DNA of 64,000 nt from Amanita rubescens (Eukaryota > Basidiomycota > Agaricomycetes > Agaricales > Amanitaceae). The position numbers and the translations under genes are program-made. Below the pieces are notes generated by a model that did not search any database, was not told the origin of the DNA, and saw only the letters and a list, made by a program, of their open reading frames with translations. This document shows, in pieces, positions 1 to 64,000 of the stretch (within the stretch, counting starts at the first letter, position 1; each line of letters starts with the position of its first letter). The stretch spans positions 275,454 through 339,453 of the forward strand of contig WION01000031.1 in NCBI GenBank assembly GCA_015039365.1, given 5' to 3'.

Positions 1-278
1 GACAACTTGACGTGGAATGCGAAAGGTTAATGGGAAACCCCAATGAGCGGCTCCCGTGATGTTCGGAGGATGTCCATGGTGCGTACATTTCTCTCCGACC
101 TTCTCATGCCTGACTCCATCATGTCAAAACTATCGTGATTGTTTCACCTCATACGGAGGTTTGTATAAATACCATACGTGGAAATGTGGTATGCGAAATA
201 TTAATGAGAAACTGGGAAATCAGAAGTCGTTTAGCAAAGGAAAAATGCAAGGGAAGCCACGAACTCGGCATAAATAAC

Positions 279-922
279 CTACAGCGAAGCAAAAGAATAA
301 ATAGACGAATAAACAAATACATGGTTCTGGGGGTAAAGAGTTGGGCGATAAGGAGCCGTGTTTCGTCCACGGTAATTAGTACGAGATCCAAATCGGCGTC
401 CAGGCTGGGAACCACTACCATCACGGCGTTCCTGTGCTGGCCGTTGCAGCGGAGAGCCACCCAATTGATTCTCCTTTATCCTCGCGAGGAGCTTCTCCAG
501 TGCGCCAGGCTTCAACATTTTTCGGCCGCCATCGCGCGTTATCCTAATCTTATCCTTACGAATCCTGTAAGGAACTCCGGCGTGAATCTCGCCCGTACCC
601 CCGACCACGTACTCGCTCGCGGGCACTTTGTGAGTCTTGTCTGGCCAGTGACTCGAAAATGGGGCCACGAGGTATATTTCACCGGACTCGGTTGATTTCC
701 CTACGATAATAATCGCGTGGACGGCTCTCTTGAGAGAGCCTTTTCGCCTCAGGTATCCCTCCAGTGGATCCTGTTAACGTAGAGAAAGGTTAGCAATCAG
801 GTATATCGGTCGACAATGAGATGGGTACTCACATAATCTCCTGTCCGAGCATATTGTATGGTGCCGATGAGGGTGTCGTTGTCGTAGTCAGAATGGTTGA
901 AGTGGCAGTTGGATTGATCCAT
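279..922 (-). CDS. Hypothetical protein, two exons, 193 aa
   Basis: Two exons on the minus strand, 833-922 (30 codons, phase 0) and 279-770, are separated by a 62-nt intron at 771-832 with donor GTGAGT and acceptor AACAG. The ATG is the first in an open frame that begins MDQSNCHFNHSDYDNDTLIG. The middle (from about residue 31) is rich in charged residues and includes VPYRIRKDKIRITRDGGRK. The C-terminal third is basic and low complexity (RRDGSGSQPGRRFGSRTNYRGR), suggesting a disordered, possibly nucleic-acid-binding tail. There is no signal peptide or membrane segment. I do not recognise the family. The clean intron and phase support a real gene; expression is unknown. Confidence 0.55.
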
Positions 923-2092
923 TATTAAAAAAACAGTTAAGAAGGGGCAGGCTGCGCTTTGCTTGTGCTAATGCCGTAGAAGAGGGAGACGCAGGAGACC
1001 AGCTCTAAGGAGCTTGAAGAATGGAAAAATACTTATACCAAATACCCACGTGAAACTGTCAGCCAACTCCGGAGCAAGCCTGTGATTATGGGCTGTTCTA
1101 ATAGTTACCTGCGTGCCATTTCCTTTCTGTAGTGTTACGAACCATAGTGTCCAGCCACAGGGTCGAAGTTGCAAAAAGAGAACACCCCAAAGGGGAAGTC
1201 GGCATCGTCGGGCGCGTCATCTTCCTAAATGGGTTTGGCGGCAACAGGGTCGATCTAGGTCGATCTCCTTGCCACAGAAAGAGAAAGCCCAAAAGGGGAA
1301 TGTCGGCGTCGCCACCTTCCTAAACGGGTATGGGGAATCTCCAATATCCAAATTTGTTTATGACCCTTGTGCTCACTGCCTCATATGTCATCTCGCTATT
1401 CCTCAAAATATGGATGCAAGTTGACAGTTATGCGAAAACCTTCGCAAACGCGTCCGAATGTATCAACTCGAAAGGGCCTACGCGGCCCGTTTCTAGGTCA
1501 GATGATTGTATACTGCACAGCTCAGAGTTCCTGCGCCGCGGGCGATCAAGTATATTGATATAGGTAAGCATTGGGAAATAATAATGGTTTACAAGGGTGA
1601 CGTACCAAAGTCCACAGTGTAAATACATATGAAGGGTTGATCACCTCGAATGTGATGTCTTTTTTATCGGATATCCAGCTTCTCAAGACCCATTGAAGGA
1701 ACAATCTTTTCGGACTAGTTCGTCGTTTGGGTCAGGACGGTCGTCGTGCTCGTGCGTGGTTCTGCGGTGCCTTCCCGCCCTTCATGCTGTTCTGATTTTT
1801 GATCCTTTTGAGCAGTGCCTTGACATCTCTTGCGCGCGCCTCCAGCCTTTGGTGATGGAAGATCTACACTGCCAGGGGTTCCATTGCCTGAGTCTGTGTG
1901 ATCGCCGATAGTTCAGGTTTTGACTCTTAAAGACCCTAGACACACGAACGTCCCACATTTAGTTCAATTGGGCAGTGGCGGAAACTATAGTTGACATTAG
2001 CTCACGTCAAAAGAGCGTTCAATCCTTCTCGGGCAGAGAAAATTCAATTGACGTAAAAATACTTCAATACGTCAAGGTCCTATCCAATATCA
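923..2092. other. Intergenic, no supported gene
   Basis: Only short overlapping open frames on both strands, none with splice structure or a recognisable domain. A degenerate direct repeat is visible: two stretches starting at about 1190 and 1293 share the pattern AAAGGGGAA..GTCGGC..TTCCTAAA.GGG. Confidence 0.5.
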
Positions 2093-2484
2093 TCGGCAGC
2101 CGCTTTGGACCTGCCACCCTCGCAGCATCAAGCGAATGGAGATTCCGTAAAGGTCAAGGTCAGAGGTGCGACATGTGCTGCTCAAACCATATCTGCTGAT
2201 GTATCTGCCACACTCACAGGTAGGATCACTTAATCATTATCTCTCGTCTGGGTAGGCTAACCTGTGCTGGTGGACACAAAAGAGTACCTGGAAACGATTG
2301 TAACGCAGCCTTGTGAGCACGCCCAAGCCCTCCATCACTGCGCACCGCGTACCTTTCCTTAATTTACGTGTTCGAAGCCAGACGTTCATGGCATATTTTC
2401 TTACCTTAGATTGAAGTGCTAAGCTGCGTACTAAGCAAGCTGCTAATATCGAAACTATCAACTCAATATGTGCATGTCATCCAG
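2093..2484 (+). repeat. Left arm of imperfect inverted repeat
   Basis: This segment matches the reverse complement of 3464-3930. Shared landmarks include the GGCAGCCGCTTTG start, GAATGGAGATTCCGTAAAGG, GAAACGATTGTAACGCAGCC and ATCGAAACTATCAACTCAATA. The arms are diverged (substitutions and short indels). No transposase-like ORF is visible in the roughly 0.98-kb spacer, so this may be a decayed non-autonomous element or an inverted duplication. Confidence 0.7.
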
Positions 2485-3463
2485 GTAAAGTTTGCTACGT
2501 CGTCCGGCGCTCCGTCATTGATGAAAACAATTTGGAGACGCTTTCTCCGGCCAAGCGCCTGGGAGGATCCGTCACTCAACTGTCATGACCGTCTAGGCTG
2601 TTCACCCTTGCCTGTGCGGGACTGTAGAGCAACTTGAACCATGAGCATCCGAGAGTATAGCATGAAACATATGTGTATACCCTCTCACAATCTAGCTCGT
2701 TTCTCCCTTTCCTGGCTTATCGCCGATGGCTACGACAATATTATGTTTGCATTCGGTCAATGGGACCGCGTTCATTCGGCCTCGGAATGAGCAAACTAAT
2801 GGTATGGAGCTCACACCCACGCGTGTTCAGTCAGAACGTACGCACGCGGAACCATTGAACTTTCTCTTGTAAATAGGTCCCACAGAACTATCTGTGTATG
2901 TGGAATGTGATAGACCCCCGAATTTCGATATGAGGTACTTAAAGATTAAGCCTAGGATATGGGACTTTGCCTCTCCTCTCGCTCTAGCTCCCGCCGTGGC
3001 GCTCAAGCATCCCTCTTCTCTTGCTCTTGCTCCAGCTGCCGAAGTGCACAAAGTAAGCAAAAACTCCCTTGGAGGAATCGGGATCGAAGCAGATCAGAAA
3101 GTCAACCCACAAGGCCGACCGTAATGTATTGCCAAGCCGCCCACGCTTTCTCTCTCTTGTGTAATCGATTACAATACGAAAATGAATTTATAATGGATTG
3201 TGAGCTGAATTTCGAACCCGATGAGTTGAATTAGGTTTGTAGTGGGTTGGCACATGAGCCAAAAATGCTGTACATATTAGCCTATAATGATACAGTTCGA
3301 CTAAGAGCCACGCTGGGGTCCTCTCCATTGCGTTGGGTGTCTGACGAGATCATGAGCACAGGATGGAGAAGCACTGCTACGAACGGAAATTAACGACGAA
3401 CTTAATCTGAACATCCTCAGGGCCACTGGACCCCGAAATATTCTTGGACAGGAATTTTGAGCT
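2485..3463. other. Spacer between inverted-repeat arms, no gene seen
   Basis: No frame longer than about 90 codons and no recognisable domain. Overlapping frames at 2827-3234 on both strands derive from a short internal direct repeat (CTCTCGCTCTAGCTCCCGCC, then CTCTTGCTCTTGCTCCAGCT, near 2970-3040). Confidence 0.45.
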
Positions 3464-3930
3464 GCGGATGACATGTACGTATTGAGTTGATAGTTTCGAA
3501 ATTAGCAGTTTAACCTCCACACCCTGGGATTGTGTTATTGAGCGCGAGTTGACTTAACTGTGAAGGGTTACACAATTTATCACTTCATTCTAAGATAAGA
3601 AAATATGCATGAACGTCCGGCTTCGAACACATAAATTAGGGAAGGTGCGCGGCGCGTAGTGATCGGAGGGCTTGCGCGTCCCCACAAGGCTGCGTTACAA
3701 TCGTTTCCAGGTACTGTTTCGTGTCCGCCAACACAGGTTAGACCCAAACGAGAGATAATGAATAGTAAGTGAACCTAGCTGGGAGGGCAGATACATCGGC
3801 AGATATGATTTGAGCAGGATATGTCGCATATCCGACCATGTGTACAGGCACACAGGCCAATGTGTCTTTCCTTTACGGAATCTCCATTCACTTGACGCTG
3901 CGAGGTGGCAAGTTCAAAGCGGCTGCCGAA
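3464..3930 (-). repeat. Right arm of imperfect inverted repeat
   Basis: Reverse-complement partner of 2093-2484. It carries about 75 nt of extra sequence near 3500-3590 that the left arm lacks, so one arm has gained or lost material. It ends about 120 nt before the segmental-duplication copy that begins near 4049, placing two repeat boundaries close together. Confidence 0.7.
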
Positions 3931-4964
3931 GCGTGACGTGTGATGCGTGCGTGGCTTATTAGCAAGCCAGAACAGAACAATCTCCATATGTTTATGGCCA
4001 CTAGCAAGGCCTGGCGCCTCAGCTGAAAATTCAACAAGATCTACGTGCTCGGCGTAGGCATTCGCATGTCGTCTGGGATGGCATCGTCGGTAGTCGGGGC
4101 AGCGGTGAAGGGAGAAGTGTTTGAGGGAGGTACGGTAGACGAAAAAGCACACGGCATCCGACAACAAAAAGAGTATATTTAGTCCAAGAAGCTGAGAGGA
4201 CGGAAATAGGGTTGTTTGTATCTATGTACTGTTGGACATCCGACGATCATGTGGCACCATCTCCGCCAAATTCATTGATCTTGCACTCGCCAATGCTAGT
4301 GATCACGTTCCACCAACTGGACATGGGAGGATAATCAACCCAAATGGTTCGAAAAACTTCCTGTGGCGCCGCCACTTTTCCCCAGTCGAACAATTCAGTA
4401 AGTAACAATGACCGATTTCGCGCACGTCTGTCAACAACATGAGAAAAAAGGTCTAGTCCACGCTGCTCTAACGCTTTGGATGACAGATTGGATCCAGCAC
4501 ACTGGCTATGGTCCCAAAGAAGGAAGGATTGCAAGTCCATTACACACAGCTTTGATCATCGTTGCTGCATAGGCCCAAAGATACTACTTCACTGCAGCAC
4601 TGTAGTGTTCATCCCGCGTCGATCGTAAGTGCTAATGATTCCCCCTTTACCACTGCCACACCTCATTCTAAAGGAGTCTAACGATGCACCGCTAGTAGCC
4701 TAGTTACCATGCGAATAAGGTTCTCGACTCTTGCCGCATCGCTTGCAATTCATTCGTTTGCCGCCGTATCATCGCTATTCGACTTAGGCCCAATAATGCA
4801 CAAAGGCCGTGTACAAGGTACGGCCTGTCATACGACTAATTATCTTCATGCCGTCTCGGCCGGCTCCAATCCCTTGCGCCACGATCAGGGCTCAATGCAT
4901 GCATAGCTAGACGAGGTCATGTGGGAGGTCCAGCCCGTTACGTGAATAGGGCCCACCTTGGGTG

Positions 4965-4971
4965 TATAAAA
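4965..4971 (+). promoter_or_regulatory. TATA box of kinase-like gene A
   Basis: TATAAAA lies 88 nt upstream of the ATG at 5053. The same heptamer sits at exactly the same distance in the duplicated copy (13447-13453), although nearby upstream DNA has diverged. This supports it as the core promoter and implies a 5' leader of roughly 55 nt. Confidence 0.6.
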
Positions 4972-5052
4972 GCCCTAGCAGGTGCCGTTGGAGAATTCTC
5001 AGGCTGGTCCTCTACATCTTTTCTACGTTGAACGTTAACCCTCTTGTCTCTA

Positions 5053-6349
5053 ATGCGTCTTACGACTGTCACTATTGCATTCATTTTCTTCGGTACCGTC
5101 TTCGCGACGCCGATCCTTTCCCTCCGCGGCAATCCCGTCGCACTTTCCGTAAGTCGTTTGGGAAACATTCTCTGATTATTCTAAATTGTTGGATTATCAG
5201 AAACGAACAAAAGGCTCAACCAGCACCGAGGCCGGCGCTGGGGATGAATCGGGTGGTCGCGGCCGCGGCCGCGGCAGCCGTAGGGGAAGCCTGAGAGGGG
5301 TAAGTGGTTCTGCTTCGTAGTGATCATGATATCCGGGGGGCTAACTCTGGTTCTAGAGCACCGGGGCCGGCGCGTCAAGGAGCCCCAAGCGAAAGCCTAG
5401 TGACGTAAGTCACCTCCATCCCACTATGAACCATACCCCGTAAACGGACATCTCATTTAGAAAAGCCAATCCGGACCCAGGAAGCGGGCCAAGTGCGAGC
5501 CTAACCCGGTTCCCGAGGACGTGTTTTTGGAGGCTTTGAGACACATCAACCCAAACCCTGTCGGTAAAGGGAGCCGGGGCCTGGCTGTCTTCTCGATTGA
5601 TGGACCTGTACAAGGGTGTCAAGCTGTTGTCAAAATCATTAGTACGCACGAGAGTCGTAACCTCGATGCGAAAGACATTGCGAAAATTTCTAAGGAAGTT
5701 GCTGGTCTTGCTCAGGTCAAGCAACTCTTAGGTTGGGGTAAGAGGAAAAACCCGCCGCTCGAGTACATTTTGATGAAGCACGTGGGTCTCCCCTTGGCCA
5801 AGATGGCCGAGAAAGGGTTGACTCTGGAGAAGAACAAAGAGTTCATCGAGACAAAGCAAGCCGCGGCATTGGCGCATTATCGGACGGAATTACACCTAGA
5901 ACATGGGTACGTGTTCATTAATTTCCGATTGGTACTGGACACTTATGGTTGGTTATAGTGACCCCGCGGGCCACGACAACTATTTGTGGACCTTCCATGA
6001 AGATGCAGACGAGACTGATATGGACGCCCGCTTCACTGTCGATGTTGTCGATTGGGACGATGCTACACAGGTTGGTCCCGAAGGCACCCAGTACGCAACA
6101 GCTCCAAAGCCATACAACGTTCCGAACGAGAAGGCGATCCTTGCTCCCACGAACACTCCCGAATCGTCTGACAAGGCTTCCACCCCTGCCAAAAATTCCG
6201 ATGAGGAGGCCGAGAAGTTGGAGAAAGCGAGCAAGAAGGAGAAGGAGGCAGCAGCTAGTCTTCATAACACTAGCGGTGGAGGATCACGCCGTTCAAGCCG
6301 GATATCGAACAAGGGAAAGAAGAAGGCGACAGCGTCTGACTCGGAGTAG
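5053..6349 (+). CDS. Kinase-like protein with signal peptide, copy A (359 aa)
   Basis: Five exons: 5053-5148, 5201-5299, 5357-5404, 5461-5906, 5959-6349. All introns are GT..AG and the phases close to 360 codons. Residues 1-18 (MRLTTVTIAFIFFGTVFA) look like a cleavable signal peptide. Residues 48-60 are Arg-Gly rich, and 71-92 are basic, resembling a bipartite nuclear signal (SPKRK...RKRAK). A degenerate protein-kinase/aminoglycoside-phosphotransferase fold follows: Gly-rich loop 116-124 (GKGSRGLAV), AVVKI with Lys139, candidate helix-C Glu160, hinge YILM 183-186, catalytic-type HGD 229-231 with Asn237, and metal-type DWD 261-263. The last 70 residues are a charged, Ala/Lys/Ser-rich tail. The HGD-to-Asn spacing is one longer than usual. 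It could be a secreted (effector-like) kinase or a pseudokinase; the motif reading is mine and no homology search was run. Confidence 0.8.
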
Positions 6350-7302
6350 TGGGTTGAGGGGAAGACGAGATGTGTTGATGTATAGTTCTCGCTTGCAGTT
6401 TACTACAGTGCAAGAACAATAAATTTGTTTCAATTATTTGAGTCTTATGACCAGCGTGAATGAGTACTAGTTCCTCCATCTATGACTATGAGACATCACG
6501 ATGGCACACGGGTACGTCCTCCAACTTGATGGCTCCGGAGACTTATGTGGCACATATTATGGCTAGTCGCACTCGTGCATATATAATTTGACTCCGAGTA
6601 TTCTATCTCTTACCGATCGACCTCGCGGTCTTTCAGATCAATCTCCCAGAATACGTCTAGTTCTCTTCTCCCAACGTCTTGCTCCATTCACGGTCTGTCA
6701 CGCAGCCTTCACAAGTGCTTCCTCCGCATAAAACAAACCCGTAGGTGAAGTGGATGGCAGGGAGTAATGTCGTGTCAAGTGACGTAGTGCCTTGGTGATG
6801 GAAGAGGCGGGGGAATGGGCTAGGATGTTCGTGTGGGCGAAGTTTCGTTTTCGAATTGGATGATCGAGACTCGATGGGGCAGTCCGAAGCTACATGGGAA
6901 CATGGCGCCTGCCAGACGGGCCACACTCAATTGACGCAATGATAACTGGAATTACGAGTCATGAAATGGACGAGATAGTAGACGTTCGATGCATCGATAA
7001 TTGAATTGAGTAGTACGGGCCGCGATGTTCGGATATCATCGTGGCCTGGCATGAATCGTGCAAAGTGTGAACGTGATTACGATCAGCTGACATAACATTC
7101 CCACATGGCTCTTTCACTCCTTGCTATTTTACGACAAAATAAGTCCCGGCAATGCATGGGATCATCAGAAGCAACGCAACCCATCACCTCCGTAAGACAT
7201 GGTCCCCCCTCACAGAGCCCCTCACGCCCAGCCACCAATGTCCAACGAGGCAAGCTAGCGTCTTACCAAGAACAACGCGCCATTGCCCCGAGGTTACTTA
7301 TA
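6350..7302. other. Intergenic tail of duplication copy A
   Basis: Only the 3' flank of the kinase-like gene, a copy-A-specific insert (about 6430-6830) and a second block homologous to copy B (about 6840-7032). Short frames at 7105-7358 have no recognisable content. The transposon remnant begins at 7303. Confidence 0.5.
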
Positions 7303-8231
7303 CAGTCGGCATCCCAATAATGCATATGCTCATGATGCATAACCGTGATAATGCATAGGATTTGCCGGGTCCCATGTTGGGGCGCGCACAAAAGCTAGAA
7401 TTTTTGCATATTGCATAATGCATAGACAAATAGTGACAAATATGCGTTATGAGGGAAGCTCCGGCCGCCGGCACTCGGTGTCCTAGGCTTATGTGGCATG
7501 CTCGTCATTGTACGACGTGGCCCAAATTTTACCGTACATATTTAAGTGATCAAAGCAGCGTGATATGGGCACCTTTGATGTCAATCCCTAACTCAGAAAA
7601 GGGGTCGGCCACTACTGGCAGTAATCTTCTCAAACGGAAAGCCACAGACTGGCCGACAGCTCGACCGGCCAAAAAGCCGAGGGTTCCGAAACAGATCTCA
7701 TCGACAGTGTCCACGATCTCAAGTCACGCAATCGCATTTTTGGAGAGCTGCTGACAATAGATGAGATGCTGGATCCCCCAGAAGAGCGAGAAAATGCTGA
7801 CAGTGATCAATATGATGGTCATACTGATGTTGTGATGGCGATCGTAGAGGAAGTCCGTGATGAGATTTCCGTTGAAAAGGGGGAGACAATAGAAGTGCAA
7901 TCCGATGATGAAGATAACGACTTACAAGCTAACAAGCTGTTATCACGCACATCACTCATATCTCTTTGCACGGAGATCCAGACATCTTGCCTTCAATATG
8001 GTGACCCTCAGCTGGCCTTCGAGTTGTCCGAGAATATTCGCAGATATCGCGCGCAGCTATGCAGAGAGGAAACCAGGAATGCGAAGCAGATGACGATTGA
8101 TAATTACTTTGGGCTATAGACGTTACACTTGTCACACTTGTCACTTTTGTCACATATCCGTTACTGCATATCCCCTATAATGCATAGACTTTTCCGGGTC
8201 CCGACCGTATGCATTATTGGGATGTCGACTG
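7303..8231 (+). mobile_element. pogo/Tc1-mariner-type DNA transposon remnant, 929 bp
   Basis: The ends form a terminal inverted repeat: CAGTCGGCATCCCAATAATG at 7303 and its near-perfect reverse complement ending at 8231, continuing as ATGCATA. Each end is followed outward by TA (with a further TA), matching the TA target-site duplication of Tc1/mariner/pogo elements. Sub-terminal blocks with CCGGGTCCC and ATAATGCATA are also repeated in opposite orientation. Only the C-terminal part of a transposase frame remains inside, so the element is non-autonomous. It lies immediately before the first codons of the Ariadne pseudogene. Confidence 0.85.
7560..8119 (+). pseudogene. C-terminal fragment of pogo-like transposase
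   Basis: Two frames, up to 7754 and from about 7745 to 8119, join by a frameshift near 7740. The first has a basic segment (LLKRKATDWPTARPAKKPR). The second has an acidic run (EVQSDDEDNDLQ) and ends KQMTIDNYFGL. QMTIDNYF fits the PCNA-interacting PIP consensus Q-x-x-[ILM]-x-x-[FY]-[FY], a motif reported at the C-terminus of pogo transposases. The catalytic DDE core and the DNA-binding N-terminus are absent. Family assignment rests on the terminal repeats, the TA sites and this tail. Confidence 0.6.
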
Positions 8232-9880
8232 TATACTCAGACGACGAGGAGTACTATGATGACGAAATGTTCGGTACAACCTAAAACGACGACGACAATG
8301 GTAAGTCACCTCGTTTATCGCGACACAGCAACCCTAATTCACGACGCTTTTCCAGTTTCTGACGATGAGATGGACATGGACGCAGATGGTGACGACTTCA
8401 AAGTCGCTCCGAAGACGATGCGTAAAGCCTACGAGATCGATTACCGTTCTTTGAGCCAGACAGAGGTCGAGAAACAGATGCGAGCGGACGTGGAGTATAT
8501 CTGCAACATTCTTGGCGTTGAGGTAGGTTGTGGCATCTTTCGTGTACTGTCCGTAACGCCTCTGACCGCTGGTCTACTTTTGCGACACATGTCCTGGAAC
8601 AAGGAACGCTTAATTGAGAATCCATCCAAGATTCTCGTTGAGGCGTGCATCAATCTACCCCAGACATACAGTTTGCAAACACAGAATCCTGTCAGGTCCA
8701 GCGGCTCCTCCACCTCTGCTTCCCGCCGTTCGACGAGATCCACTGCAAGCAAACTATTTGGACTTTCTGGTTCAAAACGGTCCCCTAGTACCACATCTTC
8801 CGTCTCGCATTCTCCATCCTCGTTACATGCTGTGCCGAGGTATACCAAATACACTCCTAAACTGGACGAGCCTTTCACATGTCCCATATACTATGACGAT
8901 TTGTCCGACATCACAACCCTTTTGCTTGACTGCGGACACACGTTCTGCTACACCTGCCTGTTGGAACATGTTTTTGGTTTCAAAGATTCGCGACGAAGGC
9001 GAACACGTCGTTCGCTATCAATTGGTGGCACCAGATCCGTTTGTCCGTGATATTCTGATTCCGACCGACGCATCTGCATCTGGGATCGATCCGGAACAAC
9101 AGAAGGAAAATGTACAGATCTGGGCACGTTTCCAAGAGTTGCTTGCACACAACTTTGTCGGGTCGAAAAAGGAGTTGAAGTATTGCCCCTACCCCGGTTG
9201 CACCAACACGGTTTCTTGCCCGTCCGCTGCGTCCAAGTTCAGCTTGACGAATTGTTCCCACTGTGTCTTGCGGCCCGCGAGGGGTTCCCGGTCTAGACGG
9301 TCCGAAAGAAATAGGGCCTACATTGGGTTTGGCGACGAAGGAACACAGGTTTTGCTTTGGCTGTACGATTGAAGATGATCACAGGCCAATTGTATGCGCT
9401 ATCGCGAAGATGTGGCTCAAGAAGTGCCGTGAGACGGCTAATTAGATCAAGAGCAATATGAAAGAGTGCGGCAACTGTCAGAGTACGATTGAGAAGAATG
9501 GAGGATGCAAGTAGGTGCTCCTGTGCTTCTCTACATGGAATAGTTGCTTGACCGAACCTTCCAGTCATATGACGTGCAAGAAGTGCAAGCATGAATTCTG
9601 TTGGGTGTGCATGGGTAAGTAATTTATGTTCGTAGTAGTTATAGCGCATATAGTGGCTAACGAGATGACAGGTCCGTGGAGTGAAACCGCATGGTACAGC
9701 TGTAACCGATATGACGAGAAAGCAGGGGTGGATACCCGAGATACTCAGAGTCGAAGCCGCGCGCGTCTGGAGCGATACTTACATGCAGGTTGTCTTGTCA
9801 TATATTACAATCGCTGGGCGAACCATGAACAATCTGCCAAGGTCTCGCGAGATCCGTATGCTAAGACACATCATCGCCCA
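8222..9880 (+). pseudogene. Ariadne-type RBR E3 ubiquitin ligase, decayed
   Basis: The order of parts is that of Ariadne RBR ligases: acidic N-terminus (YSDDEEYYDDEMF), UBA-like region (LSQTEVEKQMRADVEYICNI, then GLLLRHMSWNKERLIE), RING1 (CPIYYDD...CGHTFC), IBR (KYCPYPGCTNTVSCPSAASK...HRFCFGC), RING2 (KECGNCQSTIEKNGG, then HMTCKKCKHEFCWVC) and a fragment of the following domain (YYNRWANHEQSAK). Lesions: a frame stop at 8282-8284, a frame change near 8968-8975 in a T run, another between about 9215 and 9265, a TAG at about 9443 where Trp is expected (N-W-I-K), loss of a RING1 Cys (CPIYYDD for CPIC), and a missing stretch before LVAPDPF. Two introns with intact GT..AG flank HMTCKKC, showing a spliced ancestor. 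It cannot encode a working ligase. Confidence 0.85.
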
Positions 9881-10084
9881 ATCTGTTTTGACGTTACATT
9901 TGCACCCTCATCTCGCACTGTGCTTGATCGGAGCATGCTCATTCAGCCTGTGATTGAACCGCTGACGTTCACTCTTTTGGTCCTTCGCTGCGAAAAGCTT
10001 CCTTGGCTTCGAATAAGAGGGGGGTCGTTGTTGGACGTTGTTGGGTCACAGGTGGGATCAAAGGACTAATTCGGGCAGTGAGAG

Positions 10085-10215
10085 ACGGCGGTTCACGTTC
10101 ACGCTGGATCACGACGGTTCATGCTGGATCACGATGTGCCACGGCGGATCACACTGGATCACGATGGGTCACGGCAGGTCACGGCGGTTCAAACGTTCAT
10201 GGCGGATCACGGTGT
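10085..10215 (+). repeat. Short tandem (minisatellite-like) repeat
   Basis: About ten degenerate copies of a 9-12 nt unit close to GGATCACGACGG / GGTCACGGC / GGTTCATGC, for example GGATCACACTGGATCACGAT. It lies just downstream of the Ariadne pseudogene. No clear coding meaning. Confidence 0.65.
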
Positions 10216-10219
10216 GAGG

Positions 10220-10488
10220 GCATATGCAACTGAATTTTGTCCGATACGGACCTTCATACTTCTTGTCTCCGGTCGTTTACGAGAAGTTCTCAAAACGATT
10301 TTGGAATGGAATGAGTCACTAGTCACAGGTTAAAGCACGCTCAATGATTAAACATTTCGCAGCCATGCCGCCTCAAACGAGAGGCTTGCGGACTCGACGT
10401 TTGAGCCCTTTGCTCACCGTTGCATCGCCAATGACGAAACTGGTGGGACAAGGGCCCTCAGATTGATGCGCAGTCCTCTGGACCACGA
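10220..10488. other. Spacer with fragment of a basic-tail gene
   Basis: Little recognisable content. The stretch 10365-10470 reads as PPQTRGLRTRRLSPLLTVAS before a stop and may be part of the gene remnant whose tail lies at 10489-10614. Confidence 0.3.
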
Positions 10489-10999
10489 GATTGATGAAGT
10501 TCAAAAGTCAGGCCAGAAGAGTCTGAAGAGGAAGGCGTCAACGTCCGCAACTACCAGATCAAAGCGGCCTCCGGCCGCAACTACTACCAGTACAAGGCGA
10601 AAAATGATCACATAAATGTCAACCGGCTACCGTTTCATGCTATGTTTACTGTACTGTGATTCGAATGAATGATCAAAGGACCCGTTCGATGCTGTCCTGC
10701 TCCTCGGCGATTCTGTCACCTGAGCTGTATAATCGAAGGGTCTCTGCCTCGTGCATCATCACGCATACACTTCTCTGTCCAAAACCGTACTGAGGGTAAC
10801 CGACATTCACGCAGATGACGATACTCAATGCTATCAGCCGAGCGCATGTCTTTAACGCGTACTCACCTAGTCACCGCATAAAAATCTCTTGACAACTTGT
10901 CAACAAAGTTCTTATTCCCTATCACCACGACGCCCGCGACCCTGCCCGTCTATGCTAAACCATGCGGACCTGGTATATATATTACACGGGTAGATTATG
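10489..10999 (+). repeat. Segmental duplication copy A, part 2
   Basis: Collinear with about 16555-17120. It contains the end of a gene related to the frame ending at 16574. Here the frame stays open past DEVQK into a basic tail (GQKSLKRKASTSATTRSKRP) and stops at about 10614. In copy B that tail is cut by TAA. The rest is the non-coding 3' flank. Confidence 0.8.
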
Positions 11000-11543
11000 G
11001 TTGATTAACGGGTGATTACTGGAGAGACGTGGACATTCTACATCAAGCACGACAAATCGAAACCAAGATTGAACTTTATAGAAGGACAAGGAGAGTCGCG
11101 GGAAATACAGCACTGGATTCTATGATGATGATGCGACACATGCTATAGCTTCATGAATAGCACCAGTAGTAAGGTAGTTGTCGTTGGGTTGCAGGACGGT
11201 AAGAATGCGCACTTTCATCGCTTGCTTGCTTTCTGCACAGGGTGCAACACCGGATCCACCCAACATGGAAGCTAAGGTAGGGGTGCTGCATTGCGCGTCC
11301 AGTCAAATAAGCGCGTGATTCGGTGCGGTACGCGAGGGTACGTGGTTGTGCTGGAAAATTTGTGCACAGCCAAACATCAGTTTGGGTTCCTTCAAGGCAT
11401 TCGTTTGTCGACATCTATACAACGTGAACTGATACAGGAGTTTACGTCATTATCGAAAAACAACTTACCTCGGAGTTATTGACGTAGTACCATGGATCGT
11501 GTGGTACACGCATTGAAGGTTGGATCCAGCCATCGTTCGTCGA
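11000..11543. other. Intergenic, weak minus-strand coding signals
   Basis: Short minus-strand frames (11151-11414) and the stretch near 11477-11521, which reads MRVPHDPWYYVNNSE before a GTAAGT, may be further exons of the minus-strand gene at 11544-12141. I could not join them in one consistent frame. Confidence 0.3.
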
Positions 11544-12141
11544 TTACAATGTGAATTGATGGTTGTAACGATGCCAAATTGCTAGCTGGTCGCAGGATCT
11601 ATTAGTTGCGATAAAGAAACAGTCAGTGTCGGAGATACGTCTACATTTGCCAAAAGAAAGTGCCTTACCGCTCGTTACGGACTCGATAGTGTATTAGTCC
11701 GGGGTATAGCTCATCAATCAGGCGATTCTCGCCAAGTAAAAATGTATGAGCGAGTGACCGATCCCATGCGAGAATAGTGAGCGTCGATGTCAACTTCACG
11801 ATGTGGCGATCGTCTGGTGGATCATGCCAGTCGCCCAACAAGTTGAGCGCCAGGTTCAACGTCTCCATTCCCGTAACGAAGGTAGTCCCCAGCCATCCAT
11901 CCCTTTTCAGAGGGATGAAACGCTGGCTGGTGAGTTTGGAGGAGAGTTTCGGGGTGAAAGAATGGGATTGCGTGTGTACGGCCGAGTTTGAGGCGTATTC
12001 GGCGGTAATTGAGAGTGTGGGATGGGTGCTTTGTGCTGCTCGGGGAAGCACAGGTGAGACGGGCGGGAGATTGCTCGTTTGGACTGTTGGGTATGAATGG
12101 CGAGCTTTAGAACTCTCGCTGCGGGCCCTGTATTGTTGCAT
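11544..12141 (-). CDS. Hypothetical protein, possibly partial
   Basis: A minus-strand frame of 158 codons (11665-12141) gains a better end if a GTAAGG...CTAATAG intron is removed just after the codons for RVRNE. It then reads RVRNERSCDQLAIWHRYN and stops at 11544-11546. The upstream part is Ser/Thr/Pro-rich, then LTSQRFIPLKRDGWLGTTF. An overlapping plus-strand frame (11777-12382) is of similar length, so the strand choice rests on the intron. The 5' end lies close to duplication copy B, so the gene may have been truncated there. Function unknown. Confidence 0.35.
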
Positions 12142-13446
12142 TTATCTTGAAAAGCGGGGTTGGCAAGAGGACATCTGGCTGAGTTCGATCGCAGATTTGG
12201 ACAAAGTTGCGCAGGTCGCTAATGGAGGCGGTTGTTTGGCTCGTGCATTCGGCGTAGGCATTCGCATGTCGTCTGGGCTGGCACCGTCGGTAGCCGGGGC
12301 AGCGGTGAAGGGAGAAGTGTTTGAGGGAGGTACGGTAGACGAGAAAGCACACGGCGGCCGACAACAAAAAGAGTATATTTAGTCCAAGAAGATGATACTC
12401 AGTTAACATCGTCAAGCTAGCACCGTTGGGACTGGGTAGGAGTCTGCTCAGTTAGTAGGACGGAAGTATCTATGTACTGACGTAATCCACCACTAATAAT
12501 TTCTCTCCGCCAAATTCATTGATCTTGCTCTCGCCAATGCTAGTGAGCTCTTTCGTCATTCCTTCTAGTAGACTAATTAGTGATCACGTTCATGCAGACC
12601 CTGCCAACTGGACATGGGAGGATAATCAACCCACTTGGCCTGTATGGGCCGCCACTTGGTGCGGCATGTCCGAGGGTGGTGTGGCTGTGTTTGTTTGCTC
12701 CGGCGTGGCAAGCCGCGTCTCGGGCTCTTAACTGTCCATTACAAAAATGGATAGCGACGGGGAAACGATAAGGCCGAAGCCCTTCGTTACATTTCGACTT
12801 CGGAACTTCGTTACACTTCGGCCTCGGAAAATGGTTCGAAAAACTTCCTTTTACCCGGTCGAACAATTTAGTAAGTAACAATGACCAATTTCACGCTCGT
12901 CTGTCAACAACATGAGGAAAAAGGTCTGCCCTAACGCTTTGGACGACACAGATTGGATCTAGCTCACTGGCTATGGTCCCAAAGAAGGAAGGATTGCAAG
13001 TCCATTACACACAGCTTTAGTCATCGTTGCTGCATAGGCCCAAAGATACTACTTCACTGCAGCACTGTAGTGTTCATCCCGCGTCGATTGTAAGTGCTAA
13101 TGATTCCGCCTTTACCACTGCCACACCTCATTCTAAAGGACTCTAACGATGCGCCGCTAGTAGCCTAGTTACCACGCGAATAAGGTTCTCGACTCTTGCC
13201 GCATTGCTTGCGTATTTTTGCAATTCATTCGTTCGCCGCCGTATCAGGTCATATAATACACAAAGGCCGTGTACAATGTACGACCTGTCATGCTAATAAC
13301 ATCGACTAATTATCTTCATGCCATCTTGGCCGGCTCCAATCCCTTGCTCCACGATCAGCGCTCATGCATGCATAGCTAGACGAATTTAACGCAGACGGTC
13401 ATGTGGGAAGTCCAGCCCGTTACGTGAATAGGGCCCACCTTGGATG

Positions 13447-13453
13447 TATAAAA
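13447..13453 (+). promoter_or_regulatory. TATA box of kinase-like gene B
   Basis: TATAAAA lies 88 nt before the ATG at 13535, the same spacing as in copy A. Confidence 0.6.
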
Positions 13454-13534
13454 GCCCTAGCAGGTGCCGTTGCAGAATTCTCAGGCTGGTCCTCTACATC
13501 TCTTCTACGTTGAACGTTAACCCTCTTGTCTCTA

Positions 13535-14834
13535 ATGCGTCTTACGACTGTCACTATTGCATTCATTTTCTTCGGTACCGTCTTCGCGACGCCGATCTAT
13601 CCCCTTCGTGGCAATCCCGTCGCACTTTCCGTAAGTCGTTGGGGAAACATTCTCCGATTATTCTAAATTGTTGGATTATCAGAAACGAGCGAAAGACTCA
13701 ACCAGCACCGACACCGGCACTGGGGAGCCACCGCGTGGTCGTGGTCGCGGCCGCGGCCGGGGTATGGGAAGAGGGGTAAGTGGTTCTGCTTCGTAGTGAT
13801 CACGATATCCGGGGGGCTAACTCTGGTTCTAGGGCACCGGGACCGGCGCGTCAAGCAGCCCCAAGCGAAAGGCTAGTAGCGTAAGTCACCTCCATCCCAC
13901 TATGAACCATACCCCGTAAACGGACATCTCATTTAGAAAAGCCAATCCGGATCCAGGAAGCGGGCCAAGTGCGAGCCTAACCCGGTTTCCGAGGCCGTGT
14001 TTTTGGAGGCCTTGAGACACATCAACCCAAAATTTGCCGGTAGAGGGAGCCGGGCCCTGGCTGTCTTCCCGATTAGTGAACCTGTTGGAGGGTGTCAAGC
14101 CGTTGTCAAAATCATTAGTACGCACGAGAGTCGTAACCTCGATGCGGAAGACCTTGCAAAAATTCCTGAGGAAGTTGCCGGTCTTGCTCAGGTCAAGCAA
14201 CTCTTAGGTTGGGGTACCAGGAAAAACCCGCCGCTCGAGTACATTTTGATGAAGCACGTGGGTGACCCCTTGGTCGAGATGGCCGAAAAAGGGTTGACTC
14301 TGGCGAACAACAAAGAGTTCATCGAGAGAAAGCAAGCCGCGGCATTGGAGCTTTATCGGACGGAATTACACCTAGAACATGGGTACGTGTTCATTGATTT
14401 CCGATTGGTACTGGACACTTATGGTTGGTTATAGTGACCCCACGGGCCACGACAACTATTTGTGGACCTTCCATGAAGATGCAGATGAGACCGATATGGA
14501 CGCCCGCTTCACTGTCGATGTTGTCGATTGGGACGAAGCTAAACAGGTTGGTCCCGAAGGCACCCAGTACGCAAAAGCTCCAACGCCATACAACGTTCCG
14601 GACGAGAGGGCGATCTATGCTCCCACGGACACTCCCAAATCGTCTGACAAGGCAAGTTCCAGCCCTGCCAGCAATTCCGAGGATGAGGCCGAGAAGGCGG
14701 AGAAAGAGCGCAAGAAGGCGGCGGCGGCAGCAGCTAGTATGCATCACACTACTGGTGATGGAACACGCCGTTCAAGCCGGTTCAAGGCAAAGGGAAAGGC
14801 AAAGGCGACAGGGTCTGACTCGGAGCATGAGTAG
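13535..14834 (+). CDS. Kinase-like protein with signal peptide, copy B (360 aa)
   Basis: Five exons: 13535-13630, 13683-13775, 13833-13880, 13937-14382, 14435-14834 (361 codons including stop). The signal peptide is identical to copy A up to TP; the Arg-Gly segment is longer and cleaner (RGRGRGRGRGMGRG). The kinase-like part keeps AVVKI, YILM, HGDPTGHDN and VVDWDE. In the Gly-rich loop one Gly is Ala (GRGSRALAV instead of GKGSRGLAV). The tail differs most between copies (ERKKAAAAAAS, SDSEHE). Both copies retain open frames and identical splice sites, suggesting both are, or recently were, functional. Confidence 0.8.
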
Positions 14835-15249
14835 TGGGTTGAGGGGAAGACAAGATGTGTTGATGTCTAGTTCTCACTTGTCAGTTTACTACAGTGCAAG
14901 AACAATAGATTTGTTTCGTTTCGAATTGGGTGATCGAGACTCGATGCGACAGTCAGCTACATGGGAACATGGCGCCTGCCAGACGGGCCACACTCAATTG
15001 ACGCAATGGCCAGATTAATGGTAACGTACATAACTGGAATTACGAGTCATGAAATGGACGAGATAGTAGACGTTCGATGCATAGATAATTGAATTGAGTA
15101 GTACGGGCCGCGATGTTCGGAATCTAAACACGAGATACTACGCAGGATAACAAGCTTGTTCAATTTCCACCGTCCAACCGCCAGCATCGCCAATGTAACA
15201 GAGGAAAGAGGGGTGGGTGTCACGGTACCCACACCTACTCCAATTAATG

Positions 15250-16574
15250 GGAACTCTCATCTTCATCTCACCTTCACCTAAGCATTCTGCTCTCTCCTCA
15301 ACCGGACTCGGCCCACGAAAAAGTTCCACAGCCGCAACCGCAGACTCCTCAACTGCAATTGCCAAAGCACAAGCTAAGACCATCGTGGGCTATATGGTCC
15401 CAGCTTCCTGGGGATTCTTTCAGCGCTCCTGCCATCATTATATCTCATCCACCGTCAGATGCGGTCCAGCAAGCGTTGGATATCCGTACGCCGCCTCCGT
15501 CCCACCACCATTGCCGTCTGCCACGTTGCCTTTCGTCGGTGACGAAGACATGGCAGGTACCGAAGCAAAGAAGAAAGTAGTAGCAGTAATGGTTGAAGAG
15601 GAAAAGCACGAAGAAAGTGGAAACGAGACCGAGAGCGAAAACGGCTGCTACGGCAACAGACTCGTCGACCGTTCCTTCTTCAGCTACTTCTATTATCGAC
15701 ATTTCGACGTCTTCTACAGTGCCTGGGTCCCCAGCAACGTCTAATACTGCTCTGCCCGCCGTGGTTGGTAATGGTATGATAGGGCGCCGTAAACGATAGC
15801 GATTGAAATGGAAAGCCGAGCTTTTTTCAAGTGCTCGATTCGTGAATGGCCGTTGTTATTGTTCCCACCTTGCTCATTCGCACATCCTATCCGTCCTCAT
15901 CATGAAACTGGTGGCAGAGACCATGATATGCTGCACGGCATTCCCAAATCAACCGGTGTTGCAGCCCGTGACAATAAGGGAGCTGAGGACAACGAACGAA
16001 AAGCAAATAGCATCAGTAACAAGGTCGTCGTCGTTTGGTTCCAGGGTGGGTACTGTCAAATTGATGAGCAGTGGCGAGGACTCCAATAGCTTGTGACCCG
16101 GAGTCATCTAAAACGGTTCCCGGTTTCCCGCGAATCAAGCCAGATCTGCTTTCTTTCCAACCCAAGGACTTGGTACACCTCTACGACGATGTGTATTACA
16201 CTCCGCCCATAATTAACCGCCTGTTTGATTCTTTTGTTATTCGTTTCTCTTCTCCCCCTGAGGCTCAACGTCTTTGGCTCCTGCAGATGACAACATCCGG
16301 TTCTAATAAAGGTTCGCAAAAGGGCTATCTCGTGGCACAAGATATCATCAAACAATTCCGACAGCATCTTGGATCTGGTCAACCCTCGCAAGCAAAGAAC
16401 CCAGACTTGAAGGGGGAGGGGAAGGCAGAGGAACCATTGTCGGTTGAGGTAAACTACGTTCTCGTCCGTCCCGCCGGTGAGAGGGAACATAAATGGGTCC
16501 TTCCGGAGGGTTGGGAACAGCGACGAAATGTTTACCTCTTGGAGTTGCCTCTGGATGATGAAGTTCAAAAGTAA
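15250..16574 (+). pseudogene. Broken or poorly resolved gene in copy B
   Basis: Several coding-like pieces in different frames: a Ser/Pro-rich region (15255-15560, HPPSDAVQQALDIRTPPPS), a basic/Ser-Thr region (KRKSTKKVETRPRAK...TDSSTVPSSATS, 15593-15799), 15808-16089, and a 167-codon frame 16071-16574 (LLSFQPKDLVHLYDDVYYTPP...RLWLLQ...NYVLVRP...LPLDDEVQK). A CAG|GTACCG...TAGCAG intron could join the first two; I could not join the rest. The homologous tail in copy A continues 13 or more codons past EVQK, so the TAA here looks like a nonsense change. No family recognised. Confidence 0.4.
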
Positions 16575-17120
16575 GACCAGAAGATTCGGAAGAGGAAGGC
16601 GTCAACGTCCGCAATTACCAGATCAAACTGCGGCCGCCGAAGGAAATGAAGGCGTCAACGTCTGCATCTACCGGTACAAGGCAGTCAACGAGGCTCAAGA
16701 ACGTCGGCGAGGTTGAAGAATGATCAGATAAATGTCAACCGGCTACCGTTTCATGTTATGTTTACTGTACTGTGATTCGAATGAATGATCAAAGAACCCG
16801 TTCGATGCTGTCCTCCTCGGCGATTCTGTCACCTGAGCTGTATAATTGAAGGGTCTCTGCCTCATGCATCATCACGCATACACTTTTCTGTCCAAAATTG
16901 TACTGAGGGTAGCCGACATCCACGCAGATAACGATACTCAATGCTATCAGCCGGGCGCATGTCTTTAACGCGTACTCATCTAATCACCGCATACAAGTCT
17001 CTTGACAACTTGTCAACAGAGTTCTTATTCCCCTATCACCACGACACCCGCGACCTGCCGCGACCCTGGCCGTCTATTAGGCCATGCGGACCCGGTATAT
17101 AATTACACGGGTAAATTATG
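16555..17120 (+). repeat. Segmental duplication copy B, part 2
   Basis: Collinear with 10489-10999. It ends at ATTACACGGGTAAATTATG, after which the two loci share nothing obvious. Confidence 0.8.
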
Positions 17121-19323
17121 TACAAACTTCCCCGCACTCTCCCCACTCCTCATCCCCCTAAATAGCGGACGCCGAAAAACACCAACCGGAAACACACGCG
17201 TTTATCGCGTTTTTATCTATTCTTTCCCTTGATCGAATCCTGGAATCCTGACTTTTGGATACGTATACCTATATAGAACGGTTTTTTTGGATGCGTGATC
17301 GCCGGTTGCTTAGCTGATAGTGTACAGCGTACGTTTACGTTCGTTACTAGTGCCATACTTGGATGCGAACAAACTCCAGCAACAGCTTCTAGCCTGTCGC
17401 GTTGCTCGAGCCGAATATGAAGCATCCTCGGCAAGACCCGGCAACGCGCGCCTCGAGGCCAAGCGCCGTGCACGAGCCCGACCCCAACGGACCAAAACCC
17501 CAAATATTTGATTTTTTTTTGATGGCTTATTGGCAAAAGAACAAAGAAACGTCCAGAAACGTGAGGCAAGGCGCGCCCTGAAAGAACTTTCCATACCTCG
17601 CGCACCGCCAATTGAATGAATGGTGTACGCGAATGAATGGAAAACGGAACCGACGTACGGTAACTTGATGCGCTTGATATATTGACATATTTTGATGGAA
17701 GTACTGTTTAGAATTCCGGCCTTGAGTTGAGCCAGGTGAATGGTGGGTTCGAGCGGGGCACGGGAACACGAACGTTTGAACTTTGAACAGAACTGTCACT
17801 TGCGGCACAGGGCGGGACGCGTCGTACGTCGCCGTCGGATCATCATATCAACTTGATTCTTTTACGTGATTGGGATAGTACACCTTGCTACGCTTATTAT
17901 GATAACACGACACGCGTTTATCGATAATGACGTATGGGATGAAGACCGGAAAGAACAATGCACAGCCTTGTACCGCAATGAGAGTGGCAATGGTATTCAC
18001 AGAACGTTAGGGAACGATGACATCACTATTTAAGCATATCGCACGCACACGCCGTCGAGCAAGAAAACCTAACATACCGTAAACAGAGGATCGACGTTCG
18101 TTGTGGGGCTCAACTAGTAGACACAATAACTAGAAGGTATTCGGCCGACGACATACACTCCTAAGCTCCCCAAGCGGGATTCCCGGCCCTTTGCAGGTAA
18201 GCGAGGAAGCATTGACGTCACATCAACACCGCCTGATGATGCAAAACATGATAAGATATGGTCAACGCACCCCGCACACCCCCAAAAACCCACCGGAACA
18301 TGAGAGTGCGACAATTCCGAGTAATAGACGCGAGGGTACACTCCTACACGCGTGAGCGTGAACCAGTTTGCGTGGATTGTCCCCTTTGCTCGTGCTCGGC
18401 CCATCATTACAAAGTAACTGCTTAACGTGTAACCGGAAATTTCAGACACACACGAGGGCGGGCGGGCGAGATAGGACACCAACCTGTCAAAGAGCTCCTC
18501 GGTGAGCTAGTTCGAATGGTTAATTGCCGCGAGAACCCTTTGTATGCTCTACATTGTTCTTTCATTGAGGCATGCATCTTTCCTCGTTCACAAAGAGTCG
18601 GTGATTCAAATTGCTTTCTTTGCATTGGACGCTTGGTACCTTTTGATGGATACCGATCAGAGTTTTACAGAATAAAGGAAACGTTTACAAACCTAGTTAA
18701 GTAAATTTCCAACACCGCCAATAGACAAAAGGCAATGCAACGCGCCGGCAACCTTCAAGGGCTGGAAACCATATTCGTGCGTTAGTACGTAAAAAGGTAG
18801 AATCATGATACACGAACGCGTCGCGAGTCCGAGGAGGTAGAGACGTAAAACAATCACAGAAACCGCGCTTGAATTTTGAACCAATTCGCGTCGGCGATAT
18901 ATCTTGCTCAAAGACTGACAGGGGACCACCACCTCACCACATACACGCATAGCCTGGCACGTATTGGCATGGCATGTATTCTCGCGATCTGCCAACGATA
19001 TACCAATCGGAGCGGTGTATCCTGGGAAGAGACCCTGAGAGCACGCACGTATATTGGCTTTGCCCTACTTACGCGTACGGCGTGGGCTGAACGACGACCA
19101 CTTCCTTCACCCCCTAGAACCTCTAACTAGTCCCCCTGATCGTCGGATAGTTCATCAATCGCCATTCTCAAACGCGAGAATGCGAAAAGCAATTGCAAAA
19201 AGAACACAGCCTGCGTTCATTTCATTCCCCCCTAAAGACAAAGGTATTGCAGGACAATGCTACTCACTCATATCAACGCAATGTAACCATAACGAGCTAT
19301 GACGCCCTCGTTCGTCACATTAG
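17121..19323. other. Gene-poor stretch with one interrupted open frame
   Basis: The only coding-like item is a plus-strand frame from about 17320 to 17619. It has basic helical content (LEAKRRARARPQRTK, then LLAKEQRNVQKREARRALKEL), a single in-frame TGA at 17509-17511 followed by a T run, and no ATG at the expected place. It could be a pseudogene or a gene with an intron I misread. The rest shows only short overlapping frames. Confidence 0.3.
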
Positions 19324-19919
19324 TTAGCATACGACTGAGACCTTTGTCGCTTGAATTTGAGATTGGTGGAGGCAGAGGGCCAACTTGCAATAGAACCGAG
19401 TCGCTTTTCCGGTTCGCATAGCGTTCGTGCCGGTGTTGGTGCACAGTGGTGGTGCGCGGTGGAGGCCTTGACGTTGATGTATACTCATCCTCTTGATCTT
19501 GGCATCGCCTGGGCCCACTCCGGAATCATGTTGCTTCCGACTTCCGTTCCGTCGAGGGCGGTGCAAAGCTGGACAAACATTGCGTAACCAATCAGATCTT
19601 TTAGAACGCAATCCGCTGAGTACTCGTTAAGGCCTAATTTAGGACTCGTATGGCACAAGGAACGAATGTCATCGACCGCATCGATAGATGTGCGTTGTAT
19701 TCCCCCGCATGCGATCGTCGTAGTGCTCCAGGCTAGGCACCAGGACAAGGGGAGTTCATGGTACCTAGCAGGACCTGTCTTCCTCGACGCGGACCAACTG
19801 CTGAACGTCATCGCCGATGATTCGGTATCGTCTTCCGAGAACACGTCCTCCAGTCCAGGCCTTTCCATTCCTTTGAATAGATACAATCCGCAAGCCGCGC
19901 ACCCACCTCTCACCGTCAA
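19324..19919 (-). other. Possible minus-strand coding remnant
   Basis: One frame runs 198 codons with a single TGA (about 19487), reading LNEYSADCVLKDLIGYAMF before the stop and ASTNLKFKRQRSQSYAN at its end. The opposite strand carries a competing 135-codon frame (19666-20073) rich in Ser. Neither shows a domain I recognise. Kept as a remnant, not a gene. Confidence 0.25.
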
Positions 19920-20079
19920 CCGCCGCAGCTCGTCCGCATCGGACAGCGCAACCCCTGTCAGTTCGGGTTACAGGTTCTCCTACCTGTCGACTGCTGCTAC
20001 ACACTTTGATCCGGACGAAACGAACGTGTTCTGGTCGAGTAAGTCGAGTACGGGATTGAGCCGGCGCTGGTAATCTGGC

Positions 20080-23000
20080 ATGCAGGATCATCACAGCCAC
20101 CTATCATTGGTCTTTTCATCATATATCGGCTCTCCGGCTTCCAGGTCCTTGCCTCCTATCTGTGGTTGGACCAAGCTCTCTAGCAGCTCGCGGTTTTGTG
20201 TTTTTGGCACATTTGCATAGGTCGAGGTGGGTTGGGGAAAGCTTTAAGGTGCGTCTTTTGAACGAATCACGAGAACCGTGTCGGACGTGAACTGCAGAAG
20301 TAGAATTCTAGAGTGGGGCGGGACCGTTCCGAATCGTGGATCATCAGATTCGAAAGAGAATATTTCCAAAGAAATGCGATCGTTATCTTATCGTGTTGAA
20401 CCAAGGAACGTCACTATCAATCGCGGATCGTTCGGTGACGGTCCGATGTTAATGATGCTATCACTCAACTGACTACTTTTTCTGTGTAGATGATGCTCTC
20501 TTCGTCCTTTCCCACTGGAAACGTATACGTAGCTTCTGCAATTGGCAATTTGTCCAGAGTAAACCTCTGTTGCATACCAGTTCGCCTACCTGGTGTCGCT
20601 ACTACTCTCATGCTTGGTGCTGCGATCAAGGCCGCACTCGAAACCTTGCGCGAGCGACGTCGCAGGTTACTCTAACGAGGTTACAATTTGTCGAGTTCTC
20701 TGGTCTTCTGTTGCCATTACATTCAACAGCACATCAAATTCGTCTACGCACTTACGTGCTTATTTCACCAGGATTTACCAATATTAGCCCCCGACACCTG
20801 TCATTCATTTTCTCTTCTCGACTTCCGAGGACCTAGCACTTATTAGATGCGACATGTCATCGTCATGATAGACCACTCACCTCCTAAATGCTTCGGACCC
20901 TTGCAGTGTCGTTTTACTGCCGGTTCTGAAAGGTAGATTTTTGCCAGCAGCTTAACACCCGAGAGTCTAAAAAGTCAATATCCCCAGAGTTTACGATCAT
21001 CTCCCACCTACGTACCCTACGTGACGCAATGGGCGCCAGTCTAACCGCTGCTAATGCGCTAATCACTTAAATTGCAGTGATGTTCGATACTGACTTCGAG
21101 ATTAAAATAGGCTTATCAGACGACCTCGAGTACCACCACACTTTCAATTAGGCTACCGGTTCAGGTGAATTAACTACCACGCTACCTAATATCCCAACGT
21201 CACGATCAATATCGCAACTCGGAACGTATTCGTATTGCTCTTCCCCTCTTCACCATCTCACCGACGCATTCATTTCTCTCACGAAGGATTCGTGAAGATC
21301 CAAATATGGTAATCACTCCCTTGGCTTTCCCACAGCTTTTCAATGGTTTGAGGAATTGGCTTTCAGGCAACGCTGGCCCTGATCGGCCAGCTGGCTGACG
21401 CAGTCCAACAGCTGCACAGTTGGCTCATACAACTATCCGAATTAGCCGTACACTCAAGCCCACTGCGCCGTACGTTCCGAGTCGACCCCGTGGGTAAAAG
21501 AAAAAACAATTGACAACTTCCTCCACGTCTAGAGATCTTCGCCGTCACAAGCACCGCAATGCATTATATGAAGTATGATCGTATGTATGACGCTTCGAAG
21601 ACTTCTGCCAATGACGCTCAACGTCATCGTGACCACTGACCAGCATATCAACACAGCTCTGTACATTCACCTTCCGAAAAAGTCAACTATGCTACCCTGC
21701 AGTCTGGCATGTGTTTCTCAGTCGAAGATTCTACTGGTACATTCCACGTACTACTACGCTCCTGGGATATGATACGTATCTTATAGCCAGGCAAACCGCG
21801 TAAGCGCTACACATTACGACAGGCCGCGTTAATGACGCTCAGCCGCGGCAACGCGGTAGAACTATTCCGATTGAGCTTGAGCTTATTTGAAGTCGCGATG
21901 CTTGCTTGATCAGCTAACTAGGTGCGTATGTCATGATGATCACATATCCGGAAACAGCTAATTAATAACATGACTCGAAACATCATACTCGTATGACTTT
22001 GCTTTCGAGATTTCGGATTCCCGTGGATATATGGCCGGCGCGAGAACGGTGTATGTATATGCCCTGCAGCGGCACTGGTCATGGGTATAGATCCTTCCGT
22101 TCGTTTGTTGGTTCATTCGCCTCCCCGAGGGGATTGAACCGGATACGAACACGTTTTATTGCTATTGGTAATCCAATCCCGGTTGCGGAACACCTTCCCA
22201 GTGTATCCATGACAAGAGGACGACGCGGGCCGTCCGTGCCCGTGAGTACCCGACATCCCTCCATTCCAAAAGCGCCGGGTTCGCACGCACACGCGCAACG
22301 CGAACGAGTCGTCATACCCCGGATTACGAGCCTGAGAACCCGACCGGTCGCCTTCACGCGCTCGTAATGAATTCACCGTAACACCAACTCAACACCCGTG
22401 CTGAGTCACTCTCGGTCATCCCAACTTATTCCCTATCTCTTTCTATACGATTTTCGAACTTTCCCAAGCTTGCTGATATATCACAACAAATCACATATGG
22501 GCTATACAGTTATTATAATATAACTATACGCTTGACATCTTCCGAGCGTGTAATATATGAGTTGTTGGATCATCATCTCCGTTATGTCCTGGATGAGCCA
22601 ATCGATTTGACTGCCGGTGGGATCACGAATTTCAATTAAGCGATATAGGGTGGGGAAAGGGAAGAAAGGGGGACGAAAGGAGGGAGCCACCTAACCGCTC
22701 GGCGTGAAAATAACCAATTGGCCACGTCATGACGCGAATAGGCTGCATATGTTGCAATTGTAGCTTATGCGGCAAGTATTTATAGCACCGTGCGCATATG
22801 GCGTATAATTAAGCAACGCGTAAGGTATCGCGCCCAGGCCGGCTTTTTCGGTATTTTATTATTCAAGGCGCACAGACGAATCGAGGTCTTGGGGAGATTG
22901 GATTGGTTCACGTTTGATAACGATGTGCGTGTGTGCAGTGGGTGGTGTGATCGTGTGCGTGTGCGTGTGGCAAGTGAGTGAGTGATATGATAACGATGGC

Positions 23001-24619
23001 GATGGCGATGGATTTGGGAGGGAGTTGGATAAGCTGTTAATCGCAGGCTATCAACTGAAACCCTGAGGTTAGATGCTATAATGCTGGCGAGGTGGGCACA
23101 CAGTGTAGCCTAGATAACGGATAGCGTGGAAATCGTGCGATAATCTTGTGCAATTCAGACGGATATAGATAAGATGGGTGGGTAGCTGCCTATCAAGCCT
23201 GGGCCGCCCATTCTTGCACACCACCCGTCATATATCACGGGTATATAGATTATCCTGCAGTGTGCGGAACCTGTATGGTTTGATGAAAAGGGAGAAGCTG
23301 TAAAGCAGCCAATCGAACTGCGTTCCACAGCGCCAAATTATGTGGCTATTGGGCTTCTGGCTCGAATTCTGACACGCCGCAACCATATATATTCATAAAT
23401 GTTCCAGGAAGAAAATCCAGAACAAAAGCCAACTCATGACGAAATTAATCGATGGGAGGTTTATTGTCTGGGTCCCCCTAAGCTGGACTAGCGAGGAGAA
23501 CACACGATATTATCATCCCCGCCCGCTTGGTATGCCAGGCACGACCCGCACAGTGACTCACGCTGGTCAGAAATAGTGATCCCGAGTAATCGTTCGTTCA
23601 TGCTTTAAACGCCCGATATCGGCAGCTGATTGCACGCGTGAGAAGCAAGACGGAAAGAAATGGATGCCTTGAATGCTGTGCTTCATCGTATACATAGAAG
23701 AGACGATATGTTTTGTTCAATGTTCCATCTAGAAGCTGGCTGAGGCATGTAGGAGCACAGAATAGGATGGACACGGGCGGAACTACTCATAGTAGCTGTA
23801 ACTACACGGAGCTTCTGCTATACATGCATACTGATAGCCACAAACGTGCTCGTGTATAATCTGAACTCGGTGAATTCAACTGCCCTGCGCCCTAGTAGGC
23901 GTAGCCTGAGATTGAAAAATCCGGGTATAGGTACCGTACGGGAACAAGGGAGGTGAGTCATAGCCTCCGTCATCGCATCGCATCGGCACTTTGGAAAGAG
24001 TGAGTGAGTGTGATGATGAGCGGAGATACGGGCCTAAAGGATGATGACCCGGAGCGACGCCAAGGGACGAGTTCTACCGATATGCACGCAAGAAGTTCGG
24101 GGGGTAGAGCGAAAGAGGCAAGTCTGAACTGAAGTGAGAGTACGGGAAGGAGAAAGCTCTCGGATCGGGCCGGGGATGAGATGTCTACTGGATTATCAGG
24201 ATTTAATATGACGCGTTGGAATATGACTGTGCCGGGAATGTCTTTGAGCATGTGTGTGCTATATGGGTCAGTGAGAAGCTGTAGGGGTAGGTCGTGAGTC
24301 AAAAGAGCAGTAGGTTGCAAGTCAAGACAGAAGTAGCAGCGAGTAGGACGCATGTGAAGAGATTGGCCACGTTTCCAGTGGGAACGGGTTGAAGACTACG
24401 AGTTAGGGTCTCAGGCGGACGACGAGCAAGACATGGGCTTATGGGGAAGGAGGCAGGCGATTGGACGGAAGCGATTGGATTGCAGCACGCGGAGTCAATG
24501 CGACCTAACGAACCGAACGGTTCAGTTCGACTTGGCTCGTATGACCCGGAATGGACGGAGGGGGAGCGTTGGACTAGAAAAGGCGAGCGACAGCGGATGA
24601 ATCCCTCGAGGCCCCCCCA
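20080..24619. other. Intergenic, no supported gene
   Basis: Only short frames in all six readings; the pair at 21993-22376 overlaps on both strands and has no splice context. AT-rich and simple-sequence patches occur near 22510 (TATTATAATATAACTATA) and 22930-22980 (GTGTGCGTGTGC). Long for a basidiomycete intergenic region. Confidence 0.4.
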
Positions 24620-25480
24620 ATGAAGCGTAACGCTCCCCACAACGATATCTCCCGTATCCTCGACCCATCCTACTCTTCCGCTGCCTCGAACGTTCCCCCA
24701 GCCATTTACGTTGACAAACATGGTCATTTCCACGATCCCGACTATCGTCACTTCCCCGCCATTGCCACTCAACAAGACCAACTACATCAGGACGATGACG
24801 ACTCTGCCCCAGTCGACAATGACTTCTACTCACATCTCTCTAACGCGTATAACCGCGCCGGTAACGCGTACATCCATCCTCGCAAGCGCAACAACCAGTA
24901 CTCTTACATCTACGCATCTTACCGATCTCCTTACCACTACTTCTCAACTCCCCCAACGGCGTCCTCTTCCTCGCCACCAACATCCTTCGACTCAGACCGT
25001 ACCGTGTTTGATGAGGCTGATGACTCGACGTTTGTAGATGACTCACATAGTCATGTCACCAATTTCAAGAAAAAGCTGGGCAAGCGTCGTAGTAGCGGGA
25101 GCAGTAGTAGCAGCAGCCCAACCAGCTCCCCTTCCAACAAACGGAGGTCCGCAGTGGAGGATCGGAGATCGTCCACATCTGACTCTGCCGAGCCCTCACC
25201 GCAAGAGTCTCGCGAAGAGTCCCGGTATCGTTACCTGGATCCCCCAGATGAGCTCGACGAACAGTATCTCCTCTCATCACATACACCACCGCCCAACCAC
25301 GACTTTGATCGGAGTCATCAGCAGAACCAGCAGGAGAGCGAGAAGCACGATAACCAGGAGTGGACACCCACATGTACACAGAATCTACGGAGGCAATGGC
25401 AAGCGCTATCTCTGCGGTTCAGGTTTTCAATATTCAGAGCACAGCGTCGCGTTAAGCGACGCATACAGGGGCTGATATGA
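24620..25480 (+). CDS. Conserved-looking hypothetical protein, 286 aa
   Basis: A single uninterrupted frame, the longest clean ORF for 15 kb around it. The N-terminus has an ordered-looking motif, PPAIYVDKHGHFHDPDYRHFP (about residues 27-47), which resembles a motif I associate with uncharacterised agaricomycete proteins. After that it is low complexity: Asp-rich (QDDDDSAPVD), Tyr-rich, Ser runs (SSGSSSSSSPTSS) and Lys/Arg clusters (KKKLGKRR, NKRR), ending in a basic RFRFSIFRAQRRVKRR tail. No signal peptide or membrane segment. Probably disordered and nuclear or cytoplasmic. The opposite strand also has frames, but they are shorter and broken. Confidence 0.7.
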   Translation: MKRNAPHNDISRILDPSYSSAASNVPPAIYVDKHGHFHDPDYRHFPAIATQQDQLHQDDDDSAPVDNDFYSHLSNAYNRAGNAYIHPRKRNNQYSYIYASYRSPYHYFSTPPTASSSSPPTSFDSDRTVFDEADDSTFVDDSHSHVTNFKKKLGKRRSSGSSSSSSPTSSPSNKRRSAVEDRRSSTSDSAEPSPQESREESRYRYLDPPDELDEQYLLSSHTPPPNHDFDRSHQQNQQESEKHDNQEWTPTCTQNLRRQWQALSLRFRFSIFRAQRRVKRRIQGLI

Positions 25481-28400
25481 ACTATTCATCATGTACGTCG
25501 TATGTCTAGCCCTTAGACATGATACTAACCATGGAACAGGTGGTCTAGTTTCTGAACAAATCACTAGCGACGACCAGGGTTCACCCTATACCCGGGGGCG
25601 CAAGCCGTCACCCACATCATGTTCATCGGTTATTCGCTTCCCCCACCTTGCGACACCTCTAACCCTACGAACACGATCTATGCACGACGCAGATTACGCC
25701 AATATGGGGATCACGCCATCCATTCATCATTACCACCTTCATGTTCTACGATCGCAACGACAAACTAAAATGTGCCATATGAACCCCACACCCACCTCAT
25801 CCCCCCCAATCCGGCTACACATGCGTCTTTCTTTATCGGGATGTTGAATAACTTTATTATCTCCGCAAACTCTTTCCAATCGCATAACGCAACAGCATTT
25901 CAATAACATTTGCATGCATTTTCGTCTTTTTTGGATACATTCTCCGCGAGGACATCGTCACCGCATTCCTCCTTGTTTTCTGTATGTATTTTTTTTCGTT
26001 CTTCATAGCGTGTTTCTTTGTTATGAAAGGGAAGGAGTTTCTGGAAGGAGTAGTTTCTCTTTTTTTTAAGTACACGCGGTGCCACAGTGCCCCGCGTGTA
26101 TAAGGCAGTGGCTTTGTTCTTCGCTCATCCATTCGTAGCCTTACGAGTCGCATGATTCTACATATGTTTCTATAGAGTTACGTACGTAGACGCATTTTTT
26201 TTTACGACACGACTGCAAACTGGCAATGGCAATGATACGATTTTTTTCATGATAACGGGTCGCTGTGATCTCCGTGCATGATTTGTGATTATTATTTAGC
26301 GCACTCGTGTCTTTTTGGGATCTTTGGTTTATCCGAACAGAAGGGATCCATGAACGTTATCAGTAAATCACACTGCTTTTGTCCGGCCCTTTCTTGGGCC
26401 GGATGGTTGCCGGTTATATACAATCATGGTCCCTATAGTATTTACGGACTTGCACGGCCTCGACCTTTACAAAATGAATTAATGCATGTTCTACATCTTA
26501 TGATGAACACGAGTAGTGCCAACGCAGACGATAATGAGACGTGATATCATTTGACTTCGAGGGGTTCTGTGCCTGGAGTCCAGGTCTCTTGATCTGATGT
26601 GAACACGTCGACCGTCCGCCATTTTGCTTCATTGCAGGAGAGATCGCGAGTAACTCTAAAATAAAATTTTATAACTTCCCCCCCTGTAATTTACTGCGAG
26701 TCAGGGTACCTGTAGTCGTGCGGACTGTCGCGAGCCGTGCGGTCAGGGCCGTTTCCGTACCTTGCTACGTTAACGTTACTATTACTAATAAATTCTGTAT
26801 AGTCAGCCGGGTTTACTGCGAAGGAATCGGACGAGCGGGGAGCGGGGAATCGAACTTTAGGGTTGAAATTGGGACGTAAACGTGGCCCGGGGTTTTCTTG
26901 GTCAAGAAAGGGCCAAAGTCGTGCGGTGCGTCGAGCTGAATTTACATACGTAGTAGTAGCTCGGGAGGAATTTTCTGATTGGACTAGGTTAGACTAGTGT
27001 CGTTTAAGGTAAAGACTGGTCGGGGTCAGGATCGGTCGTGAGGGTGCGATGCTAGTGAAAATTTGCGTGAAATGGAAGGACGGAGTGCGCAACCGTGAGT
27101 AACTGGTTTTCAATGTAGTCTTGGGTTGCGAGGGTGTTGTGGGAGGTGTTGGGGACGTTCGTCGGTGCTCGTAAGTATATTTAGATTGGGACGTGTATCG
27201 GTAAGCTATGTGTTATTATAAGCATTGCTAGTCGTAACGTTTGACTCGAAGAATCACGGAGGTGTAACTCGTGTGAAGTTATTGCGGCTTACTATATCGT
27301 AGTGTAGGTGATAACATTAGCGTCGTAGTCAAGGTTACTATGTAGAGGGTTTGGGCTTGGCTTGGAGTGCTGTGAGCATCACGCGGAGTCCAACCCCGGG
27401 CTAGGAGCCAGCGCGGAGCGAGTATCCAGCGGGGGCCCGACTTCGGTTCGTGATAAGCAACCTTGTCTCGAATCAAGGAGCGGGCGCGGAACGACCGCAG
27501 TTCACGTCGAAGCACCCGTTATCTGAACAATAGTCGGCGCCCAACTCTGGCGCATATCTAGTGGAAGCTGCGCTGTAGCCCCGCGGACTTGTACTTGATT
27601 GAACGGGGGCCTAGGCCAAATCGTATTGAATGGGCGCCGTCGCCAGTATTCTATGGGCTAATCATTGCGTGTCATACAATAGGAGCGGGTCGATCGACAT
27701 TTGACGGAGGGGATTTGGTCCCGCGGGGTATTCCAGTTCAAAAAAGGGTTCGAAGCGCTGCCAATTTTATATCAACTTCCAGTTTTGTCACAATATTGAA
27801 CATGTGAGACATACGCACTTTTCCTGGTGACATGGATGTACGTGAACCGCAGCGACGGTACAAGGAAGTTGGTTTAGCATTTGAGTGTCGGGAGCAAAGG
27901 AGGAGCAATCGGCTGCCTCGATCGTTTTCGCGTAACGGTCAACACGCCACGGCCTTTCGGCGGCCGCCGGGAGGTGCCATTTATAGAAATAGGTGATCGG
28001 GTGGCTGTACGCGTGTTGGGCTGGCGGCCACCAATTCCCAACGCGACTCGTGGCGGCCTCTCAGTGTCATCAAGTTTTCCGTTGGAGTAGGACGCGAAGA
28101 GATAACTCTGTCGTGGTTCGGTCTCACGCAGCCTTGCAATTATGTGCTGTCACCCAGGATGGAAGGAGAAAATTGAAGCAGGCGTCCCGCGTTTTGTGGC
28201 GCATCACACCCTTTCATGCCCAATGCGGACGCGCCTTGTGAAAGAATGATCAATGGTAGTACACGTTGTCGTTTGTTCAAAGCTTGAATGTTAACAATTG
28301 CGAATTTCTTTCAGTGAACTTTGTTTCCGTGGATGAGAAATTGTACGGAAGCTGCTAGGCTAATGCGCATCACACGGATGTGATAAGTTGAAATCATAGA

Positions 28401-31379
28401 ATTGCTTGGATCAACAACCAGTGATATTGACAATGACCCGACGCTTGATGTCAAGTCCAACAGACGAAGTTGATAACAGTTGTCTCACGAGCATACGTGA
28501 CAGGGGACGAGAGAAATCTCGGCCCACTTTGCGGATAAGGGGTACGTAACAGAACTAGAATCAATTCGCCAATTCACATCTGACAGTGACATCAAGTATG
28601 TGGGATTGACCTGGCTCAATCTCCATTTCGACCCAGCTCTCTGAATTGAAACTTCTTCGCACGTTGGCTAATCTTGAGGCTTCCGCTACGACAGGCCGAA
28701 CAGAACTAGAGAGGCATGGCTTCTATCTCCGGTGACATAGGAACGGCCGCTCAAAGACCAAACAGACATATGAGGCTAGCGTGAATGTTCTTACTCACGC
28801 CTTCATGACACGAGATACGGAGTTGTGCAAGCTGTGCACAGTACACACAACTTAACTCTGCGTCCAGCGGGCGCGAAACACGACGAGAAGTCTAATCAGA
28901 GAAAAAGAAAGACTTTTGGCCAGTTCTTCCTCTCAAGGTTCTTGCTCGGTTCACGTGTACGGCTCTGGATTTAATATTCTACTGTCATGGGACTACATTT
29001 ATTGAATACGTTTTCATATTCACGTATGGTTTCGCGGACCATCTCACGACTGTGGCAGAAACTCTGACGCATCCGAACCTAGTAACTTGTTGACGGGTAC
29101 GGCTTACACCCAAGCTGGCGCGAATGAAAATGGCTGCAACAATCGAAGTCATGGCTCAGTCTCACTTTGCTTGTACCCCTAACGGAACTCGCGAGATACC
29201 AGTGGCAATACCCTGTGGCAGGCTCTTCACTTATGCTCGCTGTTCCCAGAAGGCGGCGGCGTCCGCCAGATATACTTATGCTGTACAAGGTTTTCAATGC
29301 CTGATCCTCCGTCTATCGTGCCCAGGTTAACCTGGGCTCTCTCTCGAATATTAATCACGACTTTCTCCTGTGCGTCGCGAACGCTAATTTCTACTTTGAC
29401 TTGGCCCAGTCTGAGGATGCTACACAATCAAAGGACAGGCTCTACATCAAGTCGACCGCTTATCACTTCTCATGTCAGCTGTAGCGCCTGCTGCGGAGAC
29501 GGGCTGTCGATGAAACGCCTTCCCCAAAGCCGTCTCATTACCGCGTACCCACCGAGGTGAACTAGTTCATCGCGGCTTGTGTCTCCGACGCTGATTAAAG
29601 AAGTTTTAATTCTCCTCTCGAGACTGGTATCAGCAAGAAGCACGAGGTACGAAATAGCGGAAGAGGAGACGAGTACGGAATCCGAATATTATTCGGATCA
29701 GCCCCACTTTTATGTTTTCTTCTCACACTTCACTCACTCCTCACCTTCGTACGGTGATAGAGATCAACATGAGCGTCATCTTGGAAGAGAAGAACATCGA
29801 AGACCAAGGTATCACTTCTCTATCCAAAGCGATTTCTGCGTAAAAGAACTTTTTTGTGTTATCAAGGGTCCGATATGCGCCATGCACGGAATGATGATTT
29901 ACACGCCATCAGCTTAGATAAATAACGGTAATGAAAGCACGCTTATTGTACTTCAATTTACCTCTCATCCTTTGTTTATGAATGAGGGTCCATACTTCGG
30001 CGATCTGCGGAACAACGGGGAACGTGTCGACGATCCGTGCCTCATTGGGGTTGCGTTCACCGGCGACCCAGCAATCAATGAAGTGGGCTTCGAGTCGTTC
30101 GCCATGGCTGTCTTGCGTGCACGTGCCCAACGATGTGGTGTGGTGGACGGAGAAAGCAAAAGTCCGATCTAAAAGGATTCATTGGGCGCGAGGAGCCATA
30201 TGACCAGGCGTGAGCCTCGAGCCCTCGACACAGCTTATACACAGCTTGATGACGTTACAGTGTGCCTTCTGCCTGCAACACCTTGATAATGATGCCGATG
30301 TCTTCGGAGTTATTCGGGATAATCTATCCCAAAGCGGATATCTTATCATATCTCATTGGGCGCCCAAGGTTCGTCTCGGCCTGCCTACGAATCACATAGT
30401 CCTAAAGCGGCTCCCTCGAATGATGAGCCGTGGTGCTGATGGAGTTAGTGGATGTGGCTAAGATGTATATCAGACGCATATGAGTGTCTCTGTGAGGGTG
30501 TTTTTGGACCTACGTTGAGAAGGTTTGTGATTCATACCTGTGCAATGTGGAGCAGTTTAGGCAGCTCGATCCTTTAGACTGATTCGTGCTTCTGGAATTA
30601 CCGTCTAAGAGTGCCTTGGGAGACGCACCTGAAATACGTGGTACGAGCTTCACAGAAGGTATCCGAGGAAGTGGTGGCTAATGATCGCGCAGGCTGAGAA
30701 TCATTTTGCTCGCCTGGTTGCTGCAGAGTGCATTCGGAAATTATGCCTCCGTCACGGATTCAGGATGTCCACGGCGACGGCACAAAAATAGATTAATGCA
30801 AGCGCATGCTCCAAATTCGTCCTTTGGGTATTTCTCAGCAGTCCGAGACGGAGCGTTTTTCTGCGCGTTTCTGAACTAATTTTGAACTAGACGAAAGCTG
30901 ATAATCCTCAAGCGCACGCCACAATTCGCACCATAGGCGTTACCAGGGCGTTTGGATATAGCATGGGGGGTATGGCAATCCGGCGGTCCCACTGAGATAG
31001 GGTGACCTGGCAGACATGGCGCAAGCTGTGAACAGTTGCAGAAACTAGTACCGACGTTTCCGGATCCTCCGCAGCGAATTTGGTTGCCAACGAAGGACCC
31101 GTCTTTGCCCACAAGAAGAGAAGGAGAAGCTCAATCAGATAGATGCCAGGGACACAACACGAGAGAGAGCGAGTGGAGGGAATGTGCAACTGCTTGATTG
31201 AAGGACGATGGCTCGTGTAGCGGGCCGCACGTGTTGAACATGTGCATTTTCATTTTCCCATGGCTAAGTTAGTGGGCAGCATCGCTAAAGCAGTCGAAAG
31301 CATCTGTGATAGGCGTACAACTGTAGCAAGGAATGTAATGTAGCTATAACAGGCAATGTATCTAGTCCGTATCATATTC
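25481..31379. other. Gene-poor region, nothing certain
   Basis: About 5.9 kb without a supportable gene. The most coding-like stretch is plus strand 29972-30172 (NEGPYFGDLRNNGERVDDP), but the opposite strand is open over the same bases and no exon context could be built. T-rich tracts occur at 25990-26065 and 26195-26250. It may hold old, unrecognisable elements or non-coding transcripts. Confidence 0.35.
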
Positions 31380-32340
31380 AATTGAAGCGGGCTTGCTCAA
31401 AGTCCAGCGCAAGTTGATTGGCTTCCCATGCTCGTGCTCTTTCCGAGTCTCTCCGTTCCTTTTTTCCTGTTTTCGATGAACATGCGATCCTGCTTGCCGC
31501 GCCATTCACCACCTCTATCCGTGCAAATCTCTTTTGTTCAACGCATCCATTATCAACGCTCTATATTCCTCAATTTATGCCAGCGCACCGCCCAAGATTA
31601 AAACGCTTGTAGATGCCCTCAAAGGACCATCGGTTCGGACAAGGTAAGACTAATCCACGGCGGAAGCCGCCGACTCTTGAACTATTGCTAATGCTTCCAC
31701 GTCTAGCTCAGCCTGAGAACCAGCTCCGGGAAAAGCCAACTTGAGAACTATGGTATATAAAGACGCGATCTTTGATTTTTGGTTCATGTTGGCAGTTGCG
31801 GACGTGAAAGGCGATGGCAATCCCAAGTCTCTTGCGCGCAGCGCTTTTTGCACTGCGGATTTGCCGATGTGATAACCGGACGCTTCATCACAGAGAAGGT
31901 AGCCCAAGACTCCGGAACGATCCACGGGAACAGGGATGGGCGAGTCATTATTAGGTAGAAGACGATAGACACATGCAAGGCTGCCGGTGCCGGTGACGAA
32001 AACTAAGATAGGAGAGCACCATCGTTCGTGACGTGCAACCTGGTCAGGTCTGAAGATCTGAGATACAGAGCAGTTGAGTGATGTTTGGGCGAATGGCATT
32101 TAATTCCGATTTATGATCTAAACCGGCTGCTTCGATCCATGCGGAAGGAACAGAGGCCGACGCAACGTGAGCATTCCATGACGACGACTCGGTGACTTGC
32201 GGGCAGCGTATCAAGAGCGCGGCTAATGATATCCTTCAGTAAGGATAACGAATATTCGGGATTTGCCCATTCTGATGGAGTCTTCTTCGCAACTCGTCCA
32301 CGATGGGGTCTCCAATGCATTCTCGTATGGCAGGTACCAC
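31380..32340 (-). pseudogene. N-acetylglucosamine kinase-like pseudogene
   Basis: The core frame 31650-32099 reads ILVFVTGTGSLACVYRL...RSGVLGYLLCDEASGYHIG and KSAVQKALRARDLG. This matches the GTGS phosphate loop and the GWGxxLGDEGSxYxIG signature of BadF/GlcNAc-kinase ATPases. Upstream pieces lie in other frames (ALDTLPAS near 32190; WIEAAGLDHKSELNAIRP near 32110-32150). Downstream, LILGGALA, a stop, then IEEYRALIMDALNKRDLHG is the expected C-terminal part, broken by TAA, TAG and TGA. Signature residues are also degraded (VLGYLLCDE for GWGYLLGDE). The intact enzyme would phosphorylate GlcNAc released from chitin; this copy cannot. Confidence 0.75.
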
Positions 32341-33005
32341 GACGCTATCAGCATAATACCTGCAAACCTGTTCAGCTACCGTAACCCGTTGGAATGGTTT
32401 ACGCACGACATCAATATCGAAAAATGACTGATTCCTCGACTCGGTTTGTAGGTATTCTTATTTGAGCATTGTTTGTGAAGCTAGCGAGGGCTAAACGTTA
32501 AACGCTAAACATTGCGCATCTTTACTAGTCCACGACGCGTGACGTAACGTGTTAGCGTGACATCGCTGCAGCAATTCGCAACCCGTTTTTTCCTTTTTTT
32601 CAACAAAAAGAGTGCATTGAAAAACATGCTAAGTACACATCGTGTAACTGTGAGTAATCGCGTCGATCGGACGCTTCTCTTGGGTGCGTATTAGTCATTT
32701 AGAGCCTAGCGAATTAAACTACCAATGAGGGCCAACCGGTCGTCACTGGTCAACATTCGAACAATGGCTGCTTGTGAAAAGTTGGCCTCCCGAGTTCGTG
32801 CCGTTTGCTATTCGCGTTTCCGAATTCCTTTGACGTGACGTAGCACAAACAACCGCCTTTGACCCCATCAAAAGTGGCCAGTGCGCTTGACCTTCCTATT
32901 TCCAAATAGGTCTATAGTAACCGCGCCGCTTTACCCTAGAATGCATTGTTGCTTTGCAAACCCCCGCTACGGCTTTACATCGTGTTCGCCATCTTTGACC
33001 TCGCA
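32341..33005. other. Intergenic
   Basis: No gene seen. The stretch separates the minus-strand GlcNAc-kinase relic from the plus-strand small gene at 33006. A TATA-like GGTATAAAAATGG occurs at 33018-33030 but overlaps candidate start codons, so it is probably not the promoter of that gene. Confidence 0.35.
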
Positions 33006-33487
33006 ATGCGTCGCAAGGGTATAAAAATGGCCGATGGTCGACTGGGCAGACTCCAGATCCCTATACTCGCGTTCTGTGTCTTCATAACTACAATGACCTC
33101 CCCATTCACGATATCCTCTCAAAGCGGAAGCATATACGACCCACCCATCTTTGTCGACGACATTACTACCGGCGGAGAACGAGTAAGTGGCGCACCACCT
33201 TGTCCTTTCATGGCTGAACTAATATTGCAATCTAGCCACGGAAGATCGTTACCAACTACGCTGTTCTAGAGGCTTCCTGGGAAAAGGCCGCACCCGACTC
33301 AGGGATTGCTGGTTTTCCTAGACCTCGGATTTGGGTATCCAGCACCATACGTCACACTCCTAGCATAAACCCGAGCTATGGGGTTCCATCTGGTTTTCGG
33401 ACGTACGATGTGCCCGCTCCAGAGGTAGAGAACCAGGTGTTTACACCGCTGCCGCCACCACCGCGGCACTATAAAAGAAGAATTTGA
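33006..33487 (+). CDS. Small hypothetical protein, probably secreted or membrane-anchored (142 aa)
   Basis: Two exons, 33006-33182 and 33236-33487, with a 53-nt intron (GTAAGT...TCTAG) at a codon boundary. The N-terminus has a basic start and a hydrophobic stretch (LQIPILAFCVFITTM, about residues 17-31) that fits a signal peptide or single anchor. A second ATG at 33027 would shorten the basic part. The mature part reads SIYDPPIFVDDITTGGER, then WEKAAPDSGIAGFPRPRIW, and ends Pro-rich and basic (LPPPPRHYKRRI). No cysteine pattern and no known domain. The intron and frame closure support a real gene. Confidence 0.6.
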
Positions 33488-33702
33488 GCGACAGTGACTC
33501 TGTTCTCGTCTTGATTGTCCCTACCATTGTGAGCGAGCAAATTTCACATGTTTCTCATAGCTAACGTGCTAGTATTGCTCATTCGTCAGTTTATTACCTT
33601 TCACCCTTCGCGATACATAGAGACTTCGGACATCGTTAGCGCTATTTGGCTCTCATGCTTATACATAAATCAACCATGTATTAAATGAGTATGTACAGAT
33701 GC

Positions 33703-35501
33703 TTACTCTCCATCGCTGACATCGTCGTCGCTGTCGTTGTCGTGATTTATTTTCCTTTTGTTAGCAATCGCCTTGCTAGTGCGAGACTTAGTCGCCTTAA
33801 TCGCCTTGGTCGCTGTCGAACCGCCCATCCGCTTAACAACCTCCCTGACTTCGTTCGCCAATTCTCTTTCATCGGTGTCCGAAAGGTTAGGGTGACTTCC
33901 TGTTTCAACGCCTGCTAAACGCTGCAAGACCTGTATCTCCTTCCCCCATACTTCTCTTGGCTTTTCAAATGATGGCGTCTCGAGTATGAGAGGAATGCCC
34001 TGAACCCGATGATCGCTTAGAATGTGAGCAAATGTTCGGATTCCAAGGAAACCTCTGAGGGATTCAAGAACATAAGTAAGACACCATTGTAAGGCAAGAA
34101 AAACATACAGCCCGATGTTTTCGTGCCTGTCCCGCTTAGAACCGACATCAACCTTTGAGTCGTTGAGGTGCATCCCCCGTAAATACTTCAAGCCTACTTT
34201 CTCGTCAAATTCGGATACTAGGGGATGGGGTGAGCATCGATCCTTTCGTTAACCGCGCGCATACGTACGCATTGCACTATTAGAACATGAATTTAGTGGA
34301 GACTTTTCAATAACTATGGACTTACTTCCAACCTTCCTTCGTGCGGATGTCATAACCCTGTAAAGTATTGAGTTAGATGTCAAGTTGGAGAAAGGAAAAC
34401 GCACCGCCGCAAACATATGGCCTATTCGAAATTTATGTATCGGTGATCAACTATATGGCACAACGGGCCTGAGGCGACGTACAGGAATCCAGACATACAC
34501 CGACCCTAGATTTGTCTTCCACGAGGTTGATTGTTCCCGCTAGCTCTGCGTAGTTTGAACCTATAACATTCCCTGATCCTGCCTGAATTGAGCAAGTGAG
34601 TGTGATGGAGACAGGGTGAAGATAGACCAACCATATTCTCAATGACAATTTTCACATGTTGTGTTTCCTTATGGGCCCGGTTAATGCCTTCAGCAATGTA
34701 AGATATACACTCGGCGGTGCTAATGGCACCGACGGTAGATCCTGGACTATTAGAAAAAAGGTTTAGAAACGCAGAACAGCACGCGAACCAACTTACTGAA
34801 AGTTGTACAACTCGAGACCAAGCTGTTCACAACGTTTCAGATCGTCGATAAAACACTCGTAAGATTTTTCACGTTTTGCGCTATAAAATGCGGAATGCAT
34901 GAGGCAGATACATGCGTAAGAAAATTGTAGCGCACGCATCGGGATTCCCCAGGTTGACGAGATAGCTCCCATGGGGAAGAATGACGCTAGTCGCGTAGTC
35001 GTACCGTTTCAGGCGCGATTTGAACAAAGAAATGGATTCTTCAGTTAGTGGAGGGCCATTCCATTTACGCTGGCTCTTGAGGAAGAGGGCGAACGCGTTA
35101 GCGCTGTCCGAGAGGAATGTTTAAGTCTGCAACCTGACTGTTGCATATGAAGACGCACCCAATTGCCGCAGCATTCAACACTGCATTTTCTACACCACCC
35201 GCACTCGATACGTGTGCTCCAATTTTCCATGGACAGCCTTTGTTTCTGTCGAGAAATTCTGTATCGTCCGCATCAAGTACTTTGGCCTTTCGTTTTCGGG
35301 ATGTTTGAGGTGGAGGGTGAACGTCCGCTTCGCTCCGAGCTTAGAAAAAAGTCAGCTTGTGCATGCTGGGAAACAGTTGGGAACGAAACTCGCAGTGGCA
35401 ATCGTTTTCTTGCTCGCACGGGCCGAGTCAGGCTTGTTCGCGTCGTGCGCCTCTGGTTCCACTACAACTTCCCTCGTTGCTAGACGTGCAGATCTCCTCA
35501 T
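33703..35501 (-). CDS. apn1: AP endonuclease, Apn1/endonuclease IV family (425 aa)
   Basis: Class II AP endonuclease of base-excision repair, which cuts 5' of abasic sites with a Zn cluster. Eleven exons: 35390-35501, 35159-35339, 34936-35103, 34797-34880, 34632-34746, 34483-34582, 34405-34421, 34326-34357, 34269-34276, 34109-34217, 33703-34054. Every intron is GT..AG, 47-55 nt, and the phases close to 426 codons. Residues 1-75 are a basic leader with SRKRKAK, plausibly nuclear. All nine metal-ligand positions of the family are present: His142 (ILPHGS), His182 (FHPGS), Glu218 (IENM), Asp252 and His255 (DSCH), His289 (GMHLND), Asp302 and His304 (DRHEN) and Glu334 (LILETP). The tail is Lys/Asp-rich, also nuclear-like. 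Exons of 17 and 8 nt are notable. Exon 1's donor (GTTTCG) is the weakest call. Confidence 0.9.
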
Positions 35502-35725
35502 GATGTACGCTGAACTGTTTGAGTGTTTGATACGTGCCAAGAAGCTGGTCTGGAAGAACCTTGGCGAACCGGGCAACAAGGGCATAAACCTGACCCAGTA
35601 TGCGTCTGTGTTTTGCCACGTCCAGAAAGTCTGATTTATCAAATTCGTATTCTAACACTTCCGTTCGGAGGACAGGTCTCTCGTCACTTGAAATACACAA
35701 GTACGATCCCTGAACTATTCAACGC

Positions 35726-36350
35726 TCATCTACATTGCCCCATGCTCCGGGCGTCCCTTTCCAACCACAGTTGATCCCGCACTGATGGCATCCACGGATC
35801 CAAGTGGTCAAAATACCACTTCGGTCGCACAGAAGGATCAAGTTTCAGCTCTTCCTTCAACATCGAAATGACATCTTCTTCGTCCCGCTCAACTTTGAGC
35901 TGCTTCCCTCTCATTGTATAGTTTGAATACAACTCAAGGACGAATCGGCAGTCAGTGGTCGGTCCGAAGGGGACGCGGAGCCCGAGTGGATAGCGAACTT
36001 TCTCCGATAAAGTGGGGAGTTCGCACATGAAACGTTCAGGATCCCTACTGTTTCGTTCCGTATATTCGCGGAGATCGCTAGCTTCAAGGGGAATCCCATA
36101 ATGAACGATGGGGGGATTTGGATTCGATTTCGTAACACGGAACTCGTCACCTAACTGTTCCATGGGGCATCGCGGTGCATACGCCTTGAGAAGCTTCTGC
36201 TCGTCAAGACACGGCAAGTTTATGTCAGTAAGAAATAACAGGTGAAGGTTGAACATACAGCCTTACAGGGCGACGCTGTAAACGTAACTGGTGCAGAGCT
36301 TTCCAGGTCTTTTCGTCTGCCGCATCCGAGTCGGAGTCGCTGTCAGCCAT
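35726..36350 (-). CDS. Hypothetical protein, tandem copy 1 (184 aa)
   Basis: Two exons, 36267-36350 and 35726-36196, with a 70-nt intron. Start MADSDSDSDAADEKTW; the intron falls after QLRLQRRP. The body has KAYAPRCPMEQLGDEF, VHYGIPLEASDL, RYPLGLRVPFGPTTDCRFVLELYSN and KWYFDHLDPW. No domain recognised, no signal peptide. It is a tandem duplicate of 36552-37145 with about 80 percent identical residues by eye. It lies between Apn1 and the chimeric fragment at 37.6 kb. Confidence 0.7.
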
Positions 36351-36551
36351 GGTATAGCAAGAAATGAAGGTATTCCAGAGACGGTGATAATGGGAGGAAA
36401 CAAGCCTCGCCGCAATGGTAGTAGGGGCGTGCAAAAAAAAAGGCCCTGAGGTTTTTTACGTGATAATGCTAACATATCGGTTCCAAGTTGGAGGACAGGT
36501 CCGATCTCGTCACTCAGTGATGTACATAAATAGGATACATTGCCCACTACT

Positions 36552-37145
36552 TCAACTCCTGGCAACCCTTTCCAACAACAGTTGGTCCCGCACCGACGGT
36601 CTCCACGGATCCAAGTGGTCAAAATACCACTTCGGTCGCACGGAAGGATCAAGCTTCAGTTCTTCCTTCAACATCGAAATGACATCTTCTTCGTCTCGCT
36701 CAACTTTGAGCTGCTTCCCTCTCATTGTATAATTTGAATACAACTCAAGGACGAATCGGCAGTCGGTAGTCGGTCCGAAGGGGACGCAGAGCCCCAATGG
36801 ATAGCGGACTTTCTCCGTTAAAATGGAGACTTCGCGCATGAAGCGTGAAGGTTCCCTACCGTTTCGCTCCGCATATTCGGGAAGATCGCTAGATTCAAGG
36901 GGAATCCCATAATGAACGGTGGGGGGATTTGGATTGCATTTCGTAACACAAAACTCATCGCCTAACTGTTGCATGGGGCTTTGAGGTGCGTATGCCTTGA
37001 GGATCAGCTGCTCATCAAGACACGTCAATTTCAGTAAAAAAATGAAATTTAAAGTTGAACATACAGGGCGACGCTGTAAACGTAACTGGTACACAGCTTC
37101 CCAGGCCTCTTCATCGGCCGCAGAGTCGGCGTCGCTTTCAGCCAT
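36552..37145 (-). CDS. Hypothetical protein, tandem copy 2 (178 aa)
   Basis: Two exons, 37065-37145 and 36552-37007, with a 57-nt intron (GTATGT...GAGCAG) at the same position as its neighbour. The 45 residues around RGKQLKVERDEEDVISMLKE are nearly identical between the copies, whereas exon 1 and the CPMEQ/SPMQQ region differ. The two introns differ in length, so the duplication is not brand new. Function unknown. Confidence 0.7.
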   Translation of the reverse strand: MAESDADSAADEEAWEAVYQLRLQRRPVCSTLNFIFLLKLTCLDEQLILKAYAPQSPMQQLGDEFCVTKCNPNPPTVHYGIPLESSDLPEYAERNGREPSRFMREVSILTEKVRYPLGLCVPFGPTTDCRFVLELYSNYTMRGKQLKVERDEEDVISMLKEELKLDPSVRPKWYFDHLDPWRPSVRDQLLLERVARS

Positions 37146-37599
37146 TGCATGATTCCAGAGGCGGGCTGGTAGAGGGAGGAAAAGTCGTACTACAATTTAT
37201 GTAGCAATTACGTGACTCGGTGGACCCCTTGATCTTTTCCTAATGTTCCGAAATCATTGTGGGCCATCAATGTTGTCAATGTGGAACAATGCGGACTTCG
37301 AATCGTGGCGCAAACAATACTACATGACTTGATAATGATGACAGACCCGTACAACAAGCGTTGAATTTTTGGTCTGCATTGCTGAGTACTTTTGTAGCCT
37401 GAGTCGGATTTCATTGAGAAGGCTTTCTTCGGACCTGATGAGCTACGCACATGCGAATTATGAGACGGGTTTGGACAAACCTTCTTTGACGAGACAATAG
37501 GTCGCACGAGCATTCTTACCCGGGGAGTCAAGGTCCAGAGGGACTCGAGTAATTTCAACTGGTCACGTCGCTTAGCTGGGCGTAACTGGGCACGTTACC

Positions 37600-37830
37600 A
37601 GCCCAGCGAGCGGGTCAGCAATACACTCTATGTATCTGTTTCTCTTGTCGGCGTAAGCCATGCGCCCTTGTTTGGGCTGCGAACTGCCCCGGTCATACTC
37701 TTTGAACACGTTAGCGCTGACCAAGAGGGATGTTTAAACCTGCGACTGACTGCCGGACAGGAAATCCAAAGGCTTGCCGCCGGATTCACACTATACTCGA
37801 GACATCTGCATCGATTTTCCCCAGAAATGA
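37600..37830 (-). pseudogene. Chimeric fragment: arrestin-like piece joined to Apn1 piece (copy 1)
   Basis: On the minus strand this is a fragment of Apn1 exon 2/intron 2/exon 3 (about 37690-37830, with CGTTAGCGCTG and the region before it) followed by a fragment of arrestin exon 9 (about 37630-37690, TGTTTCTC..GCGTAAGCCA.GCGC..TTGTTTG). The junction CTTTGAACACGTTAGCGCTGAC is nearly identical to that at about 44,680. Non-functional. Confidence 0.6.
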
Positions 37831-37839
37831 TAGGTATAG

Positions 37840-38440
37840 GGTAGCAATTTTCGTCCTGACAAGATTTGTTTAGCTAAAATCTGGCGTGAAAAAAGTCTAA
37901 ACGAACCATAGATTGCTGATCATGTTCGTCGCTAACATTCACTTTCTTAAATTATCTGTTGCACGATTTCGCAAGCCATGATTCGAATTGAATTGCAGAG
38001 TAGCATTGGAGGACGGTCTTCGTCGCCTTGCCATAAAGGATCTAAAGATAAGCGATCTAGAGTCTATCCACCGACCGTTTGCGTTCCAACAAGCTTTAAA
38101 GGATTGGGAACTCGGAGCTGAAGACGCCTGCTGAACCGTCTCCTATAAATTCAAAACCAAGCTTAAAAAGCTTTCAGAAGGCCGCCAGGCCCTACGGTCA
38201 TAAGCATCGATTCAATCGCTTATTGATTGCATGGCTTACCGCGTTTCGACTGCTGCATGCACTTGACGATAGGTTCTTCCATCGGTAGTGCCAGCTCTAC
38301 AACCATCTTTGGCGAATGAAATGGGAGGTTCATGAAGTAACACGAACTCTTTGACAGCTCTGATGGGGATATTATCGACTGCGGGTCGTCACCAGTCCAC
38401 ATCTAAGACGCATTCAATAAATGTTTTTTAGGGAATATCG
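37840..38440. other. Intergenic with an orphan coding-like exon
   Basis: A plus-strand stretch from 37997, preceded by an acceptor-like TTGAATTGCAG, reads LEDGLRRLAIKDLKISDLES then HRPFAFQQALKDWELGAEDAC to a TGA near 38136. It looks like the last exon of a lost gene; no upstream exon was found. Confidence 0.35.
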
Positions 38441-38443
38441 TTA

Positions 38444-39160
38444 ATGCAAAACGTACACAATAAATTGAATGCAAGAGACGTTAAACTGCGAAACGGGAAG
38501 GTAAAGCTTGAGTTTTGCAGACCCTTCTGGACAGAGCTTGTGGATTTATTGATGGGCACAACAACGAGATGGCACTTACATAAACTGCGAGCAGCGACGG
38601 TGCTTGTTTCATCGCCACCATCAGCGGCAAACCCAGCCGAATCCATCCAGTCACCTCCACGGGCCAGTGAAGGAACTCAGCTAGACTCTCTACCGGACCC
38701 TCTGCAATGCTCAACTACCGCGACAACAAGCACCCTAAATTCCAGACACGACCAAAAACGTAGCTCTGGCATCCCTTCCTCATCCTCACCATCTCTTCCG
38801 TCATCTGCCGTTCAGAGGACTTCGTTCCCACCTTACTCTGACGAAGGATGTTTAAAAAAAGTATCACTGCCGTCTGACGTTTCGTCGATGACAAGTGACG
38901 GCATAGGAGCAGTTGGCGAAGAGGTTTAGCACGACGAAGAAAAGGAAGACGAGGGCAAAAGGAAAGGGTACACTTCATCCGCAACAGACCCGTCTACCGT
39001 TCTTTCCTCAGCTACCTCTGTCGTGAAGCAACCGCAGCAATCGTATCGACCACGACTTCACCTCCTCCTGCTCCGGCACTCGAATAATCATGGGCATCCC
39101 TCCAATCAGGATGAGGATGAAATGGAATGCACCCTCCCCACGTCAAACGTCATGTCATGA
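38444..39160 (+). pseudogene. Ser/Pro-rich gene remnant with in-frame TAG
   Basis: The frame from 38444 runs 161 codons to TAG at 38927-38929, then stays open in the same frame to TGA near 39158 (HDEEKEDEGKRKGYTSSATD, PSTVLSSATS). The KRK.../TDxSTVxSSATS pattern is shared with the piece at 15593-15799, so both derive from one family. No domain recognised. Confidence 0.35.
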
Positions 39161-40177
39161 GGATATCTACTGCCGCGCCTTCTCTAATCACGGACGCGCG
39201 TTTAGTGATCCGCACACATCACGCTTTCGAGCCATCGTGATGCTGCTGGGGCCGGCGTGACGACCAGACCTCGCAACCTGGCCAATAATGACAATGGGTT
39301 TCCCAATGTCGTGCCGCCGACATTCGTCCATGAGCCTCTTTTTCTTTGTGGATGATGTTTATATTCTGCGAATGGAGATGGGTTGGTTCAATGCAATGAA
39401 GAGGTTTGATATCATGCCCGTGAGTGATGTTTCGATGTTGAGGGATGAGAATTTCTTGATCCTGGTTCAGCAGTGCAATCAACAACAAGAAGACGTAGCA
39501 GGGCTCTTGCAGACGCTGGAAGAGAAGCTGGCGTCGGCGAAAAAGACGTGAGGAGTCATCGTGCGCATCATACTGCCCCGGGGGCCGTCGAGGGGTCCGC
39601 ACCAGAGACCGGGGTCTTGCAAGAAGCCGGAAAGCGGAACTGGACGGCTATCACGTATGCGATGAGTCTTCGTTCATCCAATTTAATCCGCATGCTTACA
39701 ACCAGCGACAGATTTCAAGCATTCAGAGGCCTGTACCAGAAAATGTTCGGAGGCAAGTTCAGGACGACGTTAAGAGTTCCTTATACACAGACTCAATTTG
39801 TCTACTACTACTCAAAATTGGAACGAACATTGTCTTCATCATCCTCGACAGGAATCACGTACTTATTAGCGAAGGTCTATATGAAGTATAAAGATAACGT
39901 ATTATCTTTGTCGCACGCTGAAACCATTTTGCAAGACAGAACGAGAATGGAACGGTTTACTTTGGTACATTCATAAGCTATTCCTACGTGCAGCACTCTA
40001 TTGTATAAGTGGATCCCGCGCCGAGTAGCGAGGGGACAAGCCTACCACCATTCTCGACTCGAGAAACTATACGCAAGCTTGTTGTGCTCGAACACAATAC
40101 GGCTCGCTAAGTTACGTAAAAACGGATTCTGAGATTCGCGACAGAACTTAGTCCACAATTGGCAAGCCCAAGTTTGG
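39161..40177. other. Unresolved, competing frames
   Basis: Plus-strand frames 39288-39551 (FLILVQQCNQQQEDVAGLLQ, coiled-coil-like) and 39473-39976, and minus-strand frame 39219-39602, overlap. None has a recognised domain or convincing introns. Possibly decayed genes next to the broken F-box gene. Confidence 0.3.
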
Positions 40178-41688
40178 TTAACCACCAGCGTAAGTGAGTC
40201 CGGAAGGTACGCAATTACCAACAATAATGTCCCCTGTTGAAATCGTGTTTAGTATGTGATAAGAATCTAGACTACGAGCCAAACCTACCATCCGCCTGTC
40301 GATACTACTCAATTCAGAATCATGATAATAAAGAACCAGCTGCTTAAGATTTGTGCACTTGAGAAACGCCAACTCATTTTCCGTTTGATGGATACATTGA
40401 CACAGAACCTCATAGAAAATCCCAAGGCGTGTTAAGGATTTGGAGTGACGAGACAGGATTCTCACTGTGGTAGAACAGAATGACTCATGGTAGGGACACA
40501 ATATCGTTAGGCTGATAATGCGAGGATGATGGTCGAGATATTCGATTGCAAGTTGGTCTATTTCCTTTAACGTTATGGTTGGAGGAAATATGCCTTGTCT
40601 CAGCAACTCGTTCAAGATGCGGGAGTCAGCGATATCGATGGAAGTCAAGGAGCGGATATGAGGTGCAAGAGCTGCCAAGTTACGGAAGGAATGAGAAAGG
40701 GAAATGTGCTCCAGTTTTAGGGGGTAATCGGCAGGTACATATGCAAGCATTTGTGTAAGGTCAATGTTTTCGACATCAGGCCAAGAATGTGTCACTTCTA
40801 GATGCGTTAAGTTGGAGTTTGCCGCAATGATCTTCCCAGCTGCATTAATTCGGGGAAGGTTAAAGTCGAGGTCCGGAGGACGGTATAACAAGCCCTCTGG
40901 AAATTCGTGATAAAATCTGAACCCGAGCTTGCGCAAATTGTGCAGCTTGGAGAAGCACTTGACGAGGTAGTTGAACTCCTCCAAGGCTTCATCCATGACA
41001 AGGAGAAGTTCACTGAGTCGAGGCAATCGTCGGAGTAGTTTCGCTGTGCGAGAGATTATCCACTTCGGATCATTGAGATGCACGCTCCATCTAAGATACA
41101 ATCAGCCATTTTTCCGAAAATATAACGCACGACGTACACAACGCAGGAAACATTGGGTAAATTGAACTTGGGCGTGCAGGGCACATAAAGCCTGAGTTTT
41201 GCAAAAGTACGCAGGGCAGCATTGAACAGTATTGTGGGCACAATCCGCGGGTGCATGATTGGGGTGACAAAATAGAAAAAGACGATGCTCGCGGCATTCA
41301 GAAGTATGTAACCAATCAAGGGCACTTCACGAAAAGGTATCGTAATGCTGTCTCCATCAAGTCAGTACCAAGTCCGAATGAAAAGGGCCGTCGTCACGTT
41401 CAATTGCTCATTTGGTTTTGAAGACAAGAGAGTCAGGAGCTGGTGCACATTGGACAATAAATCCTCATCAAAAGGGTGGAATGCTTTGATACGGGAAGAA
41501 TACACCCTAGGTTTAACAATTGCGTCGAACCGTCTGCAGACAAGGCGGAGAGCTTTGATTTCATCAAAAGTCGTGCCTAACTTCCCTACGAACTACGAGA
41601 ATACGGTCAATCAGATGCCGTAGCTACAGAACATGAGCACGCATACCTCGGTGACAATGTAGTGATGTATCTCGACTGGAAGGTCCAT
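40178..41688 (-). pseudogene. F-box/LRR-like protein gene with premature TGA
   Basis: Minus-strand exons: an F-box start (MDLPVEIHHYIVTE, 41647-41688; the frame stays open upstream to about 42027), then 41138-41592 (FVGKLGTTFDEIKALRLVCR; LFIRTWY), and 40178-41090 (WSVHLNDPKWIISRTAKLLRR, then leucine-rich-repeat-like segments). Introns 41593-41646 and 41091-41137 are GT..AG. Between TWY and DGDSITIPFREVPLIGY there are six extra bases (TGACTT) that create an in-frame TGA, so the product would stop about 90 codons into the second part. Apart from that the frame is intact, so inactivation looks recent, unless this is a 21-nt unannotated intron, which is shorter than any accepted here. Confidence 0.65.
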
Positions 41689-42055
41689 GAAGCTGAGTCG
41701 CGTGCGCTGCTCAGGTATGGCCGGGCTCGCAGCGATGGCATTGTGTTTTTTGCCAGGGAATCTGAATTTCATAGGAAGTTCTGGAGGGATGTTGAAGCTG
41801 AAGGCAAAGCTGCCAGAAAGCTGTGCGTTGGAATTCGGATGCAATAACTGATTGCTGACGCAATTCAAGCTTCGTCGAAAATTGATTGGATACTCGTATT
41901 TGATTCGTGATGAGCATGCGGTTTCGGTGCCTTTCGGTTGCAGTCGGCATTCGTGACACTTCGGCCGCTCAGCGTTACCATAGTGCATTTCGATCCTTCG
42001 GACCTCGCCTTGACTTGCTTCGCACAACCGAATTAGTATCCTACATGGCCTTACT

Positions 42056-43223
42056 TTACCCTTTTGTTAACGTTGTTATTAGGTTGAACATTGAACGTAA
42101 ACGTTTTGAACGTCGTGTTATTATATTAGATGATGTGCATATGTTGATTATGTCGATGGATGGAGCATGTGATAACATTCTGTTGCGCGTTACAGCATCC
42201 AGGTGCGATATCCCACGATACAGGATCAACTGTGGCGCCTTGTTCGAGATAAGGACAAGTATTGACCTGACCTGAGCCAGCCTTACGTATCGCGAATCCA
42301 ATCCGCGTACACGGACTATGGATTTATGCTTGATCCGACGACGTCGTCGGTCAGGATAAGTCTGGACATGAATATTTCCCGCAGAGATGCAAAGAAAATA
42401 GATCGTGTTGAGAGATAGAGGGTGACCAAGTACCAAGTTGTGTAAGATCAAGGGAGGACCGCTTAACTGTGTTGCTTGAAAAAAAAAGGAGATCGAGAGC
42501 CACATCAGTTCCCGACATTCTCTGAGAGCGTCCACTGCCAGATGGAAAAACACAGCAACGTTGATTTCAAGATGTGTAAGTTGCGCCCATGGAATGGTAG
42601 GCTTGATATTGATATCTTGTGTTGAGTATAGATCTCGTGAAGGGATACACGCCGCCACGAGGTCCATCCACCCAAGCGAAACGCGATAATGTTCGCAAGT
42701 TTGGCTCGTTATTTACAGGACTTTGGAGGTAAAGAGCTTCCCAACGGGTCGTATAGCAAGTCAAAATGTCGATAATGGGGGCTATGGTACCTGTCTCATC
42801 AAGCTGCACTGGTTCACCATAGGTTAGATATAACGTTAGAGGAGTGACCCGGAGCGTTGGATCCATTGAGCCAAGGTCATCTACTTTCGAACATAAGATA
42901 GATTTGTTATACGGGCCTCGGGTGCTCGTCTCCATAACTGGGGCGTAGCTAGCGCGAGTGTCCGCCACATTGAGCATATGGAACAAAGCAGGAAAGGATT
43001 GATCATCCGGGTTCTCCGATTGGGCATAGTATGAGAATCTTTGTGAAGTTCCAAGGTCAGTGGGTAGAACAAGAAGGAAGATCTTGCTGAGGACCTCCAA
43101 AGGAAGGTTATGAATGGCGCCGAGCATATCGCCGGAGCCAGCGCTTTCAGCCTGAGATAGCCCGGTACCCTGCGCTTGAACAGTCAGCATGGTGCGGGGC
43201 GAGAATTCGGATCGAAGAAGCAT
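42056..43223 (-). pseudogene. Broken F-box paralog
   Basis: Two frames, 42567-43223 and 42056-42667, both match parts of the intact F-box protein at 47514-49043 (QAESAGSGD, IHNLPLEVLSKIFLLVLPTD, TRWEALYLQSPV; then IPWAQLTHLEI, FHLAVDALRECREL). At least two frameshifts separate them, and the C-terminal half degrades into unrelated frames. The 450 bp upstream (43230-43680) also match the F-box/arrestin intergenic region at 49050-49560, showing that a whole block was copied. Confidence 0.85.
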
Positions 43224-43672
43224 TGAGCGTTATCTGTGCGAGTAAACTGGTAAGACTCGAGAAAGAGTCGGTCATTGGCCAGTGAAGCGATAGAAAGATG
43301 AGACCGACCGTAAGAAAACCCTAATCTCGCTCGAGTGCCAAAAAGAAAGCCACACTCGCTGGCACACGTACGAGTCTAATGATTTTATGTTCGTGCAGCT
43401 GATTACTAGAAGTATGAAGTAGTGTGAGGAATAGTAGCAGTAAACGCAAACGAGAGACTGGGATGTACATTGTGCAGGTGTATGCAAACTAGTAAACTAA
43501 AAAAGAAAGCGTGAACGTTAACTAGATTTGGAGAACAGAGACTACGCAAGGGGAGAAATAACAGTGTATGAGGCCCATACAGCAACAGCCTTGCTTTCAG
43601 TGAGAAAACGCAGAGATGAACGTAAACCAAAAAGCAATACTAGATCATAACATAACTTCACCACTCAAGCGC

Positions 43673-44660
43673 TCAATCTCCAAGCAGTTTCGGCCGTAAT
43701 GGAGGTGGATTCGCAATCGTCCAATCACCCACCATCCCCGCCATCGGCTGCCGCTGCTGCTTCGACTTTCCCGACTCGACCTCCAAAGGATTCATGGCCA
43801 TCTGCGACGCCCGAACGTCTTCCTCCTGCGGAGGCCGAGGCAACGGAGACCCGTCTCGGTGAAGACGTGTACGACATTCCAGAGGTGCCCCGCCGGTGAT
43901 GCTAATAGCACTGGATAGGAGCACTGACGTATCCGTTCAGGTACATCGGTGGCGCCTCCCCGCTCAAAGCGGAATCCTGAGCTTCATACTTGGCCCTGAG
44001 CAAGGCTTTTCCTCGCTGCGCTCAACACCCGTTGTCCATTGCCATCAGGTAAAAGTGCTCTGCTCTGATAGGATCCGCACGTCGGCTTCCTCAACTTCAC
44101 CTTCTCCTCACCCTCCGAAGGCATCGCCATCGGCGAAACACGCGCGTCTTCCTCCCGCGCCTCCTTGATATGCTCCTGTGGCGGCCGAGACATCAACGCC
44201 AAAGTCTCAGCGAAGACGTGCAATGGAGGGAGGTGCCCCGCCTCCCGCGCTGCTGCTCGCACTAACCAACCAATCGCTGACGTATCCGTTCAGGTGGCGG
44301 TGCCTCTTCACTAGGCCCTGAGCAGTGTTTTTTTCGGCTGCACTCAATATTCGCTGATTCCATCAGCGACGGGTGGTAAAGGCACCTGTCTGCTCCGGAG
44401 GAAGAAGTGGAAACGAGAGATCCACTGTGTGCGGGCGTCGTCGAGCTGGCGGGCATAGATCCATTGCCACGGGGTGATGTCTAGGGGGCAGTAGGACTAG
44501 GTGCGCGTTGGCAGCAGCACCTCGAGCTTCGAACCGCCGACGTGGTAATGGCGGCTAAAGCACTACGCTGGTCCACGTGCTGGGTTGGATCATATCCGTT
44601 TCTCCTCGTCACCGTAAGCCACGCGCCATTGTTTGGGGCTGACATGTTACGCTGCTGCTG
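43673..44660 (-). pseudogene. Fragment of the arrestin-like gene
   Basis: Decayed copy of the 3' half of the arrestin-like gene at 49563-53031. The final codons are conserved (QPMAGMVGDWTIANPPPLRPKLLGD against QPTAGMVGDWAIANPPPLPPKLLGD). RPPQE, DARxSxMAMN and the EAQD-repeat regions are recognisable with several frameshifts and deletions. Toward 44,570-44,660 it jumps to sequence from exon 9 (about 51,090-51,180). Confidence 0.85.
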
Positions 44661-44900
44661 CGGACTGTATTCTTTGAACGCGTTAGCGCTGACGAAGAAT
44701 GCTAGTGACTCTGGAGCGGAGAGATCGACGCACCCGACAATTTCTATTTCATTCGAGAAATTTCGAGTTGTACAGATGAAGTATCTTGGCTTTTCATTTT
44801 GCTCGAGGTGGAAGGTGAATGTCAACTTCGTTAGAAGAAAGCCAGCTTGTGGACGCTCAGAGACAAGAGTGGGAACGGAGATATGGCAAACGGAGGTCAC
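44660..44900 (-). pseudogene. Apn1 fragment joined to arrestin fragment (copy 2)
   Basis: Matches 35,088-35,380 (Apn1 exon 3 start, intron 2, exon 2, intron 1) on the same strand: CGTTAGCGCTGAC, the CGACGCACCCGACAATT region, and GAAATTTCGAGTTGTACAGATGAAGTATCTTGG against its Apn1 counterpart. Decayed; the intron is still present, so it arose from genomic DNA rather than from mRNA. Confidence 0.7.
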
Positions 44901-45891
44901 TAAACAAAGGCAAACACAGTCGACTGAGGCGTTCAACGTTGTCAACGTCCATGACCGGTATGTAAGCACTGTGTTTTCGGCGTGGACTGACAATATTAAT
45001 ACAGAAACATATCACGAGGGACTTGAATAAATACCAGAATTCTCTCCACGATGTCGTATCGTTATTGTCCATTGAAATTAACCTCATCGAGTCGTAAAGA
45101 TCGAGAAGAACGATGAATCAAAGCAGATGATCAGAGTAAAGATCTAAGAATACCTAAATCAGGCAAAGATGCTGCCAATCTTCTATAAGCCCTCGCTTAC
45201 GGAGATGAAAGAACGTCCTTCAGTGAGTTCCAGTGTAAATGCCAGGGAGACGCTGAGAGCCACTTTGACCGCCCCCTTCTCTGCATTCTAAAGTCCAAAC
45301 CGGAGATCATTTTCAGAGATGACATCTGATTCGCAGGCAGTGCTTCGCAAAGAATTGAAATCGGAAAGCACACGAAGAATAGATGAAGGGTTGCTACTAT
45401 TTGAGAAGTGAATATATGACTCCGTATAGGAACGATGTCAAACAAACCGATATTGAAAGATGATCATTTAGCAGAAAGGACGGGCAGTTATTCCAATTCA
45501 TCCACGAAGTGCCGATGCAGCCGCATGGTGCTGCGGTCGAGAGTCGGGGATGAGCGGACACAGTTCGCGGGGAGACTATCAAGTCGCTCGAACTCAGACA
45601 GACCGCCTATAGGACATTTAGCGTATGGCACAGTTGAATCGGCTTGCTCGAGCTGACGAGGATGTCGGTCAAATTATTGCTGACATTGAACAGGCTGAGA
45701 TCGATCATATACTCAAGTTGACTCTATCTATATAACTAAAAACTAATCGCTTCCTTTGACTTGAAGGATCTTTCCACGTCCGGATTAAACAGCCAGCACA
45801 ATGACTTCGATGTTGGATCTTTGGGAAGTCAAGACTCACAATACCTATGATGTACACTTTAGAAAGAGTATACTACTGGTTTCCTTGGCTC
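44901..45891. other. Intergenic, no supported gene
   Basis: Short frames only. A plus-strand stretch starting ATGGCACAGTTGAATCGGC at about 45,626 reads MAQLNRLARADEDVGQIIAD and stays open for 36 codons; it may be a remnant exon. Confidence 0.3.
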
Positions 45892-47325
45892 TCACCAGTT
45901 TCGTAATCCAGTGCAATAGATATCCTGGGAGTACGTCCCTCCTTGTGGCCAACCAGAGGCTGAGCCACCGCGGCCATCCCAGTCCAATGAATACGCCATT
46001 TCGCTCCTTTTAAGAACCTCATCCAGTCGTTTCTGATCAAAATCTACGACACGAGCCCATTGCAAATGGAAATACTGGAGTCGATCGTGCAGAGCACAGG
46101 ACTGGGGACAAATTCTTGATTCGATCATGCTCTGCACTGCCGAATGTGAACCCCAGATACCACGAAGGCACAACAAATTCAAATATGGGCATAGTGAACC
46201 GCCCCGGTGTAAAGTGAGTCTCCGAAGTATTTCATCGTCAAGCGTTGGACGAAAATCATAGCTCTGACCCGGAACTTCACGGATGATCAATGAAGTAATC
46301 AAACTGCAGCACCTATGCGCTAGGAGCCGGGGGATAATATCGCTTGAAGAAAAGGTTCCCCCGAGCTCCAGCCTGTCAAGGGTACAGGAAGATCGCGTGA
46401 GAAAGTGATTAATTGATTCACTGTCTCTTGATGTCATCCAAGTACTGGCTACACACATTTCTCGTAGAGATGGTGCAGAAATCGACTCCGTGAATACTGG
46501 GAGACAGCCTGTTCCTGATCTGAGGAATATGGAAACCAAGTCGTGTAGTAGTATTATGGGAGGCTTGTGCGAGTGCGCAGGGCGTTGCGACACTTTGAAA
46601 TTAATGGATAGCCACACGAGTTTCGAGCATGCCTTGCAGATGATTAACGCTTGTTGAGGAAATATGGATCTGCGAATTTGGAGGTGCGTAAGTTGCACCC
46701 ACGAAATAAGCCGATTCTCCTGGGGCGTTGTGTTAGGGCGACGAACTCGTCGTCGCGACGGGCTTCGTCCAGATTGCCCAGACTGGACGAATGTTTTCAG
46801 GAGCATGTTATCTGAAGGTTTTTGAAGGTACAGAGCTCCAAATCGGGTGGCATTGCATTGGAGAACAGATATGATGGAAGCTACTCTGACAGCCTGATAG
46901 CCATGACCGAAGAACCCTTCGGAAGATATGTATAACGCCAGCGGTAGCGATCCAGAACACTGTATCCGTTGAAGAAGATGATCTGCTTTTGAACAAGCAG
47001 TAGTCTTTGATATGTCTTGCGGGATATGGATAAATATTTGCCTCCATAGCTGCGGTGTAGCCAAAGCGAATGTTCGCCACATTGAGCATATTGCACAAAG
47101 TAACAGAGGGCTTCTCCCTTGGAGTCTCCGCTCGGAAAGTGGCAAGCGCCATTCTTCACCGAGTTCCAGGTCGCTGGGTAGAATAAGAAGGAAGATCATG
47201 CTGAGTACCTCTAAGGGGAGCTTAAAAATGGGCGAGCGCTGGACAGGGGCTCGCCGAGATCTGGTGATGGGGCCTCTGTACTCAGCTGTATGAGCCTGTT
47301 TTTGGCCATGGTATGAACGCGCCAT
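45892..47325 (-). CDS. F-box protein with LRR-like C-terminus (477 aa)
   Basis: Single-exon frame from ATG 47325 to stop 45892. F-box-like segment at about residues 34-75 (FKLPLEVLSMIFLLILPSD...LLCAICSMWRTFALATPQLWRQ), the SCF-adaptor signature common in agaricomycete F-box families. The rest is made of repeated Leu/Ile-rich strands and helices (SWVQLTHLQI, SLREMCVAST, LDRLELGG, LITSLII), likely a substrate-binding LRR-type solenoid. No signal peptide. Paralogous to the neighbour at 47514-49043 but clearly diverged. The substrate cannot be inferred. Confidence 0.85.
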   Translation of the reverse strand: MARSYHGQKQAHTAEYRGPITRSRRAPVQRSPIFKLPLEVLSMIFLLILPSDLELGEEWRLPLSERRLQGRSPLLLCAICSMWRTFALATPQLWRQIFIHIPQDISKTTACSKADHLLQRIQCSGSLPLALYISSEGFFGHGYQAVRVASIISVLQCNATRFGALYLQKPSDNMLLKTFVQSGQSGRSPSRRRVRRPNTTPQENRLISWVQLTHLQIRRSIFPQQALIICKACSKLVWLSINFKVSQRPAHSHKPPIILLHDLVSIFLRSGTGCLPVFTESISAPSLREMCVASTWMTSRDSESINHFLTRSSCTLDRLELGGTFSSSDIIPRLLAHRCCSLITSLIIREVPGQSYDFRPTLDDEILRRLTLHRGGSLCPYLNLLCLRGIWGSHSAVQSMIESRICPQSCALHDRLQYFHLQWARVVDFDQKRLDEVLKRSEMAYSLDWDGRGGSASGWPQGGTYSQDIYCTGLRNW

Positions 47326-47513
47326 TGATAATACATCTGGGCACCTACATCGCTGTTAAAAGCTTTGGAACTTTTCACCTTGACATGCTGCTTTCGAGGG
47401 GGCATCGCGACAAGCCAGTGTGAGATGGTAACTGAGTCAGAGCGTATGTCTCGTGGAGTCTGAGAATCTGACTAATTATACCAAGCCGTGCTCACGGAAG
47501 TAAAATACATCTA

Positions 47514-49043
47514 TTACAAACAACTCAGATAGTTAGAACAGTCGCTTACCATGCTATCGGAAAAATACATCTCCAAACTCTGGCCTTCTAACCAGACTTT
47601 GTACTCGGTTATGGAATTCTTGGGCTCTCGACACACGGTATAACCCATTCCGCACCCATTGATTATTTCTTCCAGCTCTTGTTCGTGAGTGAAATATTTC
47701 ATTTTCAACGAAAGGAAATGAAATTGACTATCACCAGCACGAAGCTCTGTTCGAGACTTCACCATTTCCAGGAAGGCTGCTGAAAATGATGCGTATCCGG
47801 GCCGACAACGGTCCGAAAGTACCAAGAACCTCAAACGGGGGCACAATGGTTTGTCGTGATACAAGGATAGTCGTTCGAGGAATTCATCTTCAATAAGGGG
47901 CTGTGAATGGGATTGTCCATGAATAGACAGAGATATGAGCGAGTTGCAGCACTGGTGGGCGAGGACGTGGACAAGACTCCCTTCTCTGAAGATGTATGCC
48001 TGAATCTCCAATTTATCAAGGGCACATGCAGATCGAGTGAGAAAACCTAATAGTGGTCCGACGTCGTCTTGATCCGGGATAAGTTGGGAAATGAACATTT
48101 CCCGCAGAGACGGCAAATAAATTGAATTCATGCCGGCGTCAAGATCGAATGTTGAGGGATAGAGGGTGACCAAGTTGGGTAAGATCAAAGGAGGACGTCT
48201 TAACCGTGTTGTGTCAAAAAAACCGCGGATCGAGAGCCACGTCAGTTCCCGACATTCTCTGAGAGCGTCCACTGCCAGATGAAAGAAAGGACCGTCGATT
48301 GCAAGATGTGTAAGTTGCGCCCATGGAAGGATAAGCCTGATGTCGATGTCTTTTGTTATGCCATAGAGTTGTTGAAGGGATACACGCCGCAACGAGGTCC
48401 ATCCACCCAAGCGATACGCCGATAATGGTCGCGAGTTTCGCTCGATACTTACGGGACTTTGGAGGTAAAAAGCTTCCCAACGGGTCGCATAGCGAGTTAA
48501 AACGTCGATAATGGGGGTTATGGGACCTGTCTTGTCAAGGAGTGTTGGTTTGCGGTAGGCATGGTTTAGGTATAACGTCAGAGGGAGTGACCCGGAGCGT
48601 TGGATCCATTGAGAGAGGTCGTCTGCTTTCGAACGTGCGATAGTATTTGTTATAGGGGCGATATAGACGAATACTCGTCTCCATAACTGGGGCGTAGCTA
48701 GCGCGAGTGTCCGCCACATTGAGCATATTGAACAAAGTAGGAAAGGATTGATCAACCGGATTCCCCGATCGCTGGGTGTAGTATGAGACCTTTCGTGATG
48801 TTCCGAGTCGGTGGGTAGAACAAGAAGGAAGATCTTGCTGAGGACCTCCAAAGGAAGGTTATGAATGGCGAAGAGAATATCGCCGGAGCCAGCGCTCTCA
48901 GCCTGAGATATCCCGGTACCCTGCGCTTCAACAGTCGGCATATGGCGCAAGGGCGAGGTTTCGTAAACCAGGCTAGATCGAAGATGCATTGAGCGTTTGT
49001 TTGTGCGAGTACACTGGGTCAGACGGGAGAAAGAGTCAGCCAT
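47514..49043 (-). CDS. F-box protein with LRR-like C-terminus (509 aa)
   Basis: Single-exon frame, ATG 49043. F-box-like region at about residues 61-115 (IHNLPLEVLSKIFLLVLPTD...LLCSICSMWRTLALATPQLWRR), followed by Leu-rich segments (LPWAQLTHLAIDG, CRELTWLSIRGF, LPNLVTLYPST, SLREMFISQL). It is the parent-like copy of the broken gene at 42056-43223. The 190-bp gap to the next F-box gene (47326-47513) contains no other gene. Likely an SCF ubiquitin-ligase substrate receptor; substrate unknown. Confidence 0.85.
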   Translation of the reverse strand: MADSFSRLTQCTRTNKRSMHLRSSLVYETSPLRHMPTVEAQGTGISQAESAGSGDILFAIHNLPLEVLSKIFLLVLPTDSEHHERSHTTPSDRGIRLINPFLLCSICSMWRTLALATPQLWRRVFVYIAPITNTIARSKADDLSQWIQRSGSLPLTLYLNHAYRKPTLLDKTGPITPIIDVLTRYATRWEAFYLQSPVSIERNSRPLSAYRLGGWTSLRRVSLQQLYGITKDIDIRLILPWAQLTHLAIDGPFFHLAVDALRECRELTWLSIRGFFDTTRLRRPPLILPNLVTLYPSTFDLDAGMNSIYLPSLREMFISQLIPDQDDVGPLLGFLTRSACALDKLEIQAYIFREGSLVHVLAHQCCNSLISLSIHGQSHSQPLIEDEFLERLSLYHDKPLCPRLRFLVLSDRCRPGYASFSAAFLEMVKSRTELRAGDSQFHFLSLKMKYFTHEQELEEIINGCGMGYTVCREPKNSITEYKVWLEGQSLEMYFSDSMVSDCSNYLSCL

Positions 49044-49562
49044 TGGCCAGTGAAGCGAAAGAAAAGACGAGACCGTTACGATTGAATGCGCCGTTAGTAG
49101 ACTATACAGTATATGTATGGTAAGTGTGTAGTGTAGAAGCCCACGTGGTAGCTTTCAAGTCCGACTCTCACCCGATCGACCCAAAAATAAAGCCACACTC
49201 CTAATGATTTTGTGCAGCAGCTGATTACTAGAGATATGAAGCAGTGTGAGCAATAAACGCTAACGAGAGACTGGGGTGTGCATTGTGCAGGTGGGGTATG
49301 CAAACTAGTAAATTAAAAAAAAAAGAAAAAGAAAACAGAAACAGAAAAAAGAGGAAAAAAGAACATATAAAAGAAAGCGTAAACGTTACCTAGATTTGGA
49401 GCACAAAGACTACAAATTCATATATATATATATCGCAGGGGGAGAAAATAAACGAGTGTACGAGGCCCAATACAGTAGCCTTTCTTTCAGTCAGAAAAGG
49501 GGTAAACAAAAAAAAAAGCAAAAAAATACTAGATCATAACATAACTTTCACAGCTCAACCGC
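49044..49562. other. Intergenic with A-rich and TA-repeat tracts
   Basis: Between the F-box gene and the end of the arrestin-like gene (both minus strand). It holds an A/G-rich stretch (about 49,310-49,370), a short (TA)n at about 49,421-49,431, and a second A-run near 49,510. The matching region in the decayed block (43,230-43,680) lacks the TA run and has shorter A tracts. Confidence 0.5.
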
Positions 49563-52500
49563 TCAATCTCCAAGCAGTTTCGGAGGTAATGGAGGCGGAT
49601 TCGCAATCGCCCAGTCACCTACCATCCCCGCTGTTGGCTGCTGATGGTGCTGCTTCGGCTTCCTCGACTCGGCCTTTCCCTCACCCTCCAAACGCATAGT
49701 CCCATTCATTGCCATCCGCGACACTCGGGCGTCTTCCTCCTGCGTCTCCTTGATATACTCCTGCGGCGGCCGAGGCAACAACGGAGGCGGAGACCCAAGT
49801 CTCGGTGAAGACGGGTACGACAGTCCAGATGAATGAGGTGCCCCGCTGGCGGCGGTGCTGCTTGCACTGGCTAGGGCACTGACGTATCCATTCAGGTACA
49901 TCGGTGGCGGTGCCTCCCCGCTCGAAGCGGAATCCTGAGCTTCGAACTTGGCCCTAAGCAACGCTTTTTCCTCGGCTGCGCTCAGCACCCGTTGTTCATT
50001 GCCGTCAGCGATTGGAGGTAAAGGCGTCGGTCTGGTCCGAAAGGAGGAGGAAGTAGATACGAGAGACCCACTCCGCGCGGGCGTCGCAGAGAAGGATCCG
50101 TTGCGGGGCGGTGTCTGGGGGGCTACTGGACCAGGTACGCGGTTGGCAACTGAATCTTGAGCTTCGAACCGCCGTCTTAGCAGTTCTTTTTCGGCTGCAG
50201 CACTAGAGTACGCTGGTCCACCCGAAAAAGGGGGAGGGGTTGCGTCATAAGGCGCTTGTGGTGGGGCAGCTGTGGGAGCTGGTCTGGACTGTATTGTAGA
50301 CCCTTGAGAACGAATCGTTGCCGTTGCCGAAGTCTGGCGTGAAAGGGCAGCAGCGTCTTGGGCTTCGTAAGCACGTCGTAGTCGTTCCTTCTCGGACAAC
50401 TGCTGTGGGGCCGTCATAGGAGGCCCTGCCTCAAATGGTGGGGGAAGATCATTCGGAGATGGTGCCATTGCCTGAGCTGCAGAACCCGAGGCGGCAGCCG
50501 GATACAAGGAGTCGTACGAAATGAGGCCCGATCCGCTGCCTCCAGGAGTGCCCGAGAATTGCTCGCTACCGCCTTGGACGATATCCACAGCACGTTTTGC
50601 GCTTTCGTACCTTCTCAAAGCGGCTTTTTCTTCTTCGGCTGTCAAGTAACCGGGTACCTTCGGGGTCTTTGATGGCGTTGCCGCAGGGAGTTGAACTTTT
50701 GCCGGGGCAGGCGGAGAGTACGTTTGTTTGTCATTTCGCACAGCTGCAATAGCCTGCGAGTACATCATGGCGGCTGCCGATGGACCCTTGCTTCCAGAGG
50801 AAGATTGGGTGGGATCGGAAACGGATGGAACGGCGTTGAATCCTTGAGTTCTTGCAACGGCCGCCTGCGCAGATTGGAACAGTTTGAGCTTTTCCTCTTC
50901 TGCCGAGGGCCAAGCATTGTTACGGGACGCAGGTTTCGTGGGAGAGGGGGTGATTTGCGTGATCGGTGGTCCAGGCGACTGAAAAGTCGAAAGTTAATAT
51001 TCCAAAACTTTCCCAACATGGACGATCCTCACCGGTGCCTTTTGGACAGTGCCTCCCTGAACAACTTCCACACGTGCCTTGGCCTGTTCATATAACATCT
51101 GTTTCTCCTCATTCGCGGTAAGCCACGCGCTCTTGTTTGAGGCCGACCCATTACGCTGGTGCTGTGATGATTGCGACTCTTCAGGAATTTCGAGTGGGAG
51201 TGCATTGGTAATCGTAAATCGATGTGTTTGGTGGCCAGATCCAGCCGAAGGGGGCCTCTTACCTGTACCGACTCCGGTTCTACCCGTTGATTTCCAGTTG
51301 CCAAAATCGTCCGGCTTGGTGGATCCACTCCCTTGAGAATTGTTCGTCTGATGGGCCGGCCTCCTGCTGGATGATGATGCCCCATAGGGATCGTCTGCCC
51401 TGGATGTGTTGTGGGGTGCGTTGTTTTGTTGCCTGCCATATCCATAGGCGTCAGTAGTCGCGGAACCGTTCAATGGCGGGGAAGAGGACTTTTGAGGAGA
51501 ACGGTTTTGGTCAGGACGGGTGATAGTCTGTTGCGGTAGTGCGTCACCGCTAGGTCCTGGTCCAGAAAGTACTGATAAGCCTGGAGCAGGACCTATCCGC
51601 CTGGGGAATGGGTCAGTATCTAGGTCATCGTGAGACAATAGATGTATCACCTCATCGCTTCCAAAGATACAGCCCTGTATATTGTCAACGGGGAACTTGG
51701 ACCCTCAGAATTAATGCATACCTTTGCCAGTTGGAAATAATGACCGGCAGTTCAATGACAAGAGGTACACCATTCCCCACCAATGCTTTCACGATCAAGA
51801 CATAGGTGATGTCTATATGTCGCGCGGCGCTCAAAGTGGTGTTTGTATGGGAGGGCGATAACATGCAAAACAAGTCTTGGGTCGTCTGCATTCCTCCCTG
51901 CATTGGCGTGTTGACTTGGAACCTATTTTCACTGATGATGTTCGTCTTCGTCATCGACTCCCCCTTCTTCCCCGCTACATACATTTGCTGGAACGTGATC
52001 GTCTCCTTGAGCAGAATCTCAAAGCCGCGCAACATCATGACGTGTGGACTGTCTGATCGTACAGTGGCCGTTACGGACATGCGATCACCGGGCCCATAAC
52101 AACTTTGGTTGCGTTCGACGGTCAATTTTGAGGTGTCTTCAAGGACGTGTCGCTTTTCTGATTGACAGTAAACCGGCCAAGTAGAATGCAGGTCATGTTT
52201 GTCGATGATAACACTGGCGGTTGTCGTTGCAACCGCAGCCTTGCGCTTCCGAAAGAAGCCCCTATAACCAATGATAAGCGGAACGGCACAGGATATTACA
52301 GAAACCGGGGTAATACTTTTTGCCTTTTGTACAAACAGTGGCAATCAGTTCATAGTGTACACCGGCTGTAAACAACTTGAATTGGGGGTGACCCGACGTG
52401 ACAGAGCCGCCGACATACCTCGTTGCTCCAACTGTAAGCTGGGTGGGACTGCCTCGGGTATCCGTATCGAGAAAGGGAAATCTTGCTATGGTGGAACATA

Positions 52501-53031
52501 TCAGCCCAGCAGCACCAGGGAACGGCAGGATCAACTCACCCCATGCAACGCCTCATACTCCGCGCCACCCGACGTCCATAGCGTAACAGACCCAGGACCT
52601 ATCAGGTCGAAGAATGTATTCGCTGCGCCCGCTCCCGGAAGTGTCTCAACCTTTCGTAGCTCTACTCTGACCCACTGCGCCTTAACTCCCTGAGCAGGTA
52701 CTCGAACTTCGATGGCCTGTTAGGCGCGAAAGGGTAGTTTCGGATAACAAGCCGAAGAATGAGCTGTGCTACGTGGATCTCGGGTGAAAGAACTTACGCC
52801 TTTGACCGCAGCCTGGGGTCTATCTGAGCCGTTGGGTGGAATACCGGGGTAGCCTATTGGAAAAGGAAAGGTCCGAAGTCAGGTTTCTGTTAGTGATTTG
52901 CAGAATTTTTTGACTAGCGAACCGGTGACAAAGTCGACATGGGGAGGCGGTCGGAGGGTTCTGGAATGGGCGCGGAGGTTAGGAGAGCGAAAGGAGATAT
53001 GAAGAACAGCTCACAGCTGGACTAGGGACAT
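49563..53031 (-). CDS. Arrestin-like protein with repeat-rich tail (983 aa)
   Basis: Ten exons on the minus strand: 53015-53031, 52923-52960, 52798-52853, 52540-52716, 52419-52485, 52317-52365, 51722-52261, 51651-51674, 51033-51600, 49563-50978. All are GT..AG, introns are 47-81 nt, and phases close to 984 codons. N-terminal arrestin fold: LTLRPPPHVDFVTGYPGIPP, VRVELRKVETLPG, DFPFSIRIPEAVPPSL, HYELIATVC. C-terminal arrestin domain: STWPVY, QSCYGPGDRMSVTATVRSDS, ARHIDITYVLIVKAL, LPVIISNW. The roughly 650-residue tail is Pro/Ser-rich with six copies of a helical motif like LSAEEEKALLRAKFEAQDS. By analogy with alpha-arrestins it may link membrane cargo to ubiquitin ligases; no clear PPxY motif was noted. 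The first exon has only 17 nt. Confidence 0.88.
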
Positions 53032-53401
53032 GTGGCCCGGAGGCGCTGGAAGGAAGAAAAGAAAATGAAGGTTGGCGGATAGACTGCCGGCGTGCCTGTA
53101 GCGCCCAGGGCAGCGACACTGATTGATGGCTGTGCGTGACGCGTCTGTGCTCAAGTTGACGTCACGTTTGCATGAAATTCAGCTTCCTTCTCCTCAGGGG
53201 AGATGTATAAATAAGTGACTTCTTTGCTTCAGGGGAGAAGTGTTCGATTTTCTCACTCTAGGCAGTAGAACGTAGAATGAAGCAATGAAGCAATGATAAT
53301 ATTTCCAATCCAAATACAAACGAAATAGATAGAGAGAATATAGAAGATAAATAGGGGGTGAAAAATAGAAAGAAAAGAAAAAACTAGAATGATACGAGTT
53401 A

Positions 53402-56401
53402 TTAGTAAAGAATAGTTCGCTTGCGTTGTAAACATTGAGTGCGCTTCACTTTCGGCATCCAAATCTTTTGAAACTTCCACTTGATGGATTCCCACAATGA
53501 CGTACTGTCCGAATCGTCGCAAGTAGGTAAAGTTAGCCTAGACGTGTCTTCTCGTTTCCTAGACCACGGCAGGAGTTTCCTCAACCAAGTCATGACTTTG
53601 TTATATAGCACTATCGCACGAGATTCTCGTTGAAGTTGCTCTTCAGGAACGTAATCCGTGTTCATCGATGGTTCAAAGGTAGGCTCAGAGGTGAGCTCAG
53701 AGGCAGGCTCGGCGCATTCAGCCAGAGGCTCAAGTACGGCTTGGAACGGAGCGGGCCGTGTGAAATTGACGGTAAGCTCCCCTGATGGCGGAGTTGCGAA
53801 TCGAAGAAGCCGCGGTACGGGCGATCCGACGGGGATAGTAGACTCCCAGTTAGTCTCGACTGCGGATTTACCGACAGTAGTATAGTCGACGCCGACGACA
53901 GGCTCAGTTGCCTCAGACTTGGGGGCGGTAGGACAGAATGGGACCAATGGCTCGACGATGCATTCAGAAGACGAGGTCGCGAGAGGATTAGCAGATAAGC
54001 TTGAGAATTCGGCCAGCTCAGGCATGACAAGGGTGGATTCGGGAATGCAATACTCCACTTGCACAGAAATAGGTTCGGGAACGTGGCAAATGACGGGTTG
54101 AGAAGGTTGAACAGCCGCGTGAAGCTCCGGCTCGGAAGGGTATTCAGATTCAACAAAAGCAAGTAGCGAAGATCCCGAGTGAACCGACGGCAACATAGGG
54201 ATATGGGGTTCTGGGGTAGATATCGTCGGAAAGTGCGCTTTAACCACATTAACGGGGAGAGCATCGTCGTTGTTATCGATCTCGAGAGTCCACAGTTCCT
54301 CCTCCTCATCCATGTCGTCTTCCAGTTCAGAAGCAAAGAAATGACCAAAGGCGTCCTCGGGGAAGCTTTGTTGAGGATTAGAAGGGATCGAGTTCAAGAA
54401 TTCTTCGTTGATATCTCGTTCAGGGTTAGGGGAATCACAGTCCAAAGTGTCCTTGATGCTGTTGCATTGCAGGTTGGGAGACGTAAAGGCCAAATTGGGC
54501 AGAATAGCTTCTTCTTCTTCGCTGGGCGCACTTCCTGGAATAAAATGCTCAATGGTGCCCCAGTCTTCAAAGAAATGATGTCCCTTGACAAAGTCTGGAA
54601 CCCAAGGAGGTAGCACAGTCCTATTCCTCATAGCTTCCCAGTCTCTGCGAGCATTGTCAGCAACTAGCGCTCGCGATAAAATAAGGAACGCGTACACTCC
54701 AGCAAAGTAAGGGTGCGACGTCATGTCGAGTCCAATTCTGAGCCGTTCAGCCGGATTCTTCTTCAGCATCTGATGAAGGAAATCTTTGCATTCGTCGCTA
54801 ATGTCGTCTTCAGGTGCAAACTGGATATCATCTTCAAGTATTTGGATTCCAACTTCTTCTTCGTCGTCCCAAGGGTGCTGAGCAGCAGATTTTAGTCTTA
54901 AAAGACAAGATAAACAATTGAATGGCTTACACTGCCGGTAACCATCGCGTACAGAGTGACGCCCGCAGACCAATAGTCCACGCCAAAAGAATAATAATCT
55001 CGGCGGACGATTTCAGGTGCCATCTCCATCTCCGACCCGCACCATTCCTTAGAAACGAATGTTAGTTCCGTAGGCAAGCGGCGCGGACCCTCAAACACGT
55101 TATCGTCCGTCTTGAATGGCCAATAAGGCTGGTAAGACCGTTCGGCTATAGTTGGCTTGGATCCAAAATCTTTCGCGAGGCCAAAATCAGCTAGGACGAT
55201 GTGGCCGTCGGAGCGAATAAGGATGTTGGCCGCTTTGATGTCCCTGTGAACGATACCACGCTTATGCAATTCTTCCATTGCAATAATCTTAAAACCAATT
55301 AGAACGATAGGATCCGAAAACGAAAACGATATTGCTTACGATTTCAGCCATGTAGAAACGCGCTCGGTCAGCCGGGAACTTGTCGCACCTGATAATTTCG
55401 CTTTCTATATCGGTAGGATAGTACATCTGCACCGAAATTTAGATAATCTAAAGAACACGGTACAACCACTCACCATAGCAAGATAAATGTTATTAGTATC
55501 GTGCCAGCTTGCTTCGAGCTGGACAAACCAATCTGAGCCTTGAAGCGATGCCATAATCTTCTTCTCTTCAATGAGTATTTGCGCCATGAGCGGATGGTCC
55601 CATTCGCCCGCAACCTTTCGGATCACTTTGAGCGCAACTTTCTTACTGGAAATGTTGTCCCTCGCGAGATAGACCTGTCCACTCGAACCCTTGCTGAGAA
55701 ACTCGAGCAGCTCGAAATCCCGGATATTCACGACGCGAGGCTCGGAAAAAGAGACCCTGGATACATCCGACGTTGGAGACGAAAGAGCAGGGGTGGAGCA
55801 AATAAGCGAAGGAGTGCAGGGCGAGGAGGAGATGCTCAAAGAATCTTCAAAAACCGGAGTGCTCGGAAGCAGGGGAGTATGAGGAATAACGGCGAGGTCC
55901 TTGACCACGTCTAAAGGCTCGAGAACTGGTGGTGCCACAAAGACTGGGCTTTGCGTGGAACCCATTATGTCGTGAATGGCTTGAGTGAAGGAGACAGAGG
56001 AGGTTTGTAGAGTGGAGAATTGCAGGACGGTTCCAAGTCCGTGCTTCGTGGAGCGGCGAACGTCAAGGGTTCCTGGTTCGTGATAGGCATCATTGAGGGC
56101 TTCGAGGTATGAGGCTTCATTGGCCTAGAAGGTTTGTAAGGTATCAGAAACGCGGACCGATGAATGCAGGAATTGGTGGCTGACCTCATGCTTGACAGCT
56201 GCGTCTGACTTGACAAGTTTTGGCTCTTCCATCGACGAGAATGCCTCGTCAACGGACTTGCAAGCCTTAACGTGCTTGATCTATATGAATTGTCATGAGC
56301 TGAACGGAGCGGACTGTCGGACAGAATCCTTCATGATGACGTACCTTCTTGTTTCGAAGAATAAACTCTGTAACTGACCGCTTGATGTGATGGAACGACA
56401 T
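53402..56401 (-). CDS. Serine/threonine protein kinase (at least 890 aa)
   Basis: Exons 56345-56401, 56185-56280, 55474-56124, 55340-55426, 54931-55287, 54696-54877 and 53402-54644 join in one frame. An ATG at 55965 (MGSTQSPVF) would give 786 aa, but the frame is open before it and two clean introns lead to further codons (ATG 56401, MSFHHIKRSVTEFILRNKK), so the N-terminus is probably longer. Numbered from MGSTQ: Gly loop 91-100 (SKGSSGQVYL), Lys113 in VALKVIRK, HRD 207-209 with IKAANIL, DFG 227-229, MAPEIV, then HPWDDEEE and the Arg of AERLRIG. All catalytic residues are present. The roughly 420-residue tail is acidic and Pro/Glu-rich. AGC- or CAMK-like; subfamily not resolved. Confidence 0.85.
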
Positions 56402-58902
56402 CTGGACAGACTGAAAGAAGCTGAGGAACGAGTACAGAACTTCGACGCGGTTATAGCTCACCTGATAAGTCAGTGACTATACCTGTGACGAATGCAACTA
56501 GTTGACGTCCTAGTACTTGATGGATCTTACGACGGGCGTTGAGGAATTTGTCGTGGATGGGGAGGAAAGAGTGAGGATCGCAGATCGGGGCGGGTTTATG
56601 TATGGATATGTTGCGGCTGACATGGCTAACAGAAGGTGGAGCCAGTGGTCAGCCACAGAGCCTGCTCGCGTATTGCCGTTTTTGACACAGCCAAATTAGG
56701 CACCACGCATAGATATTTCTCAAGCGCAACATTGGCATGGTGCTGCTTTGAGGAAGCGAGAACGACGCGGGTGGGAGCCGGCCATTCACCAACCGACCTT
56801 GGCAAATCTTGGGATTATGTTGTGGTCACATGCCATTCCCCTAGTATGATTTATGCTGGCGGCAAGGACAAAGTAACGATGAAGCGCTGAAGCGACAAAG
56901 GTTGAGATTGCTTAAACGTTTGAAAAGCGGCGAGGACGAGGACTAGAACCTAGGCAGTCAATGTTAACTTCCTAAGAAAAATGATAGCGGACGAACCACT
57001 GAACAAATAGCCGCGAATCCCGAACGTCGTGCTTATGCCCTTCAATAGGCTCTCCAGGATGCCAAACCTCGGAACCATCCAAACCAGTTTTGGAGCCACA
57101 TGTACCCCATCAACATGTCTTGACAATTCTTTGGTGGAACGTGGGCTCTTTTAAAATTTCAAATATCAGGATCACGGGGATTGTTGGACATGAACCAGGT
57201 GTCCAAGGAACATAATGGTCAGCCTGACGAGCTATATGAGCCAAGTAGGTGTGACTTACATGTACTAATCCCACAATGATCATGATGACTTGCATACTTC
57301 GCCGGCAAGTCCAATCAGATTGTAGTAGCTTCAATTGTATTCCTGCGCACGCGCGCCATAGCTTCGCGCTGGAAGAAGTCAGGTTTGGGGGAAGCTGAGA
57401 GCGCAGATAAGTGTGAAGTAGGATTGTCCATGGAATGTGTTGGGTCATGCAGAGGTGGAGCGTGGGTACCAGGTTAGTACCCTCACGCGTTTGCGGATTC
57501 TGTCATTCCGTAAAGCATATGAGAGGTTAGAATGGTGCATTGAGGGTGGCATTGAAAGGGGTAAGACTCTCGTTTCGAGTTTTTGACAATGACAGTGAAT
57601 GGTTGACGCGATATTTACATAGATCCCATTCCGGAGTAGCGGACTAATTCGTGCCCATATCGGTTACTGTCTTCAATGTCAACATGCGACCTTCGCCGAA
57701 AAGCATAGGGTCTAAGGACAGCTACTTCGTCGACTCAAAGCAGACTTACGACAACTACACGAGGATGGCAATGCAATAATGATGGCAAAGAACGCTCTTC
57801 ACAATTCAATCTGTACCATATGACGGGGTCGCCTCCCAACTGTCGCATGATAGGCTCTTCTAATCTATCTGTTACAGCACCTTGCTTTGTGTCCCCTTAC
57901 AACGTTCCTGCAATCCCACTGATTTGCCAGCTTATTCGTTGTGACAAAAACGAAGATATGTGTGCAATCATGATAAACGAATGGTTCGTTTCGTTAACTC
58001 GCCTACTGCTGAATTTACGAAAATTCAAAGAGCTTTCTATGTTCTACCAATAGCACCACCAGCAATCGATGAACCTCGTCACCCCGATTTATCAGTGTAT
58101 GCGTGTACTATCGGTCCACGTTGGCATACAAAAACTCAGAGATGGTAGCTTGCGCAGCCGTTTTCCGCTAAGGATCTAGTATTTCCAGGGCGATTCGGAT
58201 GGACCCTGGGATTAGCGCTCTACGCCTTGATTCCATTAGACACTCCAAACAGAGCATCAATTAATCGAAGAGGACATCACTCGTAGTGAACGTGCAAAAC
58301 TATGTGTTTCTCGATGGTTCATATATTGCACGCCAGAACTTGAACAAGGTGTGAAGAATAGGGAGTCTGAGCGATCTCCTCGTTGATGTACAAAAGGCCT
58401 GTGTGACTGCATCCTGCACACATCCTGCGGGCCTCGGGCGGGCTGTGGACCACTGGCACCTCCTTTCCCTTTCTTCTCATTATCTCCGCTCTCTCTATCG
58501 TTCGCTTCTTCAAGTGCTGGTCCCTTCCGCGACATGATTCTTACTTTAGGTCACTGAACCTGAACGTTAACTGCGAAAGAGGTTGGTCTATAGTTGTCCC
58601 TTCTTGCCGACTTCCTGAACGCACTGGGTTAGTCCTTCATAGCAACACGGACATCTCACTGGTCAATTTGTCCCCAGAGAAGTAGTAAACAATAATTGAA
58701 GTTGGGATATTACACCAAATTCTCATCATCGGAGGAGTTATAATCATCAGGTAAAAGTTGACCACTGTGGGCCCTAATCTGCGGATGGGCATCAAAGTAG
58801 GCTTGTTTTCTCCTGTCAACAATCGCCCTCCCTGGGTACCAAGTAATATTTTCATAGTGCCTAGCGGACGCCTTGACATTCGGATCCACTATGATTGATA
58901 TG
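56402..58902. other. Intergenic, possible kinase 5' exon
   Basis: On the minus strand about 56,490-56,575 reads HSFLPIHDKFLNARRKIHQVLG and may be a further 5' exon of the kinase gene, joined by an intron ending CTTTCAG just before 56,410. Its own start is unclear. The rest has only short frames. 58,263-58,386 is one copy of a direct repeat whose second copy is at 60,362-60,484. Confidence 0.35.
58263..58386 (+). repeat. Direct repeat, copy 1
   Basis: Shares GAGGACATCA...GTGAACGTGCA, CTATGTGTTTCTCGATGGTT, CATATATTGC and CTTGAACAAGG..GTGAAGAATAGGGAG with 60,362-60,484, with a few substitutions and 1-4 nt indels. It brackets the HNH-domain gene together with its partner. Confidence 0.75.
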
Positions 58903-59896
58903 TCAAGAGGCTGTTAACGCGGATTTGCATACGTTACATGTGAAATACTTACCGAAGAAGGGAAGGGTGTGAGCTGCTGTCTTCATGTCCTCTTCAAATT
59001 CTCGGGCTTCACTATCAAGCAACAGCTGGCTACCATCTGGCTCAATAATATCAGCATACAACTCTGGGAGGTGTGATGTTGGCCAGGCTCTACCTTCTCG
59101 TGGACAGGCATCAGTACCACCACCGCCACCACTGCTTCCGCCGTCTTCGTCTCCTCCACCACTACCGCCTTCGTCTGCACCACCGCCTTCGTCCCCACCA
59201 CCGTCTTCGTCTCCGCCACTATCGTCACCTCCACCATCAGTGTCTGAGGCCGTCAGAAATCTAAACTCTTTCATGTCTGCCGCCGTGGAGCTCTTGACAA
59301 TCTTCATCAACGCCCACGTGAAACGAGCATAGAGGGCTTCATGGGACAATGTGTTTTTGTGATCGAATTGAACGTTGTGGTATAGTTGGGCACTTTGATT
59401 GGTGGTTTGGAGGAAATGAACAACGAGTTGACCAAGTTTTGGGACGATAACAAATCCCGCCTGATCAAATAGGCCCAGGCGTAAGTCCCACCGAAGAGTG
59501 AAGAGGTTGCTGGAGCTGTTGATGAGCGAACGTTGGTCACCACTTAGGTAGACATGCATATTATTCTAATCCAGCTGATAAGATGACAGATTAGCGACAA
59601 ATTTACGTCAAAGACGAGCATTTTGCCATTTCTCGTTAATCCTGGCAACAACATGGGAAATAGTAAGGCAATCCTGCGATTCCGATGAGACACCGGGTGT
59701 CTCGGGTTTTAACTTTTTCGCTTATTGCAGTCCAATTCGAAGGCCAAACGCCAGTCGTTTGATTGGGAAGCTCGTTCTCCCAGCCCGGTGGGAGGTGTGC
59801 GTGCGGAAATTTCCAGCAAGGAAAATCACAGCATATTGGGTATAGCGCTTCGGATTTTTGTGGTAGTAATATACCCCTGGGGGTATAATTCAACAT
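58903..59896 (-). pseudogene. HNH-endonuclease-domain protein, probably frameshifted
   Basis: Minus-strand exon 1 (down to about 59,680) reads AHLPPGWENEL, then SEKVKTRDTRCLIGIAG. The next expected piece, LTISHVVARINEKWQNARL, lies in another frame. After an intron ending GGATTAG, the frame 58903-59565 continues NNMHVYLSGDQRS, SSNLFTLRWDLRLGLFDQAG, VVHFL and SHEALYARFTWAL. This order (RDxxC, SH-V-RxxxxW, N-LTLR-DLH..FD, HFL, LYARFAWA) is that of fungal HNH-type proteins. The usual His of the R-DLH motif is missing (RWDLRLG). An inserted Gly/Asp/Glu tract (about 45 residues, 59,110-59,245) follows. The last 42 nt before FFG/TAS may be an in-frame intron. Frameshift plus lost residue suggest inactivity. 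Confidence 0.6.
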
Positions 59897-60955
59897 TTAT
59901 GCGTCCATGAGCATGGCGATGACGAGAAGTGGAGAGATAGCCATCCTCGTTACAGGGCAGTATCTGACATGCGGTGATAGTGCGGTTCCATAGTGAATAC
60001 CAAAGGTAGGAGGACACCAGTCAAGAGCGGGAAGCCTTAGAAAAATAAGATTATTGGCTGGATGCCGAAACTGAACCCAAGTTGGCTGGGATGGGGTCCG
60101 TGCGGAGCTACGTGGATCTGTGGCCGTTGTCGAATAGCCATTCTTGCTGCAGTATCATATATCAGGAGCTGGCAATTGACTGGTAGAAGGCTCCATGGTC
60201 AATTTAAACTCCGACTTATCGACGCGCATTTGCGTTGCCAGTATACATTGTACAACACAAGATATAGTAATACGTATGTTTAAACCAGGTTGCTGTTAGT
60301 ATAATCCCTAACTCCTTCACAATCATTGGCGCTTCGCGTCCCTACCATCCTCGTAGACTTGAATGCCACGAAAGAGGACATCATGTATGGTGAACGTGCA
60401 GAGCTATGTGTTTCTCGATGGTTCATATATTGCCACACGCTAGAACTTGAACAAGGCTGTGAAGAATAGGGAGCCTGAGCGATATCAGGCGCAATGAGGT
60501 CAAAGATGAACTGATTTGATCAGGTTTGCATGATTCCCAAATGAGGAAGCTTCAGATGTAGTAGCACATCTGAAGGTGCGAATCTCGGAAGGGTATCCTA
60601 TCAAGCACTCAACCCTAACCCATCCTTTACCATCGCTTGCCTCGCACGCTCACTCTCAAGTCCATCGTGCCAACTTCTCTATCGCACATTCACACAGGCG
60701 ACCTCATTGCACCAAACGTTGCATCGCCGCGTTCTTAATTTTGACGCAGTAACTGTTAATTCTCACAGTCTAATTCCGCCATACTACCTAGCACATCCGA
60801 ATCCTTCACCTCGTCCACTGAAGTTGGCCCCTTGATCCCCGGTAGTGACTCCAGTCTCCACACATAGGTACTAGTACGCTGTAGGCCAACCCTCAAGTTC
60901 ATTATTACTTTTCTGCTATCCTATTGTTGGAACCCTTATTGTACAAGCAGAGACA
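59897..60955. other. Intergenic
   Basis: No gene seen. It contains the second direct-repeat copy (60,362-60,484). The base character changes near the right end: CpG dinucleotides are common up to about 60,850 and rare after about 60,950. Confidence 0.45.
60362..60484 (+). repeat. Direct repeat, copy 2
   Basis: Partner of 58,263-58,386, same orientation, about 2.1 kb apart. No open frame covers either copy convincingly. Confidence 0.75.
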
Positions 60956-62213
60956 ATGGCAGAGACTGCTGGTGCACATGTATCAGGTATTTTGAAATAT
61001 AAAGGGTGGCCCCTTGTGCCCTGCAGAGACTGATGTGGGATATATCACAGTGCTTAAGGAACAATACAAATGCCCCCATTTTCGTGTTCTTATCATGGGA
61101 AGGGCCAATGCAGGCAAAACAACCATTCTTGAGAAGGTCTGTGGTGTAGAGAGTGGAACAGAACCTATCATTTATGACCAGAATGGTGAGTAAATCAAAC
61201 CCTCAGTTACTTATGTGTATTCAGTATTTAAGGTAAACAATTGCTTCCTTCCACAATAAATTTGACACCAACAATGGAGGTGAGTTGACTTGTGAGAACA
61301 AATGACTGGAACAGATGCAATAGATTATAGCGAGGGATTCATGATATCGAGCACCAAATTACATACCCTGGAAGTAACTTTATCTTCCATGACTCTCAGG
61401 GTTTTGAATCTGGTGCAAGTGAGGAGTTGGAGAATGTTTGGAGATTCATTGACAAGAGGTTAAGTGCAACTCGAGTTAAGGATCAATTACATGCAATCTG
61501 GTATTTTTTGTTGTTCATTCTTTACAACATTAGATGGTTATGCTTTTTATAGGTACTGCATACCCATGGACAGTCCTCGTCCTCTTCTGCCTGCAGAACT
61601 TGAATTTTTCACCAAAGGTATTGGGAAAGGTTAGTCCTTACTATTGTCAATATTTGGTTGAGTTGGCAAGCTGCCTCTCAAGCCTTCCTTGGAACTTTCC
61701 ACTAATTGAGACCTTTGCAGTGCCTTTGGTAGTGATATTCACCAAATTTGATGGTCAAATAATTCAAGAGTCTACTCAGTTGAATGAAGCTGAAGATAAG
61801 TGGGACAAGGCGAGAGAAAATGCTGATAAGACTTTTCAGGGAGTTTATCTTCCTAAAGTTCTGAGCACAAGATATCCCCCAAAAGCCTATGTGCGATTGG
61901 AAGGTGGAAATTAAAAAATATAATAACATATGGAAATCCTAAAGTTACCCAACAGATATGGACATTCCAGGGAATGACTGTCCAGAATTGACTGAGAAGA
62001 CTGCTGATGTAATTGATGATGCTAGTCTTCTGCAGTTGTTTGTCTCAACACAGATGAACAATGTCAACATCTGCATCAAAGTTGCACTTGAGTAAGAATC
62101 ACATTATGAACATTGATCTGAATTTCACAATCTTTAGATCTGTTTTAGCTGCAAAAGATTCCAGATGGAACATAGTTTTTATGTTGGTTCTGATCAACTT
62201 TCCACATTATTGG
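60956..62213 (+). CDS. AIG1-like GTPase (G-domain protein), 3' end continues into microexon array
   Basis: Exons 60956-60986, 61027-61185, 61233-61279, 61331-61500, 61553-61629, 61721-61903, 61956-62091 and 62138-62213 give 293 codons, ending exactly in phase 0 at a GTGAGT donor. P-loop GRANAGKT at about residues 31-38 (FRVLIMGRANAGKTTIL); switch region with a candidate Thr (LTPTMERGIHDI); FHDSQGFESG in the position of the G3 DxxG motif; IWYCIPM; and TKFD in VVIFTKFDG as the G4 base-recognition motif. These are marks of the AIG1-like GTP-binding family expanded in basidiomycetes. Likely a cytosolic or membrane-associated GTPase of unknown role. One downstream path is a 12-nt exon (62271-62282) and then the 3-nt exon array. 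The other is a longer last exon (62271-62420) ending in TGA, giving 342 aa. Confidence 0.85.
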
Positions 62214-62270
62214 GTGAGTCTGTGGCATATACTAACAAGAATGTCAAACACTTACTAAGATAAACACCAG

Positions 62271-62420
62271 AGTATTTTAGCAGTATGTTCCTTCAACACA
62301 AATGAGTCATGCAAACAGCTGAAGCATCTAATAGGTTGTAAGTATAATGACATGCCCTTGCATGCTTATGTGCTCAATCATAGCACATGGAACAGGATGA
62401 ACCAAATGTGGGAAATATGA
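62271..62420 (+). CDS. Alternative terminal exon of the AIG1-like GTPase
   Basis: After the phase-0 donor at 62214 and acceptor CACCAG at 62265-62270, the frame stays open for 49 codons (SILAVCSFNTNESCKQLKHL at its start, NRMNQMWEI at its end) to TGA at 62418-62420. A GTATGT donor at 62283 sits inside it. Using that donor makes only SILA coding and opens the path into the microexon array; not using it terminates the protein. Confidence 0.5.
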   Translation, partial: SILAVCSFNTNESCKQLKHLIGCKYNDMPLHAYVLNHSTWNRMNQMWEI

Positions 62421-63979
62421 CTTGATATTGCAGTGTTTTAGAAGTTCTAATCACATCACATCCGAACATTACCAACAGCTTGTGTGTGATGCCACAGCCT
62501 TATTTCCTTGGGGGGTCCAATCATACCTCATTATAACCAACAGGAAGTGAGTGATACTGCAATATTTTCTCCTTAACAGTTGATCATATTATGTACAGCA
62601 TGTAAGTAATCCTGCAATGTGTTTCCTCCAGACAGCCTGATCATATTTCTGACATGATTAATAGTCAGTAAGTAACACAAAGTTTTTTTCCTGCCAGGCA
62701 GTCTAATCATGTCACATAACCAACAGCAAGTAAATGACTCAGCAGTTGTCATTTTTTCACCAGGCAGTCTAATGGAATCTTGTCTTATGATTATTAGACA
62801 GTGAGTAAGACTGCCATTTTGCTTTGGCAGACAATCTGATCATGGCTCATGCTGTGACCAATAGCTTGCAAGTTACCCACCTTTTTACCAGGAATTACAT
62901 TCAAATCCCACCCCAATTCCAACAGAAGGTGAGTGGCCAGGAGTCCTTGGTTTTCTGCATCACTAAATCAATTTCTGTATTATAATATAACCAACAGCAA
63001 GTGAGGGCAATTTTGCTGTGTTCTATTGAGCAATGTAACCACATCCGCTGTATCCCTTGTCAACAGAAGGTCCATAAGTGATGCTGCATTACTTTGTTGT
63101 CAGGCAGTCTGATACATCTCACCCATGATTGACAGATTGTGAGTGATGATGTGATATTTTTCTTGTGGGTGATCTCATCATGCCTCATCCCATGGGCAAT
63201 AGCTTGTGAGTGACACTCAGGCTAGTGCCACTTCCTACATCATGTCTCATGACAAATAGCAAGTGAGTGACTCTGGAGTGCTTTTCAGTCAGGCAATCTG
63301 ATCACATAACCAACAAGGGGGTGAGTAGCCTCAGTGTTGCATGACACTTTGATCACATATCATTAATGAGTCACAGGGGGTAAGTGACATGTCTTTCAAG
63401 TAAAAGTAAATAGCTTGATCACATCACTCCCATGACCATCAACAGCAAGTGAGTAAAACTACTTCTTCCAGGTTGTCTGATCACACACAACCAACAGATT
63501 GTAAGTGGTGCTCATTTTTTCACATATCCTGAACACCCCTCATGCTATAAGCAACAGGGAGTGAGCAAAATGTTCCTGCCAGGGTGAATGATTACAATTT
63601 GTTCCATGACAATAGTGGGCAAGTGACACTGCCTTTAATCTCACTACTTATCTTATCATACATATCCAACAGCAAGTGAGTGAAATTTCAGTTATGTTTT
63701 TTAAAGGCACTCAGATCACCTGTCATTCAGTCTGTTAGTGACACTAGAGTCCTTTTACCAGACATTCTAATTCACATATTGGCAATAAACAGGTTGTAAG
63801 TGCTAGCACAGTTTTTTTCAAAAGCACTCTGATAATATCATGTACAATTCCAAAGCTTGTAAGTGATCATGTATTGTTTTTTAGCAGGAGTATGATCCCA
63901 TCCCATGCTGTGTTAACAGGAGGTCTGTGATTTTCTGCAAAGCAGTCTGATCAAATTCAATCTTTATGACCACCAGGAA
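62335..63979 (+). other. Array of at least 26 candidate 3-nt microexons
   Basis: Each unit has an acceptor (mostly CAACAG, AATAG or ACAG), exactly three bases, then a donor (mostly GTGAGT/GTAAGT). Starts of the triplets: GTT 62335, CTT 62479, GAA 62544, CAT 62599, TCA 62665, CAA 62727, ACA 62798, CTT 62865, AAG 62926, CAA 62998, AAG 63067, ATT 63136, CTT 63203, CAA 63260, GGG 63318, GGG 63377, CAA 63446, ATT 63498, GGA 63558, TGG 63616, CAA 63673, TCT 63731, GTT 63793, CTT 63856, GAG 63920, GAA 63977. Intervals (introns) are 49-69 nt, except 141 nt before 62479. Most have CTGAT/CTAAT or TGATCA 20-30 nt before the acceptor, which fits a fungal branch site. Units otherwise differ greatly. Two donors are GC (62868, 63619); weak donors follow the triplets at 62727, 63067 and 63920. 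The array runs off the window end. No RNA evidence; it could instead be a tandem repeat that only looks like splice sites. Confidence 0.6.
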
Positions 63980-64000
63980 GTGAGTAGGAGTACATGCTTT

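Follow-up and report, generated by a model that had tools for sequence, protein, structure and literature searches.

A P-loop GTPase gene at the end of a contig of Amanita rubescens very probably encodes a linker of tens of codons in which each codon is its own 3-nt exon. Homologous introns, each about 60 nt long, separate these exons, which would be spliced together in order and in phase 0. This linker leads to a C-terminal helical part of the protein. The DNA analyzed (the window, 64,000 nt) comprises bases 275,454 to 339,453 of contig C235 (339,453 bases), in an assembly totaling 75.7 Mb. The reading of the array as coding sequence draws on the AG-codon-GTRAGT regularity, the conservation between copies, the absence of stop triplets, a consensus common to the introns, and the match between a sister array on contig C1 and a family protein, P0016.

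The array in the window consists of 26 three-nucleotide exons, the same number as in the original prediction, plus one 12-nt exon, and extends from position 62335 to 63979 (Table 1); the contig end falls inside the array, which is thus incomplete at its 3' side. The motif AG-N3-GTRAG was seen 20 times in 62214-64000, compared to a mean of 0.26 and a maximum of 2 in 500 dinucleotide shuffles, and a chance origin was therefore ruled out. Every other spacing from k = 0 to k = 12 occurred 0 to 2 times in the array region, so that the anticipated excess at k = 3 over shuffled DNA was borne out. Among strict donors on the + strand, an AG stood exactly 3 nt upstream at 20 of 23 in 62214-64000 and at 10 of 188 in the remainder of the window (positions 1 to 62,213). 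The list of 26 exons includes units with weaker donors (GTGTGT, GTAAAT, GTCCAT, GTTAGT, and GTCTGT), which were accepted because the same position was occupied in related copies, and two with GC donors (the exons at 62865-62867 and 63616-63618). Tandem Repeats Finder detected no repeat in the window array, as the units have diverged. With their AG acceptors and GT or GC donors, the exons fit the definition of microexons as coding exons that measure 3 to 15 (up to 30) nt and are flanked by canonical splice sites; that such triplets are coding was shown at the sister locus C1.

Intron lengths of 49 to 69 nt with a single exception of 141 nt had been predicted. The short lengths stood (49 to 71 nt), but the supposed 141-nt intron is divided into introns of 58 and 71 nt by the 12-nt exon GATGAACCAAAT, and the exception is instead the first intron, of 121 nt. 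An alternative first unit, AG|CA|GT at about 62279-62282, seems less likely than the 121-nt intron, as it would be a 2-nt exon that breaks the phase. The TGA at 62,418, at which transcripts might have ended, is in an intronic position.

In the spliced frame, the N terminus of the window protein runs into the P-loop GTPase. The last GTPase exon ends in phase 0, and therefore every triplet of the array is a whole codon. A public A. rubescens protein, P0001 (F5887DRAFT_887002), resembles the GTPase exons of the window, minus one exon. The gene had been described as AIG1-like, a label that was not supported: PF04548 (AIG1) gave no match at an E value of ≤1 for the window protein and none at ≤0.01 in 31 family members. 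Pfam MMR_HSR1 was found in 27 of these 31 members, and the exon pieces gave weak P-loop matches only.

Table 1. Exons of the GTPase gene and of the codon-exon array in the window
Feature	Position	Strand	Remark
GTPase exon 1 (MAETAGAHVS..)	60956..60986	+	spliced frame
GTPase exon 2 (P-loop GRANAGKT)	61027..61185	+	
GTPase exon 3	61233..61279	+	
GTPase exon 4 (FIFHDSQG)	61331..61500	+	
GTPase exon 5	61553..61629	+	
GTPase exon 6 (TKFD)	61721..61903	+	
GTPase exon 7	61956..62091	+	
Last GTPase exon, end ..FPHYW (CAT TAT TGG), phase 0	62138..62213	+	
3-nt exon GTT (V)	62335..62337	+	present in all 3 aligned copies
12-nt exon DEPN (DEKN in copy C432)	62396..62407	+	
3-nt exon CTT (L)	62479..62481	+	
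3-nt exon GAA (E)	62544..62546	+	
3-nt exon CAT (H)	62599..62601	+	
3-nt exon TCA (S)	62665..62667	+	
3-nt exon CAA (Q)	62727..62729	+	
3-nt exon ACA (T)	62798..62800	+	
3-nt exon CTT (L), GC donor	62865..62867	+	GT donor in C192
3-nt exon AAG (K)	62926..62928	+	
3-nt exon CAA (Q)	62998..63000	+	
3-nt exon AAG (K), weak donor GTCCAT	63067..63069	+	same in 3 copies
3-nt exon ATT (I)	63136..63138	+	
3-nt exon CTT (L)	63203..63205	+	
3-nt exon CAA (Q)	63260..63262	+	
3-nt exon GGG (G)	63318..63320	+	
3-nt exon GGG (G)	63377..63379	+	
3-nt exon CAA (Q)	63446..63448	+	
3-nt exon ATT (I)	63498..63500	+	
3-nt exon GGA (G)	63558..63560	+	
3-nt exon TGG (W), GC donor in all 3 aligned copies	63616..63618	+	
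3-nt exon CAA (Q)	63673..63675	+	
3-nt exon TCT (S)	63731..63733	+	
3-nt exon GTT (V)	63793..63795	+	
3-nt exon CTT (L)	63856..63858	+	
3-nt exon GAG (E), weak donor GTCTGT	63920..63922	+	AG|GAG|GTC in 3 copies
3-nt exon GAA (E), last before contig end	63977..63979	+	array continues off contig

Copies of the array were found elsewhere in the assembly. Contigs C107, C231, and C470 share the last 1,055 bases of the window contig with 2 mismatches, and the end stretch is near-identical in C372; related arrays are present in C192 and C767 (87% identical) and in C432, C427, and C56 (80%). These copies need not be paralogs and may instead represent alleles or assembly duplicates. The arrays in C192, C767, and C432 extend for about 5.5 kb. 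A three-way alignment of C372, C192, and C432 gave about 88 units by eye, and automatic chaining gave 81 units in C192, 81 in C767, and 77 in C432. On the 3' side of the array, a further conserved CTT exon precedes the coding sequence TGLLSLFG.., which resembles ILPGLLSLFQ.. of P0016. What had been taken for a terminal tail is a linker inside the protein, with a conserved C-terminal part (LLSLFG..SESLPSD..FLYD) after it. Near the 3' end of the window-type copies, the exon that should lie between the pieces FEET and MxxL(A/V)KLSF was looked for and was not found. The final exon of the family (..AKLSF..SESLPSD..FLYD) matched the assembly at least 150 times (150 scored of 217 candidates, assembly duplicates included).

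The expectation that the same arrangement would lie behind other genes of the family was confirmed, since arrays were present at all five loci reached through coding exons, four of them (C101, C117, C31, and C56b) picked nonrandomly from the list of C-terminal exons and the fifth (C1) reached via P0016. Thirteen further loci were found via array DNA (C372, C192, C767, C432, C427, C56, C276, C13, C225, C604, C278, C776, and C235b). When AG-N(k)-GT spacings above score limits were counted on both strands of L009 to L019 and L023 to L032, there were 911 at k = 3, compared to 3 to 32 for each other k from 0 to 15, a count that includes near-identical copies (three further near-identical loci were left out) and that uses matrices trained on k = 3 units, with acceptor and donor scored separately.

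In C372, an array intron is interrupted by a 9,630-bp insertion that starts with TG, ends with CA, and is flanked by a 5-bp target duplication (GACAC); its terminal repeats are about 520 bp long and 97.5% identical, as in an LTR-type element (L009/L010). An insertion is also present in the arrays of C107, C231, and C470, where the motif positions are the same as in C372, the copy in which the element was measured. Since these contigs share the end of the window, the window's own copy of the array may be interrupted past the contig end, and its gene copy may be one broken by a retrotransposon. In copy C192, no retrotransposon was seen. On the minus strand of C767, a second, different codon-exon array was observed about 10 kb downstream of the first and on the same strand (L014 reverse complement, 8505-9943 and on). 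An AG directly before GTAAGT or GTCAGT was seen just past the arrays of C1 (about L033:4597) and C192 (L011:8179); each such AG|GT site is possibly a zero-length exon or a recursive splice point.

Comparison of C192 with C372 and C432 over 79 units, chosen by their sites in C192, revealed a conserved splice anatomy. Conservation per base was 100% and 100% at the acceptor AG, 98.7% and 98.1% at the donor GT, 94.5% and 92.5% at donor positions +3 to +6, and about 85% and 80% in mid-intron, for C372 and C432, respectively. The splice cores make up 14.9% of the alignment columns, yet only 11 of the 542 gap columns (C372) and 29 of the 588 (C432) fell within them. The copies therefore show introns that drift and acquire indels while their sites are retained, as the original prediction had it. 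A few units had lost a site in a single copy: an acceptor is missing once in C192, and C432 lacks one acceptor as well as one donor. Whole units also differ, with C432 lacking one CAA unit and carrying an extra GAA unit, and some array units in the related copies appear to code for two residues. Codon positions 1, 2, and 3 were conserved at 87, 87, and 92% (C372) and 77, 83, and 87% (C432) relative to C192, which is not above the introns; thus, there was no signal of purifying selection on the residues in the window family. Conserved sites with codons conserved no better than the introns are as expected if selection acts on the removability of the introns and on the frame and if the linker is tolerant or changing.

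The triplets contained no stops (0 of 698 in 15 array segments, versus 36.7 expected from positional composition), a count in which the copies are not independent, chains take the higher-scoring register at overlaps, and rare off-register TGA readings are uncounted. Read-through of the introns was rejected: among the 501 nontandem array introns, which averaged 60 nt, lengths modulo 3 were 0, 1, and 2 in 152, 184, and 165 cases.

Alignment of 150 of these nontandem array introns gave a 63-nt consensus, GTGAGTgAcAcTgcA.ttTTTTTttccAgg.AgTCT.ATcAcATCTcATcccATGACcAACAG, which, apart from the ends, was largely abolished by shuffling the intron interiors. A profile (HMM) of the intron matched the window 22 times, all 22 within the array. 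In the genome, at least 19 of 25 clusters of the consensus were upstream of a family C-terminal exon among the matches listed (judged by eye: same strand, within 11 kb). From this common consensus and from the positions of the clusters, the array introns appear to be descendants of one ancestral intron, mainly in the GTPase family.

Three loci carry a largely exact 65-nt tandem unit, namely, L023 (C13), L025 (C225), and L026 (C604). Mean pairwise diversity of codon versus intron was 0.326 versus 0.0104 in C13 (43 units here; 26 units after the gap rule in the stop count), 0.54 versus 0.10 in C225 (40 units), and 0.462 versus 0.0074 in C604 (26 units). The codons were thus 5 to 62 times more variable than the surrounding introns, which are nearly identical in C13 and C604 and alike in C225, and the most variable codon position exceeded every intron column. 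Such a pattern could reflect either diversifying selection on codons with homogenization of the introns or the copying of introns into an older coding sequence. The variation in C13, which is mostly at codon position 2 (CAA, CTA, and CGA), favors change after duplication. Together, the tandem arrays suggest that intron-plus-codon units duplicate and then diversify.

The copying alternative would have introner-like mobile introns inserted between preexisting codons, rather than units duplicated. It would account for the single homologous intron family and for the nearly identical introns that separate differing codons in C13 and C604. We consider it rather unlikely because the intron copies of the window are confined to the array, whole units have been gained and lost between copies, and the position-2 variation in C13 resembles change from one ancestral unit. 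It would also require introns to have entered at exact 3-nt intervals and always in phase 0, for which we know of no cause.

The strongest evidence that the triplets are coding came from P0016, a 478-amino-acid family member on a JGI contig of 1,486 nt. A contig of this length leaves P0016 no room for introns, and the sequence is therefore most likely a metatranscriptome cDNA. The nearest locus in the assembly, C1:29740-30945 (L033), is 86 to 90% identical to P0016 over two GTPase stretches, and an array is present downstream of them. A script that considered nothing but splice scores and spacing chained 48 triplets of this array, and the peptide that they encode, DWESADNAAAKERQYYDDGVHAGYGYYGGEKISEKERDKRKDFVEREI, was identical to the linker of P0016 at 40 of 48 positions (read off the printed alignment), with two gap columns and a score of 210. 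In comparison, 1,000 residue shuffles scored a mean of 32.8 and a maximum of 63, and 14 register shifts (1 to 9 bases off) scored at most 35; reading of the triplets in the two other frames was ruled out by scores of 21 to 22. One gap column falls at a low-scoring TTT unit, and the other falls beside a C1 unit that is one base off length. Because of this off-length unit and because the C-terminal exon of C1 is frame disrupted, C1 may itself be in decay. When the C1 linker (up to three residues set by judgment) was searched against 5.8 billion proteins, P0016 alone was returned, with an E value of 4e-34 and 82% identity over 100% of the 76-residue region. A contiguous P0016 linker was not found in the A. 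rubescens assembly at an E value of ≤10, which is weak evidence. These results indicated that triplets of a sister locus, taken as in-phase single-codon exons as originally proposed, reproduce a protein encoded without introns.

Other arrays were compared in the same manner. When 15 array segments were set against 11 transcript-like tails, C1, C776, C604, C225, and C278 each matched one, with z scores of 6 to 24 (6 to 10 for the latter four), and the other 10 segments (C372a, C372b, C192, C432, C13 [reduced to its 3' 26 units], C101, C117, C31, C56b, and C235b) had z scores of ≤3.3. Peptides of the window copies (C372, C192, and C432) stayed below a z score of 2 against all 11 tails. Since the window array has no transcript-like match, splicing of the window gene is deduced from the sister gene and from conservation.

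The match between C1 and P0016 also bears on how the array is spliced. The original prediction envisaged a combinatorial tail, in which regulated skipping of subsets of the 3-nt exons would give many variants of the linker. Every window unit is in phase, so any subset would keep the frame, and splice scores vary among units. This reading is nevertheless improbable, since the one full match has its triplets in order with no block skipped (48 chained triplets versus 50 residues), which makes constitutive inclusion the simpler reading; moreover, no alternative isoform was recognized among the family proteins, a collection that is not an isoform survey. It is highly improbable that splicing instead takes out the array as a single large intron or a few of them, with the 3-nt units serving as decoys or ratchet points. 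A public A. rubescens model, P0080, does jump from FPHYWV to the C-terminal part, and the AG|GT sites just past two arrays would be in keeping with such removal; however, P0080 is a gene model and not a transcript, the joined triplets equal the P0016 coding sequence at most positions, and the triplets avoid stops. Finally, a noncoding satellite with splice-like motifs arising by chance, which would fit the homology of the units and the 65-nt tandem repeats in three loci, was rejected given the conserved splice dinucleotides, the location of at least 19 of 25 intron clusters upstream of family C-terminal exons, and the C1-P0016 match, which for C1 is a contradiction.

A predicted structure of P0016 (31-sequence alignment; mean pLDDT of 79.5) showed a G domain and a C-terminal helical part, both mostly confident, and residues 316 to 359, which cover most of the triplet-matched stretch (326 to 375), fell below a pLDDT of 50. 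The linker is thus probably flexible and disordered, connecting the GTPase domain to a C-terminal helical bundle, and in a flexible linker one-residue changes would be tolerable. By rank, the nearest solved folds were dynamin-like and immunity-related GTPases, matched weakly and without indicating a clear family; any role in recognition or defence is speculative.

An FPHxW-type motif was present in 45 of 121 family proteins, 35 of which end within 52 residues of it. Only six family proteins have at least 120 residues after FPHxW, and all six are on intron-free JGI contigs of 1.4 to 1.7 kb. A protein search with the linker and C-terminal part of the window family returned only P0121, a public model, of which the last exon is taken to be true and the remainder to be misread array sequence. 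Public models P0019, P0076, P0112, and P0121 appear to read into array introns and then to stop or continue wrongly; in P0076, for instance, ..NW is followed by VSD, the translation of GTGAGTGA. The GTPase family thus seems to be widely misannotated. Protein models ending after FPHxW suggest that arrays may occur in other Amanita species as well. The predicted proteins P0105 (Hebeloma), P0115 (Lactifluus), and P0118 (Mycena) end 0 to 21 residues after FPxxW, and family genes in these genera may also contain arrays.

Intron definition applies to short fungal introns. By this route, each short intron of the array would be recognized separately and neighboring introns would be removed one after another, so that exon size would be irrelevant; all triplets would be joined in order as adjacent introns leave, with constitutive inclusion. 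The anatomy of the arrays further suggests that unequal exchange duplicates and deletes the intron-plus-codon unit, which is about 65 bp long. Each gain or loss of a unit would then lengthen or shorten the protein by one residue with the frame intact, and some genes would be subject to selection or mutation bias that diversifies the codon while the introns stay alike. More tentatively, and with less than even confidence, we propose a codon-cassette system, in which the spliceosome would build a hypervariable segment residue by residue from interchangeable units, with the introns as homogenized spacers, so that codons could be added, deleted, and reshuffled in frame by recombination. The linker might then be an evolvable region of the GTPase family, possibly for self/nonself or defence recognition.

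If the codon-by-codon splicing of the linker is right, tens of consecutive introns split by single codons are accurately spliced in one mRNA, which would be a direct test both of the lower limit of exon size and of intron definition and would account for the tendency of public family models to stop at the array. It would also suggest a mode of protein evolution in which one amino acid is gained or lost per recombination event with no frameshift.

In the excerpts of the open-access PMC literature covered, no array of consecutive single-codon exons was described; the chemistry of the splicing would be that of the ordinary spliceosome. A 2026 review of noncanonical splicing gives microexons as 3 to 15 nt and does not mention arrays in the passages covered (PMC13149111). 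Very short exons are known from animals and plants, such as a 3-bp exon in homothorax of Drosophila (PMC7392893) and 1-nt exons in the plant genes APC11 and VPS55 (PMC8831610). Like the A. rubescens units, such microexons have canonical splice sites and are missed by annotation and aligners; in the cases covered, however, they occur one per gene or, at the most, as a neighboring pair (of 5 and 12 nt [PMC8831610]), whereas in A. rubescens dozens of single codons follow one another. The microexon genes (MEGs) of schistosomes, which encode secreted proteins, share with this family the possession of many short exons, with 10 to 20 per gene, mostly multiples of 3 nt, of 6 to 81 bp (3 to 81 bp in the abstract) and mostly of 15 bp, separated by introns of 0.1 to 5 kb (PMC10526429); in contrast, the A. 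rubescens genes encode GTPases and have 3-nt exons and introns of about 50 to 70 nt. Among fungi, the Xlr2 paper on Trichoderma virens calls functional microexons previously undescribed in filamentous fungi (PMC11121469), and the Xlr2 microexon is a single regulated exon rather than an array. The lipS gene of Dactylellina haptotyla has 3-nt exons, as here, but only two of them and in no array (PMC5639578). Lastly, fungal introner-like elements are, like the array introns of A. rubescens, families of near-identical introns; they are found in unrelated genes genome-wide (PMC4457414), whereas the array introns appear to be stacked mainly at one place of one gene family.
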